From Luminiphilus syltensis NOR5-1B (GTDB taxonomy: Bacteria > Pseudomonadota > Gammaproteobacteria > Pseudomonadales > Halieaceae), in contig NZ_DS999411.1 of assembly GCF_000158175.1 (NCBI RefSeq), positions 1,588,964-1,652,963 of the forward strand: a stretch of 64,000 bases of DNA, given 5' to 3'. The notes beneath the pieces were generated by a model, which was given only the letters and a program-made list of their open reading frames with translations, made no database searches and had not been told where the DNA came from. The translations under genes and the position numbers were made by a program. Shown in pieces: positions 1 through 64,000 of this stretch. Positions within the stretch are counted from its first letter, which is position 1. Each line of letters opens with the position of its first letter.

Positions 1-880
1 CTTCTGATGTGGCGGTGCCGAGGGTGGCAACGGCATAGCCGATACCATGCTGTGCCAGTGCAATAACATCCATGTACCCCTCGACTACCACAATGCGCTC
101 GAGACGATTGTTGTACTTGCGTGCCTGATAAAGCCCGTAAAGCTCTCGGGATTTATGAAATACCGGTGTCTCGGGGGAATTCAGGTATTTGGGTTTGTCA
201 TCACCGAGCACCCTGCCGCCGAAGGCGATCACTCGACCGCGTTGGTCGAGGATCGGAAAGATCACGCGTTCGCGAAAGCGGTCGTATACCCGATCGCGAT
301 CATTTTTGATGAGCATGCCGCATTTCAGCAAGCGTTCCTGCTCGGCCTCACTTTGCCCGCAGGCGGCGATCAGGTTGTCCCACCCGGGAGGCGCATAGCC
401 CAGGCGAAAGGCCTTGGCGATTTCACCGGTTAGGCCGCGGGACTTTAAATAGTCGACCGCCGACCCGGCCGCCGGATGTTGGCGCAGGCTGCGTTCGTAG
501 AATTGGGCGGATTGTTCCAGTGATTCGTACAGCGGCTTGTTGCTGTCGGCAGAGTTGGCAGCACTGCCTGGTCGTGCCTCCTCGCGCGGGACTTCAAGCC
601 CCGCTGACTGGGCGAGGTTCTCCACTGCCTCCGGAAAGTCGAGTTTTTCGTAATCCATAACGAAACCGATCGCGTTACCACCGGCGCCGCAGCCAAAGCA
701 GTAGAAAAACTGCTTTTCCGGATTAACGCTGAAGGAGGGGGTCTTTTCGTCGTGAAACGGACAGCATGCAGAGTAGTTCTTGCCGGTTTTCCGCAGCTTG
801 ACGCGCCGGTCGATCACATCAACGATGTCGAGACGGTCGAGCAGGTCATCCAGAAATTTTTGCGGGATTCTACCGGCCAC
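1..880 (-). CDS. dnaG: DNA primase DnaG (N-terminal part; gene runs off the window)
   Basis: Synthesises RNA primers at the replication fork. Translating the minus strand from a GTG at 880 gives MAGRIPQKFLDDLL, matching the usual MAGRIP N-terminus. The zinc-binding domain is intact (Cys40, His43, Cys61, Cys64, in CPFHDEKTPSF...FFYCFGCG). The RNA-polymerase core then begins, and the TOPRIM start (VVVEGYMDVIAL) lies near the window edge. About 293 codons are visible; the rest of the TOPRIM domain and the DnaB-binding C-terminus lie outside. A GAGG about 8 nt upstream of the GTG supports the start. It is the last visible gene of the rpsU-yqeY-dnaG operon; rpoD would be expected next but is not in view. 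Confidence 0.96.
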   Translation of the reverse strand, partial: MAGRIPQKFLDDLLDRLDIVDVIDRRVKLRKTGKNYSACCPFHDEKTPSFSVNPEKQFFYCFGCGAGGNAIGFVMDYEKLDFPEAVENLAQSAGLEVPREEARPGSAANSADSNKPLYESLEQSAQFYERSLRQHPAAGSAVDYLKSRGLTGEIAKAFRLGYAPPGWDNLIAACGQSEAEQERLLKCGMLIKNDRDRVYDRFRERVIFPILDQRGRVIAFGGRVLGDDKPKYLNSPETPVFHKSRELYGLYQARKYNNRLERIVVVEGYMDVIALAQHGIGYAVATLGTATSE

Positions 881-974
881 GGATTACACCTCGCGGCTGA
901 TGCCGCGTTCCGGGGTGTCGAGAGCGGGGTGATGCCATTGGAAAATCACAGTGAAACATCCGGTGGCTAAAAGT

Positions 975-990
975 AGGTAGACGTCTACCT
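975..990. repeat. Perfect 16-nt palindrome in the yqeY-dnaG spacer
   Basis: AGGTAGACGTCTACCT reads the same on both strands and lies in the 171-nt gap between yqeY and dnaG, about 95 nt upstream of the dnaG start. It could be a dimeric-repressor operator or an RNA hairpin that tunes dnaG relative to rpsU. E. coli has a terminator and processing sites in the equivalent position. No T-run follows it on the minus strand, so it is not a classical intrinsic terminator. Confidence 0.6.
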
Positions 991-1051
991 TAGCGCCTTG
1001 GGACGATTCAGGGGAGAGTAAACGTAGTGCAAAGTCGCGGTGCGTCTCCGC

Positions 1052-1501
1052 TCAGCCGTTCAGCTTCGCCTTAACGAGCTTCGAGACCTCGCCCATATCG
1101 GCGCGGCCCTGAAGTTGCGGTTTGAGCTTCCCCATAAGGGGGCCCATGGCGGCCATTCCGGTAGCCTCAATGCTCGCGAGAGCGTCGTCGATCATTGCCG
1201 CAATTTCATCGGACCCAAGCTGTGCGGGGAGGTAGTCCTGAATAACCGCGATCTCCGATTTCTCCTGATCCGCGAGTTCGGTACGGCCGGCGTCTTCATA
1301 CTGCCGGATTGAGTCCCGGCGCTGCTTGACCATTTTGTCGAGGATACTGAGGGCGCGTTCATCATCGATTTCGATGCGTTCATCGACCTCTATGCGCTTG
1401 AACTCAGACTGAATGAGTCTGATGGTGCCGAGGCGCGCCTTGTCACGCGCCTTCATGGCGGCTTTCATATCCGCCTTGACGGTAGCGACGATATCGCTCA
1501 C
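1052..1501 (-). CDS. yqeY: GatB/YqeY domain protein
   Basis: A 149-residue helical YqeY-family protein, related to the tail domain of the amidotransferase subunit GatB. The family is thought to interact with tRNA, but its function is not settled. The sequence is typical: a KADMKAAMKARDK start, the LGTIRLIQSEFKRIEVDER block, and a DYLPAQL...GPLMGKLKPQLQGRADM C-terminal half. It starts 8 nt after the rpsU stop and is followed by dnaG, the usual position of yqeY in many proteobacteria. Confidence 0.93.
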   Translation of the reverse strand: MSDIVATVKADMKAAMKARDKARLGTIRLIQSEFKRIEVDERIEIDDERALSILDKMVKQRRDSIRQYEDAGRTELADQEKSEIAVIQDYLPAQLGSDEIAAMIDDALASIEATGMAAMGPLMGKLKPQLQGRADMGEVSKLVKAKLNG

Positions 1502-1509
1502 GTCGGTGC

Positions 1510-1725
1510 TCAGTAGAGACGCTGGCGCTTACGGTTTTCGCGCGACATCTTCTTCAAGTGGCGCTTCACGGCAGCGGCGGCCGCGCGCTTGCGCACGGTC
1601 GTTGGCTTCTCGTAGTGCTCACGCTTGCGAACTTCCGCAAGCAATCCGGCTTTCTCGCAGGAGCGCTTGAAACGACGCAATGCGACGTCAAACGGCTCAT
1701 TTTCCTTTACCTTAACTGAAGGCAT
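1510..1725 (-). CDS. rpsU: 30S ribosomal protein S21
   Basis: A 71-residue, very basic ribosomal protein of the small-subunit platform, involved in translation initiation. The sequence matches S21 throughout ([21 protein letters not shown]-terminus, [16 protein letters not shown]-terminal half). First gene of the rpsU-yqeY-dnaG operon; a sigma70-like promoter is visible upstream. Confidence 0.98.
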
Positions 1726-1798
1726 TCATTCGTTCCTGTAGCGGGTTATTTACGGCTGCTTTTTAGCCAGTAACAGCCATTGATTTCAGAGGGCGCGA

Positions 1799-1827
1799 AG
1801 TATAGGCGCAGCGGGGGGATTTTGCAA
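1799..1827 (-). promoter_or_regulatory. Probable sigma70 promoter of rpsU-yqeY-dnaG
   Basis: On the minus strand, TTGCAA (1827-1822) is separated by 17 nt from TATACT (1804-1799). The -10 matches TATAAT at 5/6 positions and the -35 matches TTGACA at 4/6. Transcription would start near 1792, giving a leader of about 65 nt before the rpsU ATG at 1725. Confidence 0.6.
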
Positions 1828-1882
1828 AGGCGGCTAACATGTTAATTTCTCGCACCTTTTTCGCTTATGTGGGGGCGTTTTA

Positions 1883-2923
1883 GTGCGAGTTCTGGGTATC
1901 GAGACATCCTGTGACGAAACGGGCGTGGCAATTTACGATACCGCGCGCGGACTGCTGGCGGACGCGCTCTTCAGTCAGGTCGCCATTCATGCCGAGTATG
2001 GGGGCGTGGTTCCTGAGCTTGCGTCGAGAGACCATATCCGTAAAACGCTGCCCTTGGTCGATAAAGTGCTGGCTGAGGCGGAGTTGCTCAAGACGGATAT
2101 CGATGGCATCGCTTACACGGCGGGCCCGGGCCTGGTAGGGGCTCTGATGGTAGGCGCCACACTGGGTCGTTCGATGGCCAGGGGGTTGGGGGTGCCGAGT
2201 CTCGGTATCCACCATATGGAGGGTCATTTGCTGGCTCCCATGTTGGCCGATGAGCCGCCCCAGTGGCCCTTTGTTGCGCTTCTGGTCAGCGGCGGGCATA
2301 CGCAGCTTGTCAGGGTGGATGGTCTCGGGCGCTACAAGCTGCTGGGTGAATCACTTGATGATGCTGCCGGCGAAGCCTTTGATAAAACAGCAAAAATGTT
2401 GGAACTGGGCTACCCCGGTGGGCCCGCGGTGGCCGCGCTGGCAGAGCAGGGTAATCCCGCTCGTTTCGACTTTCCCCGCCCAATGGTTAAACGGCCAGGA
2501 CTGGATTTCAGTTTCTCGGGATTAAAAACCCACACCCGAACAACCATCGCCGCCGAGGGGAAAAAGCCGCAGGGTTTGACTGACATCGATAAGGCGGATA
2601 TTGCCCGCGCTTTTGAGTCGGCGGTTGTGGATACGCTGGTTATCAAGTGCCGGCGAGCCCTTAAACAGGAGGGGCTCAGGACATTGGTAATGGCCGGGGG
2701 TGTCAGTGCCAATAAGCGCCTCCGAGCAGCCCTCACTGAAAAGCTGGGACCCGAGGGGATGGGTGTTTATTACCCGGCACCGTCATTGTGCACCGATAAT
2801 GGCGCCATGATTGCCTACGCCGGTGCCCAGCGTATGGTCGCCGGGGAGCGTGACACCGACGATACCGATGTGCGGGCGCGATGGCCGATGACAGAACTTG
2901 CGCCGCCATCGCAAGCGGCTTGA
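1883..2923 (+). CDS. tsaD: tRNA N6-adenosine threonylcarbamoyltransferase TsaD
   Basis: Transfers threonylcarbamoyl from TC-AMP to A37 of ANN-decoding tRNAs, with TsaB and TsaE. The 346-residue protein has the ASKHA-fold start [12 protein letters not shown], the metal-ligand motif HMEGH (His111, His115), the [14 protein letters not shown] block and a late [13 protein letters not shown] metal/ATP motif. It starts with GTG at 1883, because the conserved N-terminus begins there. Divergent from rpsU, the classical arrangement, and followed by folB after 19 nt. Confidence 0.97.
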
Positions 2924-2942
2924 TTTCGTTTCGGAGTTGACT

Positions 2943-3299
2943 ATGGATATTGTGTTCATCAAAGGTCTGCGCGCCGATGCCGTGATCGGGGTTTGCGATT
3001 GGGAGCGGGGTATCCGGCAGGAATTGGTTTTTGATGTGGAGCTCGGTGCCGATTTCGCACGCGCTGAACAAACCGATGCCCTTGCCGATGCGATCGATTA
3101 CGGTGCGGTCTCCGAACGCATCAAGCAGATCGTGGTCGGTTCCCAATTCCAGCTTTTGGAGGCATTGGCAGGTGTGATTGCTACGGCGTTGGTGGATGAG
3201 TTCGGAATTCCCTGGTTCAGGCTGCGTGTTGCCAAGCCGGGTGCCGTTCCTGAGGCGCAAAGCGTTGGGGTTGTAATAGAGCGGGGGGTGCGCACTTAA
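2943..3299 (+). CDS. folB: Dihydroneopterin aldolase
   Basis: Cleaves 7,8-dihydroneopterin in folate synthesis. The 118-residue protein has the FolB features [17 protein letters not shown] and [15 protein letters not shown], then [11 protein letters not shown] and a late [21 protein letters not shown]. The ATG at 2943 follows GGAG at a normal distance. The tsaD-folB order is common in gammaproteobacteria. The stop overlaps the convergent cca stop by 4 nt. Confidence 0.95.
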
Positions 3300-4411
3300 T
3301 CGCGCCGCGCTTCGAGTCCCTCCTGAGACACCAGGACGTCTTCAATCGCGGCGATTTGACGGTGGGCTATTGCGGCGCCGATCTCCGGCCCCGAAAGGCC
3401 CTCATTGGTGATATCCCTGGCGCTGATGGAGCGCGCTGAATTTGCCACTAGCCGCAGTCTTTCGGCAGGCGCGTAGGCGGCAGGGTGATGGCCATTCAGC
3501 GCGGCCACCGTTTCGCAAAATCCTGAAAAGGGCTCTTCTCGACGTAACGCGTCGAGTGCTTTCAGTAATCGAAGTAGCTCACTGGCGTCATTTGAATCTA
3601 TCGAGCTGCGGTGCTTGATAATGGCGGCGCTCAGCGCGGCCACGCGTTTTGGTGTCTTGAACTGCCGGTTGATGTGCTCAGCGCGTGTCGCGTCGAGCTG
3701 GGACAGTAGCGCGGCCCAGCGGCACTCGGTACGCGACGTCCATTGACTGGCATTTTTTAGACGGTCGATATCTGCAACGCCAATATCGGGTATGAGCTGC
3801 TCGAGCGCCCCGCAGGAGTCCAGCACCCTGAAGAAGACCTCGGGGCTCTTTTCCGCCAGGGCGCGCTCGGTCTCCACCCAGATTCGTTCCACCGACAGGT
3901 GCGCAAGCTCACCCTCCGTAACAAGCGTGCGCATCAGGTCAGTCGTTTCGGAAGCGACCTTGAAGTTGAGATGGTGATAGCGCGCGGCGAAGCGCGCGAC
4001 TCGCAGAACGCGCAGTGGATCCTCGACAAAGTGGGGTGAAACGTGTCGTAACACCCGCGCTTGAAGGTCCCGCTGGCCCCCATAGGGATCGATAACTTCT
4101 CCCTTTTCGGACATTGCCATGGCGTTAATGGTCAAATCCCGTCGTTGCAGGTCCTCCTCGAGGGTTACCGAGGGGTCCGCATGAACTTCGAAGCCGTGAT
4201 AACCCCGTCCTGACTTGCGCTCGGTGCGCGCCAGGGCGTACTCGTCCTTGGTATCGGGGTGCAGAAAAACCGGGAAATCCCTGCCGACCTGGGTGAAGCC
4301 TTGCTCAAGCATATGCTCGGCGGTAGCACCGACGACCACCCAGTCGGTTTCGTGGAAGGCGTAATCCAGTAGTTGGTCGCGAACGGCGCCGCCGACTTTA
4401 TAGACTTGCAT
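3296..4411 (-). CDS. cca: CCA tRNA nucleotidyltransferase (compact, HD domain missing)
   Basis: Adds or repairs the 3' CCA of tRNA. The N-terminal half matches gammaproteobacterial Cca closely: [70 protein letters not shown]. The protein is 371 residues against about 410 in E. coli. The difference is a deletion in the C-terminal half covering the HD phosphohydrolase signature: no HD pair or GIHT-like segment is present. CCA addition should be kept, while the phosphatase and 2',3'-cyclic phosphodiesterase activities are probably lost (inference). Upstream, 4412-4598 holds no convincing gene. Confidence 0.94.
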
Positions 4412-4598
4412 GATATCGCTCGGGAATCGCTATCATGTTGCTGGGGTGTATGGTTGCCGGATTTCCGAGGCCCAGAATCCATTGCTCAGGTTTCGAATAA
4501 CGCGCTGATCGTTGCTGCTGGAGACTCCCGATGCCTGCCACTGTAAATCCCTACTGGTTATCGATGTCTGGTTGGTAGTGGAGCGTAATGAGTAGCGC

Positions 4599-5444
4599 TT
4601 AGCAAGCGGCGGTGTGTCGCGCTCCTGTCTGCAGGTTCATCAGAGTCATACAACCACCCCACACGCATCCCGTATCGAGGCCTATGAATTGGTGGTCTTG
4701 GGTGACGCCACTCAGCGCCGCCCAGTGCCCAAAAACAACACACTCATCGGCCTCAAGTTTATTGGGCTGAGCAAACCAGGCGTTCACGGTTTTCCCGCTG
4801 AGTGCACCGACTCGAGGAGTGGCTTCTTTACTGACAAAATCGAGTTTCGCCCGGCGCGAGCAATAACGCATTCGCGTTAAATAGTTGGTTATCACCCGTA
4901 ACCGGGCCATTCCTTTCAGGTGATCACTCCAGACGTAGGGTTCATTGCCATACATGGCCTTGAGAAACTGTCGATAATCCGGCCCGCGAAGCACCGTTTC
5001 AACCTCACGTGCATGCTCGGCCGCCTGTTCGCTGGTCCATACAGGAGGGATTCCCGCATGGACCAGAATACCGGCCCCATAGGTCTGCTGCTCATTGGTG
5101 ATAGGCAGGCTACCACGATGCAGTAGCGGCTGATGGCGCAGCCAGTGGAGAAGGGTGTCGCGATCGGGCGCGTCGAGAATATCCTGAAGATTGTCGGAGC
5201 GGCCGTGAGTGGCTGAATTTGCTGCGATGGCCAGTAAGTGCAGATCGTGGTTTCCGAGAACCACGGTGACGCTGTCTCGATGATCATGAAACCAGCGGAG
5301 GCTGGCGAGGTTCTCGGGACCACGGTTAACAAGATCACCGGTAGACCAGAGGTGGTCTTTTTTTGGGTTGAAGCCCACCTGTTTCAGGAGCTTTTTCAGC
5401 GGCCGAAGACAACCCTGAATATCGCCGACAGCGTAATGAGTCAT
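4599..5444 (-). CDS. apaH: Symmetrical bis(5'-nucleosyl)-tetraphosphatase ApaH
   Basis: Hydrolyses Ap4A to two ADP; in some bacteria it also decaps Np4-RNA. The 281-residue calcineurin-like phosphoesterase has all the metal motifs: GDIQGC near the start, GDLVNRGPENL, then GNHDLHLL and the later LVHAGIPP. It lies 68 nt downstream of rsmA. In relatives apaG usually sits between rsmA and apaH; here there is no room for it. Confidence 0.96.
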   Translation of the reverse strand: MTHYAVGDIQGCLRPLKKLLKQVGFNPKKDHLWSTGDLVNRGPENLASLRWFHDHRDSVTVVLGNHDLHLLAIAANSATHGRSDNLQDILDAPDRDTLLHWLRHQPLLHRGSLPITNEQQTYGAGILVHAGIPPVWTSEQAAEHAREVETVLRGPDYRQFLKAMYGNEPYVWSDHLKGMARLRVITNYLTRMRYCSRRAKLDFVSKEATPRVGALSGKTVNAWFAQPNKLEADECVVFGHWAALSGVTQDHQFIGLDTGCVWGGCMTLMNLQTGARHTAAC

Positions 5445-5512
5445 AGCAGTTCCGTTTTACCTGTAACTCCGACTTACTGCGTCAGCCCTGTATGCGAATG
5501 CACGGCGACAGA

Positions 5513-6310
5513 CTACATTAGCGATGCCAATGACACAAAGTCGGCCAGTGCTAGTGACTCGGCGCGGGCATTAGGGTCGATACCCAAAGCCTCCAGCGCA
5601 CTGTCATCAATAATCCCCTTGAAATTGTTTCTCAGGGTCTTTCGGCGCTGGGCAAAGGCGTGGCGAGTGACAGTGCGCAGCGCTACCGGATCGCACGCTT
5701 TGTACGGCGAGGAGTGATGTGGTCTTAGCGACACCACAGCTGATTGCACTTTAGGTGCCGGATAAAAAGACTCGGGAGGAACATCGATAAGATGGGTCAC
5801 CTGACAAAGATACTGCGCCATGACACCGACACGTCCCCAGTGCTTGCTGCCCGGTGCGGCGGAGAGCCTTTGCACCACTTCAAGCTGAAGCATAAAATGC
5901 ATGTCGCGGATAATGTCGATGTTCTCCAGCAATTTGAAGATCAGCGGTGTTGAAATGTTATACGGCAAATTGCCCACAACGCGCAGCTTCTCTTCGGACA
6001 CCCGTAATTGGCTGAAATCGAAGTTGAGTGCATCGGCTGAATGTAGAGCGAAATTGCTGTAAATACTGAAACTCGCCAGCAACACCGCGGTTAGATCTCG
6101 ATCGAGTTCGATAGCGTCGTAGGCGCATTCCGTGGAGATGAGCGCCTGGGTCAGTGCGCCTTCGCCGGGTCCTATTTCGACCAGATGGTCGCCCGGCTGA
6201 GGATTGATGGCCTGCGCGATAGCATCGATCACCGATTGATCGCGCAAAAAGTTCTGCCCAAAGCGTTTTCGAGGTTTGTGGCCGAGCCGCCCCTGGCGAG
6301 AATCCGACAT
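5513..6310 (-). CDS. rsmA: 16S rRNA (adenine1518/1519-N6)-dimethyltransferase
   Basis: SAM-dependent dimethylation of two adenines in 16S rRNA helix 45 (KsgA). The 265-residue protein shows the RKRFGQNFL N-terminus, SAM motif EIGPGEGALTQ, catalytic NLPYNIS and the C-terminal HAFAQRRKTLRNNFKG. The ATG at 6310 lies 2 nt after the stop of the upstream H-NS-like gene, so the two are almost certainly co-transcribed. Confidence 0.97.
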   Translation of the reverse strand: MSDSRQGRLGHKPRKRFGQNFLRDQSVIDAIAQAINPQPGDHLVEIGPGEGALTQALISTECAYDAIELDRDLTAVLLASFSIYSNFALHSADALNFDFSQLRVSEEKLRVVGNLPYNISTPLIFKLLENIDIIRDMHFMLQLEVVQRLSAAPGSKHWGRVGVMAQYLCQVTHLIDVPPESFYPAPKVQSAVVSLRPHHSSPYKACDPVALRTVTRHAFAQRRKTLRNNFKGIIDDSALEALGIDPNARAESLALADFVSLASLM

Positions 6311-6312
6311 TG

Positions 6313-6726
6313 TCAGATCAGGCAGCTATCGAGGTCGCCTCCGTTCTCCATAAACTCACGAAATACGATGGGGGTTCTCCCGCGACCGGTCCACTGGTGA
6401 GTTTCGCCGGCAACGGTTATCTCATACTTGGGCGGTACCGGGCCTCGCTTACCCGATCGCTTACCGGATTTCTTCCTCGTCGCGACTTTGCGTTTTTTAC
6501 CCGCCAATTCGGCGGCTTCGCTGGCGGTAACACCTAACTTCTTCATCATCGACTGCAGTTTCTTAAGATCTGCCGCGCGGCGCTTATCTTCCCGTGTTTT
6601 TTCTTTCACCTCGATTTGTTTGGCGGCGGCAGTCAAATTCGCAATCGCACTTTTTAATTCGACGAGTGACAGATCTTTGGCAGCATTTCGCGCTGCGGTT
6701 TTCGATTTGGCGATAGCAGAAAGCAC
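6313..6726 (-). CDS. H-NS family histone-like nucleoid-structuring protein
   Basis: A 137-residue DNA-binding protein. Residues 1-70 are a charged helical oligomerisation region (VELKSAIANLTAAAKQIEV...). A very basic linker follows (KKRKVATRKKSGKRSGKRG, about residues 77-95). The C-terminus is the H-NS minor-groove domain: PPKYEITVAGETHQWTGRGR, where TGRGR is the AT-hook-like loop. GTG at 6726 is preceded by GGAAA about 8 nt upstream. Family members silence AT-rich, often foreign, DNA. Its place directly upstream of rsmA, with a 2-nt gap, is unusual. The linker is longer and more basic than in E. coli H-NS. Confidence 0.9.
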   Translation of the reverse strand: MLSAIAKSKTAARNAAKDLSLVELKSAIANLTAAAKQIEVKEKTREDKRRAADLKKLQSMMKKLGVTASEAAELAGKKRKVATRKKSGKRSGKRGPVPPKYEITVAGETHQWTGRGRTPIVFREFMENGGDLDSCLI

Positions 6727-6774
6727 AATTTATTTCCAATTAAATTAAACAGGATGGTTTATAAAACAAATCCA

Positions 6775-6792
6775 CTCTATTTTAAAGTAGAG
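6775..6792. repeat. Imperfect palindrome in the AT-rich leader of the H-NS-like gene
   Basis: CTCTA-t-TTTAAA-g-TAGAG forms an 18-nt near-palindrome inside the markedly AT-rich segment 6727-6865 upstream of the H-NS-like gene. AT-rich leaders are typical targets of H-NS, so autoregulation is plausible but not shown. No clear -35/-10 pair was picked out here. Confidence 0.4.
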
Positions 6793-6865
6793 GTTTCTAT
6801 TGCGACAGCAGTGATTGAAAATAGCGGTTAAAAATAAAATATTAAATAAAGCTTGGCTTTGTCGA

Positions 6866-7891
6866 TCAGAAATAGGGCAGTAAATGCTCGAAACAATCAT
6901 CACGACGGCCGCAGCGGATGGGGTTGTTCCGTATTCTCTCTTCGAGGGGTAATCCCGCGTAGCGCTCATGGGTATCGGCGAGCTGGGCAATCCGCCAGTG
7001 CCAACGCAGCGCGTCGTTGAAAACCCAACCCATAAGGCACAGGCACAACGCGGTGGCGAGCAGTCGGTGGGACGGTATTGCCTTTTTGCGTAGTTTTTTG
7101 CCCAATCGCCACAGTCCGGCAACCAGAAGGCCGGTGACCACCAACAGGTTGGCAACCAGGTTCGGGTAGACCATGCCGGCGGCATGTATGCCGCGGACGA
7201 TGTTATTGGACCATCCGCCCCACAATGGCGGGTTGGTCCAATCTTCAAAAATCTGTTCGGCAACGGCTGCGGCCGAAAAAGGCCTTAATTCAGCGCCGTT
7301 CATTCGGATCGGCTCGCCATTGTTATCGTGGTCTGTCGGATCGGAGTGAAAACCGATCGCCAGTTCAATAATTCGACCCCGATATTTATCTTTCCCATAA
7401 ACCATGGCCACTTGTGTTAATTCTCCCCATGACTGATTCAGAGGCAGGTTATACAACAGCTCGGGTTCGTCGGCTCGACGCCAATAAACAGCGGCATTGG
7501 CCCAGGTGGTGATGCCCTCAATATTGAATTTAATAAACGGAAAATCTTCGGCTAAAAAATTGATGGGCATCGATAATATGGCCTGACCCTCGGCGAAGGC
7601 GGTAATAACACCGGTATCGCCGTCGAGAAAACCGCCTCCGGCAACCAGGGGTTGAAAGGCTTTTCCGGGGATTACTGCCGTTTCCACATCGTGACCGGCA
7701 AACGGTTCAAATTCCGGATGAAAGTCAAAAAACCAGAGACTGTAGACTGCGACGAGTACTACCGCAGCCACACAGAATACGACGCCGGCCTCCTTGAAGG
7801 CCGGCTTCCACACCGATGGTTCTGGCAACGATGAACCATCGAGGTTAGCCTGAGTAGCGCTATTTACTTTGCTGGAGGCGTCATGCCCCAT
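6866..7891 (-). CDS. Uncharacterised membrane protein, divergent from patatin
   Basis: About 341 residues, no recognised family. The N-terminus is cytoplasmic-looking and polar, followed by one helix at about residues 35-55 (GVVFCVAAVVLVAVYSLWFF). A large soluble segment of about 190 residues rich in beta-type sequence follows, then two hydrophobic segments near residues 250-270 and 280-300 and a polar tail. I chose ATG 7891, not the longer ATG at 7957. GGAGAG stands 9 nt upstream of 7891, while the longer form lacks a Shine-Dalgarno and would run 75 nt into the patatin gene. The start overlaps the divergent patatin start by 9 nt. Confidence 0.7.
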   Translation of the reverse strand: MGHDASSKVNSATQANLDGSSLPEPSVWKPAFKEAGVVFCVAAVVLVAVYSLWFFDFHPEFEPFAGHDVETAVIPGKAFQPLVAGGGFLDGDTGVITAFAEGQAILSMPINFLAEDFPFIKFNIEGITTWANAAVYWRRADEPELLYNLPLNQSWGELTQVAMVYGKDKYRGRIIELAIGFHSDPTDHDNNGEPIRMNGAELRPFSAAAVAEQIFEDWTNPPLWGGWSNNIVRGIHAAGMVYPNLVANLLVVTGLLVAGLWRLGKKLRKKAIPSHRLLATALCLCLMGWVFNDALRWHWRIAQLADTHERYAGLPLEERIRNNPIRCGRRDDCFEHLLPYF

Positions 7892-8890
7892 CGCGTTGTT
7901 CTCTCCATTGATGGCGGTGGTATCCGCGGGCTGATACCTGCGCTTGTGGTCGCTCATTTGGAAGCAATGACAAAACGGCCTGCCTGCGAGTTATTTGATT
8001 TGATAGTCGGTACCTCCACTGGTGGTATTCTGGCTCTCGGGCTTGCACTTGGCAACAGAGCTCCATCCATTACCCGACCGGATGCCAGTGCTTTGGCATC
8101 GGCCAGGCCCGCTACCGACGATCCCTGTGAGTTTCGAGCGGCCGAACTCGCTGATCTGTACATCGAGCATGGCAGGTCCATTTTTACTCGATCGCTATGG
8201 CGCGGGATTCGTTCTGCGGGCGGATCGCTGGACGAGACTTATGACCATCGACCCCTTGAAGCGCTGCTTTCGGATTATTTTGGCGACAGGTGTCTGGGGG
8301 ATCTCGTTACCCCCTGTATGGTGACCGCTTACGATATTGCGCACCGGGAAACGCTATTCATGAAGAGCTGGCAGTCACGAGACGTGGCGCTGCTCTGCAG
8401 GGCGGCAGCAAGGGCGACCTCGGCAGCCCCCGCGTATTTCGAGCCGGCTGAGTTGGAGGCCTCAACGCGGCAGCGCGCACTGATTGATGGCGGGGTGTTT
8501 ATCAATTCTCCGGCGGTCTCAGCCTATGCCGAAGCACTGCGATTATTTCCTGATCATGAACTGACCGTGGTCTCCCTGGGTACCGGTGAGCTGACACGGC
8601 CCATTGCCATCAGTGACGCCCGGAACTGGGGCAAGATCGGGTGGGTGCTACCGTTACTGGACTGCATGTTTGACGGCCATTCAAAGGCGGTTGATCAGCA
8701 AATGCGCGCGTTCCTGGGCGATCGCTATTTTAGGCTTCAGGCCACTCTGGATATTGCCAGCGATGACCTTGACGACGCATCGGAAAGTAACCTGGCCGCT
8801 TTGAGCGCGGTGGCAGCGCGGCTGATTGAGGACAATGAGACGACGCTCAAGAAGATTGCCGAGAGGCTTAATTCGCCGCGATACGATTAA
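7883..8890 (+). CDS. Patatin-like phospholipase
   Basis: A 335-residue lipid acyl hydrolase. The oxyanion-hole motif DGGGIRG lies at about residues 10-16, the nucleophile elbow GTSTGG near residue 44, and the catalytic-dyad Asp in LIDGGVFINSPA near residue 200. It therefore looks catalytically intact. GGAGG lies 4 nt before ATG 7883. It stands alone on the plus strand inside a minus-strand cluster. Patatins of this type serve lipid turnover, and some are effectors of CBASS defence (CapV), but no nucleotidyltransferase or other defence gene is adjacent. Substrate unknown. Confidence 0.9.
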   Translation: MPHRVVLSIDGGGIRGLIPALVVAHLEAMTKRPACELFDLIVGTSTGGILALGLALGNRAPSITRPDASALASARPATDDPCEFRAAELADLYIEHGRSIFTRSLWRGIRSAGGSLDETYDHRPLEALLSDYFGDRCLGDLVTPCMVTAYDIAHRETLFMKSWQSRDVALLCRAAARATSAAPAYFEPAELEASTRQRALIDGGVFINSPAVSAYAEALRLFPDHELTVVSLGTGELTRPIAISDARNWGKIGWVLPLLDCMFDGHSKAVDQQMRAFLGDRYFRLQATLDIASDDLDDASESNLAALSAVAARLIEDNETTLKKIAERLNSPRYD

Positions 8891-8914
8891 TCGTTATTAT
8901 CGCGGTGCTGGCGA

Positions 8915-10741
8915 TCAATGATGGTTCAAATTCGCCGCCACGTCGCGCATCGCGGGCCAGGCCTCAAGGCCCGCAGCGAAGCCATCGGCCATGTCTCGGA
9001 ATTCGTTAATCACTTCGGCGTTGGTGGTGCCCTCAGGGAGCTCGTCGAGTTCGCTGGGGTAGTGTTCCCGCGCCAGGGCCGCCTCAACTTCGCCCTTTGC
9101 GCGATCAAGGTATTGATGCCAGTTCTGTGAAGATACATCGGTGGATCTTTTCTGTTGACTCGCTATCTGACCCAGTTGCTGGCCGAGGGCTTCGGCGACG
9201 GATTTCTTATAATCCACGATCAGATCGTCGTCCGACCGACCCGCGATGCGTCGCAAATCCCAGGCAATAGTTCTTAGTCGGATCTCTGGATTGGCGCTGT
9301 CGTGGTAGTCCAGCTGATCAATAAGATACCCCGCGTAACTGCCAATGCCGCCTTTGGCGGCGATAGGGTCACGCAGGGAGGTCTTGCGCTTCTCCAGGGG
9401 CAGGTGTGGTACACACCAGTCATATTCAACTGCGGCGCCGTCGTGGTGCATGGTCTCTACCATCGCCCCGAACAGCAGGTCCTCACCCCGAAAGACGGGG
9501 AAGTAGGGCGGTAGCAGTACCGAGTTATCGATTCCGGTCATTTGCGACATGGTGGCCAATTTGAGCACCCCAGGCCGTGTGTTACCCAGCCACATGCGCC
9601 GGTCCGCCAGTGTCTCCGCGATGCCCTTGGGGGCTGCCAGGAGGCGATCCAGCGAATCCGGATCAATTCCCAAGACCGAATGCGAATTGGCAGTCCCCGG
9701 ATCACCCCAGGAGCCGCACTGGGTGATCAGCACCTTCCCCTCGGGTTTTAAGACGCTGACCAACATGGCGTTGGTATCGGCCAGGACGTCGGGGTTCAGC
9801 GGACCCTGATTTAACTGATTTATGGCGTATCCCAGCGGCTGGCCGAGCAACGAGGCATGACCCGAGAGGGCGTCAAAGTCGGTGGGCTGGCGCAGTTGCA
9901 TCATTATTTCATCGCTGGGGAAATACGCCGCCTGACGGGTGCCAGCACCGAAAGCAACTCCAGTTTCCTCAATAACGGGCTTTAATCCCTGGCAGAGTAT
10001 GTCGTCGTCGAGAACAATGGCCCGATAGCCGACACTGTACAAGAGCGCCAGGGTGCGACTGCGACCGTAGGAGGCGTATCGGGGCCACTGCTCCGCATCG
10101 ATAAGAAATCGGATTCCGGCTTCGTGCTCGGGTAGGGCTCCAATCAGGCCTTGCAGCAATGCCTGTTGCTGCTGGGGGCCAATGTATTGCATGGTTTTGG
10201 CCGCACGGATGCTGAAGCTCTCCACCAATGCCGCATTTTTCGCCTGGTTTTCCGGATTGCGGGAGTCGTCGATGAGATAGAAACCCTCGTGACTGGCCAG
10301 TGTTCCGACCTCAAGCATCGACTCCAGCAAACGCTCTACCGCTGCCGGACGATCGCAGGTAATAATGAATACGCGAGTGGGTGCAACCTCCTGCTTTTCC
10401 ACTGGCTTGAGTCTGGCCGCAATTTCGGAGGCCCGCATCAGTAGACCACTTTTATCGAGGGTGGTGAGTGCCGCTTTTGCAGCTTCACTATTACCCTTGA
10501 GTTCTGGTCGGGTTCTGGCGAGGTCCACCGCGTGTTCATCGATGGTTTTGAAGCGGGAGCAATAGGTCAGCGCCTCGACGACATGGGGCGCAATGATCCC
10601 CTGTTTACCATTGAGGCGATTGATGACCAGGCACATATCGCTATTGATTCGCACCAGCTCGCAATCGGTGAAGGCGAACCGCTCGACGGGCGCTGAGGTC
10701 CCGGGCTCAGTCACCGAAAAAGAGTAGCTTATGTCGGTCAT
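8915..10741 (-). CDS. Glycosyltransferase-like protein with N-terminal PqqD/RRE-like domain
   Basis: A 608-residue protein, not assigned to a named family. Residues about 25-103 have the pattern of the PqqD fold: CLVINRLNG, then a helix ending ALTYCSRFKTIDE, and a final LTTLDKSGLLM. PqqD-like domains act as RiPP recognition elements in peptide-modifying enzymes. From about residue 120 a GT-A-like domain follows: TRVFIITCDRPAAVERLL (strand 1 and helix), FYLIDDSRN, SRTLALLYSVGYRAIVLDDD with a DDD metal motif at 245-247, and a late FRGEDLLFG (Glu420, Asp421) resembling the GT2 ED motif. The start overlaps the pdxA stop by 4 nt, implying coupling. No precursor peptide gene was seen nearby. Substrate unknown. 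Confidence 0.6.
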   Translation of the reverse strand: MTDISYSFSVTEPGTSAPVERFAFTDCELVRINSDMCLVINRLNGKQGIIAPHVVEALTYCSRFKTIDEHAVDLARTRPELKGNSEAAKAALTTLDKSGLLMRASEIAARLKPVEKQEVAPTRVFIITCDRPAAVERLLESMLEVGTLASHEGFYLIDDSRNPENQAKNAALVESFSIRAAKTMQYIGPQQQQALLQGLIGALPEHEAGIRFLIDAEQWPRYASYGRSRTLALLYSVGYRAIVLDDDILCQGLKPVIEETGVAFGAGTRQAAYFPSDEIMMQLRQPTDFDALSGHASLLGQPLGYAINQLNQGPLNPDVLADTNAMLVSVLKPEGKVLITQCGSWGDPGTANSHSVLGIDPDSLDRLLAAPKGIAETLADRRMWLGNTRPGVLKLATMSQMTGIDNSVLLPPYFPVFRGEDLLFGAMVETMHHDGAAVEYDWCVPHLPLEKRKTSLRDPIAAKGGIGSYAGYLIDQLDYHDSANPEIRLRTIAWDLRRIAGRSDDDLIVDYKKSVAEALGQQLGQIASQQKRSTDVSSQNWHQYLDRAKGEVEAALAREHYPSELDELPEGTTNAEVINEFRDMADGFAAGLEAWPAMRDVAANLNHH

Positions 10742-11727
10742 TGCATAGTCCTGAGTGTGCTGTCGATGGCCAAAGAAAGTGCTGCTTCAAGGCTGCTTGC
10801 GCTGGCGTTGCCTGTGCCTGCGAGGGAAAGCGCTGTGCCGTGATCCACTGAGGTGCGAAGTATGGGTAGCCCCAGCGTAATATTGACGGCGTCGCCAAAT
10901 CCCGCGTACTTGAGAACCGGTAAGCCCTGATCGTGATACATGGCCAGATAAGCATCGGTATTTTCGCGAACCTCTGGATTGAATGCGGTGTCGGCAGGCA
11001 GAGGCCCCACCAGCGCGAGTCCTTTGGCTTTTAACAGCTCAAGGGCCGGGGTAATCACCTCAATTTCCTCATGACCCAGGTGCCCTCCCTCGCCAGCGTG
11101 GGGGTTGAGGCCGAGCACCGTTATCCGGGGATCCTCGATGCCGAATTTAGCCTGTAAATCCTGATGCAGAATCGTGATGATACGCTCGAGACGTTCTTTG
11201 GTGATGGCGCGAGGAACCTCTGACAGGGGTAGGTGGGTGGTTGCCAGCGCTACCCGGAGATCGCCCGCGGTTAACATCATGACGACCTGTTCGGTGTCGG
11301 TTGCATCCGCAAGAAATTCGGTATGGCCACTGAAGGCGAAGCCGGCGTCGTTAATCACCGATTTTTGCACAGGCGCAGTGACCATTCCCTGGCACTCCCC
11401 GACGCGACACAGTTCTACGGCATAGTCGAGAGTGGCGAGGACGTGGCCAGCGTTATCCGGATTTAAACAGCCGGGGATTACTGGTGAGTGCAGCGGAATA
11501 TGCACCAGTGGAAGCTCGCCCGCCACATGAGCTCGGGGACTGTCGGTGCTGGTGTAATCGGTCAGCGTTATATCAAGCCCCAACTGGCGCGCTCGCGCCC
11601 CCAGCATGTCGCGATCGGAGACACAAATAAGGTGTGCAGGCCACGTTTTTGCGGCGACGGCCAGAACGATATCAGGACCTATCCCGGCGGGTTCACCGCA
11701 GGTGAGAATTATTTTGGGCGTGGTCAC
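10738..11727 (-). CDS. pdxA: 4-hydroxythreonine-4-phosphate dehydrogenase
   Basis: Pyridoxal 5'-phosphate synthesis (DXP-dependent route): NAD-dependent oxidation of 4-phosphohydroxy-L-threonine. The 329-residue protein begins ILTCGEPAGIGPDI and has the metal and substrate motifs SGHTEFLAD, GLNPHAGEGGHLG, GPLPADTAF and MYHDQGLPVLKY. It overlaps the surA stop by 4 nt. The surA-pdxA pairing is conserved across gammaproteobacteria. Confidence 0.97.
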   Translation of the reverse strand: MTTPKIILTCGEPAGIGPDIVLAVAAKTWPAHLICVSDRDMLGARARQLGLDITLTDYTSTDSPRAHVAGELPLVHIPLHSPVIPGCLNPDNAGHVLATLDYAVELCRVGECQGMVTAPVQKSVINDAGFAFSGHTEFLADATDTEQVVMMLTAGDLRVALATTHLPLSEVPRAITKERLERIITILHQDLQAKFGIEDPRITVLGLNPHAGEGGHLGHEEIEVITPALELLKAKGLALVGPLPADTAFNPEVRENTDAYLAMYHDQGLPVLKYAGFGDAVNITLGLPILRTSVDHGTALSLAGTGNASASSLEAALSLAIDSTLRTMQ

Positions 11728-13031
11728 TTGATGTCAACAAAGGCCTCGGTACGGATCTTGCGCAACCAGGCATCCAGCTCCTCCTGATACTTGGCATCGT
11801 GGAGATAGTTTGCCACCTGATTACGGCGCATTTCATCAGACACATCCTTGTCGCGCCGCCCCGTGACCTCAAGTACATGCCAACCGAATTGTGACCGCAC
11901 CGGCGGGGCAATGTCGTCGACTTCTGTTTCGGCCATGGCCTGTTCAAATTCGGGTACCATTTGTCCTGCGCTGGTCCACCCCAGATCGCCCCCTTCCTGA
12001 GCAGATCCGATGTCTTCCGAATACTCTTTCGCCAGCTCGGCGAAATCTGCCCCATCCAACAGACGCTGGCGCAAGTCTGCGGCCAGTTGCTCCGTTTCGG
12101 CTTCTGTGCGCACCTCGCTGGGCTTTACAAGAATATGGCGCACCTTGGTCTGCGCGATGACGCGTTCGCGCCCGCGAACATCGGCGACGTGCACCAGGTG
12201 GAATCCACTGCCGCTCTCTACCTTGCCAGTTTCGCCCCGATCCAGCGTGGGTACGATGGCGGTAAACATACTGGGAATATCACTGAGTTTTCTCCAGCCG
12301 AGATCACCGCCCTGAAACGCATAGGGCTGGGTTACCGAGACTGCGCTTTCAAACGCCTGCCCGTCGAGAATCGCTGAGAGCGCGCTATCGACAAAGGCCT
12401 CTTTACTGGCGCGTTCGGCCTCTGAGTCGGTTGAATTAACGGGGATGAGTGCCTGGAAAACCCGGTACTGGGGTTCGGTCAGTTCCTGACCGGCTTCGGT
12501 TTCAAGGTAGTTGTCAATTTCCGCATCCGAAATATTGATATTCCGGCTGACGTTGCCCTGCTGGACCCGCTGGATGGTCATTTCCTTGCGGACTGATTCG
12601 CGCATTTCGGCATAACTGCGCCCCTCGGCTTCGAGTGCCCCCCTGAATTGCGCCAGTGTAAGGCCGTTGTTCGATGCGACCCGACGCAAGGCTTCGTCGA
12701 GCTGGGTATCGGGTATGCGTATGCCATAGCGCTCCCCCATTTGGAGTTGAATACTTTCAAGAATTAGCCGGTCGAGGGTTTCCCGGACGAGTATGTCCTC
12801 AGCCGGCATCTCGGCGCCCTGGCGTTCGATATTGACCTTCAGGGTATCGAGTCGTTCGCGTAGTTCACTCGCCAGGATAATGTCGTCATCGACAATGGCG
12901 ACGATCTGCTCGAGGATTTGAACCTGGTCTCCTGCCTGCGCGTGGGCGGTGATGGCATTGAGGAACATCCCGCTGGTAAGCACGGTGGTTATCAATGCGC
13001 GTGAAAGAAAAGTAATATTAGTAGCGGTCAT
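11724..13031 (-). CDS. surA: Periplasmic chaperone and peptidyl-prolyl isomerase SurA
   Basis: Escorts outer-membrane beta-barrels, including LptD, across the periplasm. The 435-residue protein has a signal peptide (hydrophobic stretch, AHAQA cleavage region near residue 32). An N-terminal chaperone domain follows (VDDDIILASELRERLD), then two parvulin domains: the first around residues 175-280, the second around 290-390 with VRHILVKPSE and FAELAKEYSED...GGDLGW. The start lies 14 nt inside the end of lptD. Confidence 0.96.
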   Translation of the reverse strand: MTATNITFLSRALITTVLTSGMFLNAITAHAQAGDQVQILEQIVAIVDDDIILASELRERLDTLKVNIERQGAEMPAEDILVRETLDRLILESIQLQMGERYGIRIPDTQLDEALRRVASNNGLTLAQFRGALEAEGRSYAEMRESVRKEMTIQRVQQGNVSRNINISDAEIDNYLETEAGQELTEPQYRVFQALIPVNSTDSEAERASKEAFVDSALSAILDGQAFESAVSVTQPYAFQGGDLGWRKLSDIPSMFTAIVPTLDRGETGKVESGSGFHLVHVADVRGRERVIAQTKVRHILVKPSEVRTEAETEQLAADLRQRLLDGADFAELAKEYSEDIGSAQEGGDLGWTSAGQMVPEFEQAMAETEVDDIAPPVRSQFGWHVLEVTGRRDKDVSDEMRRNQVANYLHDAKYQEELDAWLRKIRTEAFVDIK

Positions 13032-15402
13032 TAAAGCCTCGGATCATGTCTCGGAGCAGGTTGTCTACACGGCCACCGAATCCGCCCATGCCCTTCAGTA
13101 CGATCTGGAACTGGAACGCATGTTCGCGCTCGAGATCGGGGTCGGAGAAGTCAGGGAATCGAGAGGTCGTGTCGATGTAGCGCATATAAAGCATTCGCAC
13201 ACGCCAACAGCAGTCATCGTACTCGACTCCAAACATATCTTCCACGCTGACTGCACCCTCCAGCGAGTACTCGAGTGCGCCGAAAATACTCCAGTTTTCA
13301 TCGATAGGGTAGTAGCCGGAGAAATTAGCTTGCTCGTTGATGGGGCGCGTTGGTGACAGGGGCTCTCTGCGTGTGTAGCCCACATTAAACACCGAGCCGT
13401 TGCTGGGTGTGTGGCTGACCTGAAGGTTAGCGGCTTCAAAACTGGTTTCATAGGGGTCGTAGAGCAGGCTTGACCGGACCTTCCAGGTCTCGGTGGGTAG
13501 CCAATTAAATTCTGCGGCAAGGGACGAATTGCTTTGTGTCTGCGGTGGGCTTGAGGCGCTCAGGCGAACTTCCCGGTCACGGAAATAAAAGATTTGCCCG
13601 ACGCTGGCGCTCATTCTCTCGAGCCCATCAACGTCAGAGAAAAATCGGGTCGTCACACCGACGGAAACCTGATCGGCGTCATCGAGACGGTCATTACCCG
13701 AGAAGCGGGTATCTCGATAAAGTTGGTTGTAACTGAACGTCAGTTCGGCACTGTCGAAGTCGGGTTGATCCCGCTGCTCGGCCTTTTGGCTGTACAGATA
13801 ATAGATACGCGGCTCCAGCGTTTGGGTCAGCGGCTCACCACCAATGGTGGTTTGCCGCTCAAAAAACAGACCACCATCGACACTGGCCACTGTCGAACCC
13901 GCATTGGGGCGATTATCGCGCGCAGCGCTGGTGTTTTCGAGGTCATAACTGACCTGGCGCCGTTTCAGCGTCGGCCTCAGGAACCCAAATTCCCAGGCCA
14001 TGGGGTAGCGAATCCCCGCTTCAGCATAAAGCCTATGACCCAGGACCCGGTTGTCATTGCGATCAAAATTGGAATACTGCATTTCGGCAATGGGCTCAAA
14101 TCCACGCCAGGCCGCGTTACCTCTGTATTGAGCCGTAATCTGGGGCAGTTTCTTATAGCCTTCACGAATATCGTCGGCGAGGGTTTGAAATTGCTGGGCC
14201 TGAACATTTACGGTCCAGTCTTTCCCCAGATAATCGACTTGGCCGAGCTGGATCAGCGCCGTTTCGCGCTGGGCACTGAGGGTCTGGTTATCGAGGTCTT
14301 TGAAGTAGCTGGTATCTGACACCCGCGCGAAATCAATTTCTGTGCGCCACACCTGGTTGAAAGTGCCCCGCTGCTGGACACCAACCAGCCATCGCTCGCC
14401 ATTGCTGCTATCGATTTCCTGACGATATTTCTCGTCATCATCAAGGTAGGCCAAATTGACGTCCCAGCGGCCTACGTCCCCGCTCAGCCAGCGTCCATTG
14501 ACCTGCTGTAACAGACCGCGCTCGGCGATGTATCGCGGTGCCAGTGTGGCGTCGTAATTAGGCGCCAGATTTAGGTACACCGGCGCGGTAATGTCGAGTC
14601 CACCTCGGGTATCAGAGCCAATATCGGGAAACAGCAGGCCTGTTTTACGGCGTCGATCGAGTGGAAATTGTATCCAGGGCGTATAGAAGACAGGTACTCC
14701 TGCAATCGATAACTTGGCTCCCCGCGCGGTCCCGGTGCCCGAACCGGGATCGAGTGCCAACTCCCTGGACGTCAGGACCCAGGTGGGATCGCCGGGTGCG
14801 CAATAGGTAACCTGGCCTTCTGTGATTTCGATCATGCCACTGGCAAGTCGAGTCAGGCTTCCCGCAGCGCCACTGATGTGCTGTTCATGGAGAGCGAAGC
14901 GCGCATTTTCGATATGAGTTACTTCGGTATTGCCATCGTAGCTAACTCCCTCTCCGGTGAGGACCACGCCGGGTTCACGAACCACGACATTGCCTTCTGC
15001 GACAGCGGTTTTTAGTGTCCTATTAATGCGGACATTGTCAGCCTTTACTCGACGATAACCCTGCTTGACCGTGACGTTACCGCTGAAGATAACTTCGTCT
15101 TCGGTTACTTCGCTGTTGTCAGCGCTGGCTTTGAGCGCGTGTTGCGATGGGATCTGTGATCGGTCCGCCGCCCCTAACGGGTCAATGAAGTCACCACCGC
15201 ACTGTAAACACTGGAGATTCCGCTCGCTCTCAGGGATCAAATCCAGTGGCCGCCAGTCGAGAGCGGTTACCACTGATTCGGTAAGCTGGGGCTCATCCTG
15301 AGCATCATCGGCGCTCGTCGGAAGCGAACAGGCAGCGATCACGGAGGTCGCCACCATCAATGACGACATGCGGGAGAGTAGTTCGTTGGGTATCAAGGAC
15401 AA
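13018..15402 (-). CDS. lptD: LPS-assembly protein LptD
   Basis: Outer-membrane beta-barrel that, with the lipoprotein LptE, inserts lipopolysaccharide into the outer leaflet. The 794-residue protein has a signal sequence, an N-terminal Cys pair (CLQCGG, about residues 64-67), an OstA/jellyroll domain (VTKQGYR-type beta repeats, about residues 100-210) and a large C-terminal barrel. The barrel contains a second Cys pair (DDCCWRV). These Cys would form the interdomain disulfides needed for function. It starts 2 nt after the stop of the WecA-like gene and overlaps surA by 14 nt. Confidence 0.95.
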   Translation of the reverse strand: MSLIPNELLSRMSSLMVATSVIAACSLPTSADDAQDEPQLTESVVTALDWRPLDLIPESERNLQCLQCGGDFIDPLGAADRSQIPSQHALKASADNSEVTEDEVIFSGNVTVKQGYRRVKADNVRINRTLKTAVAEGNVVVREPGVVLTGEGVSYDGNTEVTHIENARFALHEQHISGAAGSLTRLASGMIEITEGQVTYCAPGDPTWVLTSRELALDPGSGTGTARGAKLSIAGVPVFYTPWIQFPLDRRRKTGLLFPDIGSDTRGGLDITAPVYLNLAPNYDATLAPRYIAERGLLQQVNGRWLSGDVGRWDVNLAYLDDDEKYRQEIDSSNGERWLVGVQQRGTFNQVWRTEIDFARVSDTSYFKDLDNQTLSAQRETALIQLGQVDYLGKDWTVNVQAQQFQTLADDIREGYKKLPQITAQYRGNAAWRGFEPIAEMQYSNFDRNDNRVLGHRLYAEAGIRYPMAWEFGFLRPTLKRRQVSYDLENTSAARDNRPNAGSTVASVDGGLFFERQTTIGGEPLTQTLEPRIYYLYSQKAEQRDQPDFDSAELTFSYNQLYRDTRFSGNDRLDDADQVSVGVTTRFFSDVDGLERMSASVGQIFYFRDREVRLSASSPPQTQSNSSLAAEFNWLPTETWKVRSSLLYDPYETSFEAANLQVSHTPSNGSVFNVGYTRREPLSPTRPINEQANFSGYYPIDENWSIFGALEYSLEGAVSVEDMFGVEYDDCCWRVRMLYMRYIDTTSRFPDFSDPDLEREHAFQFQIVLKGMGGFGGRVDNLLRDMIRGFNDRY

Positions 15403-15404
15403 TG

Positions 15405-16580
15405 CTACTTGTGCTTTTTTGACGAAACGGAAGACCTGCTCCAGTGCTTGATTTCGGCCTCTTCGTTAATCGGTATCGTATCCTGGAAGCTAACATTGAG
15501 CGCGTTGACCGATGTTTGTAGTCGTCGGGCGATTAGCCAGGACTGATTCGAGATGAAGGAATAAAAGACAAAGCAGCCTAGAAAGATGGCAAGTTGGTGG
15601 AACTCGCTCGCCTGGGCGCGGTGTAGCATGAGGCCCAGCATTTGCAAGGACAGGGCTATAAACAGAATGATGACTAACGAACGCCGGGGGCTGAAGCCAA
15701 GATCATTGAGCAGGTGGTGAATGTGAGTACGGTCAGCGCGCACCGGATTTTCGCCACGGATAACCCGTCGTAACGTAGTGTAGGTCATGTCAAAAAGCGG
15801 CAGCGCCACAACGAAAAGCGCCGTCACGGGATTGATCAATTTAACGCCGCCAATTTGCTGCGACGATGCCGCCAAAATCAAACAGACCATGATGAATCCC
15901 AGTAACTTGCTTCCTGCATCGCCGAGGAAGGTTTTGGGTACTATCGGCGTTAATTTCAGGTTGGAGACGAGGAATGCCAGCAAAGACGTGCCGACGAATA
16001 AACTAACAAAACCGGGTGCGGTACCGGTGAAAAGATAAAATGTCGCCATGGAAAAGAGCACCAGGCCGGCAAGCTCCCCGTCCATACCATCAAGCATGTT
16101 GAAGGCATTGATGACGCCGAAAATGGCAATCACTGTGAAAGGATAAGCCACTTCAGGTGCCAGACGGATAACCCCAGTGCCCAGCAAGTCACCCAGTGCG
16201 CCGACGCGCAGGTCCAGCCCTTCAATAATGATAATCGCCGCTGCCACCTCAGAGAGCACCCTGAGAAATACACCCAGATGAAATCGATCGTCGAGTGTCC
16301 CAGTGACCACCAGGACGGCGCCACCCAGCATAAAGACCCAAAGTGCATCATTACCATTAACGAGAATCATGGTCTCATTTTCGACCCCCCAGAGCACTGC
16401 GCCGACGCACAAGGACGTGAAAATGGCCAATCCACCGACCAGGGGGACTTCTCCACGATGTCGTTTACGACCATCAGGACGGTCAACAATACCAATTGAG
16501 GGCGCGACTCTGGCGAGTAGGTAGATTGCTGTGAGCGTAACGCAAAAGCTCGTAATGGTTTGAAGCAGCAATGGCGACAT
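15405..16580 (-). CDS. WecA/MraY-family undecaprenyl-phosphate sugar-1-phosphate transferase
   Basis: A 391-residue polytopic membrane enzyme that loads a sugar-1-phosphate on undecaprenyl phosphate to start a surface glycan. The catalytic motifs are present: GTLDDRFHLG, NAFNMLDGMDGELAG, KTFLGDAGSK and the cytoplasmic RTHIHHLL that marks the WecA-like branch. The substrate is most often UDP-GlcNAc in this branch, but it cannot be read from sequence. It is first in an apparent WecA-like-lptD-surA-pdxA-GT operon. The 187-nt divergent spacer to amgK must hold both promoters; no clear motif was picked out. Confidence 0.92.
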   Translation of the reverse strand: MSPLLLQTITSFCVTLTAIYLLARVAPSIGIVDRPDGRKRHRGEVPLVGGLAIFTSLCVGAVLWGVENETMILVNGNDALWVFMLGGAVLVVTGTLDDRFHLGVFLRVLSEVAAAIIIIEGLDLRVGALGDLLGTGVIRLAPEVAYPFTVIAIFGVINAFNMLDGMDGELAGLVLFSMATFYLFTGTAPGFVSLFVGTSLLAFLVSNLKLTPIVPKTFLGDAGSKLLGFIMVCLILAASSQQIGGVKLINPVTALFVVALPLFDMTYTTLRRVIRGENPVRADRTHIHHLLNDLGFSPRRSLVIILFIALSLQMLGLMLHRAQASEFHQLAIFLGCFVFYSFISNQSWLIARRLQTSVNALNVSFQDTIPINEEAEIKHWSRSSVSSKKHK

Positions 16581-16767
16581 GGGATGACTTGTTGAATCGG
16601 TAATGCCCCAGTTTAACCGCTAACGGGGGTTTCCGCTTGCGTAATTTGTGCCGCGATGGCGACGATGGGAAGCACAATAGGTACACTCACGCGGTGCGGT
16701 TTACTACCTCGCTATTGATCTGGGGCTCGATGGACCGCCGTTGTTTTTATTCTTACTGGACCGATAG

Positions 16768-17841
16768 ATGGCGAATAAAACGCTGAGGCAATGGGTCGCT
16801 GATTGGGTCGGTCTACCGATGGCTGATGTTCTCGTGGAAATAGTGGCGGGTGACGCGTCACCACGGCAGTATTATCGAGTCCATTTTCTAAGAAGACCGC
16901 CCGAGAATTGTATTCCGCCGCGCCACTTGACACTGATCGCGGTATCTTCACCCGCCTCCGAAAAAAATACTGAATTTCTTCAAGTACGTGATGCATTGGA
17001 CGCCGCTGGTATCCGTGTTCCCGGTTGTATCGCCAGTGACCTCAGTAACGGATATCTGCTGTTGGAAGATCTCGGCGATCAGACATTGCTGCCATTACTG
17101 TCTCTGGATACTGCAGAGGCTTACTACCAGCAGGCGGTCACGATGCTGGTCGGTATTGCAGCAATTGAAAAGGAATTGTTGCCTTTACTCCCGTATTCAC
17201 CCGCGTACCTGCAGAGAGAGCTGGATCTTTTTGTCGATTGGTTTTGCCAAAGGCTGCTGGGTCTGTCCGTGGATGAATCTTGCACAGTGGTCTTTGAGGC
17301 GTTGAGTCGAGTGCTTATCGATTCGGCCACAGCTCAGCCCCAGGTGGTTGTTCATCGAGATTTCCACAGTCGAAACCTGATGGTGTTGGCTGATGAAACG
17401 CTGGCCTGTATCGATTTTCAGGACGCGGTGCGTGGGCCTGTGACTTATGATCCGGTGTCCTTATTTAAAGACTGCTACATTGCCTGGCCCCGTGTTTATC
17501 AGCTGGGCTGGCTTGAGCGTTATCGTAAGAATCTCTTGCAGACGGGTGTTATCACCGGCGCTACTGCAGAAGATTTCATTGAGTGGTTTGATCTGATGGG
17601 TTTGCAGCGCCACCTCAAGGTTCTGGGGATTTTTGCCCGCCTCGATGCCCGCGATGGCAAGTCGGGTTATCTCGAAGACCTGCCGCTGGTTCTGCACTAT
17701 GTACAAGAGGTCTTGGCGTTGTATGCCCGGAGGGCGCCCGAGATTAATGCATTCCATGACTGGTTCATGGCGACGGTCATGCCCAGTGTGGTGGACCAGC
17801 CCTGGTTTAAAACCATGCCACCGGATGCGCCACCGCCATGA
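16768..17841 (+). CDS. amgK: Anomeric MurNAc/GlcNAc kinase AmgK
   Basis: Phosphorylates MurNAc and GlcNAc at the anomeric position in the Pseudomonas-type peptidoglycan recycling route that bypasses de novo UDP-MurNAc synthesis. The 357-residue protein is of the aminoglycoside phosphotransferase fold. It has a GDASPRQYYRV nucleotide loop, YLLLEDLGDQ hinge, Brenner motif VHRDFHSRNLM and the metal-binding CIDFQDAVRG. The stop overlaps murU by 4 nt, the conserved pairing. Confidence 0.93.
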   Translation: MANKTLRQWVADWVGLPMADVLVEIVAGDASPRQYYRVHFLRRPPENCIPPRHLTLIAVSSPASEKNTEFLQVRDALDAAGIRVPGCIASDLSNGYLLLEDLGDQTLLPLLSLDTAEAYYQQAVTMLVGIAAIEKELLPLLPYSPAYLQRELDLFVDWFCQRLLGLSVDESCTVVFEALSRVLIDSATAQPQVVVHRDFHSRNLMVLADETLACIDFQDAVRGPVTYDPVSLFKDCYIAWPRVYQLGWLERYRKNLLQTGVITGATAEDFIEWFDLMGLQRHLKVLGIFARLDARDGKSGYLEDLPLVLHYVQEVLALYARRAPEINAFHDWFMATVMPSVVDQPWFKTMPPDAPPP

Positions 17842-18644
17842 AAGCCATGATTCTTGCCGCGGGCGAAGGGCGGCGAATGCGGCCATTAACGAACGACACC
17901 CCCAAGCCGCTTTTGAGCGTGGGAGGAAAGCCGTTGTTAGCGTGGCATCTCGAGCGCCTGGCTGCAGCGGGCTTTTCCGAGGTGGTGGTGAATGCGGCCT
18001 ACCTTGGGGATCAGATAGCGCACTTTTGTGGTGACGGCAGCCGGTGGGGTATCCCCGTAACCCTTTCCCGGGAGCCGGAACCGTTGGAAACGGCGGGTGG
18101 GATTCGCTTTGCATTACCGCTGCTCGGTGATGCGCCGTTTCTCGTGGTGAACGGCGACATATTTACGACCTATCCGTTCTCCGGGCTTTTGGGGGCTATT
18201 CCGCCCAGGCAGGGCGCGCACATTGTTTTGGTGCCCAATCGACCGCATCATCCCGATGGTGATTTTTCTCTGGGAAGCTCAGGTCAGGTAACCCAGCGGC
18301 GGGAAACGACAGTGACGTATAGCGGTATCGGTGTCTTTCAGTCCCGCTTTTTTCTACCCGGCGACGATAAGGGGCCAAGTGGCCCACTCGTCGAGCATGA
18401 TAAGTCGGCGAGCGAGCCGACGGTGGAGTCGCGTGGTGAGGCTGCTGGTCATGACGCCGATCTCGAACCGATCATCATCCACGAGCCGACGATTTTTCCC
18501 GAAAAAGCACCGCTGCGCCCGTTTCTCGATGTGGCTATCGCGAATAGTCGCCTTACCGGTGAGTTGTGGCGAGGTGACTGGGAGGACGTGGGCACCCCCG
18601 AGCGGCTCTCAGCATTGGATGCACGATTACACGGGTATGAGTAG
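17838..18644 (+). CDS. murU: N-acetylmuramate alpha-1-phosphate uridylyltransferase MurU (with insertion)
   Basis: Makes UDP-MurNAc from MurNAc-1-phosphate. Nucleotidyltransferase motifs are intact: MILAAGEGRRMRPLTNDTPK, LETAGGI, FLVVNGDIF and the late WEDVGTPERL. It has 268 residues, about 40 more than the usual 220-230. The extra length is a hydrophilic, low-complexity segment at about residues 176-222, between FFLPG and KAPLRPFL, where other MurU proteins run directly on. The insertion lies on the surface side after the core strands, so activity is probably kept (inference). Coupled to amgK by a 4-nt overlap. Confidence 0.93.
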   Translation: MKAMILAAGEGRRMRPLTNDTPKPLLSVGGKPLLAWHLERLAAAGFSEVVVNAAYLGDQIAHFCGDGSRWGIPVTLSREPEPLETAGGIRFALPLLGDAPFLVVNGDIFTTYPFSGLLGAIPPRQGAHIVLVPNRPHHPDGDFSLGSSGQVTQRRETTVTYSGIGVFQSRFFLPGDDKGPSGPLVEHDKSASEPTVESRGEAAGHDADLEPIIIHEPTIFPEKAPLRPFLDVAIANSRLTGELWRGDWEDVGTPERLSALDARLHGYE

Positions 18645-18734
18645 GATTGCGCTTTCCGCGGCGATTCCCGTGCTCCTTTATCGAACACGCTGTAAACTGC
18701 GCCAACACGAATTTTAAAGGCGGACCCGTTGCCC

Positions 18735-19409
18735 ATGCGCGACTACCAAATAGCCCCATCCATTCTCTCTGCTGATTTTGCGCGCTTGGGAGAGGAGGTC
18801 GATAGCGTGCTCGCTGCGGGTGCAGATATTGTTCACTTTGACGTCATGGATAATCACTACGTCCCGAACCTGACCATTGGTCCGATGGTTTGTCAGGCTC
18901 TTAGAGACTATGGCGTGGCGGCGCCGATTGATGTACACCTGATGGTCAGTCCGGTCGATGCGCTGATCGGCAGTTTCGTGGAAGCTGGAGCCAGCTACAT
19001 CACGTTTCACCCTGACGCCTCCACCCACGTCGATCGCTCCCTACAATTGATTCGCGATGCCGGCTGCAAATCAGGCCTGGTATTCAACCCGGCTACGCCA
19101 CTCGACGTTCTCCGCTACGTCATCGATAAGGTGGACATGATTCTGTTGATGTCGGTAAACCCGGGTTTTGGTGGACAGAAGTTTATTCCGGCTACCCTGG
19201 ATAAACTGCGCGAAGCGCGAGGCTTGATCGACAATTCGGGGTTGCCTATCCGCCTTGAGGTCGATGGAGGGGTCAATACCGCCAATATCGCAGTCATCGC
19301 GGCGGCGGGTGCCGATACCTTTGTTGCCGGTTCTGCGATTTTCAATCAGCCCGATTACAGGCAGGTTATCGCCGACATGCGTGCCGAATTGGAATCGGTC
19401 CAGGGCTGA
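18735..19409 (+). CDS. rpe: Ribulose-phosphate 3-epimerase
   Basis: Interconverts ribulose-5-P and xylulose-5-P. The 224-residue TIM barrel has [16 protein letters not shown], the metal ligands in [12 protein letters not shown] and DVHLMV, and [14 protein letters not shown] and EVDGGVN. ATG 18735 is preferred to an in-frame TTG at 18729; the purine-rich AAAGGCGGA at 18716-18724 could serve either. trpE starts 10 nt after the stop. In Pseudomonas a phosphoglycolate phosphatase gene (gph) lies between the two; it is absent here. Confidence 0.96.
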
Positions 19410-19419
19410 AAATCCCACG

Positions 19420-20895
19420 ATGACACCCGACGTTTTCGCTGATTATGTATCGCAGGGTTACACCCACATACCGGTAGCCCGGACTATTCTTGCCGATATG
19501 GAAACACCGCTCTCGGCTTATCGAAAACTGGCGCAGGGGCCGAAGTCTTTTCTCTTTGAATCGGTGCAGGGTGGCGAAAAATGGGGGCGTTACTCCATTA
19601 TTGGTCTCCCCGCCAGAAAGTGGTTGACCGTTGAAGGGCTGGAGGTAAAGCGTTTCACCGACGGTGAGGTGGTGTTGACGGAGACGGTGACCGATCCGCT
19701 GGAATTTATTGAGCAGAGTCACGCCACTTTTCGTGTGGCGCCGGTGGATGGACTCCCTGTGTTTCACGGTGGGCTGGTCGGTTATTTCGGTTACGACGCA
19801 GTGCGCTATGTGGAGCCGCGTTTGGCGGCGAGTTGGCCTGTTGATCGTCTCGGCACTCCCGATGTTTTACTGCTGGTCGCCGAAGAGGTGTTGATCTTCG
19901 ACAATCTGGCGGGGACGTTAACGATAGTCATCAACGCCGATGTCGAAGATCCGAATCCACTGCAAAGCGCGCTGGGTCGGCTCGATTCTATCGAGGCACA
20001 ATTGCCCGAGTCGGGTTCGCGTTTGCCGACTATCGCTCTCGGCAATCTCGACACTACTGAGATCGAGGCAACGCTTAAGCACCTCACCGGTGCTGCGGAA
20101 TATCAGGGGTGGGTCAAAAAAATACGCGACTATATTCTGGATGGGGACGTGATGCAGGTGGTGCCCTCGCAGCGCATGGAGGTGCCCTATAGCGGCGAGC
20201 CCTTAACGCTCTACCGAGCCCTGCGAAACCTCAATCCTTCGCCTTATATGTATTATCTTGATATGGGCGAATTCCAGATCGTCGGCTCTTCGCCAGAGAT
20301 TTTGGTGCGACTGCAGGGCCGCGAAGTGACCGTTCGGCCAATTGCCGGTACCCGTCGACGGGGCGTCGATGACGCCGAGGACGAGGCGCTCGCGCAAGAC
20401 TTACTCGCCGATCCCAAGGAGCGGGCAGAGCACCTGATGCTGATCGACCTCGGGCGCAATGATGTGGGTAAAATCTCGGTATCGGGTAGCGTTGAGCTCA
20501 CAGAGAATATGACCATTGAGCGTTATTCCCACGTCATGCATATCGTATCCAATGTGCAGGGCGTGACGCGGGACGATGTTTCCGCGATGGATGCGTTGCG
20601 AGCAGCACTTCCCGCCGGGACACTGAGTGGTGCCCCCAAGGTGCGCGCCATGGAAATCATTGATGAGCTTGAAACGGTTAAGCGCGGTGTGTACGGCGGA
20701 GCCGTGGGATACCTGTCCTGGGCCGGCGATATGGACACGGCAATAGCCATCCGAACCGCGGTGGTTAAAGACGGTAAGGTAATCGTTCAGGCAGGGGCGG
20801 GCATTGTTGCCGATTCGGTGCCGGAACAGGAGTGGGAAGAGACCATGAATAAATCGCGGGCTATTTTGCGGGCAGTGGCGATGAGTTGCGGATGA
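19420..20895 (+). CDS. trpE: Anthranilate synthase component I
   Basis: Converts chorismate to anthranilate with TrpG. The 491-residue protein begins MTPDVFADYVSQGYTHIPV, the standard N-terminus, so ATG 19420 is used although the reading frame is open much further back into rpe. It keeps the feedback-site signature FLFESVQGGEKWGRYS and the chorismate-binding core GSSPEILVR, RPIAGTRRRG, DLGRNDVG and LPAGTLSGAPK. No tryptophan-leader peptide is possible in the 10-nt gap from rpe. The rest of the operon (trpGDC) lies about 3.2 kb further on. Confidence 0.97.
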   Translation: MTPDVFADYVSQGYTHIPVARTILADMETPLSAYRKLAQGPKSFLFESVQGGEKWGRYSIIGLPARKWLTVEGLEVKRFTDGEVVLTETVTDPLEFIEQSHATFRVAPVDGLPVFHGGLVGYFGYDAVRYVEPRLAASWPVDRLGTPDVLLLVAEEVLIFDNLAGTLTIVINADVEDPNPLQSALGRLDSIEAQLPESGSRLPTIALGNLDTTEIEATLKHLTGAAEYQGWVKKIRDYILDGDVMQVVPSQRMEVPYSGEPLTLYRALRNLNPSPYMYYLDMGEFQIVGSSPEILVRLQGREVTVRPIAGTRRRGVDDAEDEALAQDLLADPKERAEHLMLIDLGRNDVGKISVSGSVELTENMTIERYSHVMHIVSNVQGVTRDDVSAMDALRAALPAGTLSGAPKVRAMEIIDELETVKRGVYGGAVGYLSWAGDMDTAIAIRTAVVKDGKVIVQAGAGIVADSVPEQEWEETMNKSRAILRAVAMSCG

Positions 20896-20902
20896 TCATG
20901 TG

Positions 20903-22678
20903 ATGAACGATGTGTTGACAAGTATTGAATTACCCGCGGTGCCCGAAGAAGAGTTGGCTGAGTTGCGTAAGCTCGGCGAAGATGCCTTAAAGGCGGGGAG
21001 TATTGGACCGGCCAGTCTCGCCATCTGGCAAATTCTGTCAGCCGCCCCCCGGGATGACATCGGCCATATCCTGCTAAAACGGTTGTCCATGAACGACAAG
21101 GTCCAGCGTATTTCTTACGCTCAGGTAACGCCGCTGGTTAAGCAGTATTCCGTCGAGAGTAACCATCAGGCGGTCTTGCTGCTTTTGGCTTTGATGTTGC
21201 TGAAGAAGCCCGACGACCCTTATGCGGTGAATCATTTTGCAAACGCGGCTTCGCAGTGCGGGCGTGTCGATCTGGCGCTGCTTGCTACCTGGAACGGCTA
21301 TCAGAAGTCGCCCAATGACCCGCGTCTTATCAATGCATTGGCCACGGCACTCTATGAGGCGGAGCAGTTTGATTCAGCGATAAAGCTATATCGTGATCTA
21401 TTGGATAAGCGACCCAATTCCACTGCGGTTATTGCCGCTTTGGGGTCGGCGCAGGCTCGATCCGGTGATCCTGCTTCCGCAATGGAAACACTCAGCGGTG
21501 GACTTGAGCAGCACCCCGGGGATGCGGATTTGATGTTACGCCTGGGGCTGGTCAGTAAGAGCTATTTGCTCCGCGTTGCAGGCGCTGGCGACAGTACGGC
21601 GATTGAGCAGGCTAATTTCAATATTAATGCGAGGGAGGCTGCTGTCGCCAAGGCCGCGGCCTATGTCGTTTTAGGAGACTTCGAGAAGTCGGTAAGCGAG
21701 CTGAATTCGGCGCTGGAGTGGAATCCGAAGGACCATGATGTTCGTGCGTCACTGGCGAATCTACAGCTGATGGTGGGCGATTATGATGCGGGATTTTCCA
21801 ATTACAGTGCCCGCTTCGAGCTTGAGCCTGAGCTGAGACTCCTCGAATCTGAAAAGCCGCAGTACACCGGTGCCCCACTCGACGGGAAGACATTACTTGT
21901 ATGGGGTGAGCAGGGTTTGGGTGAGCAGATTTTATTTGCCCCGGCATTGGAAGTAATGCTCAATGAGCCGGGACGGATTATCTTTGCCACCGATTCGCGA
22001 CTGGTTGCGAGGTACCAGGAGCGATACCCCGATGTAAAGGTCGTGGACCGGAGTAATTTGCATAGCCTTTCAGGCTTTGATTTTCAAATTTCAGCGGGAG
22101 ACTTGTTTGCACAAAAATGGCAGGAGCTGCAGTTACTTCCCGGAGACTTGTGGCACCCGCTCTTGATGAGTGATAAGGAGTCTGTGGCAGAATGCCGTGC
22201 GTCTTTTCCGATGGATCGTCCGCTGATCGGTGTTTCCTGGCGCGGTGGACGTCGAGATGATCCTTCGGCCGCGGCTATGCGTTCTCTCGAGCTGAAGGAG
22301 CTCCTTTCGGCCGCAGTCAATGCACAGGTAACTTTTGTAAATTTGCAGTACGGTGATTGCGCGGCGGAGGTCCGAAAGCTGGGCGACGCGAGATTGGTGG
22401 ACAGCGGCATCGATAATTTCAACGACATCGATTCCTTGCTGCAATTAATGGCTGCCTGCGATGCCGTTGTTACTGTGGATAATGCCAATGCGCACCTGGC
22501 GGCTGCCGTCGGCACCGACACTCACCTTGTGGTTCCGAAGCAGCTTCCTTCATTTCGCTGGAAGAATAAGGCAATCCAGCAGCTGATTTTTCCGGCGGTA
22601 ACTGTACATGAGCAGCAGACCTTGGGTGACTGGAGTGTCCCGGCGATTCAGTGTTGGAAGGCAGTTTTGGAAGGGTGA
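20903..22678 (+). CDS. TPR protein with C-terminal GT9/GT41-like glycosyltransferase domain
   Basis: About 591 residues. The first ~320 residues are helical TPR-type repeats (for example WNGYQKSPNDPRLINALATA, YRDLLDKRPNSTAVIAALGS, LNSALEWNPKDHDVRASLAN). From about residue 325 a GT-B-like domain follows with LLVWGEQGLGEQILFAPALE, LIGVSWRGG and ACDAVVTVDNANAHLAAAVG. This is the TPR plus glycosyltransferase arrangement seen in OGT-like proteins and many putative protein or flagellin glycosylation loci. It starts 7 nt after trpE (ATG 20903; GTG 20900 also possible) and so is probably co-transcribed with trpE. Acceptor unknown. Confidence 0.82.
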   Translation: MNDVLTSIELPAVPEEELAELRKLGEDALKAGSIGPASLAIWQILSAAPRDDIGHILLKRLSMNDKVQRISYAQVTPLVKQYSVESNHQAVLLLLALMLLKKPDDPYAVNHFANAASQCGRVDLALLATWNGYQKSPNDPRLINALATALYEAEQFDSAIKLYRDLLDKRPNSTAVIAALGSAQARSGDPASAMETLSGGLEQHPGDADLMLRLGLVSKSYLLRVAGAGDSTAIEQANFNINAREAAVAKAAAYVVLGDFEKSVSELNSALEWNPKDHDVRASLANLQLMVGDYDAGFSNYSARFELEPELRLLESEKPQYTGAPLDGKTLLVWGEQGLGEQILFAPALEVMLNEPGRIIFATDSRLVARYQERYPDVKVVDRSNLHSLSGFDFQISAGDLFAQKWQELQLLPGDLWHPLLMSDKESVAECRASFPMDRPLIGVSWRGGRRDDPSAAAMRSLELKELLSAAVNAQVTFVNLQYGDCAAEVRKLGDARLVDSGIDNFNDIDSLLQLMAACDAVVTVDNANAHLAAAVGTDTHLVVPKQLPSFRWKNKAIQQLIFPAVTVHEQQTLGDWSVPAIQCWKAVLEG

Positions 22679-22985
22679 TATTTTTTAGGGCAGCTATGGA
22701 TGACGTAGGCTTGTAGCTAGCAAAGTTAAGTATTGTTTGTACTGCTAAAGCGAACACCCACTATTTTTTCGCATGTATTCGACCTCTTATCGACTTTATC
22801 ACAACGCCGAATCTCATTTATGCTGGGTAGGTTCGATGATTATTGATCAATAAGTGTTCGACTTTAGGTTCTAACTCGCGGGAGTGTATTAGGGAATTTG
22901 TTTTTTTTTTTTTGGATTATCAGACTGGCCATTAGCCAGAGATCTGTTTAAAACGCGCCCAAAGGCGGGGAAGATTTGACGCTTA
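22679..22985. other. AT-rich 307-nt spacer between two glycosyltransferase genes
   Basis: No gene is supported here. The segment is visibly richer in A and T than its surroundings. It contains a run of 13 T (22901-22913) and, just after it, the inverted repeat CTGGC-catta-GCCAG (22925-22939). Lack of a GC-rich stem directly upstream of the T-run argues against a standard terminator for the TPR gene. It most likely carries the promoter of the following glycosyltransferase gene. Confidence 0.6.
22901..22913 (+). repeat. Homopolymer run of 13 T, 72 nt upstream of a glycosyltransferase start
   Basis: An uninterrupted T13 tract (preceded by TTTG), the longest homopolymer noticed in the window. 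Tracts of this length are slippage-prone and, in promoter regions of surface-glycan genes, can act as phase-variable switches. Whether it falls between -35 and -10 elements here is not clear from sequence. Confidence 0.75.
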
Positions 22986-24017
22986 ATGCCAGAATTTAGC
23001 GCACATGTATGCGTAGTTACGCACCACCCGTTTTGGAAGCTGCCTTCCGGTTGTGGGTCACTTATACGCAATCGATACCAACTACTGCTAGGTCATTTCG
23101 AGCAGGTGTCTATACTATATTTCTCCTTAAACGGAGATTCTTGCCCCCTACCGGGTTGGACTGTGCCGGTGGGTGATGGACTTCCACGTGATTTTGGTGG
23201 CCAGGTCGATGCATTATTTAGTCAGGAATCGATCGATATCGCTTATTTCAACTATGACAATCTAAATGAAATTGCAGCAGCATTGTCATGCGTAACAATC
23301 TGTGAAAACCATGATGTTATGCACTTGCGAGCGGAGGCATATGAAAGCTTCGGCTTTTCTTGGTCGGGAGGGCTCGAAAAAGAAGAGGAGATTAGGAAAC
23401 TTCGAACCTATGACATCGTCTGCTCGATTAGTTTAGACGAGGCAAATTATCTCCATGCATCAGGTTTGAATAATGTGTGTTACCTGCCTCCGAATGTTAA
23501 TTGGAATCCTCAGGTGATGCCTCGCAGACCCATAACCTCGGGTTTGATCGGTTCGGTGATGGAGCCAAATATTGATGGCTGGCAACATTTTTTCGAGCAT
23601 GGGGATTTAGGTTTTGAGCTCGTTTTAGCCGGTCCGATTTCGGAATATCTTCAAAATCGACCCGATCTGGCCAAGAGGAATATGAATTCGACCCAAATAA
23701 TGGGAACGATAAATCAAGTACGTGTATTTTACCAAGCGATCCATGTAAGCCTATCGCCAGTGAGATTTGGTTCGGGTCTCAAGATCAAGGTTCTTGAAGC
23801 TTTAGCGCACGGCCGGTCAGTAGTCGGTACCCATCATAGCTTTATAGGATTTCCAGAGGGAATAAGCGGGGTTGTAAGGTGCGACGACGACTTTAGGAAC
23901 TGGCCTAGTCTGATTGATGAAGCAGTTAACGAAGTCAACCTGTCTGATATCTCTGACTATGTGAACGAGAATTTCTCTAATCAGCGCTGTATAAACTTGC
24001 TAAAAGCAAGACTTTAG
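22986..24017 (+). CDS. GT4-like glycosyltransferase, compositionally atypical
   Basis: A 343-residue GT-B-type protein. The N-terminal domain begins HVCVVTHHPFWKLPSGCGSLIRNRYQLL, a Rossmann-type opening. The C-terminal domain has the recognisable GT1/GT4 donor-binding signature VSLSPVRFGSGLKIKVLEALAHGRSVVGT around residues 255-285, preceded by ELVLAGP. The gene is AT-richer than neighbours and uses A/T-ending codons more, which suggests later acquisition. It splits trpE from trpGDC together with the TPR gene. A weak GGGGAAG lies 13 nt before the ATG. Donor and acceptor are unknown. Confidence 0.8.
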   Translation: MPEFSAHVCVVTHHPFWKLPSGCGSLIRNRYQLLLGHFEQVSILYFSLNGDSCPLPGWTVPVGDGLPRDFGGQVDALFSQESIDIAYFNYDNLNEIAAALSCVTICENHDVMHLRAEAYESFGFSWSGGLEKEEEIRKLRTYDIVCSISLDEANYLHASGLNNVCYLPPNVNWNPQVMPRRPITSGLIGSVMEPNIDGWQHFFEHGDLGFELVLAGPISEYLQNRPDLAKRNMNSTQIMGTINQVRVFYQAIHVSLSPVRFGSGLKIKVLEALAHGRSVVGTHHSFIGFPEGISGVVRCDDDFRNWPSLIDEAVNEVNLSDISDYVNENFSNQRCINLLKARL

Positions 24018-24090
24018 AGTTCGAACCTGCAGCGAAAATTGCGATAAAAACGCCGCCTAATAAGCTATTGCTGCCTGCTATTATTCAATC

Positions 24091-24675
24091 ATGATTCTAA
24101 TGATCGACAACTACGATTCCTTTACTTGGAATATCGTCCAGTATTTGTGGGAGCTCGGCGCTGAGGTTGAGGTGCGCCGTAATGACGAGATCGATATTGC
24201 CGGTATTGAAGCCATGGCGCCTGAAAAAATCTGTATTTCGCCGGGCCCGTGCTCGCCCACTGAGGCGGGGATATCGATGTCGGTCATCGCGCACTTTGCG
24301 GGGAAGATCCCCCTGTTTGGTATCTGTCTGGGTCAGCAGAGCATTGGTGCCGTCTATGGCGCGGACATCGTCCGCGCGCCGTCGGTGATGCACGGTAAGA
24401 CCAGTCCGGTACATCATTATGGCACCGGGGTATTTTCCGGACTGCCGAGCCCGGTTACGGCCACGCGCTACCACAGCCTGGTTGTGGATCCGAAGACCCT
24501 GCCGGACGTTCTGGAAATCACGGCCTGGACCGAAACCGACGACGGGGAATTTGAGGCCATTATGGGGCTGAGGCATCGGGAATTGGCGGTGGAAGGCGTA
24601 CAATTCCATCCCGAATCCATACTTTCAGAGCACGGGCATGACCTGCTGCGAAATTTTCTTGAAAATACCCAATAA
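24091..24675 (+). CDS. trpG: Anthranilate synthase component II (glutamine amidotransferase)
   Basis: Supplies ammonia to TrpE. The 194-residue class I amidotransferase has [19 protein letters not shown], the nucleophile Cys in [11 protein letters not shown], and the catalytic His and Glu in [14 protein letters not shown]. It could also serve aminodeoxychorismate synthase (PabA role), as is common where a single copy exists. trpD follows after 12 nt. The 73-nt spacer upstream is AT-rich and must contain its promoter if the glycosyltransferase genes are not read through. Confidence 0.96.
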
Positions 24676-24687
24676 CAGGACCATGGC

Positions 24688-25731
24688 ATGAATATTCAAC
24701 AGGCGATCCAGCAACTGGTCGATGGCGATCACCTGTCGCGTGAGGAAATGCGGGAGGTCATGACCGATGTCATGAGTGGGGCGAATACCGCCGCCCAGAT
24801 CGCGGGATTGCTCGTTGCCCTGCGTATCCGCGGTGAGACGATCGATGAGATCGCAGGCGCTGCGGAGGTCATGCGCAGCCTCGCCAAACGCGTTCATGTC
24901 GACCAGACCAATCTGGTGGATCTGGTAGGGACGGGGGGTGACGGCGCCAATCTCTTCAATGTGTCAACAGCGTCGACCTTTGTTGTCGCCGCCGCCGGTG
25001 GTCGCGTGGCAAAGCATGGTAATCGCTCGGTGTCGAGCTCCAGCGGTAGCTCCGATGTCCTCGAGGCGCTCGGTGTCCCCCTCGATCTGACGCCGGAGCA
25101 GATTGCCCGCTGCGTGGACGATGTCGGCGTCGGCTTTATGTTTGCGCCGGCGCACCACGGTGCCATGAAATACGCGGTGGAACCGCGAAAAGACCTGGGT
25201 ATGCGTACGTTATTCAATATTCTCGGCCCGTTGACCAATCCAGCGCATGTCGAGCGGCAGGTGCTGGGGGTATTCAGCCCTGATCTTTGTCAGACCCTCG
25301 CCTCGGCGCTGGGCCTGCTTGGACTGCGCCATGCGCTGGTGGTGCACAGCAACGATGGTCTGGATGAGATATCGATTGCGGCGCCTACCCGGGTCAGTGA
25401 GTTGCGGGATGGGGATGTCGAGCGTTTTACGATTGATCCGGCAGATTACGATCAGGCCCACGATAACCTCGAGGGGCTGGTCGTCGACACCGCGCAGGAG
25501 TCAGCGGATCTCATCAGGGCCGCTTTGGGCGGTAAGCCCCCCGCCGAGGCGGTGAAGGCCCGTTCGATGATCGCATTGAATGCGGGCGCGGCTATTTATG
25601 TCTCGGGTGTGGCGCGCTCACTGCGCGGCGGTATCGAGCTTGCCGATGATCTTGTCAGCACCGGCCAGGCGATGGAAAAGCTGGAGTCGTTTATCGCCTA
25701 TACCAATGGGCTGAAGGCGGGTGATCTGTAA
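24688..25731 (+). CDS. trpD: Anthranilate phosphoribosyltransferase
   Basis: Joins anthranilate to PRPP. The 347-residue protein has the glycine-rich PRPP loop [64 protein letters not shown] and [11 protein letters not shown]. It shares one base of its stop codon with the trpC start (TAATG). Confidence 0.97.
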
Positions 25732-26558
25732 TGGCAAAGCTCAATGCCCCCACCGTGCTCAAGAAAATAGTCGATCGCAAGGTCGAAGAAGTGGCTGAGC
25801 GTCGCGATCGGCAGTCGATCGCGACACTGAAGACTGCAGCGGCTGAGGCGTCACCGGCTCGCGGTTTTGTTGACGCCATCAGGCACCGCCTGGAGGTGGG
25901 CGAGCCCGCTGTGATCGCCGAAGTGAAACGCGCCAGCCCCAGTAAGGGAGTAATTCGCGAACACTTCGTACCCGCAGAGATCGCCGCCAGCTATCAGGCG
26001 GGTGGGGCGGCGTGTCTGTCTGTGTTGACCGATGCCGATTTTTTTCAGGGAAATGAACAGTATTTGAGGGAAGCACGTGCCGCCTGTGACCTGCCGGTAC
26101 TGAGAAAAGACTTTACGATTGACGAGTATCAGATATGGGAGGCGCGCAGCATTGGTGCGGACGCCATATTATTGATTGCGGCCTGTCTTGAGTCGAGTGA
26201 ATTGGCGGCTTTACACGAATGCGCGGGGGAAGCGGGTCTTGATGTGTTGGTAGAGGTACATACGGCTGCCGAGCTCGAGGATGCCCTGGCGCTTCATACG
26301 CCATTGATTGGCATCAATAATCGCGATCTTCACACCTTTGATACCAGTCTGGAAACCACTCTTGGATTACTCGGATCGATACCCGGTGATGTGCTGGTGG
26401 TCACTGAAAGCGGCATTCACAATCCAGAGGATGTGCAGCGGATGCGATCGGCTGGCGTCCACTCGTTTCTGGTCGGTGAAGCTTTTATGCGCGCAGAAAA
26501 TCCTGGCGCTGAGTTGGAGCGACTGTTTTATCCGTCGTTCACGAGCAGCGGTGCCTGA
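25731..26558 (+). CDS. trpC: Indole-3-glycerol phosphate synthase
   Basis: Ring closure to indole-3-glycerol phosphate. The 275-residue TIM barrel has the IGPS signatures [74 protein letters not shown] and [12 protein letters not shown]. It is monofunctional, with no fused TrpF. The 3' end overlaps the convergent vfr gene by 31 nt. Confidence 0.97.
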
Positions 26559-27211
26559 CTTTGGCGAGGCTCACGGAGCACCACGATAGTTTTGCCGGAC
26601 ACGTCAATCAGGCCCTGTTCCTGAAGTGCCTTCAGCACACGGCCTGCCATTTCCCGGGAGCATCCGACCAGTTTGCCCAGATCCTGACGCGTAATACGTA
26701 TTTGCATACCGTCGGGATGCGTCATCGCATCGGGCTGGTCGGTCAGTTCAAGCAGCGTTTTTGAGATCCTCCCGGCAACATCGACAAAGGCGAGGTCTGT
26801 AAGCTTGCGGGTGGTGTTTCTTAGCCGATAGCCCAGTTGGTTGGCCAGTGCATAGAGCACCTCCGGGAACTCGCCGCGCACCTGGTGGAATCGATCATAA
26901 GAGATTCGAGCGAGCGTTACGTCGGTCCGTGCAAGCAGATTGGCGCTGCGCTTATGCTCACCAAACAGTCCCATTTCGCCGACAAAATCACCGGGATTAA
27001 GGTAGCTGACGAGCATCTCCATTTCGGGATGTTCCTCATCGTCTACCAGCACCGAAACCGAGCCGTCGAGAATCAGGTAGAGGAATTCACTGTCATCGCC
27101 CTGCCGGAAAATAAAGGTCTTTGCGTTGACCTTGACCCGTTCGCAATAGCGTAAAAAGTCCTCGACCCCAGGGATTTGAGCGGTGACCTGCGGTCTGATC
27201 GAATCTGACAT
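26528..27211 (-). CDS. vfr: Crp/Vfr-type cyclic-AMP receptor protein
   Basis: A 227-residue global regulator. The N-terminal cNMP-binding domain has the phosphate-binding cassette [19 protein letters not shown] (Arg-Ser of the RSA motif present, so cAMP binding is likely). The C-terminal helix-turn-helix is [24 protein letters not shown], close to the Crp recognition helix. The length and N-terminus are nearer Pseudomonas Vfr than E. coli Crp. It is divergent from an OsmC/YhfA-like gene, as crp and yhfA are in E. coli. Confidence 0.92.
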
Positions 27212-27275
27212 AAATCCAACGAATTACTAACGGTTCGGTTAGCATAGCGTATTTAGGGGGGGAAAGTGGAGAGCC

Positions 27276-27296
27276 TTTCCCGCATCAATCGGGAAA
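27276..27296. repeat. Inverted repeat in the vfr-osmC divergent spacer
   Basis: TTTCCCG (27276-27282), 7-nt spacer, CGGGAAA (27290-27296): perfect 7-bp arms. It lies 32 nt upstream of the osmC-like start and 65 nt from vfr. It could be a dimeric operator or a leader hairpin. It does not match the TGTGA-N6-TCACA site of Crp itself. Confidence 0.55.
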
Positions 27297-27327
27297 TTCC
27301 CCACCTTCCAGCCAAGCGAGGATGTGC

Positions 27328-27756
27328 ATGAAAGGACAGGTTAAATGGCTCGATGGAGCCAAGTTTGTTGGTGAATCCGGCAGTGGCCATTCGGTGGTGA
27401 TGGATGGCCCTGAAGATCTCGGGGGTCGCAATGAGTCGCTGCGCCCCATGGAAATGTTGTTACTCGGTACTGGCGGCTGCGCCATTTACGATGTATTGAG
27501 TATGCTGAAAAAGTCCCGTCAGCGCGTCGTGGACTGTCGCGTGGAGCTTCACGCTGAGCGTGCCGACGCAGTGCCCGCCGTCTTTTCTGAAATGAACCTT
27601 CATTTTGTAGTGACGGGCTTTGGTCTCAAAGAGGCTCAGGTCAAGCGGGCGGTCGAGTTATCGGCGGAGAAGTACTGCTCGGCGTCGATTATGTTCGCAG
27701 CAGCTGGCGTCAAAGTCGGCCATAGCTACGCAATTGTAGACGCTGAATCGGCCTGA
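27328..27756 (+). CDS. OsmC/YhfA-family protein
   Basis: A 142-residue OsmC-fold protein with the two redox Cys of the family: LGTGGCAIYDVLSMLKK and the later AEKYCSASIMF. Relatives reduce organic hydroperoxides; the YhfA branch is less well characterised. ATG 27328 is chosen over ATG 27322 because GAGG at 27318-27321 is 6 nt before the former and abuts the latter. Divergent from vfr, the same arrangement as crp-yhfA in enterobacteria. Confidence 0.9.
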   Translation: MKGQVKWLDGAKFVGESGSGHSVVMDGPEDLGGRNESLRPMEMLLLGTGGCAIYDVLSMLKKSRQRVVDCRVELHAERADAVPAVFSEMNLHFVVTGFGLKEAQVKRAVELSAEKYCSASIMFAAAGVKVGHSYAIVDAESA

Positions 27757-27886
27757 TTGATGCGCTGTCAACCGAGAGCAACGCCTACACCATGGCGCTG
27801 CCTCGCTGGCTTTGAAGGGCTTCCGGAAGCAAAGACGATGGAATAGCCGATGGGAATACTGTTTGCGGGGGAGGCCTACTTACGTG

Positions 27887-28531
27887 CTACAGGTAGTAGG
27901 TGCTGCGTGTCATCAGTTGCGATAATGCCGACATCACGTCTTTTATCGGCCGAGGAAACTCTTCCCCACCCGCCTTGAGCGCGTTGGCCCCATGTCGTTC
28001 CTCGTCTTCAAGCATCTTTTGCAGTATGAGTTGAGACTTTCGATCTTGTCGGGGCAGTATCTTTAAGTGGTGCCGCAGGTGACTGGCGACTCGTTCTTCG
28101 GTGGCATGCACAAAGCCCAGACTCATTTTGTCACTGATCGCACCGGCGGCGGCACCCATCGCGAGAGATGCGCCATAAAACAGGGGATTCAGGGCGCTGG
28201 GCCGGGCGTTGAGTTCCTGTAGTCGTTCCTCGCACCAGACCAGGTGGTCAATCTCCTCCTGCGCCGCGTCGAGCATTTCATCACGGGTACCCGCGGTGCG
28301 CGCCGTGAGCGCCTGCCCTTGATACAGCGCCTGGGCACATACTTCTCCGGTGTGGTTAACCCGCATCAGACCCGCCGCATGACGCTGTTCTTCGGGGGTG
28401 AGATCCGCATCGCTATGCCCTTCGGCCGGGGAGGGGCGCGCGGCGCTGGCACCGCGTCGGGACAGGGAACGTAACATCGAGTCGGCTTCTGCAAGCAAGC
28501 GGTCAATAGCGCTCAAATTTCGTGTAGTCAT
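27887..28531 (-). CDS. coq7: Demethoxyubiquinone hydroxylase Coq7
   Basis: Di-iron monooxygenase of ubiquinone synthesis, the alternative to the flavin enzyme UbiF. The 214-residue form has duplicated E-x-x-H ligands: LMRVNHTGEVCAQALY, EEIDHLVWCEERL, ATEERVASHL and LEDEERHGANAL. The start is uncertain: ATG 28531 gives MTTRNLSAIDRLLAEAD, a plausible N-terminus, while two in-frame ATGs upstream (28558, 28600) would overlap or abut purD. Last gene of the dusB-fis-purH-purD-coq7 series. The 130-nt gap to the convergent OsmC-like gene has no convincing gene. Confidence 0.93.
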   Translation of the reverse strand: MTTRNLSAIDRLLAEADSMLRSLSRRGASAARPSPAEGHSDADLTPEEQRHAAGLMRVNHTGEVCAQALYQGQALTARTAGTRDEMLDAAQEEIDHLVWCEERLQELNARPSALNPLFYGASLAMGAAAGAISDKMSLGFVHATEERVASHLRHHLKILPRQDRKSQLILQKMLEDEERHGANALKAGGEEFPRPIKDVMSALSQLMTRSTYYL

Positions 28532-28565
28532 CGTCGTTAACAGTCTGGATTTACCCATGATTTCA

Positions 28566-29852
28566 CTATTGACTATAACGCTCGACTGCACGCCAGCCAA
28601 TATCCCGGCGGCAGGTCATGCCCTCCCACGCGATCTTATCGACCCCGCGGTAGGCCAAGGCCTGGGCCTCGGCTACGGTGTTACCCAGAGCGGTGACGCA
28701 CAAAACGCGTCCACCACTGGTGACGCAATGACCCGCTTGTTCTGCAGTACCCGCATGGAATACCTTGGTATCGTCACCGAAGGGGCTATCGAGTCCGGCG
28801 ATGGCCATGCCTTTGGCGTAGGTGCCAGGATAACCCTGCGACGCGAGGACGACGCCGATCGCCGGCCGCGGGTCCCACTCCGCATCGACCGTATCCAGTG
28901 CACCGGACAGCGCCGCCTGGCACAGGCCGGCGAAGTCACTCTTCAGACGGAGCATAATGGGTTGCGTCTCAGGGTCACCGAAGCGGCAGTTGTACTCGAT
29001 GACTCTGGGATTGCCCTGGTCGTCAATCATGAGACCCGCGTAGAGAAAGCCACAATAGGCATTCCCTTCACTCGCCATACCGCGAACGGTGGGCTCGATG
29101 ATCCGCTCCATGACACGCTGGAAGATCTCATCAGAGACCACCGGAGCCGGCGAATAGGCCCCCATACCTCCGGTGTTGGGTCCGGTATCACCCTCACCGA
29201 TACGTTTGTGGTCCTGGCTGGTCGCCATGGGCAGTATGTGCTCGCCATCGACCATGACGATAAAGCTTGCCTCTTCCCCGGGCAGGAATTCCTCGATCAC
29301 GACCCGGCAGCCGGCATCGCCAAAGGCATTGCCAGACAACATATCCTCAACCGCGGCCTCGGCGACCGGAAGGGACTCTGCAACAATCACCCCCTTGCCC
29401 GCAGCGAGTCCATCGGCCTTGATGACAATAGGCGCGCCCTGCTCGCGGATGTAGGCCAGTGCTTTGTCGACCTCGGTGAATGTCTGGTAAAAGCCGGTGG
29501 GGATTTTGTGTCGCGCGAGGAAATCTTTGGTAAACGCCTTGGAACCCTCCAACTGCGCCGCGCCCTTACTCGGACCGAAACAGGGTAGCTTGCGCGCTGT
29601 GAAGTAATCCACAATACCCTCTACCAGGGGTGCCTCGGGTCCCACCACAGTAAGCCCGATACCATTGGTCGACGCAAAGTCTGCGATTGCCGCAAAGTCC
29701 ATGACATCGAGATCGATATTCTGTAGGCCTGCCTCCATTGCGGTCCCGGCATTACCGGGAACCACAAATACCTGCTCAACCGAGGCGCTCTGGGCGAGTT
29801 TCCAGGCTAGCGCGTGTTCCCGCCCGCCATTACCGATCACCATTACCTTCAT
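28566..29852 (-). CDS. purD: Phosphoribosylamine-glycine ligase
   Basis: GAR synthetase of purine synthesis, ATP-grasp fold, 428 residues. Motifs: MKVMVIGNGGREHALAWKL, VVGPEAPLVEGI, FGPSKGAAQLEGSK, VIKADGLAAGKGVIVA, LPGEEASFIVMVDG, NTGGMGAYSPAP and VIEYNCRFGDPETQ. It follows purH by 9 nt, the conserved purHD pairing. Confidence 0.98.
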   Translation of the reverse strand: MKVMVIGNGGREHALAWKLAQSASVEQVFVVPGNAGTAMEAGLQNIDLDVMDFAAIADFASTNGIGLTVVGPEAPLVEGIVDYFTARKLPCFGPSKGAAQLEGSKAFTKDFLARHKIPTGFYQTFTEVDKALAYIREQGAPIVIKADGLAAGKGVIVAESLPVAEAAVEDMLSGNAFGDAGCRVVIEEFLPGEEASFIVMVDGEHILPMATSQDHKRIGEGDTGPNTGGMGAYSPAPVVSDEIFQRVMERIIEPTVRGMASEGNAYCGFLYAGLMIDDQGNPRVIEYNCRFGDPETQPIMLRLKSDFAGLCQAALSGALDTVDAEWDPRPAIGVVLASQGYPGTYAKGMAIAGLDSPFGDDTKVFHAGTAEQAGHCVTSGGRVLCVTALGNTVAEAQALAYRGVDKIAWEGMTCRRDIGWRAVERYSQ

Positions 29853-29861
29853 GACAGTTCC

Positions 29862-31433
29862 CTAGTGACGGAAGTGGCGCATACCGGTGAAGACCATGGC
29901 CATGTTGGCCTCATCTGCAGCGGCGATAACCTCTTCGTCCCGAATTGATCCTCCGGGTTGAATAACCGCGGCAATGCCGCGCTCAGCCGCATTGTCGATA
30001 CCATCACGAAAAGGAAAAAAGGCATCCGACGCCATTACCGCACCCTGCACAGGAAGCCCCGCATGCTCGGCTTTGATCGCTGCAATTCTCGCTGAGTTGA
30101 CCCGGGACATCTGGCCCGCACCGACACCAATGGTGCGGCCGGCGTCGCCGTAGACAATGGCATTCGATTTTACGAACTTCGCGACTTTCCAGCTGAACAG
30201 TAAATCTTTCCACTCGCTGTCGGTGGGCTCTCGGCGAGTCACCACCTTGAGGTCCTCCCGGGTGATCCGTCCATCGTCGCGATCCTGAACTAGGAGGCCG
30301 CCATTGACCCGCTTGAAGTCCTTTGCAGGAATCGGTGACTGCCAATAACCCGTCTGTAAGACCCGAATATTCTTTTTCTCCGCAAGCGCAGCCAGTGCCG
30401 ACTCGGAAATCTCGGGCGCAATAATGACTTCGACAAACTGTCGCTCGGCGATGGCGCTGGCCGTCGGTCCATCGAGCGCTCGGTTGAATGCAATAACGCC
30501 GCCGAAAGCGGATTCCGGGTCGGTGGCAAAGGCAAGATCGTAGGCCGCTGCAATGGTCTCCGCGCTGGCGACCCCGCAGGGGTTGGCGTGTTTCACAATG
30601 ACACAGGTAGGCTCATCGAACGCTTTTACGCACTCCAGTGCGGCATCGGTATCCGCCACATTGTTGTAAGACAGGGCCTTGCCCTGTAGTTGCTCGGCTG
30701 TCGATATTCCAATTTCTTTGGGTGCTGCTTCGCGATAAAACGCGGCCTCCTGATGGGGGTTTTCGCCGTATCGCATCTCTTGCACTTTGTGCAGCTGAAG
30801 GTTGAAGGTGCGAGGAAAGGCGTCGCTGCCCCCGTCAACGAGTCTTCCAAAATGGTTGGCGATGGCGCCGTCGTAGTGGGCGGTGTGTTCGAAGGCCTTA
30901 ATGGCCAGCTCAAAGCGGGTTTTCTGGGTGGTGTGGCCGTCGTGATTTTCCAGCTCCTCCAACAGGCAATGATAGTCCGAAGCGTCGACCACAATCGTCA
31001 CATCCCGGTGGTTTTTAGCCGCTGCTCTGACCATGGTGGGACCACCAATGTCGATATTCTCGATCGCGTCTTCGAGGGTGCAGCCCTCACGTGCAACGGT
31101 CGCCTCAAAGGGGTAAAGGTTCACTACAACGAGATCGATGGGGGCGATGCCATACTCCGACATTACGGCGTCATCGGTGCCTCGTCGACCGAGCACGCCG
31201 CCATGTATTTTGGGATGCAGTGTTTTTACCCGGCCATCCATCATCTCGGGGAAGCCCGTGTGATCGGATACTTCGGTTACTGTGACGCCGGAGTCGGCGA
31301 GTAGTCGACAGGTACCACCGGTAGAGAGTATTTCCACGCCGCGCTCAACGAGGGCCTTGGCGAGCTCGATAACGCCGGTTTTGTCGGACACGCTGATTAA
31401 GGCACGGCGGACGGGAGCGAGGTGCTCGGTCAT
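29862..31433 (-). CDS. purH: Bifunctional AICAR formyltransferase/IMP cyclohydrolase
   Basis: Last two steps of IMP synthesis. The 523-residue protein has the N-terminal IMP cyclohydrolase ([41 protein letters not shown]) and the C-terminal AICAR transformylase ([52 protein letters not shown]). It lies 3 nt downstream of fis. Confidence 0.98.
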
Positions 31434-31436
31434 GAT

Positions 31437-31718
31437 CTATTCCCTGGTTTTTCGTGGTTTCGGTTGGTCGATGAGTTGGTACTGGCGAAGCTTCTTGCGC
31501 AACGTTCCGCGGCTTAGCCCCAGCATTTCTGCCGCCCGACATTGATTATTGCTCACGTAGGCCATTACTTCGGCAAGCAATGGTTCCTCAACCTGAGCGA
31601 TGACGAGGGCAAAGACATCCGTTGGCTGCTCGCCATCCAAAGTCTCCAGATACGCTTTTATGGCCTTTTGGGCGCTGTCGCGAAGCGGTGTCGGCAGTGA
31701 TTTTTTCTTTTTGGGCAC
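31437..31718 (-). CDS. fis: DNA-binding protein Fis
   Basis: A 93-residue nucleoid protein. The C-terminal helix-turn-helix is canonical: VEEPLLAEVMAYVSNNQCRAAEMLGLSRGTLRKKLRQY. It sits between dusB (17 nt upstream) and purH, the Pseudomonas-type arrangement. Confidence 0.96.
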   Translation of the reverse strand: MPKKKKSLPTPLRDSAQKAIKAYLETLDGEQPTDVFALVIAQVEEPLLAEVMAYVSNNQCRAAEMLGLSRGTLRKKLRQYQLIDQPKPRKTRE

Positions 31719-31735
31719 TATTGAATCACGCGGGC

Positions 31736-32746
31736 TCAGGCGGCCAGCGATATTATCCTTGGGGTTCGGTGGTTAAAGTGCTGAATGTGGGCCAGGTGTT
31801 CCAGTTGGTCTTTGTAGTGATCCAGCCGATTAAACTGTTGCTTCCAGCGGCGCGCGGTCGTGGGCTCGTTGGTAAACCAGCCGTCGGCAAACCATCCCAC
31901 ATGCTTGCGCGCGATCTTGGTGCCCATAAACTCGCCGTAAAAGGCAATGAGTTCGAGCAGATGACCCTGAATAATCTGGACCTGCGTTTCTGGTGATGGT
32001 GCGGCAGTGCTTTGACCCCGAAGTGCGCGAGCGATCATACCGGGTAGCCAGGGTTGTCCCTGCGCACCACGACCAATCATGACACCCGCAGCACCCGTGG
32101 TCTCGAGCACGCGCCTTGCCCTGGTAATGGAGTTGATGTCGCCATTGGCGAGGACCGGAATAGTCACCGCGTCAACGATTTGCTCGATGGTGTGGTATTC
32201 GGCATCCCCTGCGAATTTATCGGCGCGGGTACGACCGTGGACGGCGAGCATTTGTACGCCCGCGTCCTCCGCTATCTTGGCGATACGCACCCCATTTCGC
32301 CGCGATCGATCGAGGCCGGTGCGAATTTTCAGGGTAACGGGAACGGAAACGGTGGAGACGACCGCCTCCAGAATAGCGGTAACAAGGGCCTCGTCACCCA
32401 GCAGCGCGGATCCAGCCGCCTTTTTGCACACCTTTTTGGCCGGACAACCCATGTTGATGTCGATAATATCTGCACCGTCTTTGGCATTGCGAAGGGCGGC
32501 TGCGGCCATTCGCTCGGGGTCGTTGCCAACGATCTGGACCGACCTCAGGGCTGCCCTCGGACTGTGTTCGCGGCGCAATCGGGTCTTTCGCGACTGCGCC
32601 AGTTCTGGATCGTCGCTAATCATTTCGCTAACCGCCATTGCGGCGCCCAGGTCGAGACACAGTTCCCGGAAAGGTCTGTCGGTTACGCCCGCCATGGGCG
32701 CGACAACGACGTTGTTTGGTAGGGTATGGTGCCCGATTTTCAGCAT
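31736..32746 (-). CDS. dusB: tRNA-dihydrouridine synthase B
   Basis: FMN-dependent reduction of uridines in the tRNA D-loop. From ATG 32746 the 336-residue protein begins MLKIGHHTLPNNVVVAPMAGVTD, matching E. coli DusB. Other motifs are INMGCPAKKVCKKAAGSALL with the catalytic Cys, TLKIRTGLD, AVHGRTRADKF and VLANGDINS, GAAGVMIGRGAQGQPWL. A longer form (ATG 32815) adds 23 unrelated residues and is rejected. The dusB-fis operon order is conserved. Confidence 0.96.
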   Translation of the reverse strand: MLKIGHHTLPNNVVVAPMAGVTDRPFRELCLDLGAAMAVSEMISDDPELAQSRKTRLRREHSPRAALRSVQIVGNDPERMAAAALRNAKDGADIIDINMGCPAKKVCKKAAGSALLGDEALVTAILEAVVSTVSVPVTLKIRTGLDRSRRNGVRIAKIAEDAGVQMLAVHGRTRADKFAGDAEYHTIEQIVDAVTIPVLANGDINSITRARRVLETTGAAGVMIGRGAQGQPWLPGMIARALRGQSTAAPSPETQVQIIQGHLLELIAFYGEFMGTKIARKHVGWFADGWFTNEPTTARRWKQQFNRLDHYKDQLEHLAHIQHFNHRTPRIISLAA

Positions 32747-33126
32747 GGTGGGGTCGAATTGACAGGGGCCCGAGAGTCTACTCCAGTGCCCCAGATCAGA
32801 GAAGGGGTTGGGCAAAATTTATCCACGCCGCTGGGGGCAATTCCCCGGGTATTCGCCGTGAGTGGGCTGCAATTGCGCAAGGGCCACCTGCGAGCCCGGG
32901 GTCTTCTGCCCATCAACGGTGTAAGCATCGCAGAACGCCAGGCGGCGGTGGCTAGCTGCCAGGGCGCTGCGTACGACCCATAGTGGGCGAAATTGCAGCT
33001 ATCGTCGTTGAAAAATCGCAAAAATACCGGTTTAGCGCAAAAGATTGGACAACGCCATGGCTAGGGGTGACACTCGGCCTATAGGATAATAATTAACCGA
33101 CCGTTTTGGCTTTGGATTGTTGTGCA
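32747..33126. other. 380-nt divergent spacer between dusB and aroQ
   Basis: Must carry promoters for dusB-fis-purHD and aroQ-accBC-prmA. An AT-rich stretch (TATAGGATAATAATTAA, about 33079-33095) lies just upstream of aroQ and probably contains its -10, but no confident -35 was assigned. A plus-strand frame is open from 32726 to 32983 (about 60-84 codons); it has no recognisable motif and starts inside dusB, so I do not call it a gene. In Pseudomonas this position has a DUF3426 gene linking prmA and dusB; it is not present here. Confidence 0.5.
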
Positions 33127-33582
33127 ATGGCGGATGTTTTGCTGATACATGGCCCCAACCTGAATTTACTGGGTTCCCGCGAGCCCGAGATTTACGGTCA
33201 TGAAAATCTCGACGACATCAACAGGCGGTTGGTGGATCGGGCGACGACGGCGGGATGTGAACTGACGGCAGTGCAAAGCAATGCCGAGCACGAATTGATC
33301 GAGGCGGTGCATACGGCTCGAGACGATGGCGTGCGCTTCATCATCATAAACCCGGGTGCGTTCACCCATACCAGCATCGCATTGCGCGATGCGCTTGCTG
33401 GTGTCGATATTCCTTTTATGGAAATCCATATTTCCAATGTGCACGCTCGAGAGTCTTTTCGACAGCACAGTTATTTTTCCGACATTGCCGTCGGCGTGAT
33501 TTGTGGTCTGGGTACCTTTGGCTACGACTGCGCGCTGGAAGCGGTACTGAATCATTTAGCAAACCAGTCGATGGACGAGTGA
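33127..33582 (+). CDS. aroQ: Type II 3-dehydroquinate dehydratase
   Basis: Third step of the shikimate pathway. The 151-residue protein has [23 protein letters not shown], catalytic Tyr/His regions ([37 protein letters not shown]) and the [12 protein letters not shown]-terminus. ATG 33127 gives the conserved N-terminus. It is 8 nt from accB, the widespread aroQ-accBC cluster. Confidence 0.97.
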
Positions 33583-33589
33583 GGCCACC

Positions 33590-34063
33590 ATGGATATCCG
33601 TAAGGTCAAAAAACTGATTGAATTGCTCGAGGAGTCGAACATTGACGAAATCGAGATCAAAGAAGGCGAAGAGTCGGTCCGTATCAGTCGAAACGGTGCC
33701 GGGTCTCCGGCGCCAATCCACTACGCGCCACCGCCACCGCCACCGGCCGCTGTAGCCGCGGCTCCGGTACCTGCCGCAGCAGCGGCCCCGTCATCTGTCG
33801 AGGCCGCGTCTCCGGACGCAGCGGCTGAGGGCCACGGTGTTCTGTCGCCGATGGTGGGAACGTTCTATAACTCGCCAAGCCCGGACGCGCCCGCCTTCGT
33901 GAAAGTCGGTCAGGAAGTCGCAGTGGGGGATGTGCTGTGTATCGTCGAGGCGATGAAGATGATGAATCAAATCGAAGCGGATCGCGCGGGAACGATTACG
34001 GCAATACATGCCGAGGATGGGGAGCCGGTCGAGTTTGACCAGCGGCTGTTCACGATTGCCTGA
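33590..34063 (+). CDS. accB: Biotin carboxyl carrier protein of acetyl-CoA carboxylase
   Basis: Carries CO2 on biotin for malonyl-CoA synthesis. The 157-residue protein starts [23 protein letters not shown], has a Pro/Ala-rich linker at about residues 42-80, and a C-terminal biotinyl domain with the modified Lys in EAMKMM (about Lys123). Confidence 0.98.
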
Positions 34064-34113
34064 ACATAGGATGACGGTCGCCATGACCGCTTCCCGTAAA
34101 GAGGATTTGATCC

Positions 34114-35460
34114 ATGCTTGAAAAGGTGTTGATTGCCAATCGTGGCGAAATTGCGCTGCGTGTACTGCGTGCCTGTAAAGAGCTCGGTATCCAAACGGTC
34201 GCGGTGCATTCGGTACCCGACCGTGAGCTTAAACATGTGCGGCTGGCCGATGAAGTGGTATGCATCGGACCTGCCTCGTCGGCCAAGAGCTATTTGAACG
34301 TACCCGCCATCATCAGTGCGGCAGAAGTGACCAATGCGGATAGCATCCATCCGGGCTACGGTTTCCTGTCTGAAAATGCCGATTTCGCCGATCAGGTCGA
34401 AAAAAGTGGCTTCAAGTTTATTGGTCCGACGGGGGATACCATCCGTCTGATGGGGGACAAAGTCTCGGCCAAGCAGACCATGGAGAAAAGTGGTGTGCCT
34501 ACCGTGCCGGGTTCCGCCGGAGCGCTACCCGATGATCCTGATGCGGTGTTGAAAATCGCCCGGGAAATTGGCTACCCGGTGATTGTTAAGGCGGCCGCGG
34601 GCGGTGGTGGTCGCGGTATGCGCGTGGTTCATAACGAAGAGGTGCTGCTCAGCTCCATTCAGGTCACTCAGTCGGAAGCTGCCGCCGCCTTCGGTTCTCC
34701 CGTCGTGTATATGGAGAAATTCCTGCAGCGGCCGCGCCATGTCGAGATTCAAGTGCTGGCTGACGGGCAGGGCAATGCCGTACATCTCGGTGATCGCGAT
34801 TGCTCGCTGCAGCGACGCCATCAAAAAGTAATCGAAGAAGCCCCCGCGCCCGGTATTCCCCCTGAGGTTCGCGATGAAATCGGAGAGGCCTGCGTGCAGG
34901 CCTGTCTGACGATGGGTTATCGCGGGGCGGGGACGTTCGAGTTTTTGTACGAGGACGGTGGCTTCTATTTCATTGAAATGAACACACGGGTTCAGGTTGA
35001 GCACCCGGTCACCGAGCTGATTACCGGTGTGGACATCGTTCGCGAGCAGCTGCTGATCGCCGGTGGCGAAAAACTCTCGTTTTCCCAGTCCGATGTCCAG
35101 TTCCGGGGGCATGCATTCGAGTGCCGTCTCAACGCCGAAGACCCGAAAACCTTTATGCCGTCGCCCGGTCGAGTGAATAAATTCCACATCCCCGGGGGGC
35201 ATGGGGTCCGCGTCGATTCCCACGTTTACAGTGGTTACACGGTTCCACCCCATTACGATAGTTTGATCGGCAAGTTGATTACCCATGGCCACGATCGGGA
35301 GTCGGCACTGGCGAAGATGCGCCAGGCACTCGATGAGCTGGTCGTCGAGGGTATTCGCACCAACGCGCCGTTACATCAAACGCTGGTCGTCGATCCCTCG
35401 TTCCAGGCAGGTGGTGTGAGTATCCATTACCTGGAAAGCAAGCTGGAAAGCGAGATGTGA
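34114..35460 (+). CDS. accC: Biotin carboxylase subunit of acetyl-CoA carboxylase
   Basis: ATP-dependent carboxylation of the biotin on AccB. The 448-residue ATP-grasp protein has [56 protein letters not shown]-type motif ([21 protein letters not shown]), [16 protein letters not shown] and the C-terminal [10 protein letters not shown]. prmA overlaps the stop by 4 nt. Confidence 0.98.
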
Positions 35461-36356
35461 CAGACACGACATGGCAGGAGCTTCGCTTCGATACCGTTGG
35501 CCCGTCGGTTGACGCGTTAGAGGACTATCTCTTTTCCTGCGGTGCCGCCGCGGTGACCCTGCGCGATAATGCGGATCAGCCCTTGCTGGAGCCCGGCCCC
35601 GGTGAGACGCCTATCTGGGATAACGTTTGTGTCATTGCCCTGTTCCCATCGGGGACTCCCGTCGCCGATGTGCTCGCCGGTGTGCCCCGAGAACTGGTTA
35701 ATCGCATAGACACCACCGTCACTGAGGTAGAGGATCAGGACTGGGAGCGCGCGTGGATGGACAGCTTCCACCCGATGAAAATGGGCGATCGTTTGTGGAT
35801 CTGCCCCAGTTGGACCGCCCCCCCCGAGCCCGAGGCCGTCAATATTCTGCTCGACCCCGGACTGGCGTTCGGCACGGGCACCCACCCGACGACCGCCATG
35901 TGCCTCGGGGCACTGGATAAGATTATTCAGCCCGGCATGCGTGTTGTGGATTACGGGTGTGGTACCGGTATTTTGGCCATCGCCGCACTGAAACTGGGTG
36001 CGACGAGGGCGCTGGGCGTCGATAACGATCCCCAGGCACTGACCGCCAGCCATCAGAACGCAGAGCGAAACCATGTCGACCCCGATAGGTTTGCGATCGT
36101 TGCACCCAATGATGCCGCTATCGATCAATGGCGCGGTCAGAGCGATCTGGTGGTGGCCAATATTCTTGCAGGGCCGCTGGCAGAGCTGGCTCCGCTACTG
36201 TGTGATCTGCTCAAACCTGGCGGGCGTTTATTGCTGGCGGGGTTGTTGGATCACCAGATGACTGCATTGATTGACCACTATCAACCCTGGTTGACGCTGG
36301 CTTCGGAGAATGACCTCGAAGAGTGGGTCTTGCTGGGCGGAATGACCCGCCCCTGA
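35457..36356 (+). CDS. prmA: Ribosomal protein L11 methyltransferase
   Basis: SAM-dependent methylation of L11. The 299-residue protein starts with GTG at 35457 ([12 protein letters not shown]). It has an N-terminal L11-recognition domain, then [16 protein letters not shown], the SAM motif [28 protein letters not shown] and [15 protein letters not shown]. Coupled to accC; convergent with the DUF2333 gene, 6 nt apart. Confidence 0.96.
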
Positions 36357-36362
36357 GCGAGG

Positions 36363-37427
36363 TCAGCCCTGCTCCAGTAGCCCACTGAGGTCGATGAGGG
36401 CCGCATTGGCGCGGGAGATATACGACGCCATCACGAGGGAGTGATTGGCCCAAAGTCCGAAGCCCGAACCGTTCAGAATCATCGGGCTCCAGATGAATCC
36501 CTGGGTCGCTTCCAGTTCGCGCACGATCTGACGCAGGCTCACCACCGCATTTTTCTTTTCCAGGACCTGGGCGAAATCGATTTCTGCCGCCTTGAGAAAA
36601 TGAATCAATGCCCACGCCGCGCCTCGACTCTCGTAAAAGATATCGTCGACTTTGCTCCAGGGAGTGCGCACTTCCATTTCAGTGGGTTCAGCCGTGGACT
36701 GGGTTGCATCGGGATCACCCGCCAGATCGGTATTCAATCGGCGTTGCCCGACACTGGCAGACAACCGCTGCGACAGGCTGCCGAGGCGCTTCTCCACCAT
36801 ACTGAGCCAGAAGTTCAAGTTATCCGCGCGGGCATAGAACTGCGAACTGCCATCACCCCGTAATGGCAGCCGTTCAAAATACGCCTGAAGATAGCGTTGC
36901 GCATCGAGATACTCGCTTTCCGAGGCGGGGAGCACCCAGTTATCGGACTGAAAGTTTATTCTGGGTTCGGCCAGTGTCAGATCTACGTCTTCGCTGGACT
37001 GGGATTGCGAGCGGCTGAGCACTTCTCGCAGCGCCCTCGCCAGGTCACGTGACTGAATCAGCACGCCGTATTCCCACTGCGGCATGTTATCCATGACAAC
37101 GCCCGGGGGGAACAGGTCGTTGTGGGTGTAGCCACCGGGTTTGTTCAGTAAGGTATCTATCACGCCGATGAGGGTAGCCGTGGTCGCCGTTCCCGGCACT
37201 ATGGCCTGATCATTGGCTGCTGATCGAGCCTGTGCATTCTCGCGAATATCGAATGGGGCCGGGGGCAAGCTCCACCATATTCCCAAGCCTATGATAACGA
37301 TGAGATAGATAACGGCGAGGGTTGAAAGCCAGCGCCAGTTGCGACCATCATCGCCAGCGATTCCGGAGAGCGCCAGCGAATCCGATAGGTTGCTGAAAAA
37401 ATCCTTGATGGTGTCAACAAAGCGCAT
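36363..37427 (-). CDS. DUF2333 family membrane protein
   Basis: A 354-residue protein with one transmembrane helix near residues 35-55 (STLAVIYLIVIIGLGIWWSL) and a long periplasmic domain. Blocks such as PGGYTHNDLFPPGVVMDNMPQWEYGVL and SRGAAWALIHFLKAAEIDF match the DUF2333 family of gammaproteobacteria. The family's function is not known. It stands alone: convergent with prmA and separated from the copper chaperone gene by about 50 nt. Confidence 0.85.
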   Translation of the reverse strand: MRFVDTIKDFFSNLSDSLALSGIAGDDGRNWRWLSTLAVIYLIVIIGLGIWWSLPPAPFDIRENAQARSAANDQAIVPGTATTATLIGVIDTLLNKPGGYTHNDLFPPGVVMDNMPQWEYGVLIQSRDLARALREVLSRSQSQSSEDVDLTLAEPRINFQSDNWVLPASESEYLDAQRYLQAYFERLPLRGDGSSQFYARADNLNFWLSMVEKRLGSLSQRLSASVGQRRLNTDLAGDPDATQSTAEPTEMEVRTPWSKVDDIFYESRGAAWALIHFLKAAEIDFAQVLEKKNAVVSLRQIVRELEATQGFIWSPMILNGSGFGLWANHSLVMASYISRANAALIDLSGLLEQG

Positions 37428-37480
37428 CAGCGGTATCCCGTGTGACGGTGTGGCCTAGTTGGGTCGATGATAACCCCAGT

Positions 37481-37933
37481 TCATTGCGGTGCCGAGCGAC
37501 TCACTGGAACGTCGGTACAGAATTGATCCGAACCATCCGTGATGAGGCATATTGATACGCGCTCGGATTCTGACGGCATTCTTTGGATACCCATGAGCAT
37601 CAGGTGCGCTCCACCGGGCACCAGGTCAAACGCCTTACCTGGCTCCAGCACCACTTTCTCCAAGGGTACCATGGTGACCTGCCCCCCCTCTGTCTTGCTC
37701 ATGTGCATCTCGGTCGATGCTGCGATAGGGCTCATGGCATCGGTGATCACAATCGTTTTCTTGCCGGTATTGGTTAACGTTCCGTAGCCTGCGGTCATGG
37801 CCTGACCGGGCGGCATGGCCCGGACCCACGCGTTGCTGAAGGTCACGTCCGCGGCCAGAACTGAAGCTGCAAAAATGCCTGATAGCACCGTTATTAGCAG
37901 TAGGGTCAATGGCTGATGGCTTGATGTTTTCAT
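37481..37933 (-). CDS. Periplasmic copper chaperone of the PCuAC family
   Basis: About 150 residues from ATG 37933. It has a signal peptide (LLLITVLSGIFAASVLA), then a cupredoxin-like domain with NAWVRAMPPGQAMTAGYGTL. The copper ligands follow the H-x-M pattern: EMHMSKTEGGQVTM and, later, GGAHLMLMG. Relatives deliver Cu(I) to cytochrome oxidase CuA. The longer frame (to 38047) overlaps dsbD and lacks a signal peptide at its start. It follows dsbD by 10 nt, which fits a joint role in periplasmic metal and thiol handling. Confidence 0.92.
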   Translation of the reverse strand: MKTSSHQPLTLLLITVLSGIFAASVLAADVTFSNAWVRAMPPGQAMTAGYGTLTNTGKKTIVITDAMSPIAASTEMHMSKTEGGQVTMVPLEKVVLEPGKAFDLVPGGAHLMLMGIQRMPSESERVSICLITDGSDQFCTDVPVSRSAPQ

Positions 37934-37943
37934 TGAGGCTCTT

Positions 37944-39692
37944 TTAGGGCGGGAGTTGAGCGGCGGCCAACGCGTCACGAACCAGCTGTTTGGTAAGAAG
38001 CTGAGGCAATAGGGTGGGCTGACCCCCATCCGCGGGATACATGACATACAGGGGAATGCCGTTACGGCCGTGGCTGTTGACGAAATTACCGATGTCGACG
38101 TCGTAGTTGGTCCAGTCCGCGATCATATAAACCACCCCTGAGCGTTCGAACGCGTCGCGAATATCGTCGGTAAACAAAACTGCCTGCTCGTTGGCGAGGC
38201 AGGTGATGCACCAATCGGCCGTCACATCGACAAAAACAGCCCGACCCTCGTCCCGCAGTCCCGCCAGGGTACTGGGCGACCAGGCGACAGTACCCTCGAG
38301 GCGCGCCGAGGTTTGGCTGGGTGCGGTGCCGCGAAGGGTTCCCAGCGCCACAGCGAGCACGATGAAGCCTATACCGAGCAAACGGCGGAGCCCGTGACCA
38401 GAGAGCAGGAAAAGCCCTAGCGCCAGCGTTACCAGCCCCGCCAGCGCGAGCGCCATGGTATCCACCCCGGCCTGTTTTCCGGCGACCCACAATAGCCAGA
38501 CGGCCGTACCGTACAGCGGGAATGCGAGCAGTGACTTCAGGGTATCCATCCACTTGCCGGGCTTCGGCAGCGCGTTGCGCGCGTGGGCGCTGTAGCTCAG
38601 CAGCACCATTGGCGATGCCATGCCGGCACCCAGCGCGACGAAGACCAGCAGCGCAATGGCAGTCGGCTGTGTTAACGCAAATCCAAGCGCGGAGCCCATA
38701 AACGGAGCGGTGCAGGGGCTGGCGACCACGACGGCTAGTACACCGGTGAAGAAGCTACCGCGAGAGCCCCCTTGTCCTGCCAGTGTACTGCCCGCATTCA
38801 TCAGGCCCGTACCAAATTCCACGAGGCCAGAGAGTGATAGCGCCATTGCCGTGAACAGATAGGCCAGCGCGATAACAAAACCCGGTGACTGGAGCTGAAA
38901 ACCCCAGCCAATCGCCTGGCCAGTATTTTGCAGAGTGATTAGGACGGCAGCGACGAAAACAAAACTGGCGACCACGCCGCTGAAGTAAATCCACGCCTGG
39001 CGATGATGCTTTTGCGGATCACCGGTGGCGAAGCTCAGCACTTTGAGCGACAGAATCGGGAACACACAGGGCATCGCATTCAAAATGATACCCCCGAGAA
39101 AGGCGAACAGCAGTGCCGTCCACAGCGTAACCCCTGTCGTTGTACCGCTGCTCTGTGTGGCCACTTCGACGATTGCCCTGGGTTCGGGTCGTGGGTCGTC
39201 GTAGCCCGAATCAACCACCCCGGCCTGAGGATTGACGGTAAATACCTCGGTTTGGGGTGGATAACACAAACCGGCATCGGCACACCCCTGCGATGTCACC
39301 GATAGTTTGGCAGTACCAAAAGGGCGATCGGCAGCAAAGGCGAGATTGGCATCGATGTAATACACCTCGACATCGCCAAAATAGTCATCGGTTTTTGCAA
39401 TGGCCGGCGGAAAGTCGATTTCCCCCGTGACTACGCCAGTCTCGTCCTCGAGGACGACCTTGAAGCGGTGTTTGTACAGGTAGTAGTCATCGGCGATCTG
39501 CCACACCAGGCGCAGTTGCTGCGGCCCCTCGATTTCGACGGCGAGTTGGTAGGCTTCGTCGACGGGTAGGAACGGGTTTTGCTGTTCTGACAGCGCAGCG
39601 AGGCCCCCACTCTGTGCCGTGGAGACCACACTGGCGAGCACCAGGCCGAGTCCAACGACCCAACAGGCAAAAGCGTGCAACAGTTTATTCAT
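37944..39692 (-). CDS. dsbD: Thiol:disulfide interchange protein DsbD
   Basis: Moves reducing electrons from cytoplasmic thioredoxin across the inner membrane. From ATG 39692 the 582-residue protein has a signal peptide, an N-terminal immunoglobulin-like alpha domain with its Cys pair (SQGCADAGLCYPP), an eight-helix beta domain with Cys in NAMPCVFPILSLK and ASPCTAPFMG, and a C-terminal thioredoxin domain (DVTADWCITCLANE). ATGs at 39701 and 39734 are possible, but the short form gives the best signal peptide. Confidence 0.95.
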   Translation of the reverse strand: MNKLLHAFACWVVGLGLVLASVVSTAQSGGLAALSEQQNPFLPVDEAYQLAVEIEGPQQLRLVWQIADDYYLYKHRFKVVLEDETGVVTGEIDFPPAIAKTDDYFGDVEVYYIDANLAFAADRPFGTAKLSVTSQGCADAGLCYPPQTEVFTVNPQAGVVDSGYDDPRPEPRAIVEVATQSSGTTTGVTLWTALLFAFLGGIILNAMPCVFPILSLKVLSFATGDPQKHHRQAWIYFSGVVASFVFVAAVLITLQNTGQAIGWGFQLQSPGFVIALAYLFTAMALSLSGLVEFGTGLMNAGSTLAGQGGSRGSFFTGVLAVVVASPCTAPFMGSALGFALTQPTAIALLVFVALGAGMASPMVLLSYSAHARNALPKPGKWMDTLKSLLAFPLYGTAVWLLWVAGKQAGVDTMALALAGLVTLALGLFLLSGHGLRRLLGIGFIVLAVALGTLRGTAPSQTSARLEGTVAWSPSTLAGLRDEGRAVFVDVTADWCITCLANEQAVLFTDDIRDAFERSGVVYMIADWTNYDVDIGNFVNSHGRNGIPLYVMYPADGGQPTLLPQLLTKQLVRDALAAAQLPP

Positions 39693-39761
39693 GATGGGCA
39701 TTGTAGTCGGATTCGCAGGGCTCACTAGTGACACAGACGCGGGTGCAGGGGCGTCGGCGTA

Positions 39762-40118
39762 TCAGTCCTGGCGATAGCGAAGCCGGGTTCCCGTATTCAG
39801 CGATAGCCTGATTTCCTCAGGGCTCAAGGCGTCGGGGAAGTAGACGCCGGATACTTTGGCATCCATCAGGCTCGCGCCCTCGAGATTGGTTTCCCGAAAA
39901 TCAATGCCGCTGAGGTCAGAGTTGCGGAAATACGCATTGGAGAAATCAAGCCCTCGCGCATTCAGTCGGCGCAGATCTCGACCGCGGTAGTCGCCGCCGG
40001 CAAGTTGCCCGGTGTCCATGCTGTCCCGGTTCGCGTTAAAGGCATCGACGTCTTCAGTCCGCAACATCTGGTATAGCGGATCGTTTTTTATCTGGGGTTT
40101 GCTGACCTTGTTGTTCAT
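39762..40118 (-). CDS. Pentapeptide-repeat protein
   Basis: A 118-residue protein. After a polar N-terminus, about six pentapeptide repeats form a right-handed beta helix: YRGRDLRRLNARGLDFSNAY, FRNSDLSGIDFRETNLEGAS, LMDAKVSGVYF. Some larger relatives mimic DNA and bind gyrase; this one is short and its partner cannot be inferred. It lies between dsbD and a kinase gene on the same strand. Confidence 0.85.
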   Translation of the reverse strand: MNNKVSKPQIKNDPLYQMLRTEDVDAFNANRDSMDTGQLAGGDYRGRDLRRLNARGLDFSNAYFRNSDLSGIDFRETNLEGASLMDAKVSGVYFPDALSPEEIRLSLNTGTRLRYRQD

Positions 40119-40173
40119 GTTCTCACTCCTGTTCGGTTATCAGTGGGGTTTATGAAACTGTTGGTGTCACTGA

Positions 40174-41163
40174 CTAATCACCGAAAAATTCCTGTCGCAG
40201 CGCGCGATAACCCTCGGGTGCCAGTCGAGGGCCGTAATATTTGACCACTTCGCCGGCTGCGCGAACGGCGAATTGAGTGGCGCGAGCATAGTCCTCGCCC
40301 CGGTAGAGCGCGTACATGAAAGCGCCCGCAAACATGTCGCCGGCACCATTGGTATTGACGGCGTCGACCTTGTGCGCGGGGACATCGACCAAATGGTTGC
40401 CGTCAAAAGCCAAAGCGCCCCGTGCCCCGCGGGTGACCACAAAGGTTTTTGCAACCGCCTTGATGGCTTCCATGGCGGTTTCCAGATCCTCGGTATTACC
40501 CCACTCGAGTGCCTCGGCCTCATTGCAGAAGATCATATCGAGTCCATCGCCAATAATGGCGGCCATTTGATCGCGAAAGTGGGCAACCATGCCGGGATCT
40601 GAAAAGCTCAACGCTGTTTTTACCCCATGTTCCTGGGCAATTTCTCGGGTTCGCACGGCGGCTTCGTGACCGGTCGGTGAAGTCACCAGATAGCCCTCCA
40701 GATAGGTCCAGTGCGAGGCAATCAAGGCGTCGCGATCAATCTCGTTGACGGACAGGGTTTCGGAGGTGCCGAGAAACGTATTCATGCTGCGCTCGGCATC
40801 GGGCGTGATGAGTACCAGGCATTTGCCGGTAGTGCCCGGCTGACGCTTGTCGTCAAGGCCGTGGCCGACACCCGATTGGAGCAAGTCGTTGAGATAGATG
40901 TCGCCATCCTCATCTTCAGCGACCTTGCAGCTCATAAACGTAGGCGCACCGAATAGGGCTGAAGCAATCATGCTGTTGCCGGCGCTGCCGCCAGAAGCGT
41001 GATTGGCGCGTATGAGATGATCAGATAAATGGCCCAGCAACTCCGCCTGGCGTGCTTCATCGACCAGCGTCATCATGCCCTTTTCAACGTTCATCGCCTC
41101 AAGGTCATCGTCGTTGACCTCAATCTCAGTGTCGACCAATGCCGCGCCGATGGCGTAGGCCAT
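40174..41163 (-). CDS. PfkB-family kinase, probably adenosine kinase type
   Basis: A 329-residue ribokinase-fold enzyme from ATG 41163 (MAYAIGAALVDTEIEV). Motifs: GGSAGNSMIASALFGA near residue 60 and the anion-hole/catalytic NTNGAGDMFAGAFMYAL near residue 285, with the catalytic Asp in GAGD. The N-terminus and GGSAGN motif resemble bacterial adenosine kinases, but sugar kinases of the same family cannot be excluded. The 216-nt upstream spacer, shared with the divergent Nudix gene, contains a small inverted repeat CTGCT-6nt-AGCAG (41213-41228). Confidence 0.88.
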   Translation of the reverse strand: MAYAIGAALVDTEIEVNDDDLEAMNVEKGMMTLVDEARQAELLGHLSDHLIRANHASGGSAGNSMIASALFGAPTFMSCKVAEDEDGDIYLNDLLQSGVGHGLDDKRQPGTTGKCLVLITPDAERSMNTFLGTSETLSVNEIDRDALIASHWTYLEGYLVTSPTGHEAAVRTREIAQEHGVKTALSFSDPGMVAHFRDQMAAIIGDGLDMIFCNEAEALEWGNTEDLETAMEAIKAVAKTFVVTRGARGALAFDGNHLVDVPAHKVDAVNTNGAGDMFAGAFMYALYRGEDYARATQFAVRAAGEVVKYYGPRLAPEGYRALRQEFFGD

Positions 41164-41379
41164 ATAGTGGTTCAAAATTGTGCTCCAGATAAAACCGGAA
41201 TTATCCCGCATCCTGCTGCAAAAAGCAGTTGTGTATTGCCAATTTTCGTCTTGATCCGCAGCGGCGATTGGCTTTTAGCGCACACGTTATCGAGTTTGCC
41301 TTGGCAGGTGGTCTGGGGGCAGGAGTTCGCTCCGTGTAAACTCAGCGCCTGTCCAGATGAAGGTGGTTTGCCTGTTCCT

Positions 41380-41964
41380 ATGTCGTTAAACATCGAGCAA
41401 CTTGAGCAACGGCTGCGGCGACACCCCAAGCCAAGACAGGATCATGGTCCTGCAAAGCGGCAGGCGGCGGTTGCGTTGCCGCTGCTGGAGGGCAGACGCG
41501 GCCCGGAGCTGGCGATGATTCAGCGGGCGCGTCGCGTCGGTGATCCCTGGTCCGGACATATGGGGTTTCCCGGCGGTCGAAGAGACGCCGGTGACGCCAG
41601 TGAGCTGGCCTGCGCCATCCGGGAGACCCGCGAGGAAATTGGGGTCGATCTTGAAGCCTGTGCAAAACTGTTGTGTGAGCTGAGCGATGTGGATACCGGG
41701 TGGCGCAAGGATCGACCCGAGTTGCTGGTGAGTCCGTTTGTTTTCCGGCTCGCGGTCCTGCCCGAACTGACTCTGAACCACGAGGTGGATGCGGTGGTTC
41801 AGATACCACTGGCGTTTTTTCTCGATAAGGGCAACCGGGTGCCGCATCACTGGGAATGGCGGGGCACTCGATTAAGCAGTGACAGTTATCTCTATCGGGG
41901 GCACCGCATCTGGGGACTGTCACTCAGAATGATCGACGAGTTACTCGAAGCGGCCCAGCGCTAG
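41380..41964 (+). CDS. Nudix hydrolase of the CoA diphosphatase (NudL) type
   Basis: About 194 residues from ATG 41380. The Nudix box is of the CoA-pyrophosphatase form: GFPGGRRDAGDASELACAIRETREEIG, with Asp replacing the first Glu and one extra residue. It is followed by LSDVDTGWRKDRPELLVSPFVF and the C-terminal RIWGLSLRMIDELL typical of this group. Probably splits CoA into phosphopantetheine and 3',5'-ADP. Convergent with the secreted-protein gene downstream. Confidence 0.88.
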   Translation: MSLNIEQLEQRLRRHPKPRQDHGPAKRQAAVALPLLEGRRGPELAMIQRARRVGDPWSGHMGFPGGRRDAGDASELACAIRETREEIGVDLEACAKLLCELSDVDTGWRKDRPELLVSPFVFRLAVLPELTLNHEVDAVVQIPLAFFLDKGNRVPHHWEWRGTRLSSDSYLYRGHRIWGLSLRMIDELLEAAQR

Positions 41965-42008
41965 TTGGGCTGGCGATCGGTGGATCCTGCGTACTCCATG
42001 CAGGTGGG

Positions 42009-42698
42009 TCAGGGTGCCGCCGAATCCTTCTGGCCGACAGTCTCCTCATCCTCCATCACCGCATCGTCGTCAAGATAGTCGGATTGGCCGCGCAGAAAGG
42101 TACGTGTATCGAGCATCAGGGCTTTCAGCGCAGGATCTTCCTCGGAGGCCGACTTCAGGTCTTCGCTACTCGCCCGACCCTTCAAAAATGCCGTTACCAC
42201 CTCAAGCAGCACCGGTGTCATTTCAGGCTCCTGGTCCCAGCGGGTCATACCGGGCACCAGGTTGCCCTTCACCGTGTCGCCATTGACCCGCAGGTGGTAG
42301 CCACCACAGCCCGACAGGCGATAATCAAAAGGTCTGCCGTAGCTCTGGTTGGGCGTTGCCGGGTCAAAGTTCTCCGCAGCGTCGGCTTCGATACGAAACA
42401 GCGCCATGACCCAGCGGCTCTCCTCTGGAAACCGCTCAACCTCCGGTCGACAGTAGCTGCCGGTCTTCATCCACACGCGAATCGGGTTGGGGTAGGCCAG
42501 CCCGTGCAGTGTGGATTCGATCTTGAGGTCCACTGCATTGCCGCGTGTGGCGACAACTTCACCGAGTACCACGGCGTCGGTGTTTTTGGCCACCTCGGCA
42601 AAGCTGCCTTGCCAAAGGCAGCTGCAGTCACCGGGGTCGGCGAGGGACACATTGGTGAATCCGGTGAGTAATGCCACCAGAAGCGCCTGTCGAGTCAT
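42009..42698 (-). CDS. Secreted protein with possible TIMP/netrin-like OB domain
   Basis: About 229 residues from ATG 42698, beginning MTRQALLVALLTGFTNVSLADP, a short signal peptide. The mature protein opens CSCLWQGSFAEVAKNTDAVVLGEVVA and continues with a KIESTLHGLAYPNPIRVWMKTGSYC segment and SGCGGYHLRV. The Cys spacing and beta pattern resemble the NTR/TIMP-like fold seen in bacterial secreted proteins, which is inference only. The tail is acidic (DDDAVMEDEETVG). It follows hemB by 22 nt and may be co-transcribed, but no link to haem is evident. Confidence 0.7.
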   Translation of the reverse strand: MTRQALLVALLTGFTNVSLADPGDCSCLWQGSFAEVAKNTDAVVLGEVVATRGNAVDLKIESTLHGLAYPNPIRVWMKTGSYCRPEVERFPEESRWVMALFRIEADAAENFDPATPNQSYGRPFDYRLSGCGGYHLRVNGDTVKGNLVPGMTRWDQEPEMTPVLLEVVTAFLKGRASSEDLKSASEEDPALKALMLDTRTFLRGQSDYLDDDAVMEDEETVGQKDSAAP

Positions 42699-42720
42699 CG
42701 CTGCCTTACCCAAGGCGGGC

Positions 42721-43737
<1,017 letters not shown>

Positions 43738-45018
43738 CTACAGCGCGGCAAAGGCAGCGGCCGCTGCATCGATGGTTTCGGCGATATCGGAATCGGTATG
43801 TGCGGACGACATAAAACCCGCTTCGTAGGAGGCGGGGGCCAGGTAAACGCCAGAATCGAGCATGCTGTGGAAGAAGCGGCCGAAGGCTTCGGTGTCGGCG
43901 GCTATGACCTGGCTGTATTGGGTCACTTTTTTCTCAGTGGTAAAGAAACCACCGAACATGGTGCCGAGATGATTGGTGGTAAAGGGCACCCCCGCTTTAT
44001 CCGCAGCTTTCTGCATGCCTTCACAGAGTTCGGTAGTGTGCCGGAAGAGGTCGTCATAAAATCCATCGCGCGAGATAATATTCAGAGTGGCCAGTCCCGC
44101 CGCCATAGCCACGGGATTGCCCGAGAGCGTTCCCGCCTGGTATACCGGCCCAAGGGGCGATATGTGCGACATAATCTCTTTTTTGCCGCCGAAGGCACCC
44201 ACGGGCATGCCGCCGCCAATAATTTTTCCAAGGCAGGTCAGGTCGGGTTCAATACCCAGGAATCCCTGGGCGCACTGGGTGCCAAAGCGAAAGCCGGTCA
44301 TCACCTCATCGAGAATCAATACCGCGCCATTGGCCGTACACAGCTCGCGCATGCCCTCGAGATAGCCGGGCTCGGGCAATACACAATTCATGTTGCCCGT
44401 CACCGGCTCAGTAATTACGCAGGCAATCTCATCCCCCAGCTCATCGAAGGCCGCGCGCAGGGCATCGAGATCATTAAAAGGCAGGGTAACGGTGTGCTGG
44501 GCCAGAACGTCGGGGACTCCCGGGGAACTGGGCACGCCAAAAGTTAATGCCCCGGATCCGGCTTTGATCAGCAGCGAGTCGGAATGACCGTGGTAGCAGC
44601 CCTCGAATTTGATGATCTTGTCACGACCGGTATAGCCCCGGGCAAGACGAATGGCGCTCATCGTCGCTTCGGTGCCTGAACTGGTCATGCGCACGTAATC
44701 CATGCTCGGCACCAGAGCGCACAACTTTTCCGCCAGCTCGCATTCGATTTCGGTCGGGGCGCCGAAGCTGAGGCCATGCTCAGCAGTTTTGATCACCGCT
44801 TCCCTGACCTCGGGGTGATTGTGACCCATGATCATGGGGCCCCAGGACAGTACGTAATCGGTGTAGCGCTTGCCATCGACATCAAAAAAGTAGGCGCCAT
44901 CGCTGCGTTCGATGAACACGGGGGTTCCGCCGACCGCCTTAAAGGCGCGTACCGGTGAATTTACGCCGCCGGGTATGTGTTTTTTTGCGCGTTCAAAAAG
45001 AATTTCAGACTGGGACAT
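43738..45018 (-). CDS. hemL: Glutamate-1-semialdehyde 2,1-aminomutase
   Basis: Makes ALA in the C5 haem pathway. The 426-residue PLP enzyme has [44 protein letters not shown] and the PLP-Lys in [18 protein letters not shown]. Between hemJ and hemB on the same strand. Confidence 0.97.
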
Positions 45019-45091
45019 GATGCTCTTCGTATTGGATTGGGGGGTGGATTATTGCAGGCATGGGCGCTACTTGCATGTCGGACGTTGCCTG

Positions 45092-45511
45092 TCAGAAGGG
45101 GCGTATATAAACCAGGAGCACGATAGCAAACAGGAAAAGTACCGGGACCTCGTTGAAAAAACGGTAAAACACATGGGTTTTATTGTCTTCGCCGGCCATG
45201 ACCCGACGCACATAGATACCGCACTGGATATGGTAGGCGACCAGTACTGCCACGCAGGCCAGTTTGGCGTGCATCCAGCCGCTGCTGAGATAGTAATCCG
45301 CCTGTGCACTGAGTCGCCACACGCCGAAACCGATAGTCAGCAGCATAAAGGGCGTGACAAAACGGTACAATTTTCGTGCCATGATGGCCAGGGTTGCTTT
45401 CGTTTCCGGGTGGTCCGCGGCGGCGTAATACACCAGTATCCGGGGCAGATAAAAGATCCCGGCGAACCACGACACCATAAAAATCACGTGAAAAGCCTGC
45501 GTCCAGAGCAT
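45092..45511 (-). CDS. hemJ: HemJ-type protoporphyrinogen IX oxidase
   Basis: A 139-residue membrane protein with four hydrophobic helices. The N-terminal signature FHVIFMVSWFAGIFYLPRILVYY carries the conserved His, and the next helix segment LYRFVTPFMLLTIGFGVW is typical of the UPF0093/HemJ family. HemJ oxidises protoporphyrinogen IX and binds haem b. Its position directly upstream of hemL-hemB supports this role over a generic CopD-like function. Divergent from argC, with a 62-nt spacer. Confidence 0.9.
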   Translation of the reverse strand: MLWTQAFHVIFMVSWFAGIFYLPRILVYYAAADHPETKATLAIMARKLYRFVTPFMLLTIGFGVWRLSAQADYYLSSGWMHAKLACVAVLVAYHIQCGIYVRRVMAGEDNKTHVFYRFFNEVPVLFLFAIVLLVYIRPF

Positions 45512-45573
45512 GACGACCTCGAGTGAACGTGCGAAAGTGGCGACCCTTCAACACTAACAGAAGCGAGGGCAAA

Positions 45574-46608
45574 ATGATCAAGGTTGGGATTGTTGGTGGG
45601 ACCGGTTACGCGGGAGTCGAGTTGCTCAGGCTCTTACTGCGCCATCCACAGGCCTCCGTGGCAGTTATCACCTCCCGCGGTGAGGCGGGTCAGCGGCTCG
45701 ACGCGTTGTTTCCGAACCTGCGCGGCGTCTGTGATCTGGCGTTCACCGATCCGGCTGACGGTGGTCTCGACGACTGCGACGTGGTGTTTTTCGCCACGCC
45801 GCACAATGTGGCGCTAAAAACCGTGCCCGATTTAGTGGAGCGGGGGCAGCGGGTGATTGATCTGTCGGCGGACTATCGACTCAGGGATGCCGCGGTGTGG
45901 GAGCAGTGGTACGGAGAGCCCCATACCAGCCCCGGGCTTTGTGCCGAGGCGGTTTATGGACTGCCGGAAATTACGCGTTCGCAGATCGTCGACGCCAGGC
46001 TGGTGGCACTGGCGGGTTGTTATCCCACCGCCATTCAGCTGGGCTTTGCCCCACTGCTCGAGGCCAAAGCGGTTGATACCAGCGGTTTGATCGCCAGCTG
46101 TGCGTCCGGCGTCAGCGGCGCCGGCAGGCAGGCAAAAATAGCGAATCTGGTGACCGAGGCGGGGGAGAGTTTTAAAGCCTATGGGGTTGCCGGCCACCGG
46201 CACCTTCCCGAAATTGAGCAGGGCTTGTCTGCGGTGGCCGGGAGCAGTGTGAGCGTGACCTTTGTCCCGCATCTTGTGCCGATGACGCGAGGTATCCATG
46301 CCACCCTGTTTGCGCAGCTGGAGGACGGAGCGCCGGAGGATTTACAGGATCTTTTCGAAAGACGCTATGCCGATGAACCCTTTGTCGATGTGCTCCCCGC
46401 AGGGTCGCTGCCTCAGACCCGAAGTGTGCGAGGTGCCAACACCTGCCAGATTGCAGTCACGCAACCTCAGGGGAGAGATACGGTTGTGGTCACCGCGGTC
46501 ATCGACAACCTCGTCAAGGGCGCGTCGGGTCAGGCCGTACAGGCGATGAATATAATGTTGGGTCTGCCGGAGACAATGGGACTCGAGGTTATCGCGCTCA
46601 TTCCCTGA
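45574..46608 (+). CDS. argC: N-acetyl-gamma-glutamyl-phosphate reductase
   Basis: NADPH-dependent third step of arginine synthesis. The 344-residue protein begins [21 protein letters not shown]. It has the catalytic Cys in [14 protein letters not shown] and the later [16 protein letters not shown] and [15 protein letters not shown] 45574 follows GAGGG at a good distance; the in-frame ATG at 45523 lies in the hemJ promoter region. Confidence 0.97.
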
Positions 46609-46620
46609 GCGAGGGTGTCA

Positions 46621-47328
46621 ATGATGTTCGGACAGCCCTTTCGCAAAACGATCCGGCGTGAGCATCCCTGGCGCGGCGCCTTGCTGCGCCTTGGATTTTT
46701 GCTGGGTACCTGCGGGCTGGTCGCTATTGCCTGGTTTGGCGGTAGTCACAGCGCAACACCCACAGCGAGTGGTCTCGATAGCAACGCAATCGAGGCGCAG
46801 GATCAATGGCGCGATGAAGTCGCACGGCTGACTACGGCTAATGCCGTCAATCGCGAGACCATCAGAACCCTGCGCGAAGATCTGGCGGAGCGGAATATCG
46901 CGCTTAGCGAGCTCGAACGCGAGGTGGCGTTTTATCGTGAGGTCATGGCACCCGAGGAGTTGGCGGGTGGAGTGATTCTGCGGCCGCCGCGTGTGCGTCA
47001 AGCGGCAACTCCCGGTGAATGGGATTATCAGTTTGTGGTACAGCAGGGTAGGCAGGGATCGGGTCCTCGCCGCGGCGAGCTGCGGGTCACTTTTTGGGGT
47101 GTTGAACAGGGGCTGCCCAAGCTGTACACACTCTCGGAGCTCGACGACGGTGCGGTAGATGGCGGTGTGGCGCTCAGTTTTCGTTACTTTCAGCGTCTCT
47201 CTGGTACGCTTAGGCTACCACCGGGGTTTGAGCCCGAGGGTATTGAGCTGCAGGCGGCGCTTCGCCAGCCGTCCACCGAGGTGGTCGAGGCGCGGTTTGA
47301 GTGGAAGGATGTGGTATTCGGCGATTGA
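46621..47328 (+). CDS. DUF6776-type membrane-anchored protein
   Basis: About 235 residues. One transmembrane helix near residues 22-42 (LLRLGFLLGTCGLVAIAWF), then a coiled coil at about residues 60-108 (WRDEVARLTTANAVNRETIRTL), then a beta-rich domain with LAGGVILRPPRV and LSFRYFQRLSGTLRLPPGF. The layout and its place directly before a bactofilin gene match the DUF6776 family. A role with the bactofilin scaffold is plausible but unproven. The argC stop lies 12 nt upstream, so the two are likely in one operon. Confidence 0.75.
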   Translation: MMFGQPFRKTIRREHPWRGALLRLGFLLGTCGLVAIAWFGGSHSATPTASGLDSNAIEAQDQWRDEVARLTTANAVNRETIRTLREDLAERNIALSELEREVAFYREVMAPEELAGGVILRPPRVRQAATPGEWDYQFVVQQGRQGSGPRRGELRVTFWGVEQGLPKLYTLSELDDGAVDGGVALSFRYFQRLSGTLRLPPGFEPEGIELQAALRQPSTEVVEARFEWKDVVFGD

Positions 47329-47394
47329 GGCCGGTTTTTGACGCCGTGGGTGTAAGCGAGTTAGCCCGATCGGTGCAAACAGGAGGAATAGGGC

Positions 47395-47823
47395 ATGAGG
47401 GGACGCAAGGAAAAACCGCTGGAGAGTGTTCAGGGGACAACGACACTGATTGCGCCGCAAACCGTGATCACTGGAGATATCCATTTTTCAGGCAATCTCG
47501 ATATTGAAGGGCGCGTCGTGGGTAGTATTGTGGCGGACCCCGATGCCGAAGCCATGCTCCGCGTTATCGCCGGTGGTTCCGTCGAAGGGGAGATTCGTGC
47601 CCCTGCCGCGGTAATCAACGGTAAGGTCGCTGGGGATATCCATGCCAGTCAGCGGCTGGAGCTCGCCGATGAGGCGGAGGTTGATGGAGATGTCTACTAC
47701 AACCTCATTGAAATGGCGGTTGGCTGCAAGCTCAATGGCGGCATGCGGCATGTTTCACCGGTGAGCGATGATCTTGCGCGCAAGCGAGAGGCGCGGGAGC
47801 AGGATCGCGAGGTAGGGCAATAA
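47395..47823 (+). CDS. Bactofilin family cytoskeletal protein
   Basis: A 142-residue protein with the bactofilin beta-helix core at about residues 15-110: TTLIAPQTVITGDIHFSGNL, DIEGRVVGSI, GGSVEGEIRAPAAVINGKVAGD and VDGDVYYNLIEMAVGCKLNGG. It has a charged C-terminal tail. Bactofilins polymerise without nucleotide and organise cell-wall enzymes or polar structures. GGAGG about 8 nt before the ATG supports the start. Confidence 0.93.
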   Translation: MRGRKEKPLESVQGTTTLIAPQTVITGDIHFSGNLDIEGRVVGSIVADPDAEAMLRVIAGGSVEGEIRAPAAVINGKVAGDIHASQRLELADEAEVDGDVYYNLIEMAVGCKLNGGMRHVSPVSDDLARKREAREQDREVGQ

Positions 47824-47911
47824 CCTGTTGTTTATTATGGTTTTTCGGGAGAAATTGCCAACCTGCAAGCCTTGTTTTTCAGTCGAGGTAACACCATAGT
47901 AGGCGTGTGGG

Positions 47912-47927
47912 GCGGAGCCCGCTCCGC
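47912..47927. repeat. GC-rich hairpin in the erpA leader
   Basis: GCGGAG-CCCG-CTCCGC can form a 6-bp stem with a 4-nt loop, 23 nt before the erpA start. No T-run follows, so it is not an intrinsic terminator. It may be a small leader structure. Confidence 0.4.
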
Positions 47928-47950
47928 AATCCGCAGGAGAATGGAGCACC

Positions 47951-48304
47951 ATGACCGTCGTCGAAGCCTTTGACCCGAACGAGATCCGCCTGACCGATAA
48001 CGCTGTGCGTAAGGTGCGCACACTGGTGGAGGACGAGGAAAATCCGAATCTCAAGCTGCGCGTGTTTATCAGCGGCGGCGGGTGCTCGGGTTTTCAGTAT
48101 GGATTTACCTTCGACGAGAATACCGCCGACGACGATATGGTGGTGGAAAAGGGTGGCGTGGTCGCCGTTATCGATTCGATGAGTTTTCAGTACCTGGTGG
48201 GGTCCGAGGTGGACTACACCGAAGGGCTGGAAGGCTCACGATTCATCATCAACAACCCGAATGCCGTGACGACCTGTGGTTGCGGTGCCTCGTTCTCGGT
48301 CTGA
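47951..48304 (+). CDS. erpA: Iron-sulfur cluster insertion protein ErpA
   Basis: A-type Fe-S carrier, 117 residues. The three cluster Cys are present: [12 protein letters not shown] and, at the C-terminus, [14 protein letters not shown]. Residues 10-30 ([16 protein letters not shown]) match the ErpA N-terminus. The erpA-anmK-M23 peptidase-tyrS order is shared with Pseudomonas. Confidence 0.96.
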
Positions 48305-48346
48305 GACCGTTGATCTGATACGCGCGACCAACGCCGGGGTGGGTAG

Positions 48347-49444
48347 CTAGGGTGGATAGATAACCCCCAGTATTCGCGGGCCCTCTGCACCGGTTACTGT
48401 AGCCGCATCCACGGGCGTCCCGCTGATTGCCTGACTCGCCAGCCACGCGAAGGCGCTGGCCTCCACCCAATCCGGATGCAGTCCGAGCACCTCGGACGAC
48501 ACCACTTCTATCGTATCCAGCCGATCGCTCAGGCGTTGCATCAGCAAGCCGTTGTGAGCGCCACCGCCGCATACTGCGAGCCGCTGTGGCCGATACTGCG
48601 CCACACTCTCCGCTACGGTGCTCGCTGTGAGCTCCAGCAGGGTTCGCTGTATGTCCTCTGCGGAGGCCACTGTCGGCAACTGTGGCTCAAGCCAGCTCAG
48701 GTTGAAATATTCAGGACCGGTGCTTTTGGGTGGCGGGCGGTAAAAATAGGGATCGCCCTGCAGGCAGGCCAGCAGTGGATGATCGATTTGTCCCGTTCGC
48801 GCCCAGGCGCCATCCTCGTCGTAATCAAGGCCCCTGTGCTTGCGTATCCAGGCATCCATCAGCGTATTGCCAGGGCCGGTATCGAAGCCGGTGATCCGGC
48901 CACCGGCATCGAGCACCGTTACGTTGGCAATGCCGCCGATATTGACCACGGCGGAGCAGCGGTCGACAGGTGCGAGCAACGCACGATGAAACAAGGGGGC
49001 CAACGGTGCCCCCTGGCCACCCGCTGCCATATCCCGGCGCCTGAAGTCAGCGACAACGGGACACCCGGTGCGCTCGGCTATCCGATGGGGGTCGCCGATT
49101 TGGAGCGTAAATGGCGTTGCTCCATCGGGGCGGTGCCGGATGGTCTGGCCATGGCTGCCAATCGCGGCAATGTCACCGATCTGGCAACCGGCTTCCGCTA
49201 TGACAGCCAGCGCGGCATCAGCCAATACGTCGGCCAGTGCGTGGTCGGCGACGCCCATGCGATCGATCTCGTTATCGCCTGGAAGCGCGAGATCTCTGAG
49301 TTGCTGCTGAAGCGACGCCGGATAGGTGGACGAGTGAGTGGCCACCAAACGTACGGTTTGGTCATCGATCTCAATGAGTGCGGCATCAATACCGTCGATG
49401 CTGGTGCCGGACATGAGTCCGACGTAGCGTTGCACCGGATTCAA
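48347..49444 (-). CDS. anmK: Anhydro-N-acetylmuramic acid kinase
   Basis: Hydrolyses and phosphorylates 1,6-anhydroMurNAc from cell-wall turnover. The 365-residue ASKHA-fold protein has YVGLMSGTSIDGIDAALIEI, IGSHGQTIRHRP, VADFRRRDMAAGGQGAPLAP, NIGGIANVT and GFDTGPGNTLMD. The start overlaps the stop of the upstream M23 peptidase gene by 4 nt, so wall hydrolysis and recycling are linked in one transcript. Confidence 0.96.
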   Translation of the reverse strand: MNPVQRYVGLMSGTSIDGIDAALIEIDDQTVRLVATHSSTYPASLQQQLRDLALPGDNEIDRMGVADHALADVLADAALAVIAEAGCQIGDIAAIGSHGQTIRHRPDGATPFTLQIGDPHRIAERTGCPVVADFRRRDMAAGGQGAPLAPLFHRALLAPVDRCSAVVNIGGIANVTVLDAGGRITGFDTGPGNTLMDAWIRKHRGLDYDEDGAWARTGQIDHPLLACLQGDPYFYRPPPKSTGPEYFNLSWLEPQLPTVASAEDIQRTLLELTASTVAESVAQYRPQRLAVCGGGAHNGLLMQRLSDRLDTIEVVSSEVLGLHPDWVEASAFAWLASQAISGTPVDAATVTGAEGPRILGVIYPP

Positions 49445-50844
49445 TCCGACAGCGCGAGCTTGGTTTCGCTACGCAGTGCGGCTAACTGCTGGTCGAAAGC
49501 TGCAATGTGGCTTCGGAATACGGGCAATTCACCACCGGGTAATGATTTCGCTTTGGGCAGCATCTTATGCACACTGCGGGGATTTCGATGGACGCCATTA
49601 ACCAGGAATTCATAATGCAAATGCGGTCCGGTTGCGGCGCCGGTTGAGCCTACGGTGCCGATGACCGAGCCCTGGCTGACGCGATCTCCGCGTTTTACTT
49701 TCCGTTTGTGCAGATGCAGGTAATGGGTTTTGTAGGACTCACCGTGCTGGATAAAGACATAGTTACCGTTGGCCCGAGTGTAGCCGGCCTCCACCACACG
49801 ACCGTCCCCTGCGGAGTACACCGGGGTGCCTCTGGGTGCGGCGTAGTCGGTGCCGCGATGAGGGCGCTTTGTTTTGTAAATGGGGTGTAGCCGGTTGGGA
49901 TTGAAGTTTGAACTGATTCGGGTGAAGTCGACCGGCGCCATCAGGAAGGCCTTACGCATGCTGACGCCGTCCTCGTTGTAGTAGCTGGTGTCGCCGGCAC
50001 TGTCGGTATAGCGATAGGCTTCAAAGCGTTCACCCTTGTTGGTAAACGATGCGGCAACGATATCGCCATCGCGCAACTTCTCGCCGTCGAGGAACTCTTC
50101 CTCGTAAACCAATTCGATGGTGTCGCCGACCCGGGGGTCGAGAACAAAATCAATGACGCCGCCAAAAATGCCCGCCAGATCCATAATGACGCGATTTGAT
50201 AACCCCGCATCGGATCCCGCGAGGAATAGCGAAGAGGTGATCCGCAGGCGGGTACCGCGTTCCCGGACCTCGGGCTTGCGTTCCAAAACTTCGGTTACGA
50301 AACCCTGATCCCCTTTGACAAAGGTCGTCGATTTCAGGCGGGATTCGGTGTGCCTGACCGCAGCGAGGCGGTCGGATTCGTCCGTGAGAAAGGCGACGGT
50401 TTCGCCGGGATAAATCCGGCGCAGGGCTTTACCACCGTCGGCTCGGGTGACCTGATAGACGTCCCGATCCGTGTAACCGGCTCTCGCAAAAATAAGCGAT
50501 AAATTGTCGCCGGAACGAACCGTTTCTTCATGCCACCGGGGGGCTGGCGGCGCTACAGGCATGGATTCTGTGGCTGACGAATCTTCGACGTCAACATTGA
50601 GGTTTGCCCCCGATAGCGTCAGCTCCGGGTTTACGGTTTTGATTTCGCTGGGCACAGGCCCGGTGACGACGAGGGTTGCCGCTTCCTGGGGCCCCGACGC
50701 CGCCAGTGCGATCAGTGCCACACCCGCGGTCGCGCCGATGACCGCCCACCAATGGCGTCGGTTATTCCAGGGGGAAACCGCCGTTCGCAGCGGTGTTGCG
50801 CCGCGAGGGCGTAGCCCTGGATTCTTTGTGAACGGCAGTTTCAC
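49441..50844 (-). CDS. M23 family peptidoglycan endopeptidase (MepM/OapA-like)
   Basis: About 467 residues from GTG 50844, preceded by GAGAGG 8 nt upstream. It has an N-terminal membrane anchor near residues 28-50 (WWAVIGATAGVALIALAASG). A LysM/OapA-like wall-binding segment follows (ETVRSGDNLSLIFARAGYTD), then a C-terminal lysostaphin-type domain with zinc ligands in RPHRGTDYAAPRGTPV and PHLHYEFLVNG, apparently active. It should cut D-Ala-mDAP crosslinks. A longer frame to 50979 has no Shine-Dalgarno and would run to within 11 nt of the divergent tyrS start. Confidence 0.92.
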   Translation of the reverse strand: MKLPFTKNPGLRPRGATPLRTAVSPWNNRRHWWAVIGATAGVALIALAASGPQEAATLVVTGPVPSEIKTVNPELTLSGANLNVDVEDSSATESMPVAPPAPRWHEETVRSGDNLSLIFARAGYTDRDVYQVTRADGGKALRRIYPGETVAFLTDESDRLAAVRHTESRLKSTTFVKGDQGFVTEVLERKPEVRERGTRLRITSSLFLAGSDAGLSNRVIMDLAGIFGGVIDFVLDPRVGDTIELVYEEEFLDGEKLRDGDIVAASFTNKGERFEAYRYTDSAGDTSYYNEDGVSMRKAFLMAPVDFTRISSNFNPNRLHPIYKTKRPHRGTDYAAPRGTPVYSAGDGRVVEAGYTRANGNYVFIQHGESYKTHYLHLHKRKVKRGDRVSQGSVIGTVGSTGAATGPHLHYEFLVNGVHRNPRSVHKMLPKAKSLPGGELPVFRSHIAAFDQQLAALRSETKLALSD

Positions 50845-50890
50845 TGCGCGCACCTCTCGCAATTGTCCATAACAACAACTCACTACCACC

Positions 50891-50896
50891 ACTATA
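50891..50896 (-). promoter_or_regulatory. Possible -10 element for the M23 peptidase-anmK operon
   Basis: On the minus strand TATAGT (5/6 to consensus) lies about 47 nt upstream of the GTG at 50844. The best -35-like hexamer, TTGCGG, is only 15 nt further upstream, so the spacing is short and the call is tentative. Confidence 0.3.
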
Positions 50897-50946
50897 CGGC
50901 ATATGTACGAGCCGCAATAGTGTCCGGTTTCACCGGGTTGGGTTTG

Positions 50947-50955
50947 TGTGATAAT
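50947..50955 (+). promoter_or_regulatory. Extended -10 promoter element for tyrS
   Basis: TGTGATAAT (TG-n-GATAAT) fits an extended -10 (TGnTATAAT, 5/6 in the hexamer). It lies about 35 nt upstream of the tyrS ATG and gives a leader of about 30 nt. The -35 region is weak (GTTTCA at 17-nt spacing), as is usual for extended -10 promoters. Confidence 0.5.
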
Positions 50956-50990
50956 GCGGCCCCTTAACCGCCACGCCACTACTCTGCTTT

Positions 50991-52283
50991 ATGTCCAGCG
51001 CCTTACTTGAAGATCTTCGCGACCGCGGCCTTATATTCCAGATAGCCGGAGAGGAGCAATTGCCCGACTGGCTTGATGGGGGCCCAAGGACCCTGTACTG
51101 CGGTTTTGACCCCACTGCCGACAGCCTTCATATCGGTTCGCTGGTGCCGCTTCTGACCTTGCGGCGCTTCCAGCTCGCCGGACACAAGCCGCTGGCGCTG
51201 GTGGGAGGTGCGACAGGGTTGATCGGCGATCCCAGCTTTAAAGCCGCGGAACGGCAGCTGAATACCCCCCAAGTGGTGGCTGGCTGGACCGAGAAAATCC
51301 GTGAGCAGGTCAGTCGATTTGTCGATTTCGAAGGCGCCAACGCGGCTGAAGTGGTCAACAATCTCGATTGGACCGGCAATGTGGATGTGCTCTCCTTTCT
51401 CCGTGACATTGGCAAGCACTTCTCGATTAACGCCATGGTGCAGAAGGAGTCGGTCAAGCAGCGGTTGGAGCGCGAGGGTGAAGGGATCAGTTTTACTGAG
51501 TTTACCTATATGATTCTTCAGTCATTCGATTTCTCTGAGCTCTACCAACGGTATGACTGCACCCTTCAGATTGGGGGGTCAGACCAGTGGGGAAACATTA
51601 CTGGTGGCATTGATCTTACCCGGCGTCGATTCGGCGGACAGGTCTTTGGTATGACGCTTCCGTTGGTCACCAAAGCCGATGGCACCAAGTTCGGAAAGAC
51701 CGAGAGCGGCACGATTTGGCTGGATCCCGATCGAACCTCGCCGTACGCGTTTTATCAGTTCTGGCTCAACACGGCGGATGCCGATGTGTACCGCTTTCTT
51801 CGCTACTTCACGTTTTTATCGGTTGAAGAGATAGCCGCCATTGAATCGGCGGACTCGGAGCGGCAGGGGAGACCTGAGGGACAAGGTATTCTCGCAGAGC
51901 AGGTCACTGCCCTCGTCCATGGTGATGCGGGCCTCACGGCAGCCACGCGGATTACCGGGGCACTGTTTAGCGGGGAAATGACCGCACTGTCGGCCGACGA
52001 TTTCGAACAACTGCGACTCGATGGACTGCCTTCCAGCGAGATTACTGCGGCGGCGATGCCGCCCACGCTGACGCAACTACTCACCGAAGCCGGTGTTGTG
52101 GCATCGGGTAAGCAGGTCAAGGATGCCCTGGGTCGCGGGGCGGTTCTCATCAACGGCGTGTCCGTAGACGCTGGCCAGAACAATGATCCGCGGACCTGTT
52201 TCAACCCGGTTGCGTCGCTGCACAACCGCTACTTCTTGCTCCGCCTGGGAAAAAAGAAATATCACCTGTTTGTGCTGAAGTAA
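50991..52283 (+). CDS. tyrS: Tyrosyl-tRNA synthetase
   Basis: A 430-residue class I synthetase. It has [17 protein letters not shown] (HIGH-type motif), the tyrosine-binding [14 protein letters not shown] and [27 protein letters not shown] (KMSKS-type) and a C-terminal S4 RNA-binding domain (about residues 360-430). The LOG gene starts on the last base of its stop. Confidence 0.98.
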
Positions 52284-52993
52284 TGACTGAGCCTCCGTTC
52301 AGGGATGAATCAGATAGCACCGTGGTCAGTATTGATGTGAAGGCGGCTTCGGCCGCCGATTTTATGCCCGCCGATGCGGTGACGTTTCAGCGCATACAGC
52401 AGGAGCTTCTCAGCGCCGCCCAGGTGCTCGACGGCCTGGCGCCAGCGGTCACCGTTTTCGGCAGCGCGCGTTCCTCTCCAGATAGCTGGGAGGCTCGCGC
52501 TGCCGGGGTGCTCGGTGGTCATCTCGCCCGAGCAGGTATCCCGGTCATTACCGGAGGGGGGCCGGGCGTTATGGAAGCGGCGAACCGTGGAGCCCATGAG
52601 CAGGGGGGAGTGTCGGTGGGCCTGAATATCGAGTTGCCGACAGAGCAGCAACCCAATCCGTACCTCACGCATGTGACGTCGTTTCGCTATTTTCTGACGC
52701 GAAAATTCATGCTGACGCGCTATTCCATGGGTTTTGCGGTATTTCCCGGTGGATTCGGCACCGCCGATGAGTTGTTCGAGCTGCTGGTGCTTTACAACAC
52801 CGAGCGTACGGAGCGTCGTCCACTGGTCTTGATGGGTACGGCATTCTGGCGTGATGTCATTGATTGGGTCATGGACGTTCAGGGCGGGCTGGGGTATATC
52901 GATCCTGAAGACGTGGGGTTCCTCGAGTTGACCGATGATCCCGACGAGGCCGCTGAGTTATTGATACCCGCGAGCATTGGGAGGTCCACGTGA
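52283..52993 (+). CDS. LOG family nucleotide 5'-monophosphate glycosidase
   Basis: A 236-residue Rossmann-fold protein. It has VTVFGSARSS, ITGGGPGVMEAANRGAHEQG (nucleotide-binding) and the family signature FPGGFGTADELFELL. LOG proteins cleave the N-glycosidic bond of nucleoside monophosphates, classically cytokinin nucleotides. In bacteria the physiological substrate is often unknown. Coupled to tyrS (TAATG). Confidence 0.9.
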   Translation: MTEPPFRDESDSTVVSIDVKAASAADFMPADAVTFQRIQQELLSAAQVLDGLAPAVTVFGSARSSPDSWEARAAGVLGGHLARAGIPVITGGGPGVMEAANRGAHEQGGVSVGLNIELPTEQQPNPYLTHVTSFRYFLTRKFMLTRYSMGFAVFPGGFGTADELFELLVLYNTERTERRPLVLMGTAFWRDVIDWVMDVQGGLGYIDPEDVGFLELTDDPDEAAELLIPASIGRST

Positions 52994-53037
52994 GCGGCTT
53001 GTGCCAATGGGCTGACAAGTACTGAGGGAGAACCGAT

Positions 53038-54063
53038 TTGCTGCCCGCGATATTTGGATTTTCAGGTCCGGAGCTCACTCCTGAAGAGCGCGCATTTTTC
53101 CGGCAAGTCGACCCGCTGGGCTATATCCTGTTTGCGCGTAATGTGGTCGGCAGGACGCAGCTGAAGCAGCTGACAGCCTCGCTGAGGGATATCTCGGGGC
53201 GCAGCGATGTTCCCATTCTTATCGACCAGGAAGGCGGTCGGGTAGCGAGAATGGGTCCACCCGAATGGTCCACGTATCCCGCAGCCGGGAAGATAGCCGC
53301 GCTGTTTGATCGTGACCCGGAGGCTACCCTTGCCGCTATGCGCCACAATTACAGGGCGCTGGGCCTTGATCTTGCCGAAGTCGGTATTTCGGTGGATTGC
53401 GCGCCGGTGCTCGATGTGCCCGCGGCGGGTGCCCACTCGGTGATCGGCGATCGCGCACTCGGCACCACTCCCGAGCAAATAGGGTTGCTGGGAGGGGCCG
53501 TTCTCGAAGGCCTCGCCGACGCGGGCGTCGTGGGTGTAATCAAGCACATTCCAGGGCACGGTAGAGCGGAGGCCGACAGCCACCAGGAGTTGCCTGTCGT
53601 GAACGTTTCCCGTGAGGAATTAGCGCGGGATCTGGCCCCTTTTCAGGCCCTCGCCGGTGCGCCAATGGCAATGACCGCGCATATTCGTTACCCCTGCTGG
53701 GATACCGACCAGTGTGCCACCCTGTCAGCGACGATTATCAGGGACGTTATCCGCGGACAGGTAGGATTTGACGGCCTGCTCATGTCCGACGACCTCGACA
53801 TGAAGGCATTGCACGGTAGTGTGCCTGAGTTGGCAAGCGAGGCGCTGCGCGCGGGCTGCGATGTGGCATTGAATTGCTGGGGCGATATGGCGGTGATGCG
53901 CGGGATTGCCGAGCAGTTACCCGAGGCGGATTCGCAGGCTAGGCGTCGTCTCACGCGGGCGATGGCAGGATATCGCCCGCTCGAAGGTGCCGCTGATATC
54001 GCGGAGCGCCGGGCAGAGGCACTGGCGCTTCGGGATAGACTACTGGCGCCGCTGGTGGTCTGA
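53038..54063 (+). CDS. nagZ: Beta-N-acetylhexosaminidase NagZ
   Basis: Removes GlcNAc from GlcNAc-anhydroMurNAc-peptides in peptidoglycan recycling. The 341-residue GH3 enzyme has ILIDQEGGRVARMG, the catalytic His loop IKHIPGHGRAEADSH, and the nucleophile Asp in GLLMSDDLDMKAL. It starts with TTG at 53038, after GGGAGA. In this window it complements AnmK, AmgK and MurU. Confidence 0.95.
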   Translation: MLPAIFGFSGPELTPEERAFFRQVDPLGYILFARNVVGRTQLKQLTASLRDISGRSDVPILIDQEGGRVARMGPPEWSTYPAAGKIAALFDRDPEATLAAMRHNYRALGLDLAEVGISVDCAPVLDVPAAGAHSVIGDRALGTTPEQIGLLGGAVLEGLADAGVVGVIKHIPGHGRAEADSHQELPVVNVSREELARDLAPFQALAGAPMAMTAHIRYPCWDTDQCATLSATIIRDVIRGQVGFDGLLMSDDLDMKALHGSVPELASEALRAGCDVALNCWGDMAVMRGIAEQLPEADSQARRRLTRAMAGYRPLEGAADIAERRAEALALRDRLLAPLVV

Positions 54064-54079
54064 CAGCAGGAGCAAACAA

Positions 54080-54919
54080 ATGTCCGAACGAGCCATTATT
54101 GAGATACAGCCGAGCCGCCCCAGTCGCGACGGCGATCAGGTCTCCATACAGCGAGTGTCGCTGATGGGGCATGCCGGAACTGATCCCGTATTACTGATCG
54201 ATGAGTTGAGATCGGAGCACCGGGATGACTTTTCCGGTGGGTTCCCGCCCCACCCACATCGGGGCATGCAGACACTGACCTACCTGAAGCGGGGCGGGAT
54301 TGTTCACGAGGATAGCCTGGGTAATCGCGGCGAAATCTCTGGTGGCGGCGTGCAGTGGATGTCGGCCGGGCGCGGTGTGATCCACTCCGAAATGCCTACA
54401 CTCGATACTCACGGACTGCACGGATTCCAACTTTGGTTCAATTTACCTGCAGCCAATAAAATGGATCCGCCTCGCTATCGGGATATCGGCGGCGATGCGC
54501 TGCCCGCCATTCAGGGCAGGGGCTTCGCGGCGACACTGATTGCCGGCCACTGGCGGATCAACGGTGTGTCCGGGGCCGGACCCCTGACCGAGTTGGCGCC
54601 ACTGGGTTCACTGGTGGATCTTACTATTGAGCCCGGCTCTGAGGTCACCCTCGATACCGGGGAGGATGACACTGCGCTGGCCTACCTTTACGATGGGGCT
54701 ATCGTGGCCCGCGAACGCATTATTGACGCGGGTAACGTACTGATCACGGGCGCGGGGTCAGATTGGTCGTTGTTGACCGGGGATACTGAAGCCCGTCTTC
54801 TGGTCATGAGCGGGCGACCCATTCGAGAGCCCGTCGTGGGTTACGGTCCCTTTGTCATGAATACCCGGGAAGAGATTGATCGCGCGATCACCGACTATCA
54901 GCGCGGTACGTTTTTGTAA
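54080..54919 (+). CDS. Pirin-family bicupin
   Basis: A 279-residue pirin-like protein. Metal ligands are in GGFPPHPHRGMQTLTYL and GRGVIHSEMP, the His-His-His-Glu pattern of the family. The C-terminal cupin is less conserved (LVDLTIEPGSEVTLDTGEDD). Some pirins have quercetin dioxygenase activity; others act as regulators. ATG 54080 gives MSERAIIEI, with AGGAG about 8 nt upstream. Confidence 0.9.
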   Translation: MSERAIIEIQPSRPSRDGDQVSIQRVSLMGHAGTDPVLLIDELRSEHRDDFSGGFPPHPHRGMQTLTYLKRGGIVHEDSLGNRGEISGGGVQWMSAGRGVIHSEMPTLDTHGLHGFQLWFNLPAANKMDPPRYRDIGGDALPAIQGRGFAATLIAGHWRINGVSGAGPLTELAPLGSLVDLTIEPGSEVTLDTGEDDTALAYLYDGAIVARERIIDAGNVLITGAGSDWSLLTGDTEARLLVMSGRPIREPVVGYGPFVMNTREEIDRAITDYQRGTFL

Positions 54920-54951
54920 TGACATTATTTTCCGCAAAGGAGCGAGTTACC

Positions 54952-55230
54952 GTGTCTATGAACATTGCCAGGTATTTACCTGGGGTCTTTGCCATTACGC
55001 TCACCTTGCTCGCCGGCTGCGCTGCGACCCCTGACGATTCAGCGGTAGCGGAGCTCGACGATGGTCGCGTGGTGTGTAACGAGCCGCGGCCGCAGGTCTG
55101 TACCATGGAATATCGACCGGTGTGCGCTGAGCTCAAAGCAGGCGGCAGCAAAGACTATGCGTCGGGATGCAATGCCTGCGCCGATATAGCGGTCATCGCA
55201 CATCGGCCCAACGCCTGCGTGGTGCCCTGA
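54952..55230 (+). CDS. Small lipoprotein with a Kazal-like domain
   Basis: About 92 residues. The N-terminus is a lipoprotein signal: ITLTLLAGC, with the lipobox Cys near residue 22. The mature part has a Kazal-like pattern: VCTMEYRPVCA, then a spacer, YASGCNACAD and a final NACVV. Kazal domains inhibit serine proteases in eukaryotes; bacterial lipoproteins with this fold are found in marine groups. GTG 54952 is chosen because GGAG is 9 nt upstream; ATG 54958 is possible. Its stop overlaps the symporter start by 1 nt. Confidence 0.8.
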   Translation: MSMNIARYLPGVFAITLTLLAGCAATPDDSAVAELDDGRVVCNEPRPQVCTMEYRPVCAELKAGGSKDYASGCNACADIAVIAHRPNACVVP

Positions 55231-56543
55231 TGTCCCTGACCAATCGAATATTGCTGGCAATGGGCCTGGCGATTGCGCTGGGTTCCGCGCTGGAGGCCCT
55301 GCTGACCCGATTATCGCCTGATTCGCTACTGTATCAATTCATCATGACCTGGTTGGTTGACGGCGTTTTTGATGTCGCCGGCCGCGTGTTCATTGCCTCA
55401 TTGAAACTGTTGGTCGTCCCGCGGGTTCTGGTGTCATTGATTTGTGGTATGACGGCCTTGTCTGACAGTGCACGAATGGGCTCCATTGCCGGTAAGACCA
55501 TCGGTCTGTACCTGGTCACCACAGGTATGGCCGTAACCCTCGGTCTCGCGGGCGCCCTGTTGGTGGGTCCTGGAAAGGGCATTTCGGTGGTTGCCGATGC
55601 GTCCTTCGAGCCCAAGCCGGCGCCGCCCTTTACCGAAGTACTCGTCAACATGTTCCCGACCAACCCGTTTCGGGCAATGGTCGAGGGAGAGATGCTTCAG
55701 GTCATAATTTTTGCGCTGCTGGTGGGTTTTGCGCTGACCCGTGCCGGCGAATCGGGTGAACGCATTGCTAACTGGTTCCGCGATATGGAGGCAGTGGTGA
55801 TGAAAATGGTCGCCGTGCTGATCGAGCTGGCGCCCTGGGGCGTTTTTGCCTTATTGACCCAGCTTTTTGCCACGATGGGTTTTGGGACGGTGCTCGATCT
55901 GGCGGCGTATTTCTTTACCCTGGCAACACTACTGATACTGCATGGCGTGGTGGTTTACCCCCTGTTGATTCGGACGCTGACCCCTCTCGATCCGCGCAAG
56001 TTGCTGGTCAAGATGCGTCGGGCGTGGGCCTTTGCCTTCAGTACCGCGTCCTCGGGTGCCACGCTGCCGGTCACGCTGCGCACTGTTGAGATGCGCCTCG
56101 GTGTCAGTAAAAGCGTCGCCGGTTTTTCGGTGCCGTTGGGGGCCACCATCAATATGGATGGCACCGCCATCATGCAGGGCGTGGCCACCGTTTTTATCGC
56201 CCAGGTCTACGGCATTGACCTCAGCCTCACCCAACTGGTTATGGTTATTGTCACCGCAACCATGGCGTCGATCGGAACCGCAGCAGTGCCGGGCGTGGGG
56301 CTGATTACTTTGTCTTTGGTGTTGCAGCAGGCAGGTCTTCCGGTGGAAGGCGTAGCGCTGATTATTGGTGTGGATCGACTACTCGATATGATCAGAACGT
56401 CAGTGAATATTACCGGAGACGCCACTGTCGCCACGATTGTCGGCTATCGGGAAGGCCAACTCAACGAGGCGATTTACAACGATCCCCTCGCCGATCACGA
56501 CCCCGATGATCCCAGTGAGAAAATAAAGGAGATGAAGCCATGA
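55230..56543 (+). CDS. Dicarboxylate/amino acid:cation symporter (DAACS family)
   Basis: A 437-residue secondary transporter of the GltP/DctA type with eight helices and two re-entrant loops. Signature loops are present: FSTASSGATLPVTLR and VPLGATINMDGTAIMQG, the NMDGT motif, and the late LDMIRTSVNITGDATVATIV. The substrate is an acidic amino acid or C4-dicarboxylate; sequence alone does not decide. The next gene overlaps by 4 nt. Confidence 0.92.
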   Translation: MSLTNRILLAMGLAIALGSALEALLTRLSPDSLLYQFIMTWLVDGVFDVAGRVFIASLKLLVVPRVLVSLICGMTALSDSARMGSIAGKTIGLYLVTTGMAVTLGLAGALLVGPGKGISVVADASFEPKPAPPFTEVLVNMFPTNPFRAMVEGEMLQVIIFALLVGFALTRAGESGERIANWFRDMEAVVMKMVAVLIELAPWGVFALLTQLFATMGFGTVLDLAAYFFTLATLLILHGVVVYPLLIRTLTPLDPRKLLVKMRRAWAFAFSTASSGATLPVTLRTVEMRLGVSKSVAGFSVPLGATINMDGTAIMQGVATVFIAQVYGIDLSLTQLVMVIVTATMASIGTAAVPGVGLITLSLVLQQAGLPVEGVALIIGVDRLLDMIRTSVNITGDATVATIVGYREGQLNEAIYNDPLADHDPDDPSEKIKEMKP

Positions 56544-57190
56544 GCCTTGCCGTCACCATTGTCCCGGTGACACCCTTCCAGCAAAATTGCTCGGTCGTCA
56601 AATGTCGCAGTAGCGGTAAGCTGGCATTGGTTGATCCCGGCGGTGATATCGAGCGGTTGCAGTCGGCGATCGAGCAGCTGGGCGGCGAAGTCGAAAAAAT
56701 CCTGCTTACCCATGGGCATTTGGATCATGTTGGAGCGGCGGGGTTACTTCGGGAGCAACTGGGTGTGCCCATCGAGGGGCCTCACCGCGACGATCTGTTC
56801 TGGCTCGATCAGTTACCCGAAAACTGCCGGGCAATGGGGTTGCCTGTCGCTGATGCGTTTGTGCCCGATCGATGGCTCGAGGGGGGCGATAGGGTAACGG
56901 TGGGTGATGCGGAAATGCAGGTTTTGCACTGCCCCGGCCACACCCCGGGACACGTCGTCTTTGTTCACGAGGATGACAAGATAGCCTTTGTCGGGGATGT
57001 GCTGTTCGCCGGGTCTATCGGTCGCAGTGATTTTCCCCGGGGCAATCATGATCAGTTGGTGGCGTCGATCAGAGAACGCCTTTTTCCGCTGGGCGATGAT
57101 ATTACGTTCGTGCCCGGCCATGGCCCCAATTCGACGTTTGGTCAGGAACGTCGCACCAATCCCTTCGTCGCTGACACCCGCTTCGGATAA
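56540..57190 (+). CDS. Metallo-beta-lactamase-fold hydrolase (YcbL/glyoxalase II-like)
   Basis: A 216-residue MBL-fold protein with the zinc ligands THGHLDHVGAAG, HCPGHTPGHVVF, GDVLFAGSIGRSDF and FVPGHGPNSTFGQE. The length and the last motif match the YcbL-type type II glyoxalases. It overlaps the symporter stop by 4 nt and is convergent with the M48 peptidase gene. Confidence 0.9.
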   Translation: MSLAVTIVPVTPFQQNCSVVKCRSSGKLALVDPGGDIERLQSAIEQLGGEVEKILLTHGHLDHVGAAGLLREQLGVPIEGPHRDDLFWLDQLPENCRAMGLPVADAFVPDRWLEGGDRVTVGDAEMQVLHCPGHTPGHVVFVHEDDKIAFVGDVLFAGSIGRSDFPRGNHDQLVASIRERLFPLGDDITFVPGHGPNSTFGQERRTNPFVADTRFG

Positions 57191-57221
57191 AGCCAGTCAG
57201 TCGGTCACGACGGCCCGGAAC

Positions 57222-58628
57222 TCAGCGAATAATCTTTACCCAATCGCCGATACGCGGCTCGCCACTGGGGTAATACCCATTGATGAGGCGCAGTTGGTCT
57301 TCGGCGTTGGAGATGCGAGCGCTACTCGACAGTGTTTCCATCGTGGCTCCCCGAGGTACCTGCACGTAGTGCAGTGTTCGGCTTTCACCGGTGACTCTCT
57401 CACGGGGTGACAGCGGGCGGAAGCTCTCGATAATGGTGGTCAACGCGGGATCATTAGCGGCGAAGTCGTTGCTCGAACCCTCAAACAGATAGCGGTATTT
57501 GTGGTCGATCACGCCGAGGCGCTTGCTGACACCATTGCTTGAGGCGATGGCCGTCGTGCCGGTGAGGCCGAACTTATCCAATTCGCGCAATTCGCTGAGC
57601 TCACCCTTGGCGCCACCCTTCAGCGTTTCTTCGGTGGATAAAGCCTCGTCGCGACGGGTCAGGGTAATCGTCATTTCACTGGTACCGTCGGGAGAGGTTG
57701 CGACTATTGCCTGAGCCCCCGCCTTCACGGTCCAGCCCTTGGGGTGTTCGAAGGTGAATGACAATTTATTGTGGTAATAACGGTTTTCTTCCCCCTGCGC
57801 CTGGGCACTGGCGCCAAATACCATGCCTTCAATCTGACGCCGGAATTCTCCAGGCTGTGCCGGGTCCTCTGCCTGCTCGTCGATATCGAGGGTGTTCGCG
57901 GTGCGGATGACCGTCTGCAGGCGCAAATCATTGCGCGGGTGACTGGCGTACAGTCCGTGATAGGTCCCAGTGGGTTTTCCCGAGGCCTTGGCCTGGGCCC
58001 GCCGGTACATTTCCTGGTCTTTGAGCACCCCAATCACCGATAGCAGGGCATCGGCGTCATAACCGGCGCGGTGCATGAACTCTGCTCCGGCCGCATCGGC
58101 CTCGAGTTCCATCTCGCGCCCGAAACCACTGATCACTTCAGCACCGTACATTTGCGCGGCGTCATAGAGCTCGCCACTACCGGTGAGAATATAGGCGGTA
58201 GTGGACACTACCGTGGACGTCATTTGCTGGGACTTGCGGCGCCCGTGATGATTTTCCGTGATGTGGCCGATTTCGTGGGATATCACGCCGGCCAGCTCCG
58301 CCTCGGTCTCAAGGTAGGCGAGCAACCCGCGATTAACGTAGATGAAACCGCCGGGCAGGGCGAAGGCATTGATGTCCGGTGAATCGAGTAGGGTGAAGGT
58401 GAATTCGGCATCGGGCATGCTCGAGTTGGCGACCAGGCGCTGACCGATCCGGTTGATGTATTCGGCGAGCTCTGGATCGTCGTAGATGCCAATGGAGGCA
58501 AGCAGCTTTTCGTGTTCCTCAGCGGTTACTGAGGGTACTTCAACGGCCCGGCCGCCCACCGATACCGTAGATGTACTTCCGCAGGCGGTTAAGGCCAGGA
58601 CAAAAAATACAGTGAGTAAGCGTGACAT
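57222..58628 (-). CDS. M48 family metallopeptidase lipoprotein
   Basis: A 468-residue protein. It has a lipoprotein signal (VFFVLALTACG), then an M48 peptidase domain with ALPGGFIYVNRGLLAYLETEAELAG and the zinc motif GVISHEIGHITENH, the third ligand region EMELEADAAGAEFM and YASHPRNDLRL. A C-terminal domain from about residue 290 ends in a LysM-like segment (LRLINGYYPSGEPRIGDWVKI). Relatives such as BepA and LoiP do outer-membrane protein quality control. Last gene of the seven-gene minus operon, 1 nt after the previous stop. Confidence 0.9.
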   Translation of the reverse strand: MSRLLTVFFVLALTACGSTSTVSVGGRAVEVPSVTAEEHEKLLASIGIYDDPELAEYINRIGQRLVANSSMPDAEFTFTLLDSPDINAFALPGGFIYVNRGLLAYLETEAELAGVISHEIGHITENHHGRRKSQQMTSTVVSTTAYILTGSGELYDAAQMYGAEVISGFGREMELEADAAGAEFMHRAGYDADALLSVIGVLKDQEMYRRAQAKASGKPTGTYHGLYASHPRNDLRLQTVIRTANTLDIDEQAEDPAQPGEFRRQIEGMVFGASAQAQGEENRYYHNKLSFTFEHPKGWTVKAGAQAIVATSPDGTSEMTITLTRRDEALSTEETLKGGAKGELSELRELDKFGLTGTTAIASSNGVSKRLGVIDHKYRYLFEGSSNDFAANDPALTTIIESFRPLSPRERVTGESRTLHYVQVPRGATMETLSSSARISNAEDQLRLINGYYPSGEPRIGDWVKIIR

Positions 58629-58629
58629 A

Positions 58630-59286
58630 TCAGTGGTTTGCCGACAGGTACTTCAGAAGTTGCTCGCCGAGACTTTCACAGGCCGTATCCTGCACTGGCG
58701 CGATAATGGGAATCGGAACGATGACCGCCGGCATATAACTTTGACCGCTGGTGGAGGCGGCCACGCGGCCGACTTCGGCGCGATCGGTGAAGTTCCAGAT
58801 GGTGGCTTCGTAATCTGAGGCATTACCCCAGGTGCCAAAACCAAAACAGCCGGCGCCACCGGGACCCACGCCGCAGGTCATAGAGCCCGCACTGTTGGTC
58901 TCGATAGTCTTCCCATCAACCCAGATCATGTACTCGAGATCCAGGTCATCAAACCGCTTTGCCACCGGCGGTATATCGGTCAACCGATTGATATCCTGCG
59001 TACGCATCGGCGCGGTTCGCGGTTCGAACCAGGGATAGAGGGAATTGATGAACTCGAGCTCATCGACCACCCGAATCGTCTTATCACCCCGGCGAATGTG
59101 ATCGCCTACGCACTCGATGAAGTCAAACTCGGTGTCGTAATCGGCGGCGTGTCGGCGCCCCAGAATCACTACCGATGCGTCACCCACGCCAGCGGTGGGT
59201 TCATTGAAGGTCATTTCATCGACGGTTGCATTTACGCAGCCGCCGAGAACGACGGTGAGGGCAAGCAGCAGCGTGCGATTCATCAT
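58630..59286 (-). CDS. Uncharacterised lipoprotein (operon gene 6)
   Basis: A 218-residue protein with a clear lipoprotein signal: LLALTVVLGGC. No family recognised. The mature part has a region YDTEFDFIECVGDHIRRG, similar in pattern to proteins that assemble a nucleotide- or sugar-binding beta sandwich, and a Gly/Cys-rich patch GSMTCGVGPGGAGCFGFGTWG. Its start overlaps the stop of the upstream lipoprotein gene. Co-transcription with the VWA genes suggests an outer- or inner-membrane partner role. Confidence 0.7.
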   Translation of the reverse strand: MMNRTLLLALTVVLGGCVNATVDEMTFNEPTAGVGDASVVILGRRHAADYDTEFDFIECVGDHIRRGDKTIRVVDELEFINSLYPWFEPRTAPMRTQDINRLTDIPPVAKRFDDLDLEYMIWVDGKTIETNSAGSMTCGVGPGGAGCFGFGTWGNASDYEATIWNFTDRAEVGRVAASTSGQSYMPAVIVPIPIIAPVQDTACESLGEQLLKYLSANH

Positions 59287-60020
59287 GGCTGGACCTCGGA
59301 TTCAGGTGGTGTACTCTCCATGGGTTCTGGTGGCTTTGCAGGAAGCGTTGCGGCCGCTGCTACGGGAGCGGGCACGGTTTTCGGCCTGTTTGATCGCTGT
59401 TGCAGCCAGTCGTTGACTTCCGGGATTCGCTCAAAGCTGGTGATAAAGTTCGCACCGGCGTCCCTCAGCGCGACGACAGCGGCAAGATTAACGGCCTGCT
59501 CATCGGACTGCAGAAAAGCGGTGGGGGTTTTCCCGTAGGCGGTCAAAGCGAATCGGCTAATCTCCTTGTCCTCTATTGATATGAACTGGAAACCATAGCG
59601 CATCCAGATCTCGTAGATCTTGATGTTGGTATGAAGCGGGATGGTGTATTGCAAATCCTGAATGCTGGGGACGATGACGGCATCCAGCTCTTTACGCCGT
59701 TTCTTCAATTGATCAAGATCGTAAATCCGTATTGTCTTACGGAAAGCGCCTGCAAATAGCTTGTCCCAGAAGGCGACCTGCGCCTCGCCCGTTTTTACCA
59801 GCCACTGAGACTCATTGCGGCCCTTGGCTTCGTCAAAAAACTCGTGGGCCGCAAATTCGTCGGAGTAATAAACACCCACAGTAATCGGCAGGGGCTCGAC
59901 AACCGGTTTCGGAAAATTGCCCTTAACCTGAACCTGCTTGGCGCCACATCCGGCGAGGACCAGCAGGGCGCATAGGGTCGCCAACAGGTTTCTTATCGAG
60001 CAACTAGGGTCTGAAATCAT
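59283..60020 (-). CDS. Uncharacterised lipoprotein (operon gene 5)
   Basis: About 245 residues from ATG 60020 (MISDPSCSIRNLL), with lipobox LLVLAGC. The domain that follows (PLPITVGVYYSDEFAAHEF, IRIYDLDQLKKRRKELDAVIVPSI, IYEIWMRYGFQFIS) resembles ABC-transport-auxiliary or LPS-type lipoproteins that bind a small partner, but no family is claimed. The C-terminus is Pro/Ala-rich (PAPVAAAATLPAKPPEP). The start lies 17 nt inside the end of the upstream VWA gene. Confidence 0.7.
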   Translation of the reverse strand: MISDPSCSIRNLLATLCALLVLAGCGAKQVQVKGNFPKPVVEPLPITVGVYYSDEFAAHEFFDEAKGRNESQWLVKTGEAQVAFWDKLFAGAFRKTIRIYDLDQLKKRRKELDAVIVPSIQDLQYTIPLHTNIKIYEIWMRYGFQFISIEDKEISRFALTAYGKTPTAFLQSDEQAVNLAAVVALRDAGANFITSFERIPEVNDWLQQRSNRPKTVPAPVAAAATLPAKPPEPMESTPPESEVQP

Positions 60021-61002
60021 TGAGGCCGACAAACGTGCCACCGTTTTTATAAGTCAATTCACGCATGAGTGTAGCAAAACGTACACCCGTCACCTGTAAC
60101 TGGGGGGGTCTTATGAACTGTACGGGGAAGCCTACCGCGTGGATGCGCACACGGCGCTCGCCATCAAAGTTTTCACGATTCAGTCGATCGACCGTCAGGA
60201 CCACATCGCGAATGGATTGCCCGGTAAATTCATCACCGAAGACATAGATCGAAATTTTCTTGTCGGGGTCATAGAAACTACGGACCGCGGCAGTGATACC
60301 CTCAACAGGCGAGCTGTTGGAGAACACATTCCAATTGCGCAGATTGCGGAGAATGAGGCTGCGTCGTGCCGGTGTATCTTCAATCCATTGTCCCCGATAG
60401 CGACTGAAGAGATAGTTGCCCATATCGTTCATGACCTGAATCCCCTTCACATTGGGATAGATATTGAGCGTCGCCTCCATTTCAAGCAGCATGCGTTCCC
60501 ACGCGTAGGAAAACATAGAGCCCGAGGTATCGATAATAAAAATGATGTATTCACTGTCTACCGGTATACCGCCAATCAGCTGATTTTTCTTCTCGAAGTT
60601 GCTACCGAGCAGACGTTTCTGCTCATCGGTCAGCCGTTGCCGCGCTATTGCAAGCTCCTGTTTGATAATACTGTTGCTGTTACGGGTCGTTTCGAGGGCG
60701 TCAAAGCGTGATTCAGCGCGAGCTCTTGCACCCTGAAGAATGGCCAGTTTTTCGCGATAGTCAGACAGCTGCTCCTGTCGGGCTGCGAGGTCGCGATTCA
60801 GAATTCGGGTCTCGCCGCGGATTTCGAAGAGTTGTTCGGTCAATTCCGCGACACGGCCTTCGGCAACCACTGTGGATTTTTCCAGGATCTGGGGCTGCAC
60901 GGTCTTGGTGATCATCAACAGCAGGATCACCGCACCGAAGCCGCAACAAATAACGTCAAGGAAGGAGATCGAAAACTCAGGATTGGGGCGACGTTGGCGC
61001 AT
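60004..61002 (-). CDS. VWA-domain protein with MotB/ExbD-like N-terminal helix (second copy)
   Basis: A 332-residue protein. After a short basic N-terminus a single helix reads FSISFLDVICCGFGAVILLL with an intramembrane Asp16, closely parallel to the Asp-bearing helix of MotB, TolR and ExbD. A coiled coil follows (about residues 45-135, VAELTEQLFEIRGETRIL), then a von Willebrand factor A domain from about residue 152 with MIDAS motif IIDTSGSM (Asp158, Ser160, Ser162). The second VWA strand region includes IYVFGDEFTG. It is 11 nt downstream of the paralogous VWA gene. Confidence 0.85.
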   Translation of the reverse strand: MRQRRPNPEFSISFLDVICCGFGAVILLLMITKTVQPQILEKSTVVAEGRVAELTEQLFEIRGETRILNRDLAARQEQLSDYREKLAILQGARARAESRFDALETTRNSNSIIKQELAIARQRLTDEQKRLLGSNFEKKNQLIGGIPVDSEYIIFIIDTSGSMFSYAWERMLLEMEATLNIYPNVKGIQVMNDMGNYLFSRYRGQWIEDTPARRSLILRNLRNWNVFSNSSPVEGITAAVRSFYDPDKKISIYVFGDEFTGQSIRDVVLTVDRLNRENFDGERRVRIHAVGFPVQFIRPPQLQVTGVRFATLMRELTYKNGGTFVGLNDFRP

Positions 61003-61013
61003 ACTTACTCCAC

Positions 61014-62105
61014 CTACGGCCAGTCACTGGAGGGGCTCATGAAAGAGCCTCCCGTAACGCCAGCGAGCTGCCAGAACTCGGATGCGGCCATGGGGTCTCC
61101 TTCCATTGGCGCAAGAACGATATTGACCGGGACGCCCTGGGGCAGCTTGCGAACCGCCTGGCGAAACAGGCGGAGGCGGTCGTTGCCACTCACGGTGGTG
61201 CTGTTGGGAGGCGAATCACCCTGGGTTGGCAGGCCGTCGGTAATCAGGAAAATATTGTCCGGTGAAGGCGTGAGTTGCCCGAGCGCATCAAAGGCGTTGT
61301 GGAGCGAGGTTCCGCCTGCGGGCAATGTCGCCCGCAGCGCTTGCGTGGCGGCTTCCAGGCGAGGGGTGTCGGCGACTTCCAGCCACTGACCCGGGCCTTG
61401 GTCGTTAAGAAAGGTAGTTTTGGTATTGAAGCCGATGAGCTGGATGCGGGCATTAATCGGCAACTGGGCGGTCAGCCAATCAATGGTATCGAGGGTGCGG
61501 ACCCACTTCGCCGCCTCTCGCTGCACGTTTTCCTGCATATTGCGCAGGCGGATAACGTTGACTAACTGATCTGACAACATGCTCGCTGAGGTATCGACCA
61601 GAATAGCGATATGGTTGCCTCCGAGGTTGAGTCCGGTCAGGTACTGCCGATTCCCTTCGCCGACAAATTCGCGCGCGCTCCGGCCCGCTTCGCTATCCGC
61701 AGCCTCCTGCAGTTTTTTGACCTCTTCCTGCAGACGATTTACTTCGGCCTTCAGTGCCTCGACATCGTCATCGGTGGTGTAGCCGTCGGCTTCCAGGGAG
61801 GCAATCAAAGCCTCGTAATCATCGATTTCCTCGGTCACACGTCGGGCCCGGCCCTGGGTTTCTACAATATCGTCATCGATGCCTTCCAGCGCATTGCGAA
61901 GACGCACCAGACCTGCCTCGCCCTCGCGAATATCCTCATCGAGCAGATTGATTTCGGAGAGTACTTCGGCATTGAGCGTTTTGCTCTCGACTTCCATCGA
62001 ATGGTCGATGATCAAAAACACCAGCACAACGGCACCAAAGCCACAGGACATGATGTCCAGAAAGCTGAGGTTGAATGTTGAGGCCTGGCGCTTCTTACGC
62101 GGCAT
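61014..62105 (-). CDS. VWA-domain protein with MotB/ExbD-like N-terminal helix (first copy)
   Basis: A 363-residue paralogue of the downstream protein: FNLSFLDIMSCGFGAVVLVF with Asp17 in the helix. The CGFGAV block is shared by both copies. Residues about 43-140 form a long acidic coiled coil (VEALKAEVNRLQEEVKKL). The VWA domain starts near residue 164 with MIDAS ILVDTSASM (Asp171, Ser173, Ser175) and has IFLITDGLPTQGD later. Divergence outside the helix and MIDAS suggests separate roles, perhaps a heterodimer. The ATG lies 1 nt after the upstream stop. Confidence 0.85.
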   Translation of the reverse strand: MPRKKRQASTFNLSFLDIMSCGFGAVVLVFLIIDHSMEVESKTLNAEVLSEINLLDEDIREGEAGLVRLRNALEGIDDDIVETQGRARRVTEEIDDYEALIASLEADGYTTDDDVEALKAEVNRLQEEVKKLQEAADSEAGRSAREFVGEGNRQYLTGLNLGGNHIAILVDTSASMLSDQLVNVIRLRNMQENVQREAAKWVRTLDTIDWLTAQLPINARIQLIGFNTKTTFLNDQGPGQWLEVADTPRLEAATQALRATLPAGGTSLHNAFDALGQLTPSPDNIFLITDGLPTQGDSPPNSTTVSGNDRLRLFRQAVRKLPQGVPVNIVLAPMEGDPMAASEFWQLAGVTGGSFMSPSSDWP

Positions 62106-62106
62106 G

Positions 62107-63348
62107 TCAGTCTTCTACACGAACCAGACGGGCTTCGACGTCGCCATTGCTCAGTACGTCGCCGAGGCGCAGAGTTTGCCCGGGTTCTGCGCGCGCTCCA
62201 TTCACCTCCAGTGTTGCGGGCACCGGGCCGTCCAATATCAGCTGCTTGCCGTCGGCTTGCTTGATGGCCGTGCCGAATAACGCCAGTTCACAACCGAGCG
62301 CTCGCGCCGTGTCCTCAGATAGCAAATGCGTTGCCAATACCCCGGCTTGCTCGATATCTGCAGGGGCTTCGAGGGAAGTGCCCTCGACGTGTCTGCCGCT
62401 GATGGGCACGGCCCGCTGAAAGCTGAGACTGTCCGCGGGCTGTCGCAGTTCTGCCATTTTTTCTTCGATCACCTCCGGCAATGCCTGCTCCCCTGGCAGT
62501 ACGGTGGGGAACGGCAGGCTGAAGCCAGGGATCATGCCGAGAAGCGAATCGAGCACGATGGTCTCGGAATCCTCGGGAATCAGTGTGGCGATCGCTGTGG
62601 ACAATTCCTGACCAATAGACTGAAGGTCTTTCGCGGTAATCCGTGCCTGATAACCGTCTATGGTGAGCCTGGCCTCGCCGCGTTGTTTGATGTCCGCCAG
62701 CAAATCGAACAGCGCATCAAAAAGCGTTTGCTCGCTGGCGGCCTTGCGCTGCGGATCAAAACGGGTCTGCTCGACAAAGCGACCGGCGATGATCGACGCG
62801 AGGCGGTCCTGAAGCGCGAGTAGACCGCGTCCTGGTAATTGCTGCGATTCACCGGCGTGGCTGACACCCTTGCGGCGTTCGGTACTGGTGACCAGCGTCT
62901 GGTGCAATTGCAATTCCACATGCGGCGACCGCGTGGTACCCAGCGCGGCGGAAAATAGTGCACTGCGGTGGATAATAGCCTCGATGCTGAAAGGCAATGT
63001 ACCGGCGATACCCAGGAGCAAAGACAACTGCGCCCGAGACATACTTCCAGGGGCGACAATAACCACTGAATCGGGATGTCCGGCGGCGGCATATAGTGAC
63101 TTCAGATGACCGTGTACCAGGTCGGCGGTGTGGCGCGCGGGTCCCAGCGCCGGTGTCAATGGATCGGTACTCAGCTGCCACCAGTATCGGGTATTGACCG
63201 ACCGCGGCGTAAGCCGGGCGGTGCGCGCGGCCGCCTCACCGTAATGATAGTGGCCCCCGTCGAACCAGGCGTAGGCTGGAGAGCGTTCCCAGTGGTCGTT
63301 GGACCAGCAACCCAGAGTGGCATCATTGATATCGATAATGGCAGTCAT
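62107..63348 (-). CDS. Uncharacterised protein, possible Hsp70/actin-fold ATPase
   Basis: A 413-residue protein with no family recognised for certain. The N-terminus (MTAIIDINDATLGCW...GEAAARTARLTP) and the central VVIVAPGSMSRAQLSLLLGIAG...IEAIIHRSALFSAAL resemble the ASKHA nucleotide-binding pattern of Hsp70-like proteins, where a strand is followed by a helix contacting a second lobe. The C-terminus (NGARAEPGQTLRLGDVLSNGDVEARLV) looks like a small beta domain. It overlaps the TolQ-like gene by 4 nt and is adjacent to the VWA genes, so it may power or assemble that complex. Function unproven. Confidence 0.5.
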   Translation of the reverse strand: MTAIIDINDATLGCWSNDHWERSPAYAWFDGGHYHYGEAAARTARLTPRSVNTRYWWQLSTDPLTPALGPARHTADLVHGHLKSLYAAAGHPDSVVIVAPGSMSRAQLSLLLGIAGTLPFSIEAIIHRSALFSAALGTTRSPHVELQLHQTLVTSTERRKGVSHAGESQQLPGRGLLALQDRLASIIAGRFVEQTRFDPQRKAASEQTLFDALFDLLADIKQRGEARLTIDGYQARITAKDLQSIGQELSTAIATLIPEDSETIVLDSLLGMIPGFSLPFPTVLPGEQALPEVIEEKMAELRQPADSLSFQRAVPISGRHVEGTSLEAPADIEQAGVLATHLLSEDTARALGCELALFGTAIKQADGKQLILDGPVPATLEVNGARAEPGQTLRLGDVLSNGDVEARLVRVED

Positions 63349-64000
63349 GAGCGCGGTACTGCGAGATGACGTAATAACTTGCGGTCAATGTAACGCTGCG
63401 TATTCAGTACCAGTCGTTCCTGGGAAAGCTGGAGTTGATACAGCGCGAACATAATGATGATGCTCAACACCAATGCCACGAAGGTGCTGTTGAAGGCGAC
63501 ACCCAGGCTGACAGTCACGCCCGAGATATCGCCCTCCACTGCCTTGTAGGCCTGTCCCAGTGCGTCGCCGATGCCGCGCACCGTGCCGATAAAGCCGATT
63601 GAAGGAATCGCCCATGAAATGTAGCGCACCATCGACAACTCCGAATCGAGACGATCGGCTTCGATATCACATTGTTCCCGCACAGCCTCCGAGACTGCAG
63701 TGATGCTATTGGTTGTCGTAAAGCGCTGGAGCGCATTGAGCAGCGCGCGAGGTAGCAGGAAGTCCTGCTCCTCATCGGGCAGGACCTCGAGAGAACGGGA
63801 GTATTCGCGAGCATCCTGTGGTAACAGCGAGGTGCCTTCGGGGATTTCGACGAGTGAACGCTTGAGCATGGCCTGCTCATTGCGGGTGCGATAGGCCTTG
63901 TGCCCCATAATCGCAAGCGCCCATAACAGGAGAATGAAACAGGCCTCCTGTTCGAAATCCCGAATGACGATCGACAACGTTCGTTCGGGCACAAAATCCT
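63345..64000 (-). CDS. MotA/TolQ/ExbB-like proton-channel protein (5' end outside window)
   Basis: At least 215 residues; an in-frame GTG at 63992 exists, but the frame stays open to the edge (…DFVPERTLSIV), so the true start is probably outside. Three helices are visible: about residues 14-32 (EACFILLLWALAIMG), 126-142 (ISWAIPSIGFIGTVRGI) and 165-190 (SLGVAFNSTFVALVLSIIIMF). The second and third carry the family signature (APxIGLLGTVxGI-like and a GxAxxxTxxxLxxxIxxM-like helix), as in the TolQ/MotA stator. The Hsp70-like gene overlaps its stop by 4 nt. Confidence 0.85.
   Translation of the reverse strand, partial: DFVPERTLSIVIRDFEQEACFILLLWALAIMGHKAYRTRNEQAMLKRSLVEIPEGTSLLPQDAREYSRSLEVLPDEEQDFLLPRALLNALQRFTTTNSITAVSEAVREQCDIEADRLDSELSMVRYISWAIPSIGFIGTVRGIGDALGQAYKAVEGDISGVTVSLGVAFNSTFVALVLSIIIMFALYQLQLSQERLVLNTQRYIDRKLLRHLAVPRS

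Follow-up and report, generated by a model that had tools for sequence, protein, structure and literature searches.

An operon of Luminiphilus syltensis predicted to encode a proton-driven cell-envelope motor with an axle of two VWA proteins

The marine bacterium Luminiphilus syltensis NOR5-1B, of the family Halieaceae, carries an operon that we propose encodes a stator-type motor of the envelope, driven by protons and placed in the inner membrane. Its axle would be formed by VWA1 and VWA2, two arms that terminate in von Willebrand A (VWA) domains. We estimate the probability of the whole proposal at about 0.65. It is most likely that the VWA pair replaces ExbD, TolR, or MotB as the motor axle. 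A motor with a VWA axle, with the predicted conduction of protons, is a likely product of the operon, and the joining of VWA1 and VWA2 into a heterodimer is slightly favored.

The window, the whole stretch of DNA that was analyzed, is 64,000 nucleotides long. The seven genes that a sequence-only reading had placed at 57222-64000 are all present there on the (-) strand and are packed as tightly as claimed, with gaps of 1-11 nt or short overlaps. The seven genes are real but are not a natural unit: the operon comprises no fewer than 13 genes, and six of these lie beyond the window edge, which also cuts the channel gene, whose true start is outside the window. The operon represents a conserved group of roughly a dozen genes with a core of a serine-rich lipoprotein, lipoprotein A, a TPR protein, a PEGA-FGE protein, the channel subunit, VWA1, and VWA2. 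In one locus (L121), the genes for the channel, the Hsp70-fold protein, and the two VWA proteins are present, but all four upstream core genes are missing. The M48 gene and the two preceding lipoprotein genes (58630-60020) are accessory and are present in some lineages only. Lipoprotein B (59283..60020, (-); an open reading frame with a lipobox LVLAGC recognized by eye and an uncertain start codon at 60020 or 60041), lipoprotein C (58630..59286, (-)), and the M48-family metallopeptidase (57222..58628, (-)) were found in 76, 72, and 67, respectively, of the 87 loci whose downstream sequence extends for 5.5 kb or more, among which close relatives abound, and in 10, 8, and 7 of 30 loci of the class sample, which include short contigs. 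The M48 assignment was upheld by a match to PF01435 (E 6.2e-36), and the protein has a lipobox-like start, as judged by eye.

VWA1 (61014..62105, (-)) contains a membrane helix with Asp17, a coiled coil, and a VWA domain, which was confirmed by a match to PF13768 (E 2.6e-7). VWA2 (60004..61002, (-)) contains a membrane helix with Asp16, a modeled helix at residues 44-122 that corresponds to a coiled coil, and a VWA domain at about residues 150-330. The VWA2 sequence of the window alone scored below the Pfam cut-off (E 0.28), and a search of PDB sequences returned coiled-coil and weak integrin matches. The protein was nevertheless identified as a VWA protein by the similarity of its AF2 model to the VWA domain of 8if4_A (Z 17.6 over 164 residues), by the homology of its profile to that of VWA1 (hhalign E 9e-29), and by the Pfam matches of its relatives, 23/25 of which match PF13519 (best 1.2e-4) and 16/25 PF00092 (best 3.2e-6) at the lax limit of E 10. 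The predicted membrane helix spans residues 15-33 of VWA1 (62007..62063, (-); hydropathy) and residues 14-33 of VWA2 (60904..60963, (-); AF2 model and hydropathy). The Asp residue is near the start of this single helix in both proteins, in agreement with the suggestion that Asp16 and Asp17 are within the membrane. The codons of these proposed proton carriers are located at 62055..62057 ((-), Asp17) and 60955..60957 ((-), Asp16), and the Asp is invariant in 109/109 readable relatives of VWA1, not counting L063, where VWA1 is in fragments, and in 107/107 of VWA2. The helix motif F-L-D-x3-CGFGAV-x-L, described as common to both proteins, stood in part: FLD is present in both, but the CGFGAV portion is looser, and among the six f208 loci read, for example, five have SAFAA there in VWA2. 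The metal-binding MIDAS motifs are intact in both copies, as had been noted, with DTSASM at residues 171-176 of VWA1 (61578..61595, (-)) and DTSGSM at residues 158-163 of VWA2 (60514..60531, (-)). Twelve relatives of VWA1 have the motif in the form DxSSSM or DxSTSM, and its first Asp is missing in one of 110 VWA1 proteins (L049).

VWA2 follows and adjoins VWA1 in 105/106 loci, the exception being L063 with its fragmented VWA1. The spacing between Asp and MIDAS is nearly fixed (154 in 48/93 loci, 142 in 64/93 loci). The two arms are short together in L054, in L055-L057, and in six f208 loci, and L053, the sister of L054 in the channel tree, has the long form. The arm lengths of 93 loci are correlated (Pearson 0.79, Spearman 0.50; the values are uncorrected for kinship and reflect few lineages). 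The gene order and the joint shortening of the arms in separate lineages argue against two machines being produced from one operon, the channel assembling with VWA1 homodimers in one and with VWA2 homodimers in the other. The heterologous pairs in the vWA-family section of a published survey (PMC12204202) point in the same direction. Such a pair of machines is unlikely, but it would agree with the unequal coils, whose Asp-to-MIDAS lengths are about 12 residues apart in most loci, and with the single VWA protein in each of the related operons visible far enough (L237 and L239), which indicates that a homodimer can suffice.

In the motor with a mixed VWA axle, the pore would be provided by the MotA/TolQ/ExbB-family channel subunit. 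Its gene occupies 63345..64000 of the window on the (-) strand and has a start equivalent to 64154, which gives a full-length protein of 269 aa. The TolQ/MotA signature reported for this gene is substantiated by a match to PF01618 with E values from 2e-14 to 3e-14 (2.9e-14 for the full-length protein), and the sequence similarity to PDB entries is weak (TolQ, E 0.02). The channel sequences form their own clade, which in a midpoint-rooted tree is on the MotA side of ExbB/TolQ. Thr191 (codon 63582..63584, (-)) and Thr224 (codon 63483..63485, (-)) are aligned to the pore residues Thr145 and Thr178 of TolQ (8odt), a correspondence based on a HMMER alignment alone, and both are invariant in 26/26 alignment rows. 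Since both pore threonines and both Asp residues are invariant, as in known motors, it is improbable that the channel homologue provides no more than a scaffold or a gated ion channel, with no motor action, and that the VWA heads are only periplasmic sensors. The kinase, phosphatase, and FHA genes of relatives would fit such a signaling complex; no report of conduction or movement was found for any member in the open-licence PMC literature, and the function of the VWA proteins is called unknown in the vWA-family section of the survey (PMC12204202).

The distribution of the genes points to a motor with a VWA axle. Of the 369 class genomes, 31 have VWA1, and precisely these 31 also have the channel clade, which was detected at the same strength in none of the other 338. 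The channel profile was built from 26 of the 31 genomes, the other five matched independently, and two partial matches (G379 and G568) were not counted as members. The genome survey that the sequence-only reading had called for thus found the channel and the VWA genes together rather than the channel without them in most relatives. In 89/92 loci, the channel gene is located upstream of VWA1 at a distance of at most two genes; it directly follows VWA2 in two of the remaining three and is on another contig of the same genome in one. The L. syltensis genome has five PF01618 genes and, by a whole-genome search with PF02472 at E 0.001, four PF02472 genes. None of the latter is in the VWA operon, and these four ExbD genes adjoin the other four channel genes, so that the operon's channel is the unpaired one. 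PF02472 was absent from the top 25 of the 39 families matched by VWA1 and from the six matched by VWA2. No ExbD-like gene was found within the operons of 110 loci, five of which have one at least 7 kb from VWA2. These observations make it very unlikely that the VWA proteins bind at the side and transduce force as TolA or TonB do, with the pore filled by another B subunit. The first vWA family of the survey's vWA-family section is of such a type, but many of its members have an SHLS motif, and those of the PVC group are near tolR-like genes (PMC12204202), whereas the predicted VWA helices of the window contain no His and carry the invariant Asp. From the pairing in 31/369 genomes, the invariant Asp, the conserved pore threonines, and the lack of an ExbD partner of the channel, we infer that the VWA pair is likely the axle.

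The co-occurrence, the Asp in the predicted membrane helix, the pore threonines, and the operons free of ExbD and TolR also partly sustain the earlier idea of a coupled channel, but the homology of the helices is weak. In segments that were all cut around their Asp, the VWA helix aligned to MotB helices with Asp on Asp over 21 columns (hhalign, pairwise E 0.0029). This score was reached by 2/100 column-shuffled controls, whereas the ExbD score was reached by 11/100, so the resemblance of the VWA helix is suggestive for MotB only and for ExbD no better than shuffled. The comparison used 52 VWA segments, 29 of 33 ExbD-locus segments, and 15 of 20 MotB-locus segments, the latter including near-copies; the segments dropped were unlike their family, with the wrong frame or motif. 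When the VWA-helix profile was compared with 12,955 frames of the loci, its 45 best non-VWA matches, none of them significant, included neither ExbD nor MotB. Therefore, sequence alone proves no kinship of the VWA helix, whose short length precludes a firm statement of homology.

The system is nearly universal in its host family, being present in 57/61 genomes and in 47/49 good genomes, and therefore looks like housekeeping rather than phage defense. A Zorya-like anti-phage system also has a MotA-like channel, a B subunit, and accessory genes, but it is a very improbable reading, as the proposed axle is of the VWA instead of the ZorB type, defense genes are usually patchy in their spread, and a PADLOC scan of 7 of the 13 operon proteins gave a single weak ZorA match of the channel (E 0.027), the other matches being those of the VWA1 and VWA2 coiled coils to coiled-coil parts of LmuB (best, E 1.8e-4), PbeC, JetC, and DruC.

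Among other motors, TolQR and ExbBD share with the system a PF01618 channel, two pore threonines, and an Asp near the start of the single B-subunit helix. They differ from it in that the B subunit here is a coiled coil with a VWA head rather than an ExbD/TolR periplasmic domain (PF02472), and the channel's score of 29.7 bits falls well short of the 221 bits of the TolQ equivalog cut-off. The MotAB stator is similar in the Asp-on-Asp helix register and in the position of the channel clade, but the MotB plug (PF13677) has no match in the L. syltensis genome at E 0.001. Membership in the flagellar, Ton, and Tol systems was rejected because the genome has no MotB plug and the operon has no ExbD-family gene. 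The Gld motor of type IX secretion and gliding (GldKLMN) is genetically tied to an FGE-domain protein, and the FGE part of the PEGA-FGE protein resembles GldK (111.5 bits, E 5.8e-32). However, this score is far below the NCBIfam GldK equivalog cut-off of 350 bits, and the FGE domain here follows PEGA repeats and a membrane anchor.

The opinion that no known system has such a layout is outdated, since the replacement of TolR by VWA proteins was predicted in 2025 for a second vWA family, the TPH-vWA / TolQ-like motors (Mol Biol Evol 2025, msaf138, PMC12204202). According to that paper's vWA-family section, these motors likewise have a TolQ-like gene with two different VWA genes and no tolR or exbD, an invariant Asp in the VWA membrane helix, and conserved pore threonines, and in the AF3 models of such motors, predicted as 5:2 complexes, the Asp sits within the Thr ring. 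The proteins described here have the C-terminal VWA domain, the N-terminal helix with Asp, the paired VWA genes, the pore threonines, and a neighboring tolQ-like gene without tolR, exbD, or motB, the last judged in the L. syltensis genome. From these shared features, the proteins are probably of the same kind as the TPH-vWA motors, for which that paper used a query from Idiomarina. The account given there omits lipoproteins and TPR, PEGA-FGE, Hsp70-fold, M48, kinase, and FHA parts; the accessory machine parts, the kinase and FHA fusions, and a related kinase/phosphatase/FHA operon are new here relative to that section.

The protein encoded between the channel and VWA1 (62107..63348, (-); 413 aa), for which an Hsp70 fold had been considered possible, has that fold: residues 1-300 of its AF2 model (pLDDT 87.5) form an Hsp70 nucleotide-binding domain that matches 4kbo with Z 25.6 and rmsd 2.7 over 298 residues. 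PF00012 did not match the window protein at E 0.01 and matched 1/14 members at E 5.6e-4, and the phosphate-binding motifs, inspected by eye, are presumably absent. Hydropathy shows no N-terminal hydrophobic stretch. An FHA domain is present at the C-terminus in 4/14 relatives and is missing from the window copy. The "hsp" gene of L056, which lies away from the operon, is a false assignment. In some relatives, a Ser/Thr-kinase is fused to the TPR subunit. A related branch of this channel has an operon that encodes a kinase-PEGA protein, a PP2C phosphatase, FHA proteins, FHA-proteases, and one VWA protein with the same Asp helix.

Known motors of the channel family consist of five channel chains around two axle helices, which the label "5TM-2TM" of the sequence-only reading described inaccurately. 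In the proposed mechanism, five channel chains would enclose one VWA1 helix and one VWA2 helix. Within the threonine ring, protons would move past Asp17 and Asp16 and thereby turn or tilt the helix pair. The shared coiled coil, which in the model of VWA2 has about 79 residues and a length of roughly 12 nm, would transmit the force toward the outer membrane. There, the VWA heads may grip a partner via their metal site. The binding of a lipoprotein at the MIDAS is a tentative assignment, for which the Ser/Gly-rich lipoprotein, whose acidic C-terminal segment is conserved, and lipoprotein A would be the best candidates. The TPR and PEGA-FGE proteins, both anchored in the membrane, probably frame the machine, which may be regulated by the Hsp70-fold protein and, in some relatives, by Ser/Thr-kinase and FHA domains. 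We speculate that its role is envelope maintenance, most likely as a routine upkeep or remodeling of the outer envelope similar to that by Tol-Pal.

In the open-licence PMC literature searched, VWA-axle motors have so far been treated in a single paper, as a short prediction that names neither partner genes nor a phenotype. The locus and its relatives supply a probable parts list of such a motor, and the pairing of the channel with the VWA proteins is strict. The VWA motors may perhaps constitute a family of trans-envelope machines under cytoplasmic control through Ser/Thr phosphorylation, in which phospho-binding would start or stop the proton motor. This reading draws on the kinase-TPR fusion, the FHA domain on the Hsp70-fold subunit, and the related kinase/phosphatase/FHA operon. 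We know of no such phospho-binding control in the Tol, Ton, or Mot motors. Nearly all genomes of a family with cultured marine strains contain the system, which is hence open to genetic study, and its association with kinase, phosphatase, and FHA genes hints at a possible mode of control for a motor of this type.

The sequence-only reading described a seven-gene operon, and the open reading frames of the window place seven tightly packed genes at positions 57222–64000 of the minus strand, with spacings of 1–11 nt or small overlaps. However, the operon does not end there. In the host genome, a single contig of 3.26 Mb in which the window spans bases 1588964–1652963, six further minus-strand genes lie upstream, past the window edge, separated by short gaps or overlapping. 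In order towards the window, these reading frames encode a 492-residue TPR protein, a 383-residue Ser/Gly-rich lipoprotein, the 400-residue lipoprotein A, a 511-residue membrane-anchored TPR protein, a 706-residue protein (PEGA-FGE) that has a membrane anchor, five PEGA stretches, and a domain of the FGE-sulfatase type, and a 105-residue protein with an N-terminal hydrophobic stretch, followed by the complete minus-strand gene of the 269-residue channel protein; starts in the upstream set are the first possible ones, and lipoboxes were called by eye.

The channel protein matches PF01618, in agreement with the proposed TolQ/MotA-type signature. In a weak alignment to TolQ structures (E 0.02), its Thr191 and Thr224, invariant in 26 relatives, occupy the columns of the TolQ pore threonines 145 and 178. 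A tree of 89 channel proteins on only 94 columns, rooted at the midpoint, with unsettled bootstrap and long branches that meet, contains one clade of VWA-associated channels (95/94) and another of five related channels (95/95), joined only weakly (83/56); with a relative from locus L242 added, both fall within a single clade (100/98) that is separate from ExbB/TolQ and from MotA. Elsewhere in the host genome, three places hold four further channel-family genes in total, with an equal number of ExbD-family genes at each place, and a genome search gave no match to the MotB plug. Two ExbB-family and two ExbD-family genes lie side by side at G000:C1:913788–915554 of the host genome, probably a TonB2/TtpC-like set.

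The proposed axle consists of the VWA proteins VWA1 and VWA2, two paralogues with homology along their length. Both begin with basic residues followed by one membrane helix, as judged from sequence and hydropathy. The helix form F-L-D-x3-CGFGAV-x-L read from the window was retained in part: the motor position is Asp in 109/109 VWA1 and 107/107 VWA2 proteins, counted with a pattern allowing any residue there, but the CGFGA part is not invariant. The AF2 model of VWA2 (pLDDT 77) contains a helix of residues 14–33, a long helix of residues 44–122, and a VWA domain resembling that of calcium-channel alpha-2/delta (Z 17.6). The metal-site motif DxSxS (MIDAS) is present in 109/110 VWA1 and 106/107 VWA2 proteins, the contig of locus L110 ending before the motif. 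The commonest Asp-to-MIDAS spacing is 154 in VWA1 (48/93 loci) and 142 in VWA2 (64/93). Both are shortened to 132–139 in L054, L055–L057, and six loci of family f208. The shortenings in L054 and L055–L057 look like separate events, because the spacings are long (153 and 142) in L053, whose channel is the closest relative of that of L054. Joint shortening, uncorrected for kinship, fits two arms positioned side by side.

The VWA helices were compared with those of MotB and ExbD by hhalign. The alignment to MotB helices spans 21 columns and matches the two Asp residues (pairwise E 0.0029; 2/100 shuffled controls as high); the ExbD score was reached by 11/100 shuffled controls. ExbD against MotB gave E 2.1e-5 in the same comparison. 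Neither ExbD nor MotB was among the 45 best other matches of a VWA-helix profile search. The VWA-helix result is at most suggestive of kinship.

The genome survey confirmed that channel and axle occur together: VWA1 and strong channel matches (E 3e-98 or better) were found in the identical 31 of 369 genomes sampled from the class, with channel profile rows taken from 26 of them and G213, G217, G290, G312, and G317 as independent matches. Six other class genomes matched the channel profile at E 1e-22 to 1e-30. In a phylum sample, 17/398 genomes had matches; two partial ones were left out, and 12 of the 15 counted belong to f208, a family outside the class. The system is present in 57/61 genomes of the host's own family (47/49 among good ones). 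A named genome collection yielded at least 591 relatives among 596 candidate stretches; the nearest named ones among the matches listed belong to the Halieaceae (for example, Luminiphilus and Halioglobus), which is accordingly taken as the host family.

Gene order was compared in 110 loci: the class sample supplied 30, and the other 80 are the best of the at least 591 collection relatives; they are not independent, some are short, and those from the collection lean to close relatives because the best were used. VWA2 directly follows VWA1 in 105/106 loci with enough sequence, the exception, L063, having a fragmented VWA1. The channel gene is at most two genes upstream of VWA1 in 89/92 loci; it follows VWA2 in L051 and L052 and is on another contig in the genome of L049. 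Upstream sequence of 8.5 kb or more is available for 76 loci; PEGA-FGE, the TPR gene, and the Ser-rich lipoprotein are each present in 75 of them, and lipoprotein A in 73; all four are absent from this upstream sequence in L121. M48 peptidase (7/30 class-sample loci) and lipoproteins B (10/30) and C (8/30) are accessory. In L043 (4570–11881), a same-strand set named by sequence inspection as MoxR, DUF58-like, VWA, VWA-TPR, and BatD-like genes lies shortly after VWA2.

The suspected Hsp70 fold of the 413-residue protein encoded between the channel and VWA1 is upheld by its model (pLDDT 87.5), residues 1–300 of which match Hsp70 nucleotide-binding domains (Z 25.6, 298 residues, 14% identity). 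Its gene precedes VWA1 in 83/92 loci and is absent from several lineages (L046, L047, L055, L056, six f208 loci). Pfam searches identified an FHA domain in 4/14 members of its alignment, at the C-terminal end in L059, and none in the window's copy. In L040 (PF00069, E 5e-41), L048 (3e-30), and L050 (4e-29), a Ser/Thr kinase domain forms the N-terminal part of the TPR protein, and none was found by Pfam in the TPR protein of the host operon; a custom-built kinase profile adds L150 and, weakly, one reading frame in L126. Two related operons of the five-channel branch, in L237 and L239, have a single VWA axle with the helix pattern SALD-x3-S-x2-GA; this channel type is present in 5/369 class genomes. 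Besides the VWA protein, L237 (8078–17952) encodes FHA and PP2C proteins, a PEGA-containing kinase, and two FHA-trypsin proteins (all Pfam); L239 (5122–8883) encodes the VWA protein (Pfam), FHA (custom-built profile), and a PP2C-like protein recognized by eye; the contigs of L238, L240, and L241 end short of the expected VWA gene position. In L242 (1–2513), a distant 629-residue channel relative is encoded beside a B-like protein with the helix GIPFVDMLISMIGALIF. This protein, with the pattern FVD-x3-S-x2-GA, differs from the VWA axles, has no VWA match in Pfam, and is possibly a third kind of axle.

As reported in Mol Biol Evol 2025 (PMC12204202), membrane-helix-tethered vWA proteins, mostly heterologous pairs, co-occur with tolQ homologues without tolR or exbD, and AF3 places their conserved Asp in the threonine ring. 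By the features listed there, the operon is a member of this group; therefore, the core of the coupled-channel idea is right but not new, having been predicted there in 2025. Added to that here are an inventory of the parts, the count that shows how strictly channel and VWA1 co-occur, the parallel shortening of the two arms, the finding that nearly all genomes of one family have the system, and its connection to kinase and FHA domains; no description of these was found in the open literature searched.

The Ser/Gly-rich lipoprotein (L007:16275–17426 and relatives) is disordered-looking and variable outside a C-terminal segment. The conserved segment, close to DDDIVARQLREAA-x-E-x-DP-x4-KLW-EYRKYK, is a candidate hook for a VWA head. 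In three loci, L042 (14441–19115), L044, and L045, the last gene of the operon is directly followed by a gene run including tolQR, next door to Tol-Pal; from sequence inspection, we take the run to be yebC-ruvC-ruvA-ruvB-ybgC-tolQ-tolR. Among candidate functions, which also include gliding, secretion, and adhesion, a possible role at the outer envelope is suggested by the near-universal presence of the operon in the family, the probable outer-membrane lipoproteins, the PEGA and FGE domains, and the M48 peptidase in many relatives.
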